Source: Bacteroidales bacterium
GTDB taxonomy: Bacteria; Bacteroidota; Bacteroidia; Bacteroidales; Muribaculaceae
Assembly: GCA_014800515.1 (NCBI GenBank)
Contig: JAAVFY010000007.1
Location: 1 to 42,853, forward strand
DNA length: 42,853 bases
Direction: 5' to 3'
Both the position numbers and the translations under genes were made by a program. Shown piece by piece: positions 1-42,853 of this stretch (the stretch's first letter is position 1; every line of letters starts with the position of its first letter). The notes beneath the pieces were generated by a model. The model had not been told where the DNA came from, made no database searches, and saw only the letters and a list, made by a program, of their open reading frames with translations.

Positions 1-118
1 AGCGAGCTAAGCGACTGAGTGACAAGGTCAAGATGACCAAAATTAGCCGCATATATCATATTAAGATACTTTCAAAGCTACTGAGTTATTATATCGTTTA
101 ATTTTTCTTAGCTACTTA
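1..118 (+). repeat. MITE-like 196-bp element, copy A (cut by window edge)
   Basis: This is the right-hand part of the repeat family seen complete at about 7.2, 20.3, 36.2 and 41.2 kb. It begins inside the central hairpin (GCGAGCTAAGC) and runs through the inner arm (CGCATATATCATATTA) to the right terminal inverted repeat, TTAATTTTTCTTAGCTACTTA. The left half lies outside the window. It sits just upstream of the trpS promoter and reads in the same direction as all other copies. No reading frame is conserved in it. Confidence 0.9.
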
Positions 119-154
119 AGTGCAAATACAATACTATCAAAGCATCTTAGGATT

Positions 155-186
155 TTTGCTCGTTAGGCGCATTTTTACTAATTTTG
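155..186 (+). promoter_or_regulatory. Bacteroidetes-type promoter of trpS
   Basis: A -33 box TTTG (155-158) is followed by 20 bases and a -7 box TAATTTTG (179-186), matching the Bacteroidetes primary sigma consensus. Transcription would start near 193, giving a leader of about 43 bases before the trpS ATG. It lies outside element copy A. Confidence 0.7.
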
Positions 187-235
187 TAGAAACGTAGCTC
201 TAAGAAATCAATCAATAGAATGGAATGATATTGAT

Positions 236-1306
236 ATGGAACAGACACAAAACGATAATAAGAAAATAGTATTGAGTGGCATCCGCTCCACCGGCAACCT
301 TCATCTCGGCAACTATTACGGAGCCCTGAGCAAATTCGTAAGGATGCAGGATGACTATGATTGCCGCTTTTTTATAGCGGATTTACACGCTCTAACCACC
401 CATCCTGATCCCAGGACTCTACATGAGAACGTCAAGGATATTCTTGCAGAATATCTGGCCGCCGGACTTGATCCTGAGAAAAATATAATCTACGTTCAGA
501 GCGATGTGCCTGAAATCTCGGAGATGTATCTTCTCATGAATATGCACGTCGGCATCGGAGAACTCATGCGCACAGCCTCATTCAAGGATAAGGCCAGAAA
601 AGCTCTGGGTATAAACTCCGACAGTGACGATATCGAAAAAGACATCATCGGCAATCAGACCAACCAGAGAGTGAACGCAGGTCTGCTCACCTACCCCACC
701 CTCATGGCCTGCGATATCCTTATACATAAAGCTGACTTCGTGCCCGTTGGTAAAGATCAGGAGCAGCATCTTGAACTTACACGCAGATTTGCCTCGCGTT
801 TCAATAACTTCTACAAGACCGATTATTTCGGCAAGCCTGTCAACTTCAATTTCGGAGGGGACGCCGTGAAAGTGCCCGGTCTTGACGGTAGCGGCAAGAT
901 GGGAAAAAGCGAAGGTAATTGTATCTATCTCATCGATGATGAAAAGACCCTCCGCAAAAAAGTGATGAGAGCCGTCACCGATGAGGGCCCTAAAACTCCC
1001 GGTCAGCCCGTAAGTCAGCCTGTGGAAAACCTCTTTACTCTCATGGACCTTGTGAGCGGCAAAGAAACCACCGATCAATACAGAGCAGCCTACGCCGATT
1101 GCTCCATACGCTACGGCGACATGAAAAAACAACTTGCTGAAGACATACTCAAAGTGACTCTTCCTATCCGCGAACGCATACTCGATATCCGAAGCAACGA
1201 GGAATATCTGTCCAAAGTCGTGAGACGCGGAGCAGAGCAGGCTCGTGCGTACGCGGCGGATACTCTGCGCGATGTCAGGGAGATTATGGGTATCCGCCGA
1301 ATATGA
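236..1306 (+). CDS. trpS: Tryptophan--tRNA ligase
   Basis: Cytoplasmic class I aminoacyl-tRNA synthetase that charges tRNA-Trp with tryptophan for translation. The 356-residue protein has the HIGH-type signature HLGN at residues 23-26 and the KMSKS-type loop KMGKS near residue 221, both expected for the Rossmann catalytic domain. Length is slightly above the usual 330-340 because of a short polar N-terminus. The ATG at 236 follows a good promoter. The stop overlaps the ATG of the zinc-binding lipoprotein gene by four bases (ATGA), so the two are translationally coupled and probably co-transcribed, although their functions are unrelated. Identity is confident. Confidence 0.97.
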   Translation: MEQTQNDNKKIVLSGIRSTGNLHLGNYYGALSKFVRMQDDYDCRFFIADLHALTTHPDPRTLHENVKDILAEYLAAGLDPEKNIIYVQSDVPEISEMYLLMNMHVGIGELMRTASFKDKARKALGINSDSDDIEKDIIGNQTNQRVNAGLLTYPTLMACDILIHKADFVPVGKDQEQHLELTRRFASRFNNFYKTDYFGKPVNFNFGGDAVKVPGLDGSGKMGKSEGNCIYLIDDEKTLRKKVMRAVTDEGPKTPGQPVSQPVENLFTLMDLVSGKETTDQYRAAYADCSIRYGDMKKQLAEDILKVTLPIRERILDIRSNEEYLSKVVRRGAEQARAYAADTLRDVREIMGIRRI

Positions 1307-2253
1307 TCAAGGGAATCCGATTGTCATTCCTTCCCGGATTAATATTTCTATATCTCTTCGTCACACTCTTATCAGGGGGACTGGCGTCGTGTCAGGCCGG
1401 CAATCAGACAGCCGACAGCGATGACAGTCCCACCCTTACCGTGACATACGAACCTCAGCGATGGATTGTGGAACGCATTGCCGGGTCTGAAGACTTCCGC
1501 ATTAATGTCCTTCTTCCTCCCGGAAGCGATGCGGAGACTTTCACCCCGACTGTCAGGCAGCTTAAAAATCTTAATCAGGGAGGGATATGGCTGCATCTCA
1601 ATACCATCGGCTTTGAGAGAAAACTATTGGCATCCGCAGTCAGTGGAAGTGTGAATCCTGTCGATGTTTCATACGGAATCAACACTCTCACTCATACACA
1701 CTGCGGGCATAATCATTCGCATGAGAATGATATAGACCCCGATGATGGAGAGACAGAAAATTATCAACATTCCCACCATGACAATGAGATTGATCCCCAT
1801 CTTTGGAGTTCGGTTAGAAACACGGAGATCATTGCCCGCAATATACTCCGTGAACTTGTAAGACTGAATCCGGACAAAGCTAATCTCTATAATGAAAATT
1901 TCAACCGTCTGGCCGCGGAATTACTTTCTCTTGACATAGAAATAGAAAAAAATCTGACTCAATCGGAGGCCGGAGCATTCATGGTGAATCATCCCTCTCT
2001 CAGTTATTTCGCCCGCGACTACGGCTTGACCCAGATAGCTGTCGAAGCCGAAGGGAAACAACCTTCGATACTCGAATTTCGTGACAGAATCATTGAGGCC
2101 AAACGGGCCGGTGCCCGCGCAATAATTGTAGACGCCGGGTCGGACGCCGACAAAGGAACTGCAATCGCCGACAATGCCGGCCTTAAAGTCATCACACTCA
2201 ATCTCAACACTGCCGGATGGCTTGAGGAGATAAAAAAACTGACGGAATTATGA
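1303..2253 (+). CDS. Zinc/metal ABC transporter substrate-binding lipoprotein (ZnuA-like)
   Basis: Cluster A-I metal-binding receptor (ZnuA/TroA family) that would capture zinc, or possibly manganese, outside the inner membrane. The N-terminus is a lipoprotein signal ending in LASC with Cys30 as the lipidation site. A His/Asp-rich loop at about residues 130-165 (THTHCGHNHSH, QHSHHDNEIDPH) is typical of zinc receptors. The length of 316 residues fits the family. It overlaps both trpS and the following ATPase gene by four bases. No permease gene accompanies it, which is unusual. Metal specificity is inferred from the His-rich loop only. Confidence 0.9.
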   Translation: MIKGIRLSFLPGLIFLYLFVTLLSGGLASCQAGNQTADSDDSPTLTVTYEPQRWIVERIAGSEDFRINVLLPPGSDAETFTPTVRQLKNLNQGGIWLHLNTIGFERKLLASAVSGSVNPVDVSYGINTLTHTHCGHNHSHENDIDPDDGETENYQHSHHDNEIDPHLWSSVRNTEIIARNILRELVRLNPDKANLYNENFNRLAAELLSLDIEIEKNLTQSEAGAFMVNHPSLSYFARDYGLTQIAVEAEGKQPSILEFRDRIIEAKRAGARAIIVDAGSDADKGTAIADNAGLKVITLNLNTAGWLEEIKKLTEL

Positions 2254-2942
2254 ATATCATCGAGATGCGCGACATAACAGTGGCTTACGACAACCATGTC
2301 GTGATTCCCGGAATCTCCCTTAACGTCAGACGCAATGAGTTTCTGGCTATCAGCGGACCCAACGGAGGAGGAAAGACAACTCTTCTCAGAGTTATGCTTC
2401 GTCTGCTGCATCCAAATTCCGGCACTGTGACATACTTCAATGCCCAGGGCCATCCGGATCGGAAACTTGCAATTGGTTATCTGCCTCAGAAAAGCAATAT
2501 CGACACCCACTTCCCAATCACAGTGGGCCAGGTGGTGAGAAGCGGACAACTTCATTCCCCTTTCTCAAAGCGTAAAGAGGAGGATAAACTCCGATTTGAA
2601 GAGATTGTCGAACTGATGGGCATCGGCGATTATCTCAATCGAAGCATCGGGGCTCTTTCGGGAGGACAACTACAACGCACATTGCTTGGACGCGCACTTA
2701 TATCTTCACCTGAACTGGTAGTCCTTGACGAACCTCTATCATACGTAGACAGCAAATTTGAACATCAGATATATTCCATCATGGAGCGTGTGGCCCGAAT
2801 GTCTACAATAGTACTCGTGAGCCATCAGATGTCAGTAATCTCCGGCATGGCAACCCGACATGTGATTGTTGATCGCGGTCTGCATGATTGCACATCCCAT
2901 CATCATGGCACACGCACCTGCGACGACACTTTTCAATCCTAA
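2250..2942 (+). CDS. Metal ABC transporter ATP-binding protein (ZnuC-like)
   Basis: ATPase subunit expected to power metal import with the preceding binding lipoprotein. Walker A (GPNGGGKTT) lies near residues 35-43, the signature LSGGQ near 137 and Walker B (LVVLDEP) near 155, so all catalytic motifs are intact. The 230-residue length is normal. The C-terminus carries a short His/Cys-bearing tail (TSHHHGTRTCDD) that could bind metal; this is an inference. The start overlaps the binding-protein stop by four bases. A membrane permease would normally follow, but the next gene, 12 bases downstream, is SpmAB-like instead. Confidence 0.92.
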   Translation: MNIIEMRDITVAYDNHVVIPGISLNVRRNEFLAISGPNGGGKTTLLRVMLRLLHPNSGTVTYFNAQGHPDRKLAIGYLPQKSNIDTHFPITVGQVVRSGQLHSPFSKRKEEDKLRFEEIVELMGIGDYLNRSIGALSGGQLQRTLLGRALISSPELVVLDEPLSYVDSKFEHQIYSIMERVARMSTIVLVSHQMSVISGMATRHVIVDRGLHDCTSHHHGTRTCDDTFQS

Positions 2943-2954
2943 CGATTAAATCTT

Positions 2955-4184
2955 ATGGTGCTCAACTGGATCTGGATAGCTTTTTTCGCCATCGCCTTTC
3001 TTATGGCGGCCGCCACAAGTCTGCTGACCGGCGAACTCACCATTTGGAGCGACATTATGAACGCCTCCTTCACTCAGGCGGCCTTCGCATTTGAAATATC
3101 ACTCGGACTCACCGGCGTACTCACCCTCTGGCTTGGCATAATGAAAGTGGGAGAGAAGGCCGGTGTCACCGAATATCTCGGACGCCTCATCGCTCCCCTC
3201 TTCAGTCGTCTGTTTCCCGGCATACCGAAGGGACATCCCGCTTTGGGAGCCATCTTCATGAATATATCGGCAAATATGCTCGGGCTCGACAATGCAGCCA
3301 CTCCGATGGGTCTCCGCGCCATGCAGGAGATGCAGACACTCAATCGGCAGAAAGACACCGCCACGGATGCCATGATAATGTTTCTGGTGCTCAACAGTAG
3401 CGGTCTGTGTCTCGTGCCTATAAGTATAATGATGTATCGGGCTCAGGGAGGGGCTTCAAATCCGACGGATATATTCATTCCGATTCTGATAGCTACCGCT
3501 GTGGCCACACTCGTCGGACTCGTCGCCCTCTGTATCAAGCAACGCATCCGTATTGACGGAGTTCTACTCTCATGGCTATTGGGAATAGCAGCCTGTGTGG
3601 CGGGTGTGGTATGGTTCTTTTCTTCACTATCTCCCGACAAAGTGGAACTATATTCCACCTTTGCAGCCAATCTTATTCTCTTCTCCGTAATCATGGTCTT
3701 CATCTGTGCGGGTATCCGCAAACGTCTCAGAGTCTACGACGTATTCATCGAGGGAGCAAAAGAGGGATTCAAAACCGCCGTCACAATAATTCCTTACCTT
3801 GTCGCTATCCTGGTAGCCATCGGTATGTTTCGAGCCTCGGGAGCCTTGGATGCAATCACGCATCAGGTGGAGCACTTTGTGGCATGGCTCGGTGGTGACA
3901 CTCGTTGGGTAGGCGCACTGCCCACGATGCTGATGAAGCCGCTCAGCGGTAGCGGCTCATGCGCCATGATGCTTGACGTGATGAAAGCCAACGGGGCGGA
4001 CGCATTCGTAAGCAAACTTGCGGCTGCCGTGAGAGGCAGCACCGACACCACCTTTTATATACTCGCTGTCTACTTCGGCAGCGTGGGAGTAAGCAAGACC
4101 CGCTATGCAGCAGGCTACGCTCTGCTTGCCGACATTACAGGGGCTGTAGCCGCCGTGATAGTGGCTTACTTCTTCTTCACCTAA
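2955..4184 (+). CDS. Nucleoside-recognition / fused SpmA-SpmB-like membrane protein
   Basis: A 409-residue polytopic inner-membrane protein with two similar halves, matching the fused spore maturation protein A/B (Gate / nucleoside recognition domain) found in non-sporulating Bacteroidetes. Landmarks are the conserved NxxANMLGLDNAATPMG stretch near residue 110 in the first half and a second gate-like domain from about residue 230, including KPLSGSGSCAMM and RGSTDTTFY. The family's substrate is not firmly known. It follows the metal ABC ATPase by only 12 bases, so it is probably in the same operon as trpS. It is not homologous to ZnuB-type permeases. Confidence 0.88.
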   Translation: MVLNWIWIAFFAIAFLMAAATSLLTGELTIWSDIMNASFTQAAFAFEISLGLTGVLTLWLGIMKVGEKAGVTEYLGRLIAPLFSRLFPGIPKGHPALGAIFMNISANMLGLDNAATPMGLRAMQEMQTLNRQKDTATDAMIMFLVLNSSGLCLVPISIMMYRAQGGASNPTDIFIPILIATAVATLVGLVALCIKQRIRIDGVLLSWLLGIAACVAGVVWFFSSLSPDKVELYSTFAANLILFSVIMVFICAGIRKRLRVYDVFIEGAKEGFKTAVTIIPYLVAILVAIGMFRASGALDAITHQVEHFVAWLGGDTRWVGALPTMLMKPLSGSGSCAMMLDVMKANGADAFVSKLAAAVRGSTDTTFYILAVYFGSVGVSKTRYAAGYALLADITGAVAAVIVAYFFFT

Positions 4185-4223
4185 CCCGGCAGTAGTTGGG
4201 TTGCCGACGCTTCCCACATTAAA

Positions 4224-4264
4224 GACAAGCCAAATTCCCTATAAAAACGGGAATTTGGCTTGTC
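4224..4264. terminator. Bidirectional terminator hairpin
   Basis: A perfect 16-bp stem (GACAAGCCAAATTCCC and its complement) with a 9-base loop lies between the converging SpmAB-like and fimbrillin genes. It probably ends transcription from both sides. Confidence 0.8.
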
Positions 4265-4311
4265 AATTATATCAATAAATAAGTAAGTAGCTACTTGTCA
4301 AATACACTTCA

Positions 4312-5418
4312 TCATTTCCCACTACCACCCTTAAGATCGGGAGTCATAGGAGTCGGGATATCGGAGTTAGTCCAGTCGCTCACATCTACAGTAAACTTGA
4401 TAGGACCTCCGAGTACAGGATTACCCGGCTGAGGATCGTCAGGGTCAATATTGCCTGCACCTTCGGTAAAATCAAGGATATAAACATATTTCTTACCCTG
4501 TTCCCAAGTGCCGCTCAGAGGAATTGACGCCCATGCATATTCAACATTCCTCGTATCCGAGGGGAAGGGATACACCACATGACCGTCAGCCTTAGTAGTG
4601 ATTCTTACCAAAACACTGAGATAAGCTTCTCTTGCTACATTGTCAGGGTCACCACTCGGACTCCAGGGCACAAGCGTCTGAGGAATCAACATGGCGTTGC
4701 CGCTCTTTCCCATGATCGACACCGGCGTAGCTCCAAGTGTCACCTCATCGCAGGAAGTAGTGAATACGTCCGTTTCATGCCATTCATCAATAGTCCACTC
4801 ATTGGTCAGGAAGTCAAACGAACCTGTGATCTGAGGACGTCCGATGCGAGCACCTGTCACCTTGAAATCGTAAGTAGGATTTTCAGACTTGGCCTGAAGT
4901 TCTATCTGAGCCAGACGGTGGTCGAACGTCAGTTCAACTCCGGCACTTTCATTATCATTACGATTACCCGTAGCTTCGGCCGTCACAAAGTCCACCTGAT
5001 CTGCTATCTCGGAAGCGACAGTGAAATTCTCCAGCTTTATAGCCTCTGCAGTCTTGCCGTCGGCACTTCCGGTGGTTATGTCCGCACCGAGTTCATCCTG
5101 AGAGGGTGCGTATGCAAAGAATTTATATTGCAATCCGGTGTCGCCCAGCCATTCATAAGAAGGTGTGGACGTAAAGAACGTATCGGCCCCCTTTTGGAAA
5201 TTAAGATTCTCAAAATAGAGTGAATCACCCGCAAACGCAGTGACATAGATAGAGTTAAGATTAGAGTTTGTGGTCTCCTCCGCTCTGGATGACATTCCGG
5301 AACGGAAAGATATATAATCATAATCAGATGCCTTACTCTCCGGTTCGGGAGCCTCCTCGGTACAAGCTGTCAGCGCAACAGCTCCGAGTGCCATCATATA
5401 AAATAGTGTCTTTTTCAT
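4312..5418 (-). CDS. Fimbrillin-family lipoprotein
   Basis: Probable surface fimbrial subunit of the Bacteroidales FimA/Mfa1-like superfamily. The 368-residue protein starts with a lipoprotein signal (lipobox LTAC). The mature N-terminus contains a SSRAEET stretch near residues 43-50, resembling the protease-processing region of fimbrillins, followed by a long beta-rich domain and a Pro/Gly-rich loop (DPDDPQPGNP). In this family the N-terminus is removed by a trypsin-like protease so that subunits join by donor-strand exchange. It lies 46 bases downstream of the DUF5119 lipoprotein on the same strand and is presumably its operon partner. Shaft versus tip role cannot be told from sequence. Confidence 0.85.
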   Translation of the reverse strand: MKKTLFYMMALGAVALTACTEEAPEPESKASDYDYISFRSGMSSRAEETTNSNLNSIYVTAFAGDSLYFENLNFQKGADTFFTSTPSYEWLGDTGLQYKFFAYAPSQDELGADITTGSADGKTAEAIKLENFTVASEIADQVDFVTAEATGNRNDNESAGVELTFDHRLAQIELQAKSENPTYDFKVTGARIGRPQITGSFDFLTNEWTIDEWHETDVFTTSCDEVTLGATPVSIMGKSGNAMLIPQTLVPWSPSGDPDNVAREAYLSVLVRITTKADGHVVYPFPSDTRNVEYAWASIPLSGTWEQGKKYVYILDFTEGAGNIDPDDPQPGNPVLGGPIKFTVDVSDWTNSDIPTPMTPDLKGGSGK

Positions 5419-5464
5419 AGCTTCTTAAGGTGTGTTTTTCAATTTCTTTATTTTCTTTCTACTC

Positions 5465-6463
5465 TCACATTTTCATTTCATGGTATTCGGATTCCCAGCC
5501 ATTGACATCGACCGTCAATCCGCCTCCGGTTTTTGAAGGTTCCGGCACTGAGGCTCCGTGTATCACGATGTGCACGTTATGCGGGTCCGCTGCCCCATGC
5601 ACCTGATCGGAAACATCCTTAGTCTGAATCACCAATCCTTCTGACTCGCCGTCTCTTGTCGCTTTGCGGGTCTGAGTATAAAGAGTCAGATGGTGTGTGA
5701 ATCCCACTTCACTGTTCTCTCCGAATGTGACGAACTCACCGTGAAGCGAACGGGATGAATCACCCTTCTGTAATATAAACGGAAGTGCATGGCCTTTGGT
5801 TATCGTATTGCCCGAAAAAATGTAAACACCGTCAGACATATTTGATAATGTTGCCGTCAAAGAGATCTCTTCTCTCTGCTCCAAGCCCTCCACATCGTAA
5901 ATATCGACTGTGTAATAGCAAAGAGGATCAGAGGGACAAAGAACAAGCGTCTTATCCGTCCCATCATAGCGGGCATCGAATCCCAACATACCTGTGGTCC
6001 ATGTGGAATGAGGAAGATCCATCACATTGTCATTGCCATCAACGAACTCAGGATGCGCCTTGACCACATCTACGAGAGAACGCAATGGTGACACCGACGA
6101 CAACTCACTCACATTCACGGAAGCAGACTGCGGATCGTCCATATCCTTCAACATAGCCCAGTCGGTGTTATCCGCATTTATACATATTGCATGATATTGT
6201 CCGAAAGGCAGATGAATCTCTCCACCCTCGCGACCGGAAAAAATATATCTCAACGGTTTTCCTCCTTCAACGGGATAGAGATAGAGAGCCATTGATTGAG
6301 GATCGGCATCCGGAGCGTTTCGCCAGTCAAACACCACTCTTACTTTCACAGGTTCATCCACCTCCATATACATATCCTTATGCCGGCAGCCGCAGACCCC
6401 TGCGGCAAGAAGTACTCCCGCCGAGACTTTAAGGATGGTATGATAATGTGAATAGTCTGACAT
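5465..6463 (-). CDS. DUF5119 / FimB-Mfa2-like fimbrial anchor lipoprotein
   Basis: A 332-residue predicted lipoprotein (lipobox VCGC, Cys26) with the pattern of DUF5119 proteins: a VRVVFDWRNAPDADP-type first strand, a LYLYPVEGG turn and repeated beta strands. Relatives of this architecture serve as anchor or accessory proteins of Bacteroidales fimbriae and are encoded just before the fimbrillin, as here. It is first in a two-gene minus-strand unit with the fimbrillin. The upstream 315-base gap has no clean TTTG/TAnnTTTG promoter. Family call by eye; the anchor function is inferred. Confidence 0.8.
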   Translation of the reverse strand: MSDYSHYHTILKVSAGVLLAAGVCGCRHKDMYMEVDEPVKVRVVFDWRNAPDADPQSMALYLYPVEGGKPLRYIFSGREGGEIHLPFGQYHAICINADNTDWAMLKDMDDPQSASVNVSELSSVSPLRSLVDVVKAHPEFVDGNDNVMDLPHSTWTTGMLGFDARYDGTDKTLVLCPSDPLCYYTVDIYDVEGLEQREEISLTATLSNMSDGVYIFSGNTITKGHALPFILQKGDSSRSLHGEFVTFGENSEVGFTHHLTLYTQTRKATRDGESEGLVIQTKDVSDQVHGAADPHNVHIVIHGASVPEPSKTGGGLTVDVNGWESEYHEMKM

Positions 6464-6778
6464 TTTTTATCTCAAGATTGCCGGTTAACCCAAAGCAAAA
6501 TCTAACATCGGGAATGGAATCTTCTGAGGTAAAACACAATGAAATCGTCAGTAGTTCATATGAAAGCCCTTACTATGCTGATAATTAGCATAGATTTATA
6601 GAAAGAATATAGGAAAGGTACAGATTTTGAGAAGGCAACGCAAAAAAGTGTTCCCTTGCGTAAGTTCTCCATTGCAAGGATGTTTTTAAGTTAGTATGAT
6701 GCGACGCGAATGTCGGACAAAACCACATCTTGCAGAAACCATTGAAACAGAAAAAGAGGATGCGTTCGGTGCACCCTC
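6464..6778. other. 315-base AT-rich intergenic region with small inverted repeats
   Basis: No gene is seen between the DUF5119 gene and the PH-domain gene. It holds CTATGCT-N7-AGCATAG (6573-6593), CCTTGC-N14-GCAAGG (6654-6679), and the terminator-like hairpin of the PH-domain gene at its right end. Because fimbrial loci are often switched by invertible promoters, long flanking inverted repeats were looked for by eye; none was found. Confidence 0.5.
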
Positions 6779-6780
6779 TT
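6751..6780 (-). terminator. Terminator of the PH-domain gene
   Basis: Read on the minus strand, AAGAGGGTGC pairs with GCATCCTCTT across a 7-base loop (one G-T pair) and is followed by TTT. It overlaps the PH-domain stop codon, as compact terminators often do. Confidence 0.6.
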
Positions 6781-7198
6781 AACTAATATTTATCTTAGGA
6801 TTTATAGATTTTAATGATGATATAAAGTCTTCTTGGTTCTTGGGAGAGACATAAACCCAGTTCTTTTTCCCATATTTTAATCCAATTCGCTTTGCGGACA
6901 ATGCCGGCGAAGAAAGAATCGTTGATTTATGCGTTATGTCGGTAATTTTGGAAATTGGCAAATCCATTCGAAATAGAATACCACATCTAATATGTAATTT
7001 TGCATCATTTATGGTATAATCGGTATGGAATAACATATCATAAATCATAAGTAGACAGACACCCATAAAAGTTATGTCTATCAAGAGAACCCAGGTGGAT
7101 TTATAACACAGGTATATTGAACCAATGAATGCTATAGTCATACCCACGCAAAACCATATATACCACTTAGCTACTTTTGATTTATAAATCTTATACAT
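6779..7198 (-). CDS. Small membrane protein with bacterial PH domain
   Basis: A 139-residue protein with two hydrophobic helices near the N-terminus (about residues 12-32 and 36-56) followed by a compact beta-rich domain. That domain has the layout of small bacterial PH (YyaB/bPH-like) proteins: DYTINDAKLHIRCG, then a hydrophobic strand, then PISKITDI. The biochemical role of this group is unknown. The gene is strikingly AT-rich compared with its neighbours, which suggests separate acquisition. It is isolated, with element copy B starting 13 bases upstream of its ATG. Its second-codon region contains CTTAGCTACTT on the plus strand, identical to the element tip. Confidence 0.7.
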   Translation of the reverse strand: MYKIYKSKVAKWYIWFCVGMTIAFIGSIYLCYKSTWVLLIDITFMGVCLLMIYDMLFHTDYTINDAKLHIRCGILFRMDLPISKITDITHKSTILSSPALSAKRIGLKYGKKNWVYVSPKNQEDFISSLKSINPKINIS

Positions 7199-7211
7199 AC
7201 CACAAAATTGT

Positions 7212-7415
7212 TAAGTAGCTAAGAACAATTAATAATATGATAGATGCGCGATAATTTTGAGTCAGGTTGGCTGCGGAGCGAAGGAGCTTGGCGAGCTAAG
7301 CGACTGAGTGACTGAGTGACAAGGTCAAGATGGCCAAAATTAGCCACATATATCATATTAAGATACTTTCAAAGCTATTGAGTTATTATATCGTTTAATT
7401 TTTCTTAGCTACTTA
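7212..7415 (+). repeat. MITE-like element, copy B (204 bp)
   Basis: A complete copy from TAAGTAGCTAAG to CTTAGCTACTTA. It is 8 bases longer than the 196-bp form because of a tandem GACTGAGT duplication. The left arm (TAATATGATAGATGCG) and right partner (CACATATATCATATTA) form the inner inverted repeat. The central hairpin GCTTGGC/GCTAAGC keeps pairing through a G-T. The left tip has one change (AGAACAATTAA). It occupies most of the gap upstream of the PH-domain gene, which would transcribe it in antisense. Confidence 0.92.
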
Positions 7416-7483
7416 ATATTTAAGAATGCATATCGGTTTTATTTCCCAAAAATACTACAGACTGAACAATGCCAATCCTAATA

Positions 7484-7513
7484 CAAAATTACACAAAAGA
7501 GTTGGAATACAAA
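7484..7513 (-). promoter_or_regulatory. Possible promoter of the PH-domain gene
   Basis: On the minus strand TTTG (7510-7513) is followed by 18 bases and TAATTTTG (7484-7491). Transcription would run left through element copy B, with about a 280-base leader, into the PH-domain gene. The spacer is one base shorter than usual. Confidence 0.4.
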
Positions 7514-7600
7514 AATTCTACGCACTGAAATGCGTACGTTACGAAGGAATAGTACAAATAAGGAGCAAATATACGTTATAACAGAGTATTTTTGAGCTCT

Positions 7601-7638
7601 AAAGGGCATTCGTCTGAAGTCATAGACGAATGCCCTTT
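7601..7638 (+). terminator. Hairpin, terminator-like
   Basis: A 14-bp perfect stem (AAAGGGCATTCGTC and its complement) with a 10-base loop and a short T tract on the plus strand. No plus-strand gene ends here, so its role is unclear. Confidence 0.5.
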
Positions 7639-7926
7639 TAATTTCGGCAAGGGACTCCGCAATCGTGTCCCGGTGCCTTATGCTGACCCCCCTCAATAAC
7701 GACTTGGAGAACTCCATAAATGCCTTGAAAGCCTCCTTAAGCTTCTCGTGCAACATATCCAGCATATTCTGTCGGGGGTAAAACGCCTCGACCGGGTCAA
7801 GGGAAGCGCCATTGCGGGCTCTTATGGCAGAACCTTAAGCCCCTCGGGAGAGCCCACAACTTTTAAAGGCACCTCGAAAATACGCCGAAATACGGTAAAA
7901 AGAAAAAGTTTAAACAACATCATTTT

Positions 7927-7959
7927 TTTGAGGATTACGCCTATTTGCCATTACATTTG
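7927..7959 (+). promoter_or_regulatory. Promoter of the DUF3575 gene
   Basis: TTTG (7927-7930), 21 bases, then TACATTTG (7952-7959). The expected start is near 7966, about 45 bases before the ATG at 8012. This supports the later start rather than the longer frame in the ORF track. Confidence 0.5.
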
Positions 7960-8011
7960 TTATAAACTTAGGGAGAGAGATGTTCCCGTCCCGTCAACAA
8001 TCCGACACAAT

Positions 8012-9379
8012 ATGAAAATAGAACCCATTATAAGCTCATTGAAATTCCCCGACTGTATGCTTTACGCAATAGCATGTCTGATTTTCACTTGGATAGCCAC
8101 TCCGACAGGACAGGCAGAGCCCCTTACACCCCTCTCTTCAGACAGAGACTCCTTAATCAGAGATTCACTGGAGATTTATTTTCAACAAAGTCATTCTGAG
8201 ATAGATCCCGCTTATCGACACAATGAGGCAAGGATTGACTCTCTGTGGCACAATATCTCATCATTATCATCTCTATCATCCAAGGGAAATCCCAGGCTTC
8301 TCAAACTGGAAGTTATCGGTTCGGCTTCTCCCGAAGGGTCCTACCGGTTCAACAAAACCCTCTCTGAAAATCGCGCCAAGCATATCTTTGATTATATAGG
8401 GAAGAAGATTGTGTTATCGGATTCGCTCACCCGTTTCCATTTCCTCGGCCGTAACTGGAATGGGCTACGTCAGTTGGTGGCAGCCGATTCCGATATGCCT
8501 CTCCGGGGCCAAGTTCTCGATGCCATCGACCGGACACTGGCGGAGGAGAATCCTCCCTCAGAGTATAGAAGCAATCTCCTTCTCTCCCACCTGAAGGGGT
8601 TGGGGAAAGGGAAAGCTTATCGCTATATGTATCACAATCTATTTCCCCGTCTGCGATTTTCAAGTCTTGTTGTGGAGTACGCAGCATCTTTGGTTGAAGA
8701 GACACCTCTGCCGACCGACTCCTGCGCACAATCCATAGAAATATGTCCGTTAGAACCAGAACCGGAGATAGTCACTATCTCCGAGGAAGATATAATCCGG
8801 ATTCCGGTTTCTTCCGCCCCGAAGCCTTTCTACATGGATCTGCATACGAATCTGCTGCTTGACGGCACGCTCATCCCCAATATCGGCGTGGAGTTTTATC
8901 TTGGAAAAAACTTCTCCATATATGGAGACTGGATGCACGCATGGTGGAGCAAAGACAGTAGCCATAGATACTGGCGCATGTATGGCGGAGAGATAGGCGG
9001 AAGATGGTGGTTTGGGAAAGCTGCACATTCCAAACCGCTCACAGGCCATCATATAGGACTATACGCAGGGGCTTTCACATTCGATTTTGAATTAGGAGGC
9101 ACCGGATATATGGGAGGCAAACCGCATGGCACAATTTTTGATCGATGCTTCGTACATGCCGGCGCGGAATACGGGTATTCTCTTCCCGTTGCAAAAAGAC
9201 TTAATATCGACTTCACTATAGGCGTAGGCTACATGACCGGAAAATATATCACCTACGACCCCGGCAAGCGACCTCATATCTACTATTGGGAATCGACCAA
9301 AAAATTCAAATGGTTTGGCCCCACCAAAGCTGAGATTTCCCTCGTATGGCTAATCGGCAGAGGCAACCGCAACCACTGA
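8012..9379 (+). CDS. DUF3575 protein with OmpA-like N-terminal domain
   Basis: A predicted outer-membrane protein of 455 residues from the ATG at 8012. The ORF track extends 88 codons upstream, but that part reads through remnant-like DNA and the promoter, and the chosen start gives a hydrophobic signal (YAIACLIFTWIATPTGQA). Residues about 100-200 resemble an OmpA-type peptidoglycan-binding fold (EVIGSASPEGSYRFNKTLSENRA). The C-terminal 190 residues are the DUF3575 barrel-like domain rich in Trp, Tyr and Gly. DUF3575 proteins commonly accompany fimbrillin operons in Bacteroidales, and fimbrillin genes lie 1.5 kb away on the other strand. The role in fimbria assembly is inferred. Confidence 0.85.
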   Translation: MKIEPIISSLKFPDCMLYAIACLIFTWIATPTGQAEPLTPLSSDRDSLIRDSLEIYFQQSHSEIDPAYRHNEARIDSLWHNISSLSSLSSKGNPRLLKLEVIGSASPEGSYRFNKTLSENRAKHIFDYIGKKIVLSDSLTRFHFLGRNWNGLRQLVAADSDMPLRGQVLDAIDRTLAEENPPSEYRSNLLLSHLKGLGKGKAYRYMYHNLFPRLRFSSLVVEYAASLVEETPLPTDSCAQSIEICPLEPEPEIVTISEEDIIRIPVSSAPKPFYMDLHTNLLLDGTLIPNIGVEFYLGKNFSIYGDWMHAWWSKDSSHRYWRMYGGEIGGRWWFGKAAHSKPLTGHHIGLYAGAFTFDFELGGTGYMGGKPHGTIFDRCFVHAGAEYGYSLPVAKRLNIDFTIGVGYMTGKYITYDPGKRPHIYYWESTKKFKWFGPTKAEISLVWLIGRGNRNH

Positions 9380-9407
9380 AAGTGAGGATTTGGGTCGGAA
9401 GATTATG

Positions 9408-9449
9408 AACAAGCCCCCTTGGCTCTCATCCGAGCCAAGGGGGCTTGTT
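9408..9449. terminator. Strong bidirectional terminator
   Basis: A near-perfect 18-bp stem (AACAAGCCCCCTTGGCTC and its complement) with a 6-base loop lies between the converging DUF3575 gene and the tRNA-Leu gene. Confidence 0.8.
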
Positions 9450-9452
9450 GTG

Positions 9453-9534
9453 TGCGCGCGGGGGGACTCGAACCCCCACGACGGAAGTCACCAGATCCTA
9501 AGTCTGGCGCGGCTACCAATTACGCCACGCGCGC
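9453..9534 (-). tRNA. tRNA-Leu (anticodon UAG)
   Basis: Read on the minus strand the 82-base sequence folds as a class II tRNA. The acceptor is GCGCGCG/CGCGCGC with discriminator A. The anticodon stem CCAGA/TCTGG encloses CTTAGGA with anticodon TAG, which reads CUA/CUN leucine codons. There is a long variable arm (TGACTTCCGTCG), and a T arm GGGGG-TTCGAGT-CCCCC. CCA is not encoded, as is usual in Bacteroidetes. It stands alone, with its own promoter upstream and a hairpin downstream. Confidence 0.95.
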
Positions 9535-9544
9535 AAAGACACCG

Positions 9545-9576
9545 CAAAATTAGTAAGAATCCCTGAATTTTCCAAA
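9545..9576 (-). promoter_or_regulatory. Promoter of tRNA-Leu
   Basis: On the minus strand TTTG (9573-9576), 20 bases, TAATTTTG (9545-9552). The expected start lies about 5 bases before the mature tRNA 5' end, giving a very short leader. Confidence 0.75.
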
Positions 9577-9591
9577 TCAAAAAAAATTTAT

Positions 9592-9599
9592 TAATTTTG
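9592..9599 (+). promoter_or_regulatory. Probable -7 box for parC
   Basis: TAATTTTG, back to back with the tRNA-Leu promoter. No good TTTG lies at -33, so it is weaker or activator-dependent. It would give a leader of about 125 bases before parC, in which no riboswitch was recognised. Confidence 0.4.
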
Positions 9600-9730
9600 A
9601 GCCTTGGAAAAAGCCCGCTACAATTCCACTATCTTTTCGAATGAAGCTTTTCCCACGTAGAAGGCGGTCAAATCCCCCTTCTTCAGCTCACTCCACCAAC
9701 ATTTGACAGCAATAGGCAAACTATAAAGCG

Positions 9731-12502
9731 ATGGCCGAAGACAACGAAGATATACGACTTACTGACGACACACAGTTTCCGGAGCAGACATCCGAATCTC
9801 AGGAAATAGCCGAGACCGGCGACACCACAGAGACTACGGAAGAATCCGTCCCTGCAGAATTGAAGAAACCTTCATATAATGTGCCGGGGATGGGCGATAA
9901 ACGCACCATTCTCTCCGGCATGTTCCGTCAATGGTATCTGGAATATGCAAGCTATGTGATTCTCGAACGCGCCGTGCCTCATATAGACGACGGATTGAAA
10001 CCGGTGCAGAGACGTATTCTCCACTCCATGCAACGTCTGGACGACGGCCGGTTTAATAAGGTGGCCAACATCGTCGGCCACACGATGCAGTTTCATCCCC
10101 ACGGAGATGCCTCGATCGGCGACGCTCTCGTGCAGCTCGGACAAAAGGAACTCCTTGTAGACACTCAGGGTAACTGGGGAAATATCCTCACAGGTGACTC
10201 TGCGGCCGCACCGCGATATATCGAGGCGCGCCTTTCGGAATTTGCTCTTGAGACGGTATTCTCACCCAAAATATGTGAATGGACCCCTACGTATGACGGA
10301 CGCCAGAAAGAACCTGTCACTCTCCCGGTGAAATTTCCTTTGTTGCTGACCCAAGGCGTAGAAGGTATTGCTGTCGGACTCTCTTCAAAAATCCTCCCTC
10401 ATAATTTCAATGAGATTATCGAGGCTGCCGTGGCTTACCTGAAGGGAGAACCATTCTCTCTTTTTCCCGATTTTCAGACGGGTGGATTTTTGGATATCAG
10501 CCGCTATAATGATGGAGCCAGAGGCGGAAGTGTGAAAGTGCGTGCTAAAATCGAGAAGATCGACAACAAGACACTGGCCATCACCGAACTTCCTTTCGGA
10601 AAGACTACCTCCACCCTTATCAGCTCCATACTCACGGCAATGGAGAAAGGAAAGATAAAGATACGAAAGGTGGACGACAACACCTCAGCCACAGCCGAGA
10701 TATTGGTTCATCTCATCCCCGGCACATCTTCCGACAAGGCCATTGATGCTTTGTATGCTTTCACTGACTGCGAAATCAGTATCTCCCCCAACTGCTGCGT
10801 CATCATGGATAATAAGCCTCATTTCATGAGCGTCAGCGAACTGTTGTGCCACTCTGTGGATCGCACCCGCGACCTGCTGCGGCGTGAACTCGAGATAAAG
10901 CTTGGAGAGACTCAGGAAAGCCGTATGTTTGCGAGTCTGGAGAAGATATTCATTGAAGAACGCATTTATAAAGATAAAGAAACCGAGCAAGCTCCCGACA
11001 TGCAGGCGGCCGTCGCCCATGTGGAGAGCAGGCTTGCCCCCTTCGCAGAATCTTTCTTCCGCCCGGTCACACACGACGACATCATGCGTCTTTGGGAAAT
11101 AAAGATGGGACGCATTCTGAAATTCAATTCCGAAAAAGCCGACGAAAAGATAGCATCACTTCAGGCAGAAGTGGATCGCATTGAGAATAATCTGGCAAAT
11201 ATGAATCAGTTCACTATCGACTGGTTCATACATCTCAAGGAAAAATACGGCGAACATTATCCCCGACGCACCACTCTGCGTAGCTTCGATTCTATCGTGG
11301 CTACAAAAGTGGCCGAGGCCAACAAACGCCTATACTTCGATAGGGAAGGTGGATTTATCGGCACTTCACTCAAAGACAACGAATATCTCTTCCCGTGTTC
11401 GGATATTGATGATATTCTCATCATATATCGCGACGGCACCTATAAGATTATGAAGGTGCAGGATAAGTTATTTGTAGGAAAAGGGAAAAAAGCCGTGCTT
11501 CATATCGGGCTTTACAAGAAAGGAGACGAACGCACTATCTACAACGTGATCTACCGTAACGGACCCACCGGATCATATTCCTACAAGAAACGCTTTGCCA
11601 TCACCGCTCTCACACGCGACAAGGAATATCATATCGCCAAAGAAGAGGGTGCGAGAGTGGAATATATGACTGTCAATCCCAACGGCGAGGCCGAGGTGGT
11701 GAAGGTGAATCTTCTCAACCGTCCCGACTCCTCCGGAAAAAAACCGCGCTCATTGGAGACTTACGTCAACTTTGCCGAACTAAAACCGCGCGGCAAGGAA
11801 TCACTTGGAAATCTGGTGACTAAATATCAGATAAAGAGTGTGACACTTGAAAAGACGGGAGCCAGCACGCTGGGAGGACGCGAAGTATGGTTTGATCGCG
11901 ATGTGCTTCGTCTCAACTATGAAGGACGCGGCGAAAGTCTCGGTGTATTCCAGGGCAACGACCTTATCCTTGTGGTGACGAAAACCGGTGAATTTTTCAC
12001 CTCCACCTATTCTGACTCCAATCATTTTGACGACAATATCTTACTGATTGAGAAATTCGATCCCTCTAAAATATGGACGGTAGTGCTCCGCGATGCTACT
12101 TTGGGATATCCCTATATCAAGCGTATGCAATTCGAGCCTTCCTCCCGCCCTCAGCGATATGTGGGGTCTGACGCTCAGTCAGAACAGCTTCTGCTCACTG
12201 CCACCCCCTTCCCTCGCCTTGAGCTGACCTACGGAGGCAACGATGCCACTCGCCCGGCCACAGAGATAGATGCCGAGGAATTCATTTCCGTGAAGAGCTT
12301 TAAAGCCAAAGGCAAACGCCTCACCACCTTCGAACTTGAAAATATCAAGGAGCTCCCGCCACTTCGTTTCCCACCGGAACCCGAACCAGAACCGGAACCG
12401 GAAGTATCGGAAAATCAAGAGGAAACTATTGAGGAAGAAAGCGAAAATCCCAAAGTAGTGCAAGGAGATCTCTTCGAATTCGATGAGGATACAAAGGAAT
12501 GA
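9731..12502 (+). CDS. parC: DNA topoisomerase IV subunit A (ParC-type, GyrA/ParC family)
   Basis: The breaking-rejoining subunit of a type IIA topoisomerase that decatenates chromosomes, working with ParE (not in this window). The 923-residue protein has an acidic N-terminal extension of about 55 residues, then the winged-helix/tower catalytic region. The quinolone-pocket motif reads QFHPHGDASIGDALV (about residues 118-132). The active tyrosine is in APRYIEARLSE (about 160). The C-terminal region carries a degenerate beta-pinwheel, then an acidic tail (PEPEPEPEPE). The HPHGDASIGDALV form is typical of the Bacteroidetes ParC rather than GyrA, which supports the ParC choice. The next gene begins 2 bases after the stop. 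Confidence 0.92.
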   Translation: MAEDNEDIRLTDDTQFPEQTSESQEIAETGDTTETTEESVPAELKKPSYNVPGMGDKRTILSGMFRQWYLEYASYVILERAVPHIDDGLKPVQRRILHSMQRLDDGRFNKVANIVGHTMQFHPHGDASIGDALVQLGQKELLVDTQGNWGNILTGDSAAAPRYIEARLSEFALETVFSPKICEWTPTYDGRQKEPVTLPVKFPLLLTQGVEGIAVGLSSKILPHNFNEIIEAAVAYLKGEPFSLFPDFQTGGFLDISRYNDGARGGSVKVRAKIEKIDNKTLAITELPFGKTTSTLISSILTAMEKGKIKIRKVDDNTSATAEILVHLIPGTSSDKAIDALYAFTDCEISISPNCCVIMDNKPHFMSVSELLCHSVDRTRDLLRRELEIKLGETQESRMFASLEKIFIEERIYKDKETEQAPDMQAAVAHVESRLAPFAESFFRPVTHDDIMRLWEIKMGRILKFNSEKADEKIASLQAEVDRIENNLANMNQFTIDWFIHLKEKYGEHYPRRTTLRSFDSIVATKVAEANKRLYFDREGGFIGTSLKDNEYLFPCSDIDDILIIYRDGTYKIMKVQDKLFVGKGKKAVLHIGLYKKGDERTIYNVIYRNGPTGSYSYKKRFAITALTRDKEYHIAKEEGARVEYMTVNPNGEAEVVKVNLLNRPDSSGKKPRSLETYVNFAELKPRGKESLGNLVTKYQIKSVTLEKTGASTLGGREVWFDRDVLRLNYEGRGESLGVFQGNDLILVVTKTGEFFTSTYSDSNHFDDNILLIEKFDPSKIWTVVLRDATLGYPYIKRMQFEPSSRPQRYVGSDAQSEQLLLTATPFPRLELTYGGNDATRPATEIDAEEFISVKSFKAKGKRLTTFELENIKELPPLRFPPEPEPEPEPEVSENQEETIEEESENPKVVQGDLFEFDEDTKE

Positions 12503-12503
12503 T

Positions 12504-13379
12504 ATGACAGCGGAATCAGGAGTAACGACCTATTTCTCGAGACCTATCCGGAGAAATTGTCTCCGGATGGGGCTAATAGTTTTGGCATGTCTTATCCGAA
12601 CTATAAGCATCTCCGCTGAAGACTTGCGTCCTGTTTCTTCCATATATGGCCTGCAATTTGGGGGTATATCGGCCTATTCCACATATCTTTCACCACTTAC
12701 CTACACCGGCACCGTCTTCGGAGTCTACGGAAATTGGCAGAAGGCGCTCCCCTTCTCTCCCGATAATGCCATAATGGAGTTTGACACCTCCGTAAAAGGA
12801 GGCACAATGCTGAACCCTCCTGCCACAGCACGCATGGTGGATCTTGACTTCTCCCTGTCATGGGGAATGGCTTATAGAAAACGTCTTCCATATAACCTGC
12901 AAGCCACAGCCGGCGGCGACCTTCGGGTGGACGGAGGAATGCTGTGGCTCACCCGCAACGGTAATAATCCCGTGGCTGCCAGAGCATATCCTGACATTGC
13001 TGCAAAGGGGTCGCTTTCATGGCATCTCTCAATCGGCCGGCTGCCGATTCTGATCGCGGATGAAGTCAGAATCCCCGTCGCCGGACTGTTTTTCTCACCG
13101 GCCTACGGAGAGACATATTATGAAATATATCTTGGCAACCGGAGCGGCCTCGTACACTTCGGATATCCCGGCAATCACTTCACACTCTCCAATCTCTTCA
13201 CCGTCAATCTCGACTTCGGACGCACCGCCATGCAGATAGGCTATCGTCTGGAGACCGACACTTCATGGTGTAACAATATCAACACGCATATCTACCGAAA
13301 TATGCTCGTCATAGGAGTGATCCCCGGCGGACTTGGACTAAAGAACAAAAACAAGAACTGTAATCATGCGCGCTACTGA
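12504..13379 (+). CDS. DUF3316-family exported protein
   Basis: A 291-residue protein with a hydrophobic export signal (about residues 22-38, MGLIVLACLIRTISIS) and a beta-rich mature domain beginning IYGLQFGGISAYSTYLSPL, the hallmark opening of Bacteroidales DUF3316 proteins. The function is unknown; the pattern of alternating strands suggests an outer-membrane barrel or lipid-facing protein (inference). The ATG at 12504 was preferred over 12483 because it does not overlap parC coding. An even later ATG at 12570 would leave a more ordinary signal peptide. It overlaps the S41 protease start by 14 bases and is likely co-transcribed with parC and that protease. Confidence 0.75.
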   Translation: MTAESGVTTYFSRPIRRNCLRMGLIVLACLIRTISISAEDLRPVSSIYGLQFGGISAYSTYLSPLTYTGTVFGVYGNWQKALPFSPDNAIMEFDTSVKGGTMLNPPATARMVDLDFSLSWGMAYRKRLPYNLQATAGGDLRVDGGMLWLTRNGNNPVAARAYPDIAAKGSLSWHLSIGRLPILIADEVRIPVAGLFFSPAYGETYYEIYLGNRSGLVHFGYPGNHFTLSNLFTVNLDFGRTAMQIGYRLETDTSWCNNINTHIYRNMLVIGVIPGGLGLKNKNKNCNHARY

Positions 13380-14418
13380 TCAAATACAAAGGCTACCCAA
13401 AACAGTGGCCTCACGGCTACTGCTGTTGCTGCTGCTCCTGGCCGGTTCGTGTCATGAGAAAGAAGAATACCCGGATGATGCAATGGGCAATCTTGAGCTT
13501 CTCTGGACGATCATTGACCGCCATTATTGCTATCTTGAAGAAAAAGGGATTGACTGGGACAGCATAGGCCGAGTCTATAAATCGCGGATTCACCCCGAGA
13601 TAACCTACGGAGAGTATTTCGATCTCTGCGCCTCCATGCTCAACGAGCTTCGAGACGGCCACGTCAACCTCTCCTCCCAATGGGACACGAGTAGATACGC
13701 AAAATGGTGGACTGACTATCCGCAGGATTTCGATCTGCGTACTCTCCAGGAGTATTATCTTGATTTCGACTATCGTCAGACTTCCGGAATCATGTACAAG
13801 ATATTTACCGATCCGGACAGTATCGGATATATGCGGTATGCCTCCTTCTCCTCAACCATAGGAGAGACAAATCTCGACTATATTCTCTCACAGATGGAAG
13901 GCTGCAAGGGTATAATAATCGACATCCGCAACAACGGAGGTGGAGCTATGACCAACATCCGCACCCTCGTAAGCCGATTTATAAAGGAGAAAACCTTGGC
14001 GGGATATATGCGTCATAAGACAGGGCCGGGACATGGAGATTTCTCCGATCCTTATCCCATTGAATATGAGCCGGCCGATTCTCGGCGTGTAAGATATGAC
14101 GGGCCTATAGCCGTGCTGACCAACCGCTCATGCTTCAGCGCGGCCAACGATTTTGTGGCAGTGATGAAGACATTGCCTCAGGCAAAAATAGTCGGAGCCC
14201 GCACCGGAGGAGGCGGAGGCCTCCCCTTCAGTAGCGAGCTCCCTATAGGATGGGCGGTCAGATTCTCTGCATGCCCTGTCACTGATGTGGAAGGGATAGA
14301 CATTGAGGAGGGTATCGATCCCTCCCCCGGATGTGAATGTCATTCACCGGCCGAGGCCCTGGCTTCGGGACGCGATCCCATTCTGGATTTCGCCCTTCAG
14401 CTCCTCTCCACTTCCTAA
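13366..14418 (+). CDS. S41-family serine protease, probable lipoprotein
   Basis: A 350-residue exported peptidase of the S41 (tricorn-core / C-terminal processing) family. The N-terminus is a run of eight leucines ending AGSC, a weak lipobox with Cys29. The protease core shows the GIIIDIRNNGGG strand-turn (about 183-195) and NRSCFSAANDF, where Ser258 is the likely nucleophile. The usual Glu after it is replaced by Asn-Asp. There is no clear PDZ domain, as in the short Bacteroidetes S41 proteins. It overlaps the DUF3316 gene and is separated by one base from the convergent small gene. Substrate unknown. Confidence 0.85.
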   Translation: MRATDQIQRLPKTVASRLLLLLLLLAGSCHEKEEYPDDAMGNLELLWTIIDRHYCYLEEKGIDWDSIGRVYKSRIHPEITYGEYFDLCASMLNELRDGHVNLSSQWDTSRYAKWWTDYPQDFDLRTLQEYYLDFDYRQTSGIMYKIFTDPDSIGYMRYASFSSTIGETNLDYILSQMEGCKGIIIDIRNNGGGAMTNIRTLVSRFIKEKTLAGYMRHKTGPGHGDFSDPYPIEYEPADSRRVRYDGPIAVLTNRSCFSAANDFVAVMKTLPQAKIVGARTGGGGGLPFSSELPIGWAVRFSACPVTDVEGIDIEEGIDPSPGCECHSPAEALASGRDPILDFALQLLSTS

Positions 14419-14419
14419 A

Positions 14420-14662
14420 TTACTCCCCCATCTGTGCGTATGAAAGCACAGTAGGACTCTTCACGTCCACTCCATATTCTGAGGCAAAGTGAAGAATAGC
14501 CCTGGCCAGTTTCGGTTTGAGTTCTTCGGGACAATAACGGAAGTAAGACTCCGCAGCCCTCACATGTGCTGCGTCAGGCATAGGATATTCCCGCCGTTCG
14601 GGAAGGCCGTAAAGAGAGTCGGGAAGTTCCCGACGTTCGGCACTGTCAAGTATGTCGCTCAT
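14420..14662 (-). CDS. Small DUF6582-like protein
   Basis: An 80-residue protein with the pattern LPERREYPMPDAAHVRAAESYF followed by a helix (PKLARAILHFASEYG). This resembles the DUF6582 module seen as a small domain in phage-related and hypothetical proteins of gut bacteria. The function is unknown. The ATG at 14662 was chosen over 14689 because the conserved part starts soon after it; either is possible. It converges on the S41 protease with a one-base gap, so the two genes must share or lack a terminator. No clear promoter was found upstream. Confidence 0.6.
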   Translation of the reverse strand: MSDILDSAERRELPDSLYGLPERREYPMPDAAHVRAAESYFRYCPEELKPKLARAILHFASEYGVDVKSPTVLSYAQMGE

Positions 14663-14786
14663 AGTAGTTAAATTTATAATATCATACAATGTTGTAAATA
14701 TAACGCCACAACATACTTGTTATCCTCGCGCCGAGAAATTAAAAAAGATTAAAAATATTAAGGAAGATAATATACTGCTTAACGAC

Positions 14787-15752
14787 ATGATGTGGAAATT
14801 CGAGCCGATCCTCAAGACCACCATCTGGGGAGGCGACCGCATAGCGGTTTTCAAGAAGATTTCAAACACAGATACCAACATCGGAGAAAGCTGGGAACTT
14901 TCCGGTGTCGAGGGTTCGGAATCAATAGTGTCCGCCGGGCCTGACACAGGGTTAACACTCACCGGTCTGATCGATAAATATAAGAGTCAACTTTTAGGAG
15001 AACGTAATTACACACGTTTCGGCCATCGTTTTCCGCTTCTCATAAAGTTTATCGACGCCCGTGAGGATCTCTCCGTGCAAGTGCATCCCGATGATGAAAT
15101 GGCAGCTCGTCTGGGACATTCATGCGGAAAATCAGAAATGTGGTACGTACTGCAAGCTCCTGAAGGCGCGCGTCTTGCCAACGGCTTCAAGACTCCCGTG
15201 GATCCTAAAGATTATGACCGCCTGATTGAGACCGGAGAGATCGAGCAAGTGCTGAACTTCAACGCCATCTCCCCCGGTGACGTATATTTCATCCCCGCCG
15301 GCAGAGTCCATGCCATAGGCAAAGGAGCCTTCGTAGCAGAGATTCAACAGACTTCAGACGACACCTTCCGCCTCTATGACTACCACCGGAAAGGACCTGA
15401 CGGCAAAGAACGCGAACTCCACACCGAACTTGCAAGAGAAGCCATAGACTTCAACGACTGCTCCGGCAAAGCCACCTCCTACACTGTGCATGAGAATATA
15501 CCCGTCAATGTGGTCACCTCCACATTCTTCACCACCAATGTTCTCGCCCTCGACCACGAGATGATGCGCGACTACAGCGAGGCTGACACATTTGTGGCCA
15601 TCGTAGCCACTGGAGGAAGTGCAGAACTTGTATGCGGCACGCAGACGACCACCATAAGGCAAGGAGAGACAGTGCTGGTCAGTGCAGACTCCAACTCCCT
15701 CATCCTGCGCCCCCTGGAAAAGTTTACAGCTCTGGAAACCTACATAAAATAG
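14787..15752 (+). CDS. manA: Mannose-6-phosphate isomerase, class I
   Basis: A zinc enzyme that interconverts mannose 6-phosphate and fructose 6-phosphate, feeding GDP-sugar synthesis or mannose use. The 321-residue cupin protein matches the short Bacillus-type ManA. Metal and active-site motifs are visible: VQVHPDDEMA (His pair region), GKSEMWYVL and PAGRVHAIGKGAFVAEIQQTSD. The ORF track begins at 14652, but the first 45 codons are AT-rich and unlike the family. The ATG at 14787 (MMWKFEPILKTTIWGG) is the natural start. It stands as a single gene upstream of the aspS promoter. Confidence 0.94.
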   Translation: MMWKFEPILKTTIWGGDRIAVFKKISNTDTNIGESWELSGVEGSESIVSAGPDTGLTLTGLIDKYKSQLLGERNYTRFGHRFPLLIKFIDAREDLSVQVHPDDEMAARLGHSCGKSEMWYVLQAPEGARLANGFKTPVDPKDYDRLIETGEIEQVLNFNAISPGDVYFIPAGRVHAIGKGAFVAEIQQTSDDTFRLYDYHRKGPDGKERELHTELAREAIDFNDCSGKATSYTVHENIPVNVVTSTFFTTNVLALDHEMMRDYSEADTFVAIVATGGSAELVCGTQTTTIRQGETVLVSADSNSLILRPLEKFTALETYIK

Positions 15753-15755
15753 AGA

Positions 15756-15787
15756 TTTGCAAAAGAAAAGAATTTTTCTTAACTTTG
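15756..15787 (+). promoter_or_regulatory. Promoter of aspS operon
   Basis: TTTG (15756-15759), 20 bases, TAACTTTG (15780-15787). Transcription would start near 15794, giving a leader of about 127 bases before aspS. The leader contains a GGAA/TTCC-rich stretch (15839-15865) that could fold, but no known leader RNA was recognised. Confidence 0.7.
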
Positions 15788-15920
15788 CGCGTTAATACCC
15801 CACTCATCGCAATGAAAGCAAATTTCGACTGCGATTTTTGGGAACTTCCTTTTCCATCTTCCCCCTGCCGGGGAAAATAAAATACGGAAAAGAAAACAGG
15901 ATTTTTCAACACAAGGAAAA

Positions 15921-17684
15921 ATGTATAGAGACAAGACTTGCGGCGAGCTTCGTCTCGCCGATGCCGGCAGCAAGGCGAAAATAGCCGGATGGGTGCAACG
16001 CGCCCGTAAACTTGGCGGCATGACATTCGTGGATGTCCGCGACCGATATGGCATCACTCAGGTGGTATTCAACAATGAGATCAATCCTGAGCTGTGTGAG
16101 GCTGCCAACGCTCTGGGACGCGAGTATGTGGTAGAAATCGAGGGACTCGTCTCCGAACGCCACAGCAAGAACGAGAATATCCCCACCGGGGAAATAGAGA
16201 TTATCGCCGATTCATTGAAGATTCTCAACCGCAGTGAGATTCCTCCATTCACCATCGAGGACAACACCGACGGAGGAGACGATCTTCGTATGAAATACCG
16301 CTATCTTGACCTGCGTCGTCCTTGTGTCCGCAAGAATCTCGAACTTCGCCATCGCATGGCCTTTGAGATTCGCCGGTATCTTGACTCAAAGGGATTTCTT
16401 GAGATTGAGACACCAATCCTTGTGAAATCCACACCGGAAGGCGCACGCGACTTTGTGGTGCCTTCGCGCATGAATCCCGGTGAGTTCTATGCTCTTCCGC
16501 AGAGTCCACAGCTCTTCAAACAGCTGCTGATGGTCAGCGGATACGACCGTTATTTCCAGATAGCAAAGTGCTTCCGCGATGAAGACTTGCGTGCCGACCG
16601 TCAGCCGGAATTCACGCAGATCGACTGCGAGATGAGCTTCGTTGAGCAGGAAGATGTCATCCAAATGTTTGAAGGCCTCGTGAAGCATATCTTCAAATAT
16701 GTGAAGGGAATTGACTTCACCGAGCCCTTCCCGCGCATGACCTGGGCCGACGCTATGCGACTCTACGGCAGCGACAAGCCAGATATCCGTTTCGGAATGC
16801 CCTTTGTAGAGCTCACCGAGCTTGCCAAGGGAAAAGGCTTCTCAGTGGCAGACGATGCCGAACTGACCGTCGGCATCTGTGTGCCCGGTTGCGCCACATA
16901 CACTCGCAAACAGATTGACGAACTCACTGACTTCGTGAAGCGTCCGCAGATTGGTGCCAAGGGCCTTATCTGGGTTAAGCGTGAGGCAGGAGGCGGAATC
17001 AAGAGCTCCGTTGGCAAATTCTATACACCCGAGCAACTCGGCGAATGGCTCGATAAGGCCGGAGCCAAGGAGGGCGATATGCTGCTCGTCATGACAGGCG
17101 ACACGATGAAAGTGCGCAAACAACTCTGCGAGCTGCGTCTTGAGATGGGCAATCGTCTTGGCCTTCGTGACAAGAATGTCTTCGCTCCGCTTTGGGTGAT
17201 TGACTTCCCGCTGTTTGAATGGGACGATGAAACGCAACGCTATTACGCTATGCACCATCCCTTCACGTCACCTAACCCGGAAGATATCCCACTGCTTCAC
17301 ACCGACACCGGCAAAGTCAGAGCCACAGCCTATGATATTGTCGTCAACGGCACAGAGCTTGGTGGCGGCTCAATCCGAATTCACGATGCACAGCTGCAGG
17401 ACACCATGTTCGAACTCCTCGGCTTCACTCCCGAGAAAGCTCATGAACAGTTTGGCTTCCTGATGAACGCATTCAAATATGGAGCCCCGCCTCATGGTGG
17501 TCTTGCCTTAGGCTTCGACAGATTTGTTTCTATCCTTGCCGGACTTGACACAATCCGCGACGTCATCGCCTTCCCCAAGAATAATTCGGGTCGAGACGTG
17601 ATGAATGAATCCCCCTCACCTATCGACAACATCCAGCTCGATGAGCTTTATCTTGAAATCAAACCCGTGGTAAAGAAGGGATAA
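15921..17684 (+). CDS. aspS: Aspartate--tRNA ligase
   Basis: Class IIb synthetase that attaches aspartate to tRNA-Asp. The 587-residue protein has an N-terminal OB-fold anticodon domain (about 1-110), the catalytic core with motif 2 [19 protein letters not shown] (about 215-233) and motif 3 GLALGFDRF (about 530). A bacterial GAD insertion lies at about 290-420. [11 protein letters not shown] is the flipping-loop signature. Length is normal for the bacterial type. It is followed after 4 bases by the Nif3-like gene and probably leads a three-gene unit. Whether it also charges tRNA-Asn cannot be decided here. Confidence 0.97.
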
Positions 17685-17688
17685 CAGA

Positions 17689-18474
17689 ATGATAAGAGTC
17701 AAGGATATAGCCGCCACTATTGAAAGCTTCGCACCGATAGAGCTTCAAGAGGGTTATGACAACGCCGGTCTTCAGGTCGGCAACCCTGAGATGCCGGTCA
17801 GCGGAGCCCTGCTTTGTCTTGACGTGACAGAAGAGGTGATGGCAGAGGCCAAAGCTCGTAGCTGTAATCTCATCATCAGCCATCATCCTCTCTTCTTCAA
17901 GAATATCCGTCAGCTCACCGGCGCTAACCCCACACAACGTATAGCCGCCGATGCAATTATAAATGGGATCGCCATATATTCGGCTCATACCAATCTTGAC
18001 AGCGCATGGGATGGCGTAAGCCACGAGATAGCCAACGAAATAGGATTGAAAGAACTCAAGGTGCTTGACCCTCGCGGCAATTCCGCTCGTGAAGGGCTGG
18101 GCGTCATAGGTGACCTCACGCCGACGCCTGCATTAGAATTTCTAAGGCGGCTCAAAGATATATTCAACGTCAAAAGTCTGCGCTATACGGCACAGACATC
18201 GCGGCTTGTGGTGAGAAAAGTTGCTGTATGCGGCGGTTCCGGAGCCTCTCTTATCGGCGATGCGATCAAAGCGGGCGCCGATGCCTATGTGAGCGGCGAC
18301 CTGAAATACCATGATTTCACTACCCATGCCCCGAGTATTATTCTTGCCGACATCGGTCACTACGAAAGTGAACTCTGCTCGCGAAAGATATTCTCACGTA
18401 TCATCCGTGAAAGGTATCCCGAAATGGTGGTGTATTTCTCTGAAGTGGAGAAAAATCCCATCAAGTATCTTTAA
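17689..18474 (+). CDS. Nif3-like dinuclear metal centre protein (YbgI family)
   Basis: A 261-residue member of the Nif3/YbgI/DUF34 family, widely conserved proteins with a two-metal site and no agreed function (older annotations call it GTP cyclohydrolase 1 type 2). Metal-ligand motifs are visible: ISHHPLFF (about 64-71), AHTNLDSAWDG (about 97-107) and DIGHYESE (about 221-228). It is the short form lacking the middle insertion domain found in longer Bacteroidetes and Bacillus homologues. It follows aspS by 4 bases and precedes the zinc-ribbon coiled-coil gene, a pairing seen in many bacteria and suggesting linked function. Confidence 0.92.
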   Translation: MIRVKDIAATIESFAPIELQEGYDNAGLQVGNPEMPVSGALLCLDVTEEVMAEAKARSCNLIISHHPLFFKNIRQLTGANPTQRIAADAIINGIAIYSAHTNLDSAWDGVSHEIANEIGLKELKVLDPRGNSAREGLGVIGDLTPTPALEFLRRLKDIFNVKSLRYTAQTSRLVVRKVAVCGGSGASLIGDAIKAGADAYVSGDLKYHDFTTHAPSIILADIGHYESELCSRKIFSRIIRERYPEMVVYFSEVEKNPIKYL

Positions 18475-18577
18475 GTTATCTTAAATAACAAACCATCTAC
18501 CTCCGTCAGCAACGTTTCCGCAAGCATATCCCGAAGGCCGAGCGAGCGGAGGAACAAGAAATATCATAAATTCTTTT

Positions 18578-19396
18578 ATGGCAACTGAAAAGAAAGCTGA
18601 CAAAGAGCGCAGCGTAGAGGAGCGACTCAAGGCCCTCTATTCCTACCAGACCATTATGTCGAGAATCGACAATATCCGCATCCTTCGGGGCGAGCTTCCT
18701 AACGAAGTGAGCGACCTGGAGGATGAGATCATGCGATTCCAGACCCGTATCCAGAAGTATAACGACGAGATCGCCGCTTCAAAAGAAGATGTGGCTTCAC
18801 GCGAAGCACAGATAGCTGAACGTAAGGCTAAGATCGCTCGTTACGACGAACAGATAAAGAATGTGCGCAACAATCGCGAATACACTTTCCTGGAAAAAGA
18901 GAAGGAGTTTGAGTCGCTCGAAATAGAGCTGGCTGAGAAGAAGATTCGCGAAGCAGTGGCTCTTCAGACTCATAAGAGCGAGGAGATTGCCCGCGCCAAG
19001 GAGGAACTCGCCGACCACGAGCAGATGCTCGTAGATAAGAAGCGCGAACTCGAAGAGATCGTCTCCGAGACCAAGCAGGAGGAAGAATCCCTGAAGGCTC
19101 AGGCCAAGGAGCTGGAACCTAAAATCGATGACACACGTCTGCTGACAGCCTTCCGTCGTATACGTCAGAATTCAAGAAACGGTCTGGGTATTGTGACAGT
19201 GCAGCGCAATGCCTGTGGAGGTTGCTTCAACCGCATCCCGCCTCAGCGTCAGATGGAAATCAAGCTTCACAAGAAAGTGATTGTATGTGAATATTGTGGC
19301 CGCATACTCGTTGACGGAGCTCTCGTCGGACAGGGTGAGACTGCTGTTCCTGCTCCCGAACCCAAAAGAAGACGTGGTGTAAAAAAATCTTCCTGA
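18578..19396 (+). CDS. Coiled-coil protein with C4-type zinc ribbon
   Basis: A 272-residue cytoplasmic protein. Residues about 20-190 are an almost unbroken charged coiled coil (heptad-rich EEIARAKEELADHEQML). The C-terminal domain is a zinc ribbon with CGGCFNRIPP and CEYCGRIL, two CxxC pairs about 30 residues apart (zf-RING_7 / CT398-type). The tail is basic (KRRRGVKKSS). The family has been linked loosely to RNA or flagellar/secretion roles elsewhere, with no proven function. It follows the Nif3-like gene by about 100 bases and ends before a strong hairpin. Confidence 0.9.
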   Translation: MATEKKADKERSVEERLKALYSYQTIMSRIDNIRILRGELPNEVSDLEDEIMRFQTRIQKYNDEIAASKEDVASREAQIAERKAKIARYDEQIKNVRNNREYTFLEKEKEFESLEIELAEKKIREAVALQTHKSEEIARAKEELADHEQMLVDKKRELEEIVSETKQEEESLKAQAKELEPKIDDTRLLTAFRRIRQNSRNGLGIVTVQRNACGGCFNRIPPQRQMEIKLHKKVIVCEYCGRILVDGALVGQGETAVPAPEPKRRRGVKKSS

Positions 19397-19420
19397 ACAG
19401 CGACATATCCAAACATATAG

Positions 19421-19454
19421 TAACGGAGTCGTGCTTTCCGGCACGACTCCGTTA
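19421..19454 (+). terminator. Terminator after zinc-ribbon gene
   Basis: A 14-bp perfect stem (TAACGGAGTCGTGC and its complement) with a 6-base loop, 24 bases past the stop codon. It likely ends the aspS-nif3-zinc ribbon transcript. The remaining bases to 19625 hold no recognised feature. Confidence 0.75.
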
Positions 19455-19625
19455 CTTATTACATATCCCCCTACTCAATACTACATAAACTATTAACGCA
19501 GAGGGGGCGCAGATTTCAGTCAGATTTACCCTGCATACGAAGGGGCAAAGCGAGCTATGTAGCTGCACCCAAAAGATGGACGAACGCTGAGACCATTGTG
19601 TAATCTTATTACAATACTCTATGCA

Positions 19626-20255
19626 TCAGGGGATATTCAGATAGCGATGAATCTGCAGTGAAAGTGTCCATCTCGGATCAGCGAGCACACGGCGCACAGT
19701 GGCCAGACGGTTGGCCGCGAATTGTTTTTCATCCGCCACAAAACAAGGCTGCAGATACATCAGCGTTTTGTCATGAATACAAGGCAACGAGAAATAAGGA
19801 TCGAGAGGTTGCCCCAGATCCACCACCTTTATCTCGTCCGCACGATCTATCTTCAGAGCAGCGGAATCAACAGTATTTTCCGCCATTTCATCCGCTGAAG
19901 AAGAGCAGATTCCCGACTTGGGAGACACCGTCACCCAATCAATTGACGGAGGCACCGACAATGTTCCATTCGTCTCGATAGCCACCTTTTTCCCCGTGGC
20001 ACGCTTGAGAAGACGCACGAAAGCCTCATCTATCCACAAGGCCGGTTCGCCGCCGGTCAGCACAATCCAATCTGCGGAATAAAGCTGCACGGCACGCAGA
20101 ATATCATCGTCTGACATCAGAATACCCTCCTGATGCTTAGTGTCGCAGAACGGACACTCAAGATTACATCCGGAAAAACGGATGAATACGGATGGATAAC
20201 CAGTATGATGTCCCTCACCCTGCAGGGAATAGAATATCTCGTTGATTTTTCTCAT
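19626..20255 (-). CDS. queE: 7-carboxy-7-deazaguanine synthase
   Basis: Radical-SAM enzyme that contracts carboxy-tetrahydropterin (from QueD) to 7-carboxy-7-deazaguanine, on the path to preQ0 and queuosine. The 209-residue protein starts INEIFYSLQGEGHHTG, the QueE signature, and has the cluster-binding motif CNLECPFC (CX3CX2C; residues 31-38), followed by TGGEPAL (about 67). It is the last gene of queF-queC-queD-queE on the minus strand and is separated from queD by element copy C. No own promoter was seen, so it probably depends on readthrough across the element. Confidence 0.95.
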   Translation of the reverse strand: MRKINEIFYSLQGEGHHTGYPSVFIRFSGCNLECPFCDTKHQEGILMSDDDILRAVQLYSADWIVLTGGEPALWIDEAFVRLLKRATGKKVAIETNGTLSVPPSIDWVTVSPKSGICSSSADEMAENTVDSAALKIDRADEIKVVDLGQPLDPYFSLPCIHDKTLMYLQPCFVADEKQFAANRLATVRRVLADPRWTLSLQIHRYLNIP

Positions 20256-20269
20256 TTACAATATTATTC

Positions 20270-20464
20270 TAAGTAGCTAAGAAAAATTAATAATATGATA
20301 GATGCGCGATAATTTTGAGTCAGGTTGATCGCGGAGGTAAGGAGCTTAGCGAGCTAAGCGACTGAGTGACAAGGACAAGATGGCCAGAATTAGCCGCATA
20401 TCTCATATCAAGATACTTTCAAAGCTATTGAGTTATTATAGCGTTTAATTTTTCTTAGTACTTA
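20270..20464 (+). repeat. MITE-like element, copy C (195 bp)
   Basis: A full copy from TAAGTAGCTAAG to CTTAGTACTTA. The right tip lacks one C relative to the others (CTTAGTAC instead of CTTAGCTAC) and several internal changes occur (GATCGCGGAGGTAAGG, CAGAATTAGCC), making it the most diverged copy. It sits between queD and queE inside an otherwise tight operon, in the orientation opposite to the genes. Confidence 0.92.
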
Positions 20465-20483
20465 TGATAAAGGCGACAGAGAC

Positions 20484-20822
20484 TTATAAATCATCAGATT
20501 CATATATCGCTATATTCCCCTTGCTTTCCTGAACTTCACACCGATAGCACTCCGGAATCGAATCAACAATCCAGCGGGCGATATTCTCCGCAGTAGGGTT
20601 GAACGGAAGCACGTCATTAAGAATCTTATGGTCAAGCCGCTCATTGATCCGGCGTTTGATGTGAGTGAAATCCACTACCATGCCGTCAGCATTCAATTCA
20701 CGAGCCTTACACTCCACAGTGATAATCCAATTATGGCCATGCAGCTCCGAACATTTACTCTCGTATGACAGGCAAAGCCGATGCGCGGCCGACACCTCAA
20801 ATGTTTTCTTTATATAATACAT
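20484..20822 (-). CDS. queD: 6-carboxy-5,6,7,8-tetrahydropterin synthase
   Basis: Second step of 7-deazaguanine synthesis, converting dihydroneopterin triphosphate to carboxy-tetrahydropterin. The 112-residue protein carries the T-fold zinc site: His15 in SAAHRL, and CSELHGHNW (catalytic Cys and HGH zinc ligands; about 24-32). The charge-relay region is LDHKILND (about 69-76), with a C-terminal VQESKGNIAIY. It lies 12 bases downstream of queC on the same strand. Length is slightly short but complete for QueD. Confidence 0.94.
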   Translation of the reverse strand: MYYIKKTFEVSAAHRLCLSYESKCSELHGHNWIITVECKARELNADGMVVDFTHIKRRINERLDHKILNDVLPFNPTAENIARWIVDSIPECYRCEVQESKGNIAIYESDDL

Positions 20823-20834
20823 CTTGCGGTCAAA

Positions 20835-21482
20835 TCAAAAGTCAATAAATCGCTCCAGGCCGGCGTCTCTCAACGCTTCAGCTCTTTCTCTACATGTGCC
20901 GCAGCATCCACAGTGGCGCTCTCCCCCTTTATAGCATGAATAAGTCATCGAATAATCCACATCGAGCGAGGCCCCTATGCGCGCTATATCGCTTTTTGTC
21001 ATTTCGGAATACGGGGCTTCTATATCAATTCCTTCATACGTACCTCTGGCGGCCGCTATGCTCATAGCCTCAACAAAGGGGGTGCGACAGTCGGGATATA
21101 TGGCATGATCACCGCCATGACTCGCAATCAGAACGTGATGCAGCCCGCGCGATTCCGCAAGTCCCACAGCTACAGAAAGCATGATACCGTTGCGGAAAGG
21201 GACTACCGTCGACTTCATATTCTCATCATCATAATTCCCCTCCGGAATAGCGTCAGCTCCCGAAAGGAGGGAACTCTCGAAATACTGTCCGATAAACTTA
21301 AGAGGAATAATTATATGCGGAATGTCCAGCAGCTCACACTGCCGGGCAGCACACTCCAATTCGCGGGCATTATGGTTTGACCCGTAGTCAAAACTTACGG
21401 CAAGAGCTATTCTCTCCTTACGCTGGTGCATCAGCGTCACGGAGTCCATTCCTCCGGAAAGCACTATCACAGAATCTTTCAT
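20835..21482 (-). CDS. queC: 7-cyano-7-deazaguanine synthase
   Basis: ATP-dependent enzyme that turns 7-carboxy-7-deazaguanine into preQ0 using ammonia. The 215-residue protein begins with the PP-loop SGGMDSVTL (residues 9-17) and has the zinc-binding cysteine group near the end ([18 protein letters not shown]). The start overlaps the queF stop by four bases, so it is translationally coupled. It is the second gene of the que operon. Confidence 0.96.
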
Positions 21483-21964
21483 CTCCTACCGCAATTTATG
21501 TTAGACTCGAAAGCCTGGGCAATGCGGGTATTGACAAGCTGCTGATGTTCGGAATCACCCCAGGCCGCAAAAGGATAGATACTTATTCCTCCACGCGGCA
21601 TAAACACACCTTTCACCTCGATATATCGGGGGTCCATAAGCCGGCGCAGATCGTTCAGGATAATGTTGACACAATCTTCATGAAAGTCGCCGTGATTGCG
21701 AAAGGAGAAAAGATAGAGCTTGAGACTCTTACTCTCCACCATTCTCTCTCGCGGAATATAAGATATGTAGATATGCCCGAAGTCCGGCTGACCGGTTTTC
21801 GGACAAAGAGTGGTAAATTCCGGACAATCAAAAGTCACTACATACTCTCGTTCCGGATGCTTGTTTTCAAAAGTCTCGAGAATATCCGGATTATAATCCG
21901 TGCGATATTCAGTGCCTTGGCAGCCCAGAAGGGTCACGCCCTGCAGTTCGGATTCGGTTCTCAT
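21479..21964 (-). CDS. queF: NADPH-dependent 7-cyano-7-deazaguanine reductase
   Basis: Reduces preQ0 to preQ1, the base inserted into tRNA. The 161-residue protein is the short (unimodular) QueF. The nucleophile cysteine is in [17 protein letters not shown] (about 47-63), and [21 protein letters not shown] is the QueF NADPH-binding motif. First gene of the operon, with a consensus promoter 80-110 bases upstream. Its presence shows that the cluster is for queuosine rather than preQ0 export alone. No preQ1 riboswitch was recognised in the leader. Confidence 0.96.
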
Positions 21965-22045
21965 ATACGCTTTCTAATCTTTGTCATTACCAACGCGCTG
22001 CCACCATCGTCAGCAATGAAGTGTAAAAAGATTTCTTTGAAATTA

Positions 22046-22076
22046 CAAAATTAAGAAAATTATTCCTATTGACAAA
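22046..22076 (-). promoter_or_regulatory. Promoter of the que operon
   Basis: On the minus strand TTTG (22073-22076), exactly 19 bases, TAATTTTG (22046-22053): a full consensus match. The leader to queF is about 75 bases. Confidence 0.8.
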
Positions 22077-22116
22077 GTCTCATTCCCCCATACTTCATCC
22101 GTACCCTCACAAGTCA

Positions 22117-22155
22117 AATCAAAAGCGTCCGCTCTCACGAGTGAACGCTTTTGAT
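22117..22155. terminator. Hairpin next to the que promoter
   Basis: AATCAAAAGCGT pairs with ACGCTTTTGATT around a 15-base loop, about 40 bases upstream of the que promoter. It is AT-rich at its base and could terminate in either direction. Confidence 0.5.
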
Positions 22156-22241
22156 TCATCTCTCTCTGACTGCACCGGTCAGAAACCTGAGATAAAAACT
22201 TAATGAACAAAAATCTATCTTCTTTCTTACGTTATTAAAAA

Positions 22242-22275
22242 CACGTCCGGGAGAGAAATGGTTCTCCCGGACGTG
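22242..22275. terminator. Strong terminator hairpin
   Basis: A 13-bp GC-rich stem (CACGTCCGGGAGA and its complement) with a T tract on the plus side and an A tract on the other, so it can work both ways. It probably ends the minus-strand transcript of the coiled-coil gene at 22494. Between it and 22493 no gene is seen, only a 12-base direct repeat CTTCCATATATG (22431 and 22457). Confidence 0.7.
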
Positions 22276-22493
22276 CTTTTTAACGTTTCTTATATTTATG
22301 GAATATCCGTATCACTTCATCTATGGAAAGATATCAAATTCCTATATCCCTATGCGGCCGCCGGCCGCTATTAATTGCTGCAGAGACGATTTAACACGTC
22401 CCTTTACCGCAAGAAAGCGGAATATTCACACTTCCATATATGTCGTCACACCGATGCTTCCATATATGAGCCGGAGGTTTGAATAAGATTTTA

Positions 22494-22886
22494 TCAATTA
22501 TTGCGGAGAGCCGCGATACGCTGCTCGATCTGGGCAGCCTGACGCTCAAGCTCCTGAAGGGCTCTCTGACGACGGATTTCAGCGTGATTTACCACTGCGT
22601 CGTTCATAGCCTCAACTTCCTTCTGCAGACGCTCGCACTCTCTCTCAGTGAGTTCGGGGAGCTCCACGAGTTTCTTGCGGAGTGTGCGGAGAGTCTCTAC
22701 GATGCCGGAGGGAGTGGTAGCCATCGGCTCGCCGGCCTCAGCTTTGAGTTTCATACGACGACGCCAGCTGATAATGGAGGCGTACTGATTGTCGACACTT
22801 CTCTTCATGAACTTCTCGCGATACTCGGGCTTACGCTCTGCGAGAAAATCATCGAGATACTTATTGACTGTATCTATCTTTGCCAT
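22494..22886 (-). CDS. Small helical coiled-coil protein, unknown function
   Basis: A 130-residue, highly charged, all-helical protein with no signal or membrane segment. The N-terminal half is basic (MKRSVDNQYASIISWRRRMKLKAE) and could bind nucleic acid, which is only an inference. The C-terminal half from about residue 60 is a coiled coil (ALQELERQAAQIEQRIAALR). It is a monocistronic gene with a full consensus promoter and a strong hairpin downstream, so it is very likely real and well expressed. No family was recognised. Codon use matches its neighbours. Confidence 0.75.
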   Translation of the reverse strand: MAKIDTVNKYLDDFLAERKPEYREKFMKRSVDNQYASIISWRRRMKLKAEAGEPMATTPSGIVETLRTLRKKLVELPELTERECERLQKEVEAMNDAVVNHAEIRRQRALQELERQAAQIEQRIAALRNN

Positions 22887-22968
22887 GATTAATATATAAT
22901 ATGAGTGATTGTATATCCTATCTATTGTCTCTGTCCGTAATCAACAGTTTATTTTACTTTTCACCCTG

Positions 22969-23000
22969 CAAAATTAAATTATCAATTTTAATCTCGCAAA
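22969..23000 (-). promoter_or_regulatory. Promoter of the small coiled-coil gene
   Basis: On the minus strand TTTG (22997-23000), 20 bases, TAATTTTG (22969-22976). The leader is about 75 bases. The rest of the gap to lptF (23001-23182) is AT-rich with nothing recognised. Confidence 0.75.
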
Positions 23001-23182
23001 TTATTTTATAAAAATATCAAAGGCAAAACCTCATAAAGGTCTTAAATTATATTATTTCATGGTCAACGGCAACAAAAACCCCACCAAAAACACTATATCC
23101 ACCCCTCTACGCTCATCATAAATTACATAATCCTCGCAATATCCCGCCATCTTTGACCTATATCATTTTTATGAGATGTGGC

Positions 23183-25114
23183 CTAAGATTGCATTTTTTG
23201 CAACAGTTCGGTTTCAACATCACAAGCAGCAACCACTCGTCTCATATCCCCCTTGAGTTTCGACTGCGCATCAAGTCCGAACAGCCATACGGGGATACCT
23301 ATCGGAAAGATAACAATCATAAGATATGACAGCCATTTATGCTTTGAGGGAGCATATACCCAAAGCGGCGCAATCACCGGAAACTCTGTCAACTTGTTCA
23401 CCACGAAGGGATCTCTGCAATCTGTGAGATACTCCACCTCGTCGTCTGTTGTGACACCGATTCTCCGTATGTCATTCATATCATATCCCTTTATCCAATA
23501 ATCAAAATACGACTGCCTGCGAGAATATCGCGTGAGAAATGCGACTACATCCTCCTTGAGCCCGCCGAGACGCTTGATAGCCTCGTCAACAGATATATCA
23601 TTGATGATTACCTCCTTTGCACGCACACTTCGAGCCTGCCTGCGTCCGAGCAGTCGGTTGAAGAAATTGACGTAACGGTCTCGGTCGAACACTGAAGAAT
23701 CATTCATAGCCTTAATAGTCACATAGCATCCGAGCGGAATCAGGATAAATGACGAAAGCCACATTCCGAACCATACAGGCCAATGGCCATCACGAGCCAT
23801 CTTATAGCCTGTATTGTCAAAAATATAGTATACAAGGAAGAGTAGCACCGATATCACAAGCGGAGTGCCGAGACCGCCTTTTCGTATAATGGCACCGAGA
23901 GGCGCACCGATGAAGAAAAATACCAGACAGGCCACAGAGAGTGTATATTTCTTAAGCAACTCTATCTCATGACGGCGGATTGTCTTCTTCTCGGCCGCCA
24001 TATCATCGGCCCTGAATTGAAGTTCGCCGGAACGCCTGCGGGAGAGATTTTTGGCAGCATCAAACACGGCTGCCTGCCTCTGTGCATCAAGCGATGTTAT
24101 CAGAGAATCAATATTCACTTCCTTAACAGCACTCGGCTTATCTTTCTTACCGGATACTTCTGAGATTCCTGATTTAGACTGTGTGTCGCCAGAACCGGAC
24201 TGATCACCTCTGAGAGCGGGGAAAGAGGTGTGACGCAATTCCGCCGCATAATTCCTTCCTATAGAATCGACTCTCCTGCCCACAGAGTCAATCGTGGCTC
24301 TCAGCTCCGCGATATTTTTTCCGACATACTGACGCCGCATCCCGTCTTCGTCAAGGCGGTTGAAGTTGGCGTCAAACTTTATCAGCACCTCCTTATCCTT
24401 AAACGTTTCTCTACGGAAAGGCACATTTCTGTCAAGATTGCTCTGATCGCGCAGATTCTCGAACTGTTCTCCCGTGAAAAGATGCAAGTAGAGATAGCGC
24501 ATATCCGGAGTGAAGGCGAGCCGGGCAGAGTCGCTGAGCAGGATAGTGGCGTTATCTCCGCCCCGCGATATGTCGTAAATCATCATATCGTAAAGCATAC
24601 CCGTCTCCTTGTCCTTATGCTTCACAAACAGATTGTAGCCGGGAATCTGATCATAGAAAGTGCCCTCCGGAATCTCAAGTTCCGGACTCTTCTGTCGCAT
24701 GGAGAAAAGGAGTGTCCACATCTTCACCTGAGCCTTAGGCAACACATCATTCTGAAAAAAGAAAGCCCCGACAGCGATAAACCCGATAAATATTATCAAA
24801 GGCCTCATCACCTTAAGCAGCGATATGCCCGATGCCTTCATGGCGGTAAGCTCGAATTTCTCACCGAAATTGCCGAATGTCATGAGCGATGCAAGAAGTA
24901 TGGCAAGCGGCAAAGCCATCGGCACCATACTGACGGCAGCATAGAAGAAAAGTTCGCCGAGCACACCCATCGACAGACCCTTTCCCACAAGATCGTCGAT
25001 ATATTTCCAGAGGAACTGCATAAGCACGATGAAGAGCACGATGAAAAACGTCATCGCGAACAGAGGCAGGAAACTCTTCAATATAAAGAGATTAAGACGC
25101 TTGATAATTCTCAT
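23183..25114 (-). CDS. LptF/LptG-family lipopolysaccharide export permease
   Basis: Inner-membrane subunit of the Lpt transporter that extracts lipopolysaccharide for export. The 643-residue protein has an N-terminal transmembrane pair (about 8-80), a third segment near 100-120, a periplasmic jellyroll (about 130-270), and a polar low-complexity spacer (QSGSGDTQSKSGISE, about 305-325). The C-terminal membrane helices are at about 385-470. A further cytoplasmic C-terminal region of about 170 residues ends in another hydrophobic pair near 595-620. It is much longer than the 360-residue proteobacterial proteins. LptF versus LptG cannot be assigned. Single gene, divergent from pta. Confidence 0.9.
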   Translation of the reverse strand: MRIIKRLNLFILKSFLPLFAMTFFIVLFIVLMQFLWKYIDDLVGKGLSMGVLGELFFYAAVSMVPMALPLAILLASLMTFGNFGEKFELTAMKASGISLLKVMRPLIIFIGFIAVGAFFFQNDVLPKAQVKMWTLLFSMRQKSPELEIPEGTFYDQIPGYNLFVKHKDKETGMLYDMMIYDISRGGDNATILLSDSARLAFTPDMRYLYLHLFTGEQFENLRDQSNLDRNVPFRRETFKDKEVLIKFDANFNRLDEDGMRRQYVGKNIAELRATIDSVGRRVDSIGRNYAAELRHTSFPALRGDQSGSGDTQSKSGISEVSGKKDKPSAVKEVNIDSLITSLDAQRQAAVFDAAKNLSRRRSGELQFRADDMAAEKKTIRRHEIELLKKYTLSVACLVFFFIGAPLGAIIRKGGLGTPLVISVLLFLVYYIFDNTGYKMARDGHWPVWFGMWLSSFILIPLGCYVTIKAMNDSSVFDRDRYVNFFNRLLGRRQARSVRAKEVIINDISVDEAIKRLGGLKEDVVAFLTRYSRRQSYFDYWIKGYDMNDIRRIGVTTDDEVEYLTDCRDPFVVNKLTEFPVIAPLWVYAPSKHKWLSYLMIVIFPIGIPVWLFGLDAQSKLKGDMRRVVAACDVETELLQKMQS

Positions 25115-25328
25115 TACTCTGAAGTAGAACTATTAGGCCTCATGCCGAGGTCTTAAGCAGAAAAACGGGTGTAAAGTTAGTTATTATCGCTGACAGAATC
25201 CGTAGAATGAGTCAAAAAACGAAATTTAACACCTTTCAGGCTATCCCGAAGACCATGATGGAAGAAGAACAAAGCCAACGTCAGCATAAAAAAGAAAGGA
25301 GAAATGAAAACAGACAAGGAATTTTTAT

Positions 25329-25336
25329 TAATTTTG
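25329..25336 (+). promoter_or_regulatory. Probable -7 box for pta-ackA
   Basis: TAATTTTG about 50 bases before the pta ATG; no TTTG is present at -33. The rest of the 25115-25385 gap shows no gene I would support. Confidence 0.4.
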
Positions 25337-25385
25337 CACAATAAGACCCCATCAACATAAAGTCTCACCTTTATAAAATAATATC

Positions 25386-26399
25386 ATGACATTATTCGAA
25401 AGACTTACCAAGAAAGCACAGGAGCATCCCCAGAGGCTCGTGCTTCCGGAATCGACTGAGCCCCGCACTCTCCAGGCCGCTGACAAAATCATAGAAATCG
25501 GCGCCGCCGAGGTTATCCTCCTTGGTCGTAAAGAGGAGATTGAGGCTAAAGCAGCCGAACTCGGACTCTCCAACATATCCAAGGCTCACATATATTCCTG
25601 CGAAGACATCACTTTCACCGAGAAGTATGCCGAGCTCTTCACCGAACTTCGCAAGAAGAAAGGCATGACTCTCGACGAGGCTCGTGAGATTGTCAGGAAT
25701 CCTCTCTATCTCGGCTGTCTTCTCATCAAGGCCGGCGATGCCGACTGTATGGTGGCCGGAGCCCTCAGCCCCACATCCCACGTGCTTCGTGCAGCCTTCC
25801 AGGTGCTGAAGATGAAACCGGGTATCACTGTAGTAAGCGGTGCCTTCATCATGCTTCTCCCCGAGAATGTGCCCTACGGCGACAATCACATGCTCGTATT
25901 CGCAGACTGCGCCGTGGTGCCCGATCCCACCACTGAGGAACTCGCCCAGATCGCTATCGCCACTGCCAAGACCACTAAGGATATAGCCGGTCTTGACCCC
26001 GTGGTGGCAATGCTCAGCTTCTCCACCAAGGGTAGTGCAAGCCATGAGCGCGTTGACAAAGTGCGCAATGCCGTTGAACTCGTACATCAGCTTGCACCCG
26101 AACTCTGTGTTGACGGTGAGATGCAGAGCGATGCAGCCATCGTTGAAAGCGTAGGCAAGCAGAAGGCTCCCGGCAGCCCCGTGGCCGGCCATGCCAACAC
26201 ACTCATCTTCCCCTCGCTCGAGACCGGCAATATCGCCTATAAGCTCGTGCAGCGACTGGCAGGTGCCGGCGCCGTAGGCCCCATCCTCCAGGGTCTCGCA
26301 GCTCCCGTCAACGACCTTTCCCGCGGTGCAACCGTAGAGGACATCGTCAACACAATCATCGTCACCTGCAATCAGTCGATAGGCGATAAGGGACTCTGA
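25386..26399 (+). CDS. pta: Phosphate acetyltransferase
   Basis: Converts acetyl-CoA and phosphate to acetyl phosphate, the first half of the acetate/ATP-forming fermentation branch. The 337-residue protein is the short Pta form without the N-terminal DRTGG regulatory domain. Visible signatures are RLVLPESTEPRTLQAA (residues 17-32), AGALSPTSHVLRAAFQVL (about 124-141) and the conserved C-terminal VVAMLSFSTKGSA and GNIAYKLVQRLAGA. It lies 34 bases before ackA on the same strand, the common operon. Confidence 0.96.
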   Translation: MTLFERLTKKAQEHPQRLVLPESTEPRTLQAADKIIEIGAAEVILLGRKEEIEAKAAELGLSNISKAHIYSCEDITFTEKYAELFTELRKKKGMTLDEAREIVRNPLYLGCLLIKAGDADCMVAGALSPTSHVLRAAFQVLKMKPGITVVSGAFIMLLPENVPYGDNHMLVFADCAVVPDPTTEELAQIAIATAKTTKDIAGLDPVVAMLSFSTKGSASHERVDKVRNAVELVHQLAPELCVDGEMQSDAAIVESVGKQKAPGSPVAGHANTLIFPSLETGNIAYKLVQRLAGAGAVGPILQGLAAPVNDLSRGATVEDIVNTIIVTCNQSIGDKGL

Positions 26400-26433
26400 A
26401 CCTACTGAACAATACCATACAACACACTCTTAT

Positions 26434-27633
26434 ATGAAAATTCTTGTTCTCAACTGCGGCAGCAGCAGTGTGAAATATAAACTCATTGAATCAGACACCA
26501 AGGAAGTACTCGCCGAAGGCGGCGTAGAGAAAATCGGTCTGCCTGATTCTTTCTTGAAATTCAAGCGTCCCGACGGCTCCAAGGAGACTATCGTAGTGGA
26601 AATGCCCGACCACACCGAGGCGGTGAAGAATGTGCTTAAGGTGCTCACCGATCCTAAGGAGGGTGTGATCAAGAGCTTCGATGAGATCGGAGCCGTAGGT
26701 CATCGTGTGGTGCACGGCATGGAGAAATTCAATAAATCCGTGCTTATCACTCCCGAAGTGATCGAGAAGGTGAAGGAGTGCTACGCTGTCGCTCCGCTCC
26801 ACAATCCGGCCAATATCACCGGTATTGAGGCTGTGACTGCCCTTATGCCCGATGTTCCCCAGGTAGGTGTGTTCGACACAGCTTTCCATCAGACCATGCC
26901 GGCCAAGGCTTTCATGTATGCCCTCCCCTACGAGGATTATGAGAAATTCGGAGTACGCCGCTACGGCTTCCACGGCACCAGCCATCGCTACGTAGCACGT
27001 CGTGCCTGCGAGTTCCTTGGTCTCAACTACGAAGACCAGAAGATCATCACCTGCCATATCGGCAACGGCGCCAGCATCACAGCTGTCAAGGACGGTGTGA
27101 GCGTTGACACCTCCATGGGTCTCACTCCCACAGAGGGTCTGATGATGGGCACTCGTGTAGGCGACGTTGACCCGGGCGCGCTCATCTATCTCATGCAGTG
27201 TGAGAATCTGGATGCCGACGGCCTCAGCAATCTCGTCAATAAGCGTGGCGGTGTGGCCGGTGTGTCTGAGATCTCAAGTGATATGCGCGACATCGAGGAT
27301 GCCATCGCAGCCGGCAACGAACGTGCCAAACTCGCCATGGATATGTATGAATATCGCATCCTGAAATACATCGGTGCTTATACTGCCGTGCTCGGTGGTG
27401 TCGACGTGATTGTCTTCACAGCCGGCGTGGGTGAAAATGGTGTGGATATGCGTGCCTCTATCCTCAAGCAGCTCGCCTTCATGGGTGTCACACTCGATGA
27501 AGAGGCCAACAACTCCCGTGGCAAAGAGGTAGTCATCTCCGGCAAAGACTCCAAGGTGAAAGTGGTGGTCATCCCCACCGACGAAGAGCTTATGATCGCT
27601 CAGGACACAGCTGCCATCGTAGGTGGCAAATGA
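26434..27633 (+). CDS. ackA: Acetate kinase
   Basis: Makes acetate and ATP from acetyl phosphate, completing the Pta-Ack pathway. The 399-residue ASKHA-fold enzyme shows NCGSSSVKYKL at residues 7-17, VFDTAFHQTMP with the catalytic Asp (about 147-157), RRYGFHGTSHRYV (about 175-187), HIGNGAS (about 208-214) and FTAGVGENG (about 328-336). Full length, ordinary. Translation is favoured by codon use typical of highly expressed genes. A GC-rich hairpin follows 77 bases downstream. Confidence 0.97.
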   Translation: MKILVLNCGSSSVKYKLIESDTKEVLAEGGVEKIGLPDSFLKFKRPDGSKETIVVEMPDHTEAVKNVLKVLTDPKEGVIKSFDEIGAVGHRVVHGMEKFNKSVLITPEVIEKVKECYAVAPLHNPANITGIEAVTALMPDVPQVGVFDTAFHQTMPAKAFMYALPYEDYEKFGVRRYGFHGTSHRYVARRACEFLGLNYEDQKIITCHIGNGASITAVKDGVSVDTSMGLTPTEGLMMGTRVGDVDPGALIYLMQCENLDADGLSNLVNKRGGVAGVSEISSDMRDIEDAIAAGNERAKLAMDMYEYRILKYIGAYTAVLGGVDVIVFTAGVGENGVDMRASILKQLAFMGVTLDEEANNSRGKEVVISGKDSKVKVVVIPTDEELMIAQDTAAIVGGK

Positions 27634-27709
27634 TCTGTCACTGATTTTGAACCTATACTCTGTCCTGCACGTATCTTCTATAGCGGATAGGACAACTGAT
27701 TACAGTCAA

Positions 27710-27735
27710 AGCCTCCCTCCGGCCGGAGGGAGGCT
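27710..27735 (+). terminator. Terminator after ackA
   Basis: A 13-bp perfect palindromic stem (AGCCTCCCTCCGG/CCGGAGGGAGGCT) followed by TATTTCCTTTTTT, between ackA and lgt. Confidence 0.75.
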
Positions 27736-27779
27736 TATTTCCTTTTTTCCTTAAGAATTCCTTAAGACCTCATTCCATC

Positions 27780-28622
27780 ATGCTTGACATTATTTACTGG
27801 AATGCCGACCCCGTCATCTTCTCTCTCGGTCCGATAGCCGTGAGATGGTATGGACTTGCCTTCGCCATAGGATTCATCCTCGGCTATAATATCGTGGCAA
27901 AGATGTTTCGCCACGAGGGTGCCCCCGAACGCTGGCTCGGCATACTCCTCACATACATAGTGATAGCCACGATCGTCGGGTCCCGACTCGGGCATGTGTT
28001 CTTTTACGAATGGGACTATTATTCCAAACATCCGGCTGAAATTCTTCAGATATGGAATGGCGGCCTCGCATCGCATGGAGGCACTATCGCCAATATAATC
28101 GCAGTCTTCCTGTTCTCTTGGTTTGTCTCTAAGAAGCCGGCATCCTGGACTTTCGACAAACTGGTCATACCTATTGCACTTGTCGGAGGACTAATCCGCC
28201 TCGGCAATCTGATGAACAGCGAGATATATGGCGGTCCGACGTCGCTGCCCTGGGGTTTCGTTTTCCTTCGCGACGGTGAGACTCTCCCCAAACATCCCAC
28301 TCAGATATATGAAGCTGTGTGCTATTTCGCTCTCTTCGCCCTGCTTATGTGGATGTATTGGAAACGAAATGCAGAGGAACGCCCCTGGCTCATCACGGGT
28401 ATATTCTTTCTGGGAATATTTGTCCCCAGATTCTTCATAGAGTATATCAAGAACGTGCAGGTAGGGGCGGAATACGACATGATAGCCCGCTACGGTATGA
28501 ATCTCGGACAGATGCTCTCGCTGCCTTTTATAGCAATAGGTATTTTCCTCGTGATATGGGCTTTGGTACATCCTCGCCAACATTGGCAGTTTCCCGACAA
28601 ATTTGCTCCGGAAACCAAGTAG
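27780..28622 (+). CDS. lgt: Prolipoprotein diacylglyceryl transferase
   Basis: Inner-membrane enzyme that adds diacylglycerol to the lipobox cysteine of prolipoproteins such as the lipoproteins predicted in this window. The 280-residue polytopic protein has the Lgt motifs AVRWYGLAFAIGF (about 20-32), GSRLGHVFFYEWDYY (about 68-82), ASHGGTIANI, and the signature RLGNLMNSEIYGGPTSLPWG (about 140-159). HPTQIYE lies near 173-179. All conserved residues are present. It is followed by the glycosidase gene after 40 bases. Confidence 0.96.
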   Translation: MLDIIYWNADPVIFSLGPIAVRWYGLAFAIGFILGYNIVAKMFRHEGAPERWLGILLTYIVIATIVGSRLGHVFFYEWDYYSKHPAEILQIWNGGLASHGGTIANIIAVFLFSWFVSKKPASWTFDKLVIPIALVGGLIRLGNLMNSEIYGGPTSLPWGFVFLRDGETLPKHPTQIYEAVCYFALFALLMWMYWKRNAEERPWLITGIFFLGIFVPRFFIEYIKNVQVGAEYDMIARYGMNLGQMLSLPFIAIGIFLVIWALVHPRQHWQFPDKFAPETK

Positions 28623-28662
28623 AACACTCCCCTTTTCCTCCACCTAAAAAACTCATAATCGA

Positions 28663-30933
28663 ATGCGACTCATCCACACTCTCATCGGAATCTGCGCCTT
28701 TTCGTCAGCACTTCCCGCAGCTGCGCACACATACGTCAGCAATAAGGAATACACCTGGCGGGGAGATTCAATTATCCAGGGCCCATACGTGGCCACTGCC
28801 CCGGATGCCGGTCATATTGTCTCCACCTACTCAGCCCGACCGGGCTATTTCATGCCGGTTGACAAAGAATGGAGATTGAAAAATGATATTTCATCCTATC
28901 CGCGTCTCTCCACTCCCAATCTGCTTCATCAGGCAATCTACAATATGGGACTCGACGAGATGATCAATGCCGTCGAACCTGACACCACACTTCGTACCGG
29001 CAAAGAATGGGCCGGTGTGTGGACCCGTGATGTCTCTTATTCCATCCTCCTCTCAATGGCTTACATGCAGCCGGAAGCGGCCCGTATCTCTCTGATGAAA
29101 AAGGTAGACTCTATGGGTCGCATCATTCAGGACACCGGGTCGGGAGGTGCGTGGCCGGTCTCGACCGATCGCCAGATATGGTGTGTCGCAGCTTGGGAGG
29201 TATATAAGGTGACCGGCGATCGTAAATGGCTTGACTTCATTTATCCGGTCATGAAGCGTTCTCTCGAAACCGACCGAAAAGCCTTCTATCATGACGAGGG
29301 CGGCCTTGTGAAGGGGGAGACTTCCTTCATAGACTGGCGCGAACAGAGCCATCCGCGCTGGATGCAGACTGCCGATATATTCGCCACAGAGACTCTCTCC
29401 ACCTCCGTTGTCCATGCCCGCGCATGGGAGGTGCTCTCGGAAGCAGCCCGTCTGTCGGGAGATAAAACCACTGCCGCTCAGGCCGCCGCCCGCAGCAAGG
29501 AGATTAAGGAGGCCATCAATAAGGAATTGTGGATGCCCTCAAAAGGATATTACGCCATGTATCTTTACGGGCGCGACAACATGATTCTCAATCCTCGCGT
29601 GGAGACTCTCGGCGAATCCTTAGCTATACTATGGGACATAGCCTCTCCGGAGCAAGCCGTGAGTATCACTGAAAATAACCCCACCACCCCCTTTGGTCCC
29701 GGCGTATTCTATCCGCAGATTCCGGATATTCCCTCCTACCACAATAATTCGCTGTGGCCCTGGGTCGGCGCATGGTGGACCATCGCCAACGCGAAGGCCG
29801 GCAACTCTCAGGGTGTCGTGGAGGGATTCGGTGCCCTTTTCCGCCCCGCAGCTTTATTCTGCACCAACAAAGAAAACTTCCGACTCGACAACGGAGATAT
29901 CGCCACCGAACTCAACTCCTCCAATATGCTGTGGTGTCTGAGCGGCAATATCGCCCTTACCCATAAAATTCTGTTCGGTATCGATTACAAAACCGACGGA
30001 CTGGAATTTCATCCCTTTGTGCCGGAAGTGCTCGCCGCTGACAGAAGTCTGGAGAATTTCCCTTATCGCGGAGCATCCCTCAATATTTCGATTAAGGGCT
30101 CCGGCGACCGCATAAAATCTTTCAAGGTCAACGGCAAAGAACAATCCCCTTTTATCGAGGCTTCCAAGGCTAAAGGCACTCTCAATATCGAGATTGAGAT
30201 GGCCGACAACCGTCTGCCTGACTACACCGTCAATCATCAGGATAATAAAATGACTCCGACCACGCCTATAGCATGGCTCGAAGGGAAAACTCTCATGTGG
30301 AATCCGATAGAATATATCGATCACTACGTTGTGGTGTGCGACGGAGAAAGAATAGCCGAAGTCACCACCACCACCTTCGAGACTCCCCGCCCGGGAGAAT
30401 ATCAGGTGATAGGGGTTGACACAGAGGGTGTGGAAAGCTTTGCATCCGAACCACGTTCCACCCGCCTCGAACTTCTGATTGACCTCCCCGGAGAGACCGT
30501 CGCGATGGTTTCACCGGAAGTAGCCTATCCTTCCTCAGGACTCATATCCGGCTATCACGGTGATGGATTTGTGGAGATCGATCATAAGAGCGGGACAATC
30601 ACCATCCCTGTAGACATCGCCCATACCGGCAACTACTTCATCAGCCTGCGTTATGCCAACGGCAACGGACCTGTGAATACCGAAAGCCGCTGTGCCATCC
30701 GCACGGTTGGAGTTGACGGTAAACGCCTCGGTATAGTAGTCATGCCCCACCGTGGCCGCGGCAACTGGAACGACTGGGGCCACACCAACTCCCTTCCTGT
30801 CCACCTCACCGAAGGTCATCACGAACTGACCCTCAGCTTCGAACCTGACAATGAGAATATGGACATAAAAACCAATCATGCCCTCATCGACGAAATCCGC
30901 CTTGTAAAATCAGAAAATAGAGCTTCTGAATAA
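28663..30933 (+). CDS. Secreted six-hairpin (alpha/alpha-6) glycosidase with C-terminal carbohydrate-binding-like domains
   Basis: A 756-residue exported enzyme (signal LIGICAFSSALPAAAH). Residues about 70-460 form a six-hairpin barrel resembling the glycogen-debranching / MGH1-like group: GVWTRDVSYSILLSMAY near 110-126, GGAWPVSTDRQIW near 161, and SYHNNSLWPWVGAWW near 364-378. A short beta domain follows, then a fibronectin-III-like stretch (about 525-605, PIAWLEGKTLMWNP). A C-terminal jelly-roll of CBM35-like pattern (YFISLRYANGNGP, HHELTLSFEP) closes the protein. Substrate and CAZy family are not assigned; periplasmic or surface glycan breakdown is likely. No SusC/D genes adjoin it, so it is not in a classical polysaccharide locus. 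Confidence 0.8.
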   Translation: MRLIHTLIGICAFSSALPAAAHTYVSNKEYTWRGDSIIQGPYVATAPDAGHIVSTYSARPGYFMPVDKEWRLKNDISSYPRLSTPNLLHQAIYNMGLDEMINAVEPDTTLRTGKEWAGVWTRDVSYSILLSMAYMQPEAARISLMKKVDSMGRIIQDTGSGGAWPVSTDRQIWCVAAWEVYKVTGDRKWLDFIYPVMKRSLETDRKAFYHDEGGLVKGETSFIDWREQSHPRWMQTADIFATETLSTSVVHARAWEVLSEAARLSGDKTTAAQAAARSKEIKEAINKELWMPSKGYYAMYLYGRDNMILNPRVETLGESLAILWDIASPEQAVSITENNPTTPFGPGVFYPQIPDIPSYHNNSLWPWVGAWWTIANAKAGNSQGVVEGFGALFRPAALFCTNKENFRLDNGDIATELNSSNMLWCLSGNIALTHKILFGIDYKTDGLEFHPFVPEVLAADRSLENFPYRGASLNISIKGSGDRIKSFKVNGKEQSPFIEASKAKGTLNIEIEMADNRLPDYTVNHQDNKMTPTTPIAWLEGKTLMWNPIEYIDHYVVVCDGERIAEVTTTTFETPRPGEYQVIGVDTEGVESFASEPRSTRLELLIDLPGETVAMVSPEVAYPSSGLISGYHGDGFVEIDHKSGTITIPVDIAHTGNYFISLRYANGNGPVNTESRCAIRTVGVDGKRLGIVVMPHRGRGNWNDWGHTNSLPVHLTEGHHELTLSFEPDNENMDIKTNHALIDEIRLVKSENRASE

Positions 30934-30956
30934 ATTTATAAATATTCTATTTCGGA

Positions 30957-30990
30957 CAAGAGCAGACATGGCGCGCCATGTCTGCTCTTG
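30957..30990. terminator. 34-bp perfect palindrome downstream of the glycosidase
   Basis: CAAGAGCAGACATGGCG followed directly by its reverse complement, with no loop. As RNA it forms a hairpin; as DNA it could be a cruciform or protein site. It lies between the convergent glycosidase and sufS genes and most likely serves as a bidirectional terminator. Confidence 0.65.
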
Positions 30991-31053
30991 TAATATATTG
31001 CCGGAGGAGCCAATAATCAAGGCTAAATTGCAAATACAATGGAGGATGGGATT

Positions 31054-31099
31054 ATGCCGCATCTCGCGGCATTACTATGCCGACATGGCACGCCACGTC
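31054..31099. repeat. Two further small inverted repeats in the glycosidase-sufS gap
   Basis: ATGCCGC-N5-GCGGCAT (31054-31072) and GACATGGC-AC-GCCACGTC (31082-31099). The second is a degenerate version of the centre of the palindrome at 30957-30990, suggesting a dispersed intergenic hairpin family. Confidence 0.5.
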
Positions 31100-31121
31100 C
31101 CTACATGAGCCGGGTATGCGG

Positions 31122-32336
31122 TCAGAACATGGCGACGACTCTCTTGAGAGCATCTATAAAGGCGGCGGCTTCTTCGCGGGTATTGTAGACGGCGAAGGAG
31201 GCGCGGACTGTGCCGGGGATGCCGAGTCGCTCCATCAGAGGTTGGGCACAGTGATGGCCGGTGCGGACGGCCACTCCAAGTTTGTCGAGGAGCATCCCGA
31301 TATCGTAAGGATGGATGTCGCCCACAAGAAAGGATATGACCGCACTCTTATGGGGAGCCGTGCCGAATATTCTCATTCCCGGAATCTCGAGTAGTCGGTC
31401 GGTGGTGTAGCTCAGCAGTTCAAGTTCGTGATTCTCGATACTCTCTATTCCTATTTCTTCAATAAAATCCAGAGCTTTTGAGAAGGCTGCTATGTCTACA
31501 AAATCGGGTGTGCCGGCCTCAAATTTAAATGGTAATTCTGCGAAGGTGGTGCCGCTGAAGCTGACATGGCCTATCATCTCTCCTCCTCCCTGATAGGGAG
31601 GCATCAACTCAAGCAGGGCTTTCTTTCCATACAGAATACCGATGCCAGACGGTCCGTACATCTTATGGGAGGAAAAAGTATAAAAATCAGCGTCAAGAGC
31701 CCTGACATCAATCGGAAGGTGGGGAGATGCTTGCGCTCCGTCTACCAACACCGGTACACCCTTAGAGTGAGCGAACTCGATCATCTCTCTTACGGGGTTG
31801 ATGGTGCCGAGTACATTGCTGACATGACAGAAAGAGGCGAAGACAGTCCTCCCGGTGAATTGAGACTTGAAAGAGTCCATGTTGAGAGACCCGTCAGGAT
31901 TTATGTCAGCCACCTTTATCACGATACCGGTCCGGGCCTGCAGGAGTTGCCAGGGAACGATATTGGCATGATGCTCCATCACTGTGAGAACCACCTCATC
32001 CCCCACTCGGAATCGCTGACCGAAAGAGGAGGCTACAAGATTGATCGCTTCAGTAGTGCCTCGTGTGAAAATTATCTCCTGTTCGCTCTCCGCATTGAGG
32101 TAGTCGCGCACACGACGTCTCGTAGACTCCTGCAAATCCGTCGCTTCCTGCGACAAGGTATGAACACCTCTGTGGACATTAGCCTTGGTGTTTTCATACA
32201 TCCCGACTATGCTGTCCACTACCCTCGACGGTGTCTGCGATGTGGCAGTGTTGTCAAGATAGATGAGAGGGTATTTCCCTATTTTACGCGAGAGAATCGG
32301 AAACTGCTCGCGAATACCAGTGATATCCATTGTCAT
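31122..32336 (-). CDS. sufS: Cysteine desulfurase, SufS type
   Basis: PLP enzyme that removes sulfur from cysteine for Fe-S cluster assembly. The 404-residue group II aminotransferase-fold protein has YLDNTATSQTP (about 25-35), TRGTTEAINLVA (about 92-103), the PLP lysine in FYTFSSHKMYGPSGIG, and a short active-site Cys loop near the end (TGHHCAQPLMERLG). It is last in the minus-strand cvpA-sufC-sufD-sufS cluster, 52 bases after sufD. The gap contains CTTAGCTACTTA, identical to the tip of the 196-bp element. Confidence 0.96.
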   Translation of the reverse strand: MTMDITGIREQFPILSRKIGKYPLIYLDNTATSQTPSRVVDSIVGMYENTKANVHRGVHTLSQEATDLQESTRRRVRDYLNAESEQEIIFTRGTTEAINLVASSFGQRFRVGDEVVLTVMEHHANIVPWQLLQARTGIVIKVADINPDGSLNMDSFKSQFTGRTVFASFCHVSNVLGTINPVREMIEFAHSKGVPVLVDGAQASPHLPIDVRALDADFYTFSSHKMYGPSGIGILYGKKALLELMPPYQGGGEMIGHVSFSGTTFAELPFKFEAGTPDFVDIAAFSKALDFIEEIGIESIENHELELLSYTTDRLLEIPGMRIFGTAPHKSAVISFLVGDIHPYDIGMLLDKLGVAVRTGHHCAQPLMERLGIPGTVRASFAVYNTREEAAAFIDALKRVVAMF

Positions 32337-32349
32337 TCTTAAATATCTG

Positions 32350-32361
32350 CTTAGCTACTTA
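32350..32361. repeat. Solo element tip between sufD and sufS
   Basis: CTTAGCTACTTA, a 12-base exact match to the right end of the 196-bp element, with no other element sequence around it. Either a decayed relic or a chance/target-like sequence. Confidence 0.45.
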
Positions 32362-32388
32362 TTGACCAAGAGATTCTTATTGTTTTAC

Positions 32389-33777
32389 TCACACTTCCGC
32401 GCCGGGTTCTCCGTCCTGCCGCACTGCCCCGCAATCCCGTGTGCATGAAGAGCATGCGGAGGAGGCCCCGGCAAAGCGTCGCTCTACAAGGAGACGCAGA
32501 CGATCGCGAAGGGAGTCGAGTCTCACACCGTCGATGACATCGGCCATAAAGGCTTGTTTCAGCAGTAGTCGCGCAGTTGACTCCTCAAGACCTCGGGTGC
32601 GCATATAGAAGAGCTGCATTGGGTCAAGCTGACCGATGGCTGTGCCGTGCGAGCACTTCACATCATCGTTATAGATTTCGAGCTGTGGTTTGGAGAACAT
32701 ACGGGCTGTGTCACTCCCCACTATATTTCTATTTGATTGATAGGCCTCAGTCTTGACAGCTCCGGGAGCCACATATATGCGGCCCGAGAAAGAAGCTATC
32801 GACTCATCGTCAACCACGAATTTCATCAGTTCGTCAGTGTGGCAATGACCCGTTTTATGGTCTACGTATGAGTAAGTCTCTATGTGGCGCCGGCGATCCT
32901 CGATACCCATTCCAAGGAGGCGCAGGGAAGCGTCAGATCCGTTGAAGACTGTGTGATATTCATTGCGGGTAGTTCCGTTGAAGAGAGTGATACCGTCAAT
33001 CAGGACGTTGCTGCCCTGTTCCTGACTCAGATAAAGCGAGCTGAGTCGAGAAGTCCGCTCTGTAGATTCCTCCATGTCGTAAAAATCAAGACGGGAGTTG
33101 GGTCCGGCGTATATCTCCACTGTCTGCAAAGCCAGGAACTCCACATCCGGATTCTGGGTATGGTCGCAGGTGAGCAGGGTAAGTTCGGCACCCTCCTCAA
33201 GCACAATGAGCACACGGCGCACTGCCATCAGAGGCCGACCGTTGTTGAGGATATTCACGAGCTGAAGCGGTTGTTCCACTCTCACCCCCTTAGCCACATG
33301 AATCATGAATCCATCCTGACAGAGCATCGTGTCCAGAGCCACGAGCGGATTGGAAATCGAGGCCAAGCGACCGTAATAACGGTCTACTAATTCCGGATAT
33401 TCCAGAGATATTGACTTCAACGACCCTGCCGTCACGCCGTCGGGCAGCGAACCGCGTCCCGGAGCGGGCGGCATCGGCGTGTCATTGAGTGTGAGATAAA
33501 GCATGGTCTGCATATCAGGCACATCGCAGCGGAAGGAAGCCGCCGGATTAATGTCGATATTCACACCGGCAAGATTCAGTCCGAAGTCAGGAGCGAGCAT
33601 CTTCTCAAGATCAGTATGCTCATAATTCTCCGCTCCTTCAGCAGGGAGCGTGGTCTCTTCCAGCACGCGACAGGCCTCCTCTCTTCTTGAATTGAGCACA
33701 GGAGAGGAATGAGAGTCGATTATATTTCGCGCTGAGCGGAAGAGGTCGATATACTGTGTGAGTGCATTTTTTGCCAT
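32389..33777 (-). CDS. sufD: Fe-S cluster assembly scaffold protein SufD
   Basis: Component of the SufBCD scaffold that builds Fe-S clusters. The 462-residue protein has the beta-helix core of SufB/D: LEYPELVDRYYGRL region, YAGPNSRLDFYDMEES, and the C-terminal signature VKCSHGTAIGQLDPMQLFYMRTRGLEESTAR split by a short linker. The extreme C-terminus has a CSSCTRDC cysteine group similar to those seen in other Bacteroidales SufD proteins (recalled, not checked). It follows sufC by 2 bases. A call of SufB was rejected because of length and absence of the SufB-specific cysteine motifs in the core. Confidence 0.93.
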   Translation of the reverse strand: MAKNALTQYIDLFRSARNIIDSHSSPVLNSRREEACRVLEETTLPAEGAENYEHTDLEKMLAPDFGLNLAGVNIDINPAASFRCDVPDMQTMLYLTLNDTPMPPAPGRGSLPDGVTAGSLKSISLEYPELVDRYYGRLASISNPLVALDTMLCQDGFMIHVAKGVRVEQPLQLVNILNNGRPLMAVRRVLIVLEEGAELTLLTCDHTQNPDVEFLALQTVEIYAGPNSRLDFYDMEESTERTSRLSSLYLSQEQGSNVLIDGITLFNGTTRNEYHTVFNGSDASLRLLGMGIEDRRRHIETYSYVDHKTGHCHTDELMKFVVDDESIASFSGRIYVAPGAVKTEAYQSNRNIVGSDTARMFSKPQLEIYNDDVKCSHGTAIGQLDPMQLFYMRTRGLEESTARLLLKQAFMADVIDGVRLDSLRDRLRLLVERRFAGASSACSSCTRDCGAVRQDGEPGAEV

Positions 33778-33779
33778 AA

Positions 33780-34541
33780 TCAGTCCTCTTTGCCGTCAAC
33801 ACTGCTCTTAATCCAGTCGTAGCCTCTTTCCTCGAGTTCAAGCGCGAGTTCCGGGCCACCGGTCATCACGATACGTCCTTTATAGAGAATATGCACGAAC
33901 TGCGGGCGAATGTAGTCGAGCAGACGCTGATAATGTGTGATCACGATAGTGGCATTATTCTGTGTCTTGAGCTTATTTACACCCTCTGCCACGATGCGCA
34001 GAGCATCGATATCGAGTCCGGAGTCAGTCTCGTCAAGAATGGACAGCTTGGGTTCAAGCACCGCCATTTGGAAGATCTCGTTGCGTTTTTTCTCACCTCC
34101 GGAGAATCCTTCATTGACCGAACGGGAAGCGAGTTTGTTGTCAAGCTCCACAATGGCTCTCTTTTCGCGCATCATCTTCAGGAAATCGGTGGCACTCATG
34201 GGAGCTTCGCCAAAATATTTTCTCTTGGCATTGACAGCGGCACGCATGAAATTGACCATGGAGACCCCGGGAATCTCCACCGGATACTGAAATCCGAGGA
34301 ACAGACCCTCATGGCTCCTCACATCGGGCGACATCGCCAGAAGGTCTTTACCGTAGAATGTGGCCGAACCGTCTGTCACCTCGTAGGCAGGATTGCCCGC
34401 AAGCACCATAGAGAGTGTGGACTTACCGGAGCCGTTGGGCCCCATAATGGCGTGCACCTCTCCGGGACGAATCTCGAGATTAATACCTTTCAGAATTTCC
34501 TTTCCGTTGATCTGAGCATGAAGATTTTCTACTTTAAGCAT
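33780..34541 (-). CDS. sufC: Fe-S cluster assembly ATPase SufC
   Basis: ABC-type ATPase of the SufBCD complex. The 253-residue protein has Walker A GPNGSGKSTLS (about 35-45), signature FSGGEKKRNEI (about 147-157), Walker B LSILDETDSGLD (about 167-178) and the H-loop VITHYQRLL, all in SufC-specific form. Normal length. It is immediately upstream of sufD and 43 bases downstream of cvpA. Its usual partner sufB is not upstream, and nothing like it is in the window. Confidence 0.97.
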   Translation of the reverse strand: MLKVENLHAQINGKEILKGINLEIRPGEVHAIMGPNGSGKSTLSMVLAGNPAYEVTDGSATFYGKDLLAMSPDVRSHEGLFLGFQYPVEIPGVSMVNFMRAAVNAKRKYFGEAPMSATDFLKMMREKRAIVELDNKLASRSVNEGFSGGEKKRNEIFQMAVLEPKLSILDETDSGLDIDALRIVAEGVNKLKTQNNATIVITHYQRLLDYIRPQFVHILYKGRIVMTGGPELALELEERGYDWIKSSVDGKED

Positions 34542-34584
34542 TATCGTGAGTTAAGTAATTGTCTAAAACTAAAACTTTATGGCT

Positions 34585-35178
34585 CTAAGCCTCCATTTCT
34601 ATAACAGCGGGGAGCGGCCTACGGTTGCATGAAATGAGCCTTGCGTCGCGAAGCTGCACTTCATGATGAAGGTCGCACGCATCCGGCGAACCGAATACGG
34701 CCGGCGCCAACAGCAAGACTATCTGCGGAGCATTCGCATCGTCTGCGCCGCAAAGCTTCAGCAACACCCCCTCCGGATGAAGACACAGCCATATATTCAT
34801 CACAATGGAAAGCATGAACACTCCATTGAAGATTGCGAACAGGGCTCCGAAGAGCGAGTCGACGACATTGCTGTCGAGCATGGAGAGCGCACGGCGCACG
34901 ATTCCGGTCAGCATCACACACACGGCATAGACGGCGGCATAGACCACCGCCGAAGAGAGAAAGGCCACTGCGAAACGTGCTGCAATAGGATTGTCGGCCG
35001 GAATGAAAGGAGCCAGGAAAGACGTGTCCACTTCCGAAGAGAAGATATGGGCACACAGCGAGGCAATGCAGAAGCCCGTCACGGCACACACCTGCCCCGT
35101 GAATCCTCTGCGCCATCCGGCGATGCCGGCCACGAACACTGTGGTGCAAATAGCCACTGTCCAGAAGACTACCTCCAT
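34585..35178 (-). CDS. CvpA-family membrane protein
   Basis: A 197-residue inner-membrane protein with four hydrophobic helices (about 5-20, 25-45, 65-90, 105-128) and the CvpA opening GIAGWRRGFTGQV near residues 18-30. CvpA proteins are linked to colicin V production and to bile-acid or envelope stress in some bacteria; the mechanism is unknown. It is probably first in the cvpA-sufC-sufD-sufS unit. A TAAATTTG -7-like box (35187-35194) ends only 9 bases before the ATG, so the message could be nearly leaderless. No -33 box is seen. Confidence 0.85.
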   Translation of the reverse strand: MEVVFWTVAICTTVFVAGIAGWRRGFTGQVCAVTGFCIASLCAHIFSSEVDTSFLAPFIPADNPIAARFAVAFLSSAVVYAAVYAVCVMLTGIVRRALSMLDSNVVDSLFGALFAIFNGVFMLSIVMNIWLCLHPEGVLLKLCGADDANAPQIVLLLAPAVFGSPDACDLHHEVQLRDARLISCNRRPLPAVIEMEA

Positions 35179-35264
35179 TCTGACTGCAAATTTAACACTT
35201 TTTGTTGGATGGTACTAAAAATCTTGAAATCGCAAATACGCCACAAAATTTTGATTGGGGCATA

Positions 35265-35296
35265 TTTGGAGAATAGAGATTTTTTCACTATATTTG
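35265..35296 (+). promoter_or_regulatory. Promoter of the GH25 gene
   Basis: TTTG (35265-35268), 20 bases, TATATTTG (35289-35296). The leader to the ATG at 35334 is about 30 bases, which supports that start over the TTG at 35313 in the ORF track. Confidence 0.75.
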
Positions 35297-35333
35297 CAAT
35301 GCGATTTAATTCTTGCCCGCGACAGACATCACG

Positions 35334-36101
35334 ATGAAATTCCCCTCGATACCCACCAAACACAAAGATATGCTGGCCGGCATAGGATTCATAGTCCTTG
35401 CCATCACATTGGCTTACACTTCGGTGTGGGCATATCGGGTATTCATCACCTCTCCCCCCTATGTCGATGAGGAGAAATATCCCATACGGGGGATTGACGT
35501 GAGCCGCCATAACGGACTGATGAATCTCGACGCCGCCGCCGACGACGGAGTGGAATTCATCTTTATAAAAGCGTCCGAGGGATGCGACTTCCGCGATGAA
35601 AACTTCCGCCTCAACTACCGCAAAGCACGCCATGCCGGACTGAAAATCGGTGCCTACCATTTCTTCCGGTTTGATAAGGACGGTGTGGAGCAGGCAAAAA
35701 ACCTTATACGCACCATCGGTTATCGCAAACTTGAACTCGGAGTCGTGATCGATGTGGAGCAACATGGCAACCCCGACAGCATCCCTGTGGAACTCGTCAC
35801 CGACCGCCTCACCCGAATGAAGGAATATCTCAACCTGAAAGGGCTGCGCGTCATGTTCTACACCAACCGCAACGGCTACTACGATTATTTGGCTGAGTGT
35901 TTTCCGGGGTCTCCCCTCTGGATCTGCTCTTTCTCTTCCACTCCCATAAATGCGGAATGGACCTTCTGGCAATACAACCATCGTGGCCATGTGGCAGGAA
36001 TCAAAGGAGATGTCGACCTGAATGCCTTCTGCGGTTCGCGTGAGGAATGGGAATCTTTCCTAAAAGGGGATGTCTGGCCATATAACGGCACCGGAGAGTG
36101 A
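35334..36101 (+). CDS. Membrane-anchored GH25 lysozyme (muramidase)
   Basis: A 255-residue protein with an N-terminal cytoplasmic stub, one membrane helix (about 17-36, IGFIVLAITLAYTSVWAY) and a periplasmic glycoside hydrolase family 25 domain. Catalytic-face motifs are GIDVSRHNG (about 55-63), FIKASEG, GAYHFFRF, and VIDVEQHG, the DxE pair (about 139-146). WQYNHRGHVAGIKGDVDLNAF closes the barrel. It likely cuts peptidoglycan in remodelling rather than as a toxin, since no immunity gene adjoins. It is transcribed alone, with element copy D downstream. Confidence 0.92.
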   Translation: MKFPSIPTKHKDMLAGIGFIVLAITLAYTSVWAYRVFITSPPYVDEEKYPIRGIDVSRHNGLMNLDAAADDGVEFIFIKASEGCDFRDENFRLNYRKARHAGLKIGAYHFFRFDKDGVEQAKNLIRTIGYRKLELGVVIDVEQHGNPDSIPVELVTDRLTRMKEYLNLKGLRVMFYTNRNGYYDYLAECFPGSPLWICSFSSTPINAEWTFWQYNHRGHVAGIKGDVDLNAFCGSREEWESFLKGDVWPYNGTGE

Positions 36102-36189
36102 GCCGCCGGGCAACGCCATGCAGCCAGACAATATTCAGACTTTTAAACCGTTATCTCAAAAGAATATCTTTACTCTATTACAAAGCAGC

Positions 36190-36385
36190 TAAGTAGCTAA
36201 GAAAAATTAATAATATGATAGATGCGTGATAATTTTGAGTCAGGTTGGCCGCGGAGCGAAGGAGCTTAGCGGGCTAAACGACTGAGAGACAAGGTCAAGA
36301 TGACCGAAATTAGCCGCATATATCATATTAAGATACTTTCAAAGCTACTGAGTTATTATATCGTTTAATTTTTCTTAGCTACTTA
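36190..36385 (+). repeat. MITE-like element, copy D (196 bp)
   Basis: A full copy with perfect 21-base terminal inverted repeats (TAAGTAGCTAAGAAAAATTAA and complement). The inner arms and central hairpin region are present, though the hairpin carries two changes (GCTTAGCGGGCTAAAC). It fills much of the 333-base GH25-porU gap, 49 bases before the porU GTG. The rest of this gap (36102-36189 and 36386-36434) contains no other feature. Confidence 0.93.
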
Positions 36386-36434
36386 AGAATTTCTTTTTTA
36401 TTTTTCTGCACTTAATTTAATTTCGATCATAACC

Positions 36435-39400
36435 GTGAACCGATACCTGAACAATATACAGTCTCTTCTGCGCCGGGATTTCTCTCTCCGGGCGATAGTA
36501 TTGGCAGTCGTGGCGTGCATCACGCTCATGGCAGCCACGTCTGTGTTTGCCCTGCAGGAGTCCACATTCTCCGCCTCATCAAGAATGGCTTCGGGCAAAT
36601 GGGTGCGTGTACGCGTGGAGAACACAGGTATGTATCTCATCACCGATGCACAGCTGAAACAGATGGGATTCTCCGACCCCTCGAAAGTGAATGTCTACGG
36701 CTTCGGAGGGCGTATGCTTAGCGAGAATCTTACTGACGGGATGCCTGATGACCTCCCGGCAGCCCCCTCTATGCGTACATCTTCGGGTATCGTGTTCTTC
36801 GCTACGGATATCTTCCGTTGGAGCGGCAGTCCGCGTATGTCGCACACGATAAACGCCTATTCGCTCGACAGCTATTATTTTCTGAGCGACTGCCCCTCTC
36901 CGGAGAAGATGGAGAGTGAGAGCAGATTGCCTTCCGACACGCAGAACGCCACCATCTCCTTCATCCATTATCAGGTGCATGAGCAGGAACTCAACGCGCC
37001 CGCCGAGAACGGACGCGACATCATGGGCGAAGAGCTTAGAAGCGGCCAGTCGCGCAGTTTTTCATTCGCTACTCCCGACATGGCTTCTGATGAGGTGAGG
37101 GTGAACTTCACCTTTGCGGCCAATATCAAAGGAGGACAGTCTTCGGTGATTCTCTCGGCCAACGGAGTGCAACTCCCCTCCGGTGACACCGACAAACTTG
37201 ACGGCGTCACCTCCTCCGCAGGATTTCTGACACGTCGCACCACCTCCAAAACTTTCTCACACTCCTCCGACAAACTTGATCTCGGAGTTAAATACTCAGC
37301 CAGCGGCACTTTCTACGGCGCTTGGGTCGACCATATCGAGGTGTCCTACGAGCGAGAGCTTCGCTTGCGCGACGGTCAGCTTCATTTCTTCCTCAACCCT
37401 GTTGTCGAGACCAACGTGACTTTGGAGGGTGCTTCAGCCGCCACCAAGATATGGGATGTGACGGATGCCATGCGTCCTGTGCAGATAGATTTTGAGCTTT
37501 CGGGATCTACGGCTCGTTTCCATGCCACTTCCGGCCTGCGTGAATATGTGGCTTTCAATCCTGAAAGTATCAAGGACGCACCCTCGGATCCGGAAGAGAT
37601 GGACAACCAGAATCTCCACGCCATGGAGTCGGCGGAATTTGTGATTATCGCCCCGAAGGAATATTTCGATGAGGCCGAGCGTCTGGCAGAGATGCACCGC
37701 CGGGTGGACGGCATGAGCGTTCACGTGATTCTGCCCGAGAAATTCTACAACGAGTTCGCATCCGGCATGGCAGATCCCACAGCTTTCCGCAAGGCTTTCA
37801 AGATGTGGACTGACAGGAGCGAGAACGGTCAGGGCGACCGTCTGCGCTACGTATTGCTCTTCTCCCGTCCCACCTTCGACAATAAGATGATCACTCCGAC
37901 GGTGCGTCAGGCCGGCTATCCACGTATTCCGCAGTGGCAGTCGGAGGGTATCTTCTCCGATGAGACAGCCTACGGCACCGACGACTACATCGGCATGATG
38001 GAGGAGGGTGACAACTTCCGTATGTCAAAAGCCAAGGTTGACCTCGCCGTGGCCCGCTGGGCTGTGTCGAGCAACGAGGAGGCGCGCCAGATGGTCGACA
38101 AGACTATCCGCTATGTTGAAGAACCCGATTTCGGAGCATGGCGTAATTCGGTGCTTCTTATCTCTGACGACGGCGACAACAATATCCACATGCGTCAATC
38201 CGATCAGGCACGCGACAATATGATGAACTACGGCAACGGAGCAGACTTCATCTACGAACGTCTTTACACCGATGCCTTCGTCCGCAAGGCTTCCGGCACC
38301 GGTCTTAGCTATCCGGATGCACGCGAGCGTATGCAGAAGCGCCTTAGCGAAGGTGTGGGTCTGATTCAGTATGTGGGTCATGCCAATCCTCGCGCATGGA
38401 CTCATGAGAATCTCTTCGTCTGGAACGACATCACCTCAATGAGCAATACTCGTTTGCCCTATCTGACGGCCTATTGTTGCGAATTCATGCGGTGGGACGC
38501 CAACAGCGTCAGCGGTGGGGAGAAGATGTGGCTTCATCCGGAGAGCGGCGTCATCGGCATGTTCTGCGCCACCCGTTCAGTATTCATGGGTCCCAACGGC
38601 CGTCTTAGCACCGCCTTCGGCAAGGCTCTCTATCAGAAAGACACTGAGACGGGTCTGACAAAAAGAATCGGCGATGTGGCTGTGGAGGCTAAAAACAATG
38701 CTGACTCCTACGACGACAACAAACTTCGTTTCGCTCTCCTCGGCGACCCGGCTCTCAAAGTGTTGAGTCCGGATATGAAGGTGGTGCTCGACCGTCTTGG
38801 CGATGCCACCCCCTCAGCCGACTCCGAAGAGCTCCCCGAGCTTGGAGCCGGCGCCACGGTGAGTGTGGCCGGTTCGATTCTCGAGCCCGACGGCACACCC
38901 GCATCAGACTTCAACGGCATCATCGAGCTGTCGCTCTATGATGCAGAAACTCCCGTCACAACCAACGGATGGGACAGCGACGAATACAGCTATAATGAAC
39001 GCACCGCACGACTCGGCAACGTCAGGGCCCGTGTGAAGGACGGCAAATGGGAAGCTATGGTGCATGTCCCCATAGAAATAACCAACAACTATTCGCCGGC
39101 TCTGCTCAACTTCTACGCATACAGCGACGCAGGCCGCGAGGCCGGAGGTTCGTTCACTGATTTCTATGTCTACGGATATGACGACCGCACGGCTGACGAC
39201 ACTACCGGCCCCGAGATTTCCAGATTCGTACTCAACAGCGATCGTTTCACCAACGGGTCATCTGTCAGCACATCTCCTGTGGTATTGGCTGATTTTTCCG
39301 ATCCCTCCGGAATAAATGTCAGCGACACGGGTATCGGCCATAAGATGACTCTCACTCTTGACGGCAGAACCTATTTCGATGATATCAACCTCTACTTCTC

Positions 39401-39866
39401 CTCCGATCCGGACGATTCCTCGAAGGGCAGCATACTCTATCCCCTCTCCGATCTTGAACCCGGAGCGCACACGCTTGAACTCACCGTGTGGGACAATGCC
39501 GGCAACTCCTCAAGATCTACCATCGACTTCCAGGCTGCTGTAGGTGTGAATCCCACCATCTATGATGTGACCACGGACTGCAGTCCGGCCCGCACATCTG
39601 TGGTATTCACTGTGACTACCGATCGTGCGCTCTCCTCTCTGGGATGCGAGATGGAGGTGTTCGACCTCAGCGGACGCCGCGTCTGGAACACCAATGCCGA
39701 CGGATTCACCGACAGCCATAGCGATATCCGCATTGACTGGGATCTGCGCGACAACAGTGGCGTGCGTGTCGGCAGAGGCATCTACCTCTACAGGGCCACA
39801 ATCATCACTCCCGAGGGCACTCGCCAGACGCTTACGCGCAAGATGGCAGTGGCCGCTGCAGAATAA
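36435..39866 (+). CDS. porU: Type IX secretion C25 sortase, PorU-like
   Basis: Outer-membrane-associated gingipain-family (C25) peptidase expected to cleave C-terminal domains of type IX cargo and attach it to the surface. The 1143-residue protein starts at GTG; the next ATG would cut off the signal's basic region. A signal helix occupies about 18-38. The N-terminal domain opens SSRMASGKWVRVRVENTG. The C25 domain has QYVGHANPRAW with catalytic His (about 641-651) and TAYCCEFMRWD with catalytic Cys (about 676-686). The C-terminus has a T9SS-type CTD (EVFDLSGRRVWN...GIYLYRATI). Length is close to P. gingivalis PorU. rex begins 8 bases after the stop. Confidence 0.88.
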   Translation: MNRYLNNIQSLLRRDFSLRAIVLAVVACITLMAATSVFALQESTFSASSRMASGKWVRVRVENTGMYLITDAQLKQMGFSDPSKVNVYGFGGRMLSENLTDGMPDDLPAAPSMRTSSGIVFFATDIFRWSGSPRMSHTINAYSLDSYYFLSDCPSPEKMESESRLPSDTQNATISFIHYQVHEQELNAPAENGRDIMGEELRSGQSRSFSFATPDMASDEVRVNFTFAANIKGGQSSVILSANGVQLPSGDTDKLDGVTSSAGFLTRRTTSKTFSHSSDKLDLGVKYSASGTFYGAWVDHIEVSYERELRLRDGQLHFFLNPVVETNVTLEGASAATKIWDVTDAMRPVQIDFELSGSTARFHATSGLREYVAFNPESIKDAPSDPEEMDNQNLHAMESAEFVIIAPKEYFDEAERLAEMHRRVDGMSVHVILPEKFYNEFASGMADPTAFRKAFKMWTDRSENGQGDRLRYVLLFSRPTFDNKMITPTVRQAGYPRIPQWQSEGIFSDETAYGTDDYIGMMEEGDNFRMSKAKVDLAVARWAVSSNEEARQMVDKTIRYVEEPDFGAWRNSVLLISDDGDNNIHMRQSDQARDNMMNYGNGADFIYERLYTDAFVRKASGTGLSYPDARERMQKRLSEGVGLIQYVGHANPRAWTHENLFVWNDITSMSNTRLPYLTAYCCEFMRWDANSVSGGEKMWLHPESGVIGMFCATRSVFMGPNGRLSTAFGKALYQKDTETGLTKRIGDVAVEAKNNADSYDDNKLRFALLGDPALKVLSPDMKVVLDRLGDATPSADSEELPELGAGATVSVAGSILEPDGTPASDFNGIIELSLYDAETPVTTNGWDSDEYSYNERTARLGNVRARVKDGKWEAMVHVPIEITNNYSPALLNFYAYSDAGREAGGSFTDFYVYGYDDRTADDTTGPEISRFVLNSDRFTNGSSVSTSPVVLADFSDPSGINVSDTGIGHKMTLTLDGRTYFDDINLYFSSDPDDSSKGSILYPLSDLEPGAHTLELTVWDNAGNSSRSTIDFQAAVGVNPTIYDVTTDCSPARTSVVFTVTTDRALSSLGCEMEVFDLSGRRVWNTNADGFTDSHSDIRIDWDLRDNSGVRVGRGIYLYRATIITPEGTRQTLTRKMAVAAAE

Positions 39867-39874
39867 TATTCAAG

Positions 39875-40543
39875 ATGAACAATCATAAAATCGAACTTCA
39901 GGTGCCGGTGCAGACTGGAATTATTCTGCCTGAGCCTACGCTGCGGCGTCTGCCGTGGTATCTTGCCTATATAGACATACTGTATGCGCAAGGTACCGGC
40001 CACGTGAGTTCCACTCAGATATCCCGCGCCCTCAACGTAGATGCATCTCAGATAGCTAAGGATCTCTCCTTTCTTTCGATAAAAGGGAAAACCCGTATCG
40101 GATATGACGTGGCGCAGCTGCGTGACATTCTTGCCGACTTCCTCGGATTCCGCGTGAGCCATAAGGCTCTCGTCATCGGAGCCGGGAGTCTGGGACGGGC
40201 TTTGATGTGCGACACCGGTCTCTCCACCTACGGGCTTGACATAGCAGCGGCTCTCGACATAGACACCGCGCTTGTCGGCACGGAGGTAAACGGACGGCCG
40301 ATATGCCACATCGACGATATCGAGGAAGTGGCACAGACCACCGGAGCTGTCATAGCAATCCTGACGGTGCCTTTCGAAGTGGCTCAGGAGGCGGCAGACA
40401 TCGCTATCTCCGCCGGCATTAGAGCCATCTGGAATTTCACTCCCTATCGCGTCAAGACCGCCGAGGGAATAGTAATGGCCAATACCTCCATATATGCTCA
40501 TCTTGCAATGATTTACAACAGGCTTGAAAATCTCAATCGTTAA
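39875..40543 (+). CDS. rex: Redox-sensing transcriptional repressor Rex
   Basis: NADH/NAD-responsive repressor that adjusts fermentation genes. The 222-residue protein has an N-terminal winged-helix (RLPWYLAYIDILYAQGTGHVSSTQISRALNVDASQIAKDL is the region at about 23-62) and a C-terminal Rossmann domain with VIGAGSLGRAL (about 101-111). The swapped helix occupies the C-terminus. All elements are present. It sits between porU and the FAA-like gene in one unit. No Rex operator was recognised with confidence near pta or here. Confidence 0.95.
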   Translation: MNNHKIELQVPVQTGIILPEPTLRRLPWYLAYIDILYAQGTGHVSSTQISRALNVDASQIAKDLSFLSIKGKTRIGYDVAQLRDILADFLGFRVSHKALVIGAGSLGRALMCDTGLSTYGLDIAAALDIDTALVGTEVNGRPICHIDDIEEVAQTTGAVIAILTVPFEVAQEAADIAISAGIRAIWNFTPYRVKTAEGIVMANTSIYAHLAMIYNRLENLNR

Positions 40544-40592
40544 CATATCCTTTCCCGCCCCTCTTCACTCCCTGAAAGGTGAGAATTCTTAA

Positions 40593-41216
40593 GTGATGAA
40601 AGCAATAGCAGTAGTCAACAATCATCGACTCTCCCCCGATAGCAAGACGGAGAGCAGCCATATCTCTCCCTCTCTGATTGATATTCCCGATTCATGCCTG
40701 ATACGCAGCGGGAAACCATTCTTCATTCCGGAGTTCGACTCTGACTTTCGGGCATACCCCTCGATTGCAGTGAGAATTAACAGACTCGGAAAGTGTATCG
40801 CGCCTGTTTTCGCTCCCCGTTATTGGGGTGAACTGACAGGAGCGGTCAGCATACGGGGTGAGCAGACTCTGGGCAGGCTCAGGGCAAACGGACTGCCATG
40901 GTCGGAAGCTCTTGTGTTCGACCGTTCGCTGATAGTGGGCGATCTCGTCGGCAAGGATTCGCTCCCGGAGCAGTTCAGCTTACTGACCGTATGCGGCGAT
41001 AAGACTATCTCAATATCGGAGATTGATTTGGCAGAGTCGATCGACATGACAATTTCTCGTGTGAGCCGGCATAACACTGTGCGTCAGGGCGACTTCATTC
41101 TCGTCGGGCTCGCTCCCGAGGGTATTCCCCTCTCCGCCCCTTCGCGTCTCACCATGTCTCTCGTCGATAAAGAGGGGAAAGAGATTATGCCATTGCTCTC
41201 CAACAATATCAGATAA
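40593..41216 (+). CDS. Divergent fumarylacetoacetate-hydrolase-like protein, probably catalytically changed
   Basis: A 207-residue protein that aligns by eye with the short FAA-hydrolase proteins of Bacteroidales: DSCLIRSGKPFFIPEF, VRINRLGKCIAPVFAPRYW, RANGLPWSEALVFD, and ISRVSRHNTVRQGDFILVGLAPEGI near the end. The positions where FAA enzymes have metal ligands (the ExE pair before VRI, and the Asp of DFTARDLQ) read YPSIAVRI and AVSIRGEQTLG, so the ligands seem lost. It may be a non-catalytic paralogue or a different activity. Its TAA stop is the first three bases of element copy E. It follows rex by 49 bases. Confidence 0.7.
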   Translation: MMKAIAVVNNHRLSPDSKTESSHISPSLIDIPDSCLIRSGKPFFIPEFDSDFRAYPSIAVRINRLGKCIAPVFAPRYWGELTGAVSIRGEQTLGRLRANGLPWSEALVFDRSLIVGDLVGKDSLPEQFSLLTVCGDKTISISEIDLAESIDMTISRVSRHNTVRQGDFILVGLAPEGIPLSAPSRLTMSLVDKEGKEIMPLLSNNIR

Positions 41217-41409
41217 GTAGCTAAGAAAAATTAATAATATGATAGATGCGCGATAATTTTGAGTCAGGTTGGCCGCGGAGCGAAGGAGCTTAGCGAGCTA
41301 ATTGACTGAGTGACAAGGTCAAGATGGCCAAAATTAGCCGCATATATCATGTTAAGATATTTTCAAAGCCACTTAGTTATTGTATCGTTTAATTTTTCTT
41401 AGCTACTTA
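41214..41409 (+). repeat. MITE-like element, copy E (196 bp)
   Basis: A full copy with perfect 21-base terminal inverted repeats. A few internal changes are visible (GAGCTAATTGACTGAG, TCATGTTAAGATATTTTC, GCCACTTAGTTATTG). Its first bases TAA are the stop codon of the FAA-like gene. The remaining 77 bases to the next ATG hold no clear promoter. Confidence 0.93.
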
Positions 41410-41486
41410 AGTCGCCAAGCTGCTGCTTAATCCCAATATCCTTGACATTCACGTGGCCCGGCCACACTCCCCCATTTTCCATTGAC

Positions 41487-42853
41487 ATGAAACAATCCCT
41501 CTTCTTTCCCCTCGCTGTCGCTCTCGCACTTCCCATAGCGGGTTTCGCCACCCCTACTGCCACCGGCTTCTTTGCACCCTCCTCACGTCTTGCCTCGGGA
41601 AAATGGGTGAAGATAGGTGTGGACACCAATGGCATATATGAGATTTCTTACTCGCGACTGAAAGAGATGGGATTCTCAGACCCTACACGTGTCGGAGTGC
41701 TGGGAAGAGGCGGACATCAGATGGAGACGGATTTCACGGATGAAAACGGCGAACGTCTGAATGCCGACGACCTCTCGCCGGTGGCTGTGCTTCATCTCAA
41801 CGGACGCATCTACTTCTACGGACAGGGCACCGAGAACTTCAAATTTCTTCTTAACAGCAAGCTTGACACGCAGGGTTATTATCAGAGGGTATCAAAAAAC
41901 CTTTATACCGACCTCGGCTATTACTTTCTGTCGGATTCAGATGGGGCTCGTGTGGATATGACCGTGCCCGAACCCGACAAGAGACGCCGCCGCCCCTCAA
42001 CCGGCGTCAGCTACGTCAGCCATGAAGTGGACCTCGCGCAAAACACTACCCACTCCGGTCAGCTATTCTGGGGAGAATCTTTCAACAATGGCAACCCCTC
42101 CCGTCAGGAGTGGAGCTTCGACATTCCCGATGTCGACATCGATGTGAAGGCTTTGATGGAGTGTTACTTCTACACCGAACGACTCGCCACCGGTACGCTC
42201 AAATGGGGCGTCGACGGTTCTTCCGATCTACGAAGCGGCAACACACGCATCTATAATTCCGTGAAATTCCGACCCCAGGAACCACTCACCCACACCACTG
42301 ACATCTATTCTGAGAAATTCAAGGTGTTCATAGACTATAATTCGCCTGACAATCCCGATGGAATTGCCAATCTCGACTACTGGACACTGACCTACGGCAC
42401 ACTCGTGCCCTCACTCCGCACCTCCGTTGGCACGCATCTCGCTCAGCAGCACGTCGGCTATCCCGGCCTTGGCCGTCAGGGAGAGATAGATATGAGCGCG
42501 ACACCCGCCGGGGTGGTCTTCAACGTCTCTGATCCGGCGAATCCTCAATTCTCCGAAACATTTCTCAATGACAACGGCACTCCTATCGCCGTTGTGACCC
42601 CCGGCATCGGATCCACAACCGAACTATATATCGCAGACCTCTCCCTGCCGCAACTGCAGATCAAAGGTTACGGCACAGGACAACGTATAGAGAATCAAGA
42701 CCTCCACGCGCAGGCTGCAGCCGGGGCTTCGCTGCTCATCATCTGCGTACCCTCGCAGATTGCTCAGGCCCAACGGCTTGCACAGCTCCATCGTCAATAT
42801 GACGGCATCAATGTGATGGTGGCCACAACAGATCAGGTTTACAACGAGTTCTC
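41487..42853 (+). CDS. Second PorU-like C25 peptidase-family protein (partial, runs off window)
   Basis: Not in the ORF track because no stop is reached: the frame is open from ATG 41487 to the window end (455 residues so far). The signal peptide is MKQSLFFPLAVALALPIAGFA. The mature N-terminus FFAPSSRLASGKWVKIGVDTNGIYEISYSRLKEMGFSDPTRV parallels porU upstream. The last visible part (LLIICVPSQIAQAQRLAQLHRQYDGINVMV...VYNEF) matches the start of the C25 region of porU. The catalytic His and Cys lie beyond the window. It is a tandem paralogue; which of the two is the main sortase cannot be decided. Confidence 0.9.
   Translation, partial: MKQSLFFPLAVALALPIAGFATPTATGFFAPSSRLASGKWVKIGVDTNGIYEISYSRLKEMGFSDPTRVGVLGRGGHQMETDFTDENGERLNADDLSPVAVLHLNGRIYFYGQGTENFKFLLNSKLDTQGYYQRVSKNLYTDLGYYFLSDSDGARVDMTVPEPDKRRRRPSTGVSYVSHEVDLAQNTTHSGQLFWGESFNNGNPSRQEWSFDIPDVDIDVKALMECYFYTERLATGTLKWGVDGSSDLRSGNTRIYNSVKFRPQEPLTHTTDIYSEKFKVFIDYNSPDNPDGIANLDYWTLTYGTLVPSLRTSVGTHLAQQHVGYPGLGRQGEIDMSATPAGVVFNVSDPANPQFSETFLNDNGTPIAVVTPGIGSTTELYIADLSLPQLQIKGYGTGQRIENQDLHAQAAAGASLLIICVPSQIAQAQRLAQLHRQYDGINVMVATTDQVYNEF

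Follow-up and report, generated by a model that had tools for sequence, protein, structure and literature searches.

The window analyzed here, i.e., the whole stretch of 42,853 nucleotides (contig C7:1-42853), belongs to a 1.99-Mb genome assembly that is 81% complete. The features relevant for this study lie at its 3′ end, the last of them continuing on the same contig:

35313..36101, + strand: GH25 lysozyme-like gene (Pfam PF01183, E = 3.1e-33), conserved upstream of porU1 in the genus according to synteny
36190..36385, strand not given: copy of the 196-bp repeat listed below, upstream of porU1
36435..39866, + strand: porU1 (gene 1), by its sequence the canonical type IX secretion sortase PorU, with a C25 domain at approximately residues 402–776, His649/Cys682 and a C-terminal domain
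39875..40543, + strand: rex, redox-sensing repressor (Pfam CoA_binding and Put_DNA-bind_N), a conserved neighbor according to synteny
40593..41216, + strand: FAAH-like ORF (Pfam FAA_hydrolase, E = 0.0055, below the cut-off), conserved between rex and porU2 or porV according to synteny
41214..41409, strand not given: 196-bp repeat with perfect 21-bp terminal inverted repeats, upstream of porU2
41487..42853, continuing to C7:44855, + strand: porU2 (gene 2), 5′ part of a predicted 1122-residue PorU paralogue, followed by porV and ispF

A previous sequence-only reading of this DNA had proposed that two PorU-type C25 genes share one locus, and the matches to Pfam, NCBIfam and the PorU crystal structure sequence 6ZA2 described below bear this out. 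Two features were absent from that account, namely, that rex and the FAAH-like ORF, whose label rests on a weak Pfam match below the cut-off, separate porU1 from porU2, and that porV adjoins gene 2 and not gene 1. In particular, porV (C7:44883-46112; 474 bits to the PorV model) starts 27 bases downstream of gene 2 and is followed by ispF. Further downstream, two large ORFs (C7:47720-51999) were found, one of which weakly matches leucine-rich-repeat adhesin and gliding-surface models, with no NCBIfam match for the other; both are possible type IX cargo.

The repeat found upstream of each porU gene is a MITE-like element of approximately 200 bp, with further copies within the window at 7213-7414 and 20270-20460, one end near 98, and two ends in another locus of the genome (L129; 625 and 4291). 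Three aligned copies were approximately 93% identical, exact-end matches were confined to loci of the same genome among the loci searched, and no Rfam match was obtained.

PorU is the reference Gram-negative sortase and is usually described as one enzyme per cell, which cleaves C-terminal domains (CTDs) from cargo and attaches the cargo to LPS by transpeptidation, while its own C-terminal domain remains uncleaved and docks on PorV. Gene 1 is an open and complete ORF of 1143 residues, whose C25 domain matched PF01364 with an E value of 1.4e-77. Its score against the NCBIfam PorU model (NF033707) was 894 bits, well over the cut-off of 420, and its match to 6ZA2 was nearly full length (E = 2e-153). 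By these sequence measures, gene 1 is the canonical PorU of this genome.

Gene 2 is likewise open and complete, extending from the ATG at 41487 to C7:44855 (1122 residues), although some of its codons are read as X because of single N's in the assembly within the part beyond the window. In agreement with the sequence-only reading, it has a signal-peptide-like N-terminus of its own (MKQSLFFPLAVALALPIAGFATP), the domain order of PorU, and all three motifs quoted for it, the counterparts of which in gene 1 are SSRMASGKWVRV, MGFSDP and RLAEMHRRVDG. The C25 domain was located at residues 417–778 (PF01364, E = 1e-55), accompanied by Ig-like regions, and the sequence beyond position 42853 contained both the catalytic His and Cys, which aligned to those of 6ZA2, and a C-terminal domain, whose terminal part matched that of the PorZ model (E = 8.9e-5). 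The match to 6ZA2 was again nearly full length (E = 2e-52), which, together with that of gene 1, excludes a chance likeness, and the phmmer match to PorU spanned residues 25–1111, i.e., the full PorU architecture of N-terminal beta domains, C25 domain, Ig-like region and C-terminal domain. Gene 2 thus resembles the Porphyromonas gingivalis protein (6ZA2; NF033707) in length, domain order, C25 domain, His/Cys dyad and C-terminal domain, and also in its slot beside porV and ispF, as in related Bacteroidales. It differs from PorU in the residues beside the catalytic Cys, in occurring as a second copy alongside a conserved PorU, and in its score against NF033707, which at 398.3 bits fell just under the cut-off (388–728 bits for its relatives, hereafter U2). 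Identity to gene 1 was only approximately 26%. With regard to peptidase family C25 more broadly, gene 2 shares the catalytic domain and dyad with gingipains, but differs from them in its N-terminal region and overall architecture, and a search of PDB sequences with E values up to 1 retrieved PorU only, with no gingipain match. The NCBI score threshold was the only sequence test by which gene 2 did not resemble a PorU, and a divergent second PorU lineage is the most fitting description of it.

Two other assignments were considered and rejected. NCBIfam holds a family described as a putative type IX secretion system sortase PorU2 (NF052324), i.e., a PorU-related second sortase; gene 2 scored far less against it than against PorU (94.4 bits versus a cut-off of 450; 78–133 bits for the U2 relatives tested) and is not a member. 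A pseudogene was considered since an internal stop was listed in the hits of some relatives; in the case examined closely (G225), the hit simply overruns the terminal stop of the ORF itself. Moreover, the reading frames of the U2 genes used were intact, and a dN/dS of approximately 0.1 was obtained.

The genome also encodes the setting in which a PorU would work. Sov/SprA (613 bits) and PorZ (346 bits) were found in addition to PorV, together with 15 type A sorting-domain hits. In P. gingivalis, the attachment complex comprises PorU, PorV, PorQ and PorZ, and the C690A mutant was used with respect to the catalytic Cys690 of PorU (PMC5562754). In that species, PorZ presents A-LPS to PorU, and no cross-species PorU-PorZ binding was seen between P. 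gingivalis and Tannerella forsythia (PMC8545088). Elsewhere in the genome, a third C25 gene of 813 residues (contig C45; L005:1365-3806) lies downstream of a gene whose product carries a type A sorting domain; because it scored only 24 bits to PorU, it represents a separate type of C25 protease.

The sequence-only reading had regarded a second PorU as exceptional, which does not hold for this family: at least two copies (2–4) were present in 40 of 50 sampled other Muribaculaceae genomes, and the remaining 10 carried U1 only. These pairs are therefore not universal, and no paper on a second PorU lineage or its role was found among open-licence papers; the novelty of the lineage is provisional, since the literature search covered that set only. 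Every Muribaculaceae genome classified had exactly one U1-type copy, so that the copy-number variation resides in U2, which ranged from 0 to 3 copies, with up to three in tandem (L094, L098). In U2-less loci (L091-L093, most of L171-L180, L195, L196), the FAAH-like gene directly adjoins porV, and hence the absence of U2 from these loci is not an assembly gap.

Comparison of gene order indicates where each copy sits. A single porU occurs in the order rex-FAAH-porU-porV-ispF, the ancestral locus, in records of Parabacteroides, Paludibacter and Coprobacter, and the order rex-FAAH-porU is seen in T. forsythia. The Muribaculaceae order is (GH25)-porU1-rex-FAAH-porU2-porV-ispF, and that of Barnesiella is porU-rex-FAAH-porU-porV-ispF (L237, L242). 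U1, the copy upstream of rex, stays PorU-like, while U2 occupies the old porU slot and adjoins porV in most full loci. Position and sequence thus disagree, and a synteny-based annotation would give the name porU to the wrong gene, since the ancestral slot next to porV is occupied by the divergent paralogue. Other porU duplications were seen outside the U1/U2 lineage, i.e., porU-porV-porU-ispF in Dysgonomonas sp. 216 (L253) and two separate porU loci in Parabacteroides goldsteinii (L239, L244). A direct porU tandem before porV was also seen in genome G129 (L115).

The phylogeny that had been suggested as a check separated the two types clearly. A rooted tree of 41 proteins placed the 11 U1 sequences from Muribaculaceae in one clade and the 11 U2 sequences from this family in another, each with 100% SH-aLRT support; the Muribaculaceae U2 clade joined Barnesiella U2 at 83%, and single-copy proteins of Tannerellaceae and Coprobacter branched outside. 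A 72-protein tree split U1 and other Bacteroidales PorU from U2 at 100%. These trees rule out a recent tandem duplication. U2 forms a long-branched clade of its own and evolves faster than U1. The rooted tree and the shared gene order therefore support one old duplication, dating back to an ancestor that Muribaculaceae probably shared with Barnesiella, the weakest point of this history being the 83% node, which joins long branches.

The His and Cys aligning with the P. gingivalis dyad were kept in 73/73 U2 and 89/89 U1 sequences, and dN/dS was approximately 0.1 for both types in two close pairs, with synonymous sites near saturation in one of them, pointing to purifying selection. The environment of the Cys differed, being mostly T-C-[ED]-F in U1 (T and F each in 82 of 89) and mostly G/T/C/A-C-x-L/V/A/I in U2. 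A structure predicted for the U2 of a named relative (L197), using an alignment of eight sequences and with a mean pLDDT of 75, matched 6ZA2 over the whole chain (1225 alignment columns, E = 3.6e-59, 20% identity), with domain orientation unreliable because the TM-score was only approximately 0.5. These features suggest that PorU2 is catalytically competent.

The sequence-only reading had offered a cargo-specific sortase or a surface protease as roles for the second gene, and the former is plausible and accounts best for the data. In this explanation, to which we give slightly better than even chances and which the lack of cross-species PorU-PorZ binding noted above also favors, PorU2 would be active as a second sortase whose cargo and/or acceptor specificity differs from that of PorU1, sometimes with a PorZ of its own. 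It would be exported by the type IX system, its C-terminal domain would dock on the outer-membrane shuttle PorV encoded alongside, and its Cys would cleave C-terminal signals from some of the cargo proteins, which PorU2 would then transfer to a surface acceptor. U1 would stay the housekeeping sortase. U2 would have come to recognize different substrates, acceptors or both, and a duplicated PorZ may be its partner in some lineages.

With regard to this last step, a second PorZ was seen only in U2-bearing genomes (40 of 79 with U2 versus 0 of 27 without), although the absence of PorZ2 from draft genomes is less certain than that of U2. Using profiles built for this analysis, it occurred in 28/39 U2 bearers and 0/17 U2-less genomes of the genus, and in 12/40 and 0/10, respectively, of the family sample. 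The other 28 of the 40 U2-bearing genomes of the family sample had one PorZ, and since single-PorZ genomes are numerous among U2 bearers, U2 needs no PorZ of its own. On an 86-genome U1 tree with 12 changes each in U2 and PorZ2, 3.6 independent pairs were concordant and none discordant (median p = 0.125); the association, while without exceptions, is thus not significant after correction for relatedness and is suggestive, and the plain Fisher test (genus p = 4e-7) overstates it. Homology of the second PorZ-like proteins to PorZ (NF052228) extends over most of their length, but in the genus they form a separate clade (99% SH-aLRT), and the own-genome copy (898 residues; contig C31, L127:6225-8921) scored 138 bits, below the cut-off of 260. 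Its homologues were found only in genomes also carrying porU2. A tandem PorZ pair in two genomes (G281/G339) represents a separate duplication.

The PorZ distribution also bears on a rather unlikely alternative, in which PorU2 is a signal peptidase only, hydrolyzing CTDs off some cargo and releasing it instead of attaching it. The changed residues adjacent to the Cys beside a kept dyad, and the single PorZ of most U2 bearers outside the genus, would agree with such an activity, but the full PorU architecture has been retained and PorZ copies occur only with U2, which points to acceptor delivery.

Less probable still is a mainly regulatory or structural role, in which PorU2 would form heterodimers with PorU1 and control the latency of the latter. 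P. gingivalis PorU was crystallized as a latent dimer (6ZA2 title) and U2 shares its locus with U1 and porV, both of which would suit this role; a non-catalytic protein, however, would not be expected to keep the His and Cys in all 73 sequences, and many genomes have U1 without U2.

Redundancy, i.e., extra dosage of the same activity, we consider improbable to a marginally greater degree. The variation in U2 copy number would be compatible with it, as would the higher cargo density per Mb in the U2 bearers of the genus (p = 0.003, without correction for relatedness). However, the type A sorting-domain counts themselves did not differ with or without U2 (medians of 13 and 10, p = 0.35), which also leads us to reject a larger cargo repertoire as the driver behind U2, and both the low identity between U2 and U1 in this genome and the long-branched clade of U2 run counter to a shared activity.

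Finally, a gingipain-like surface protease acting on environmental substrates, to which the C25 domain and signal peptide would conform, is highly improbable, because the PorU architecture of gene 2 is complete and its matches among PDB sequences are to PorU only, and, furthermore, U2 adjoins porV, gingipain covers only part of the predicted U2 chain (L197) in the fold search, and a different C25 gene is present at contig C45.

An active second sortase being the preferred reading, PorU2 probably handles other proteins or another anchor. Tentatively, and with more doubt than for the preferred reading, some Muribaculaceae might run at least two parallel surface-attachment complexes on one type IX translocon, in which PorZ1 would be paired with PorU1, and PorZ2 with PorU2, of which there are sometimes several. 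These complexes would serve different cargo sets or use different surface glycans as anchors. The confinement of PorZ duplications to U2 bearers leads to a testable prediction of cognate PorU-PorZ pairs. An old second PorU lineage that has conserved its dyad in a major gut family would constitute a natural experiment on the evolution of sortase specificity, with regard to both the CTD and the glycan acceptor.
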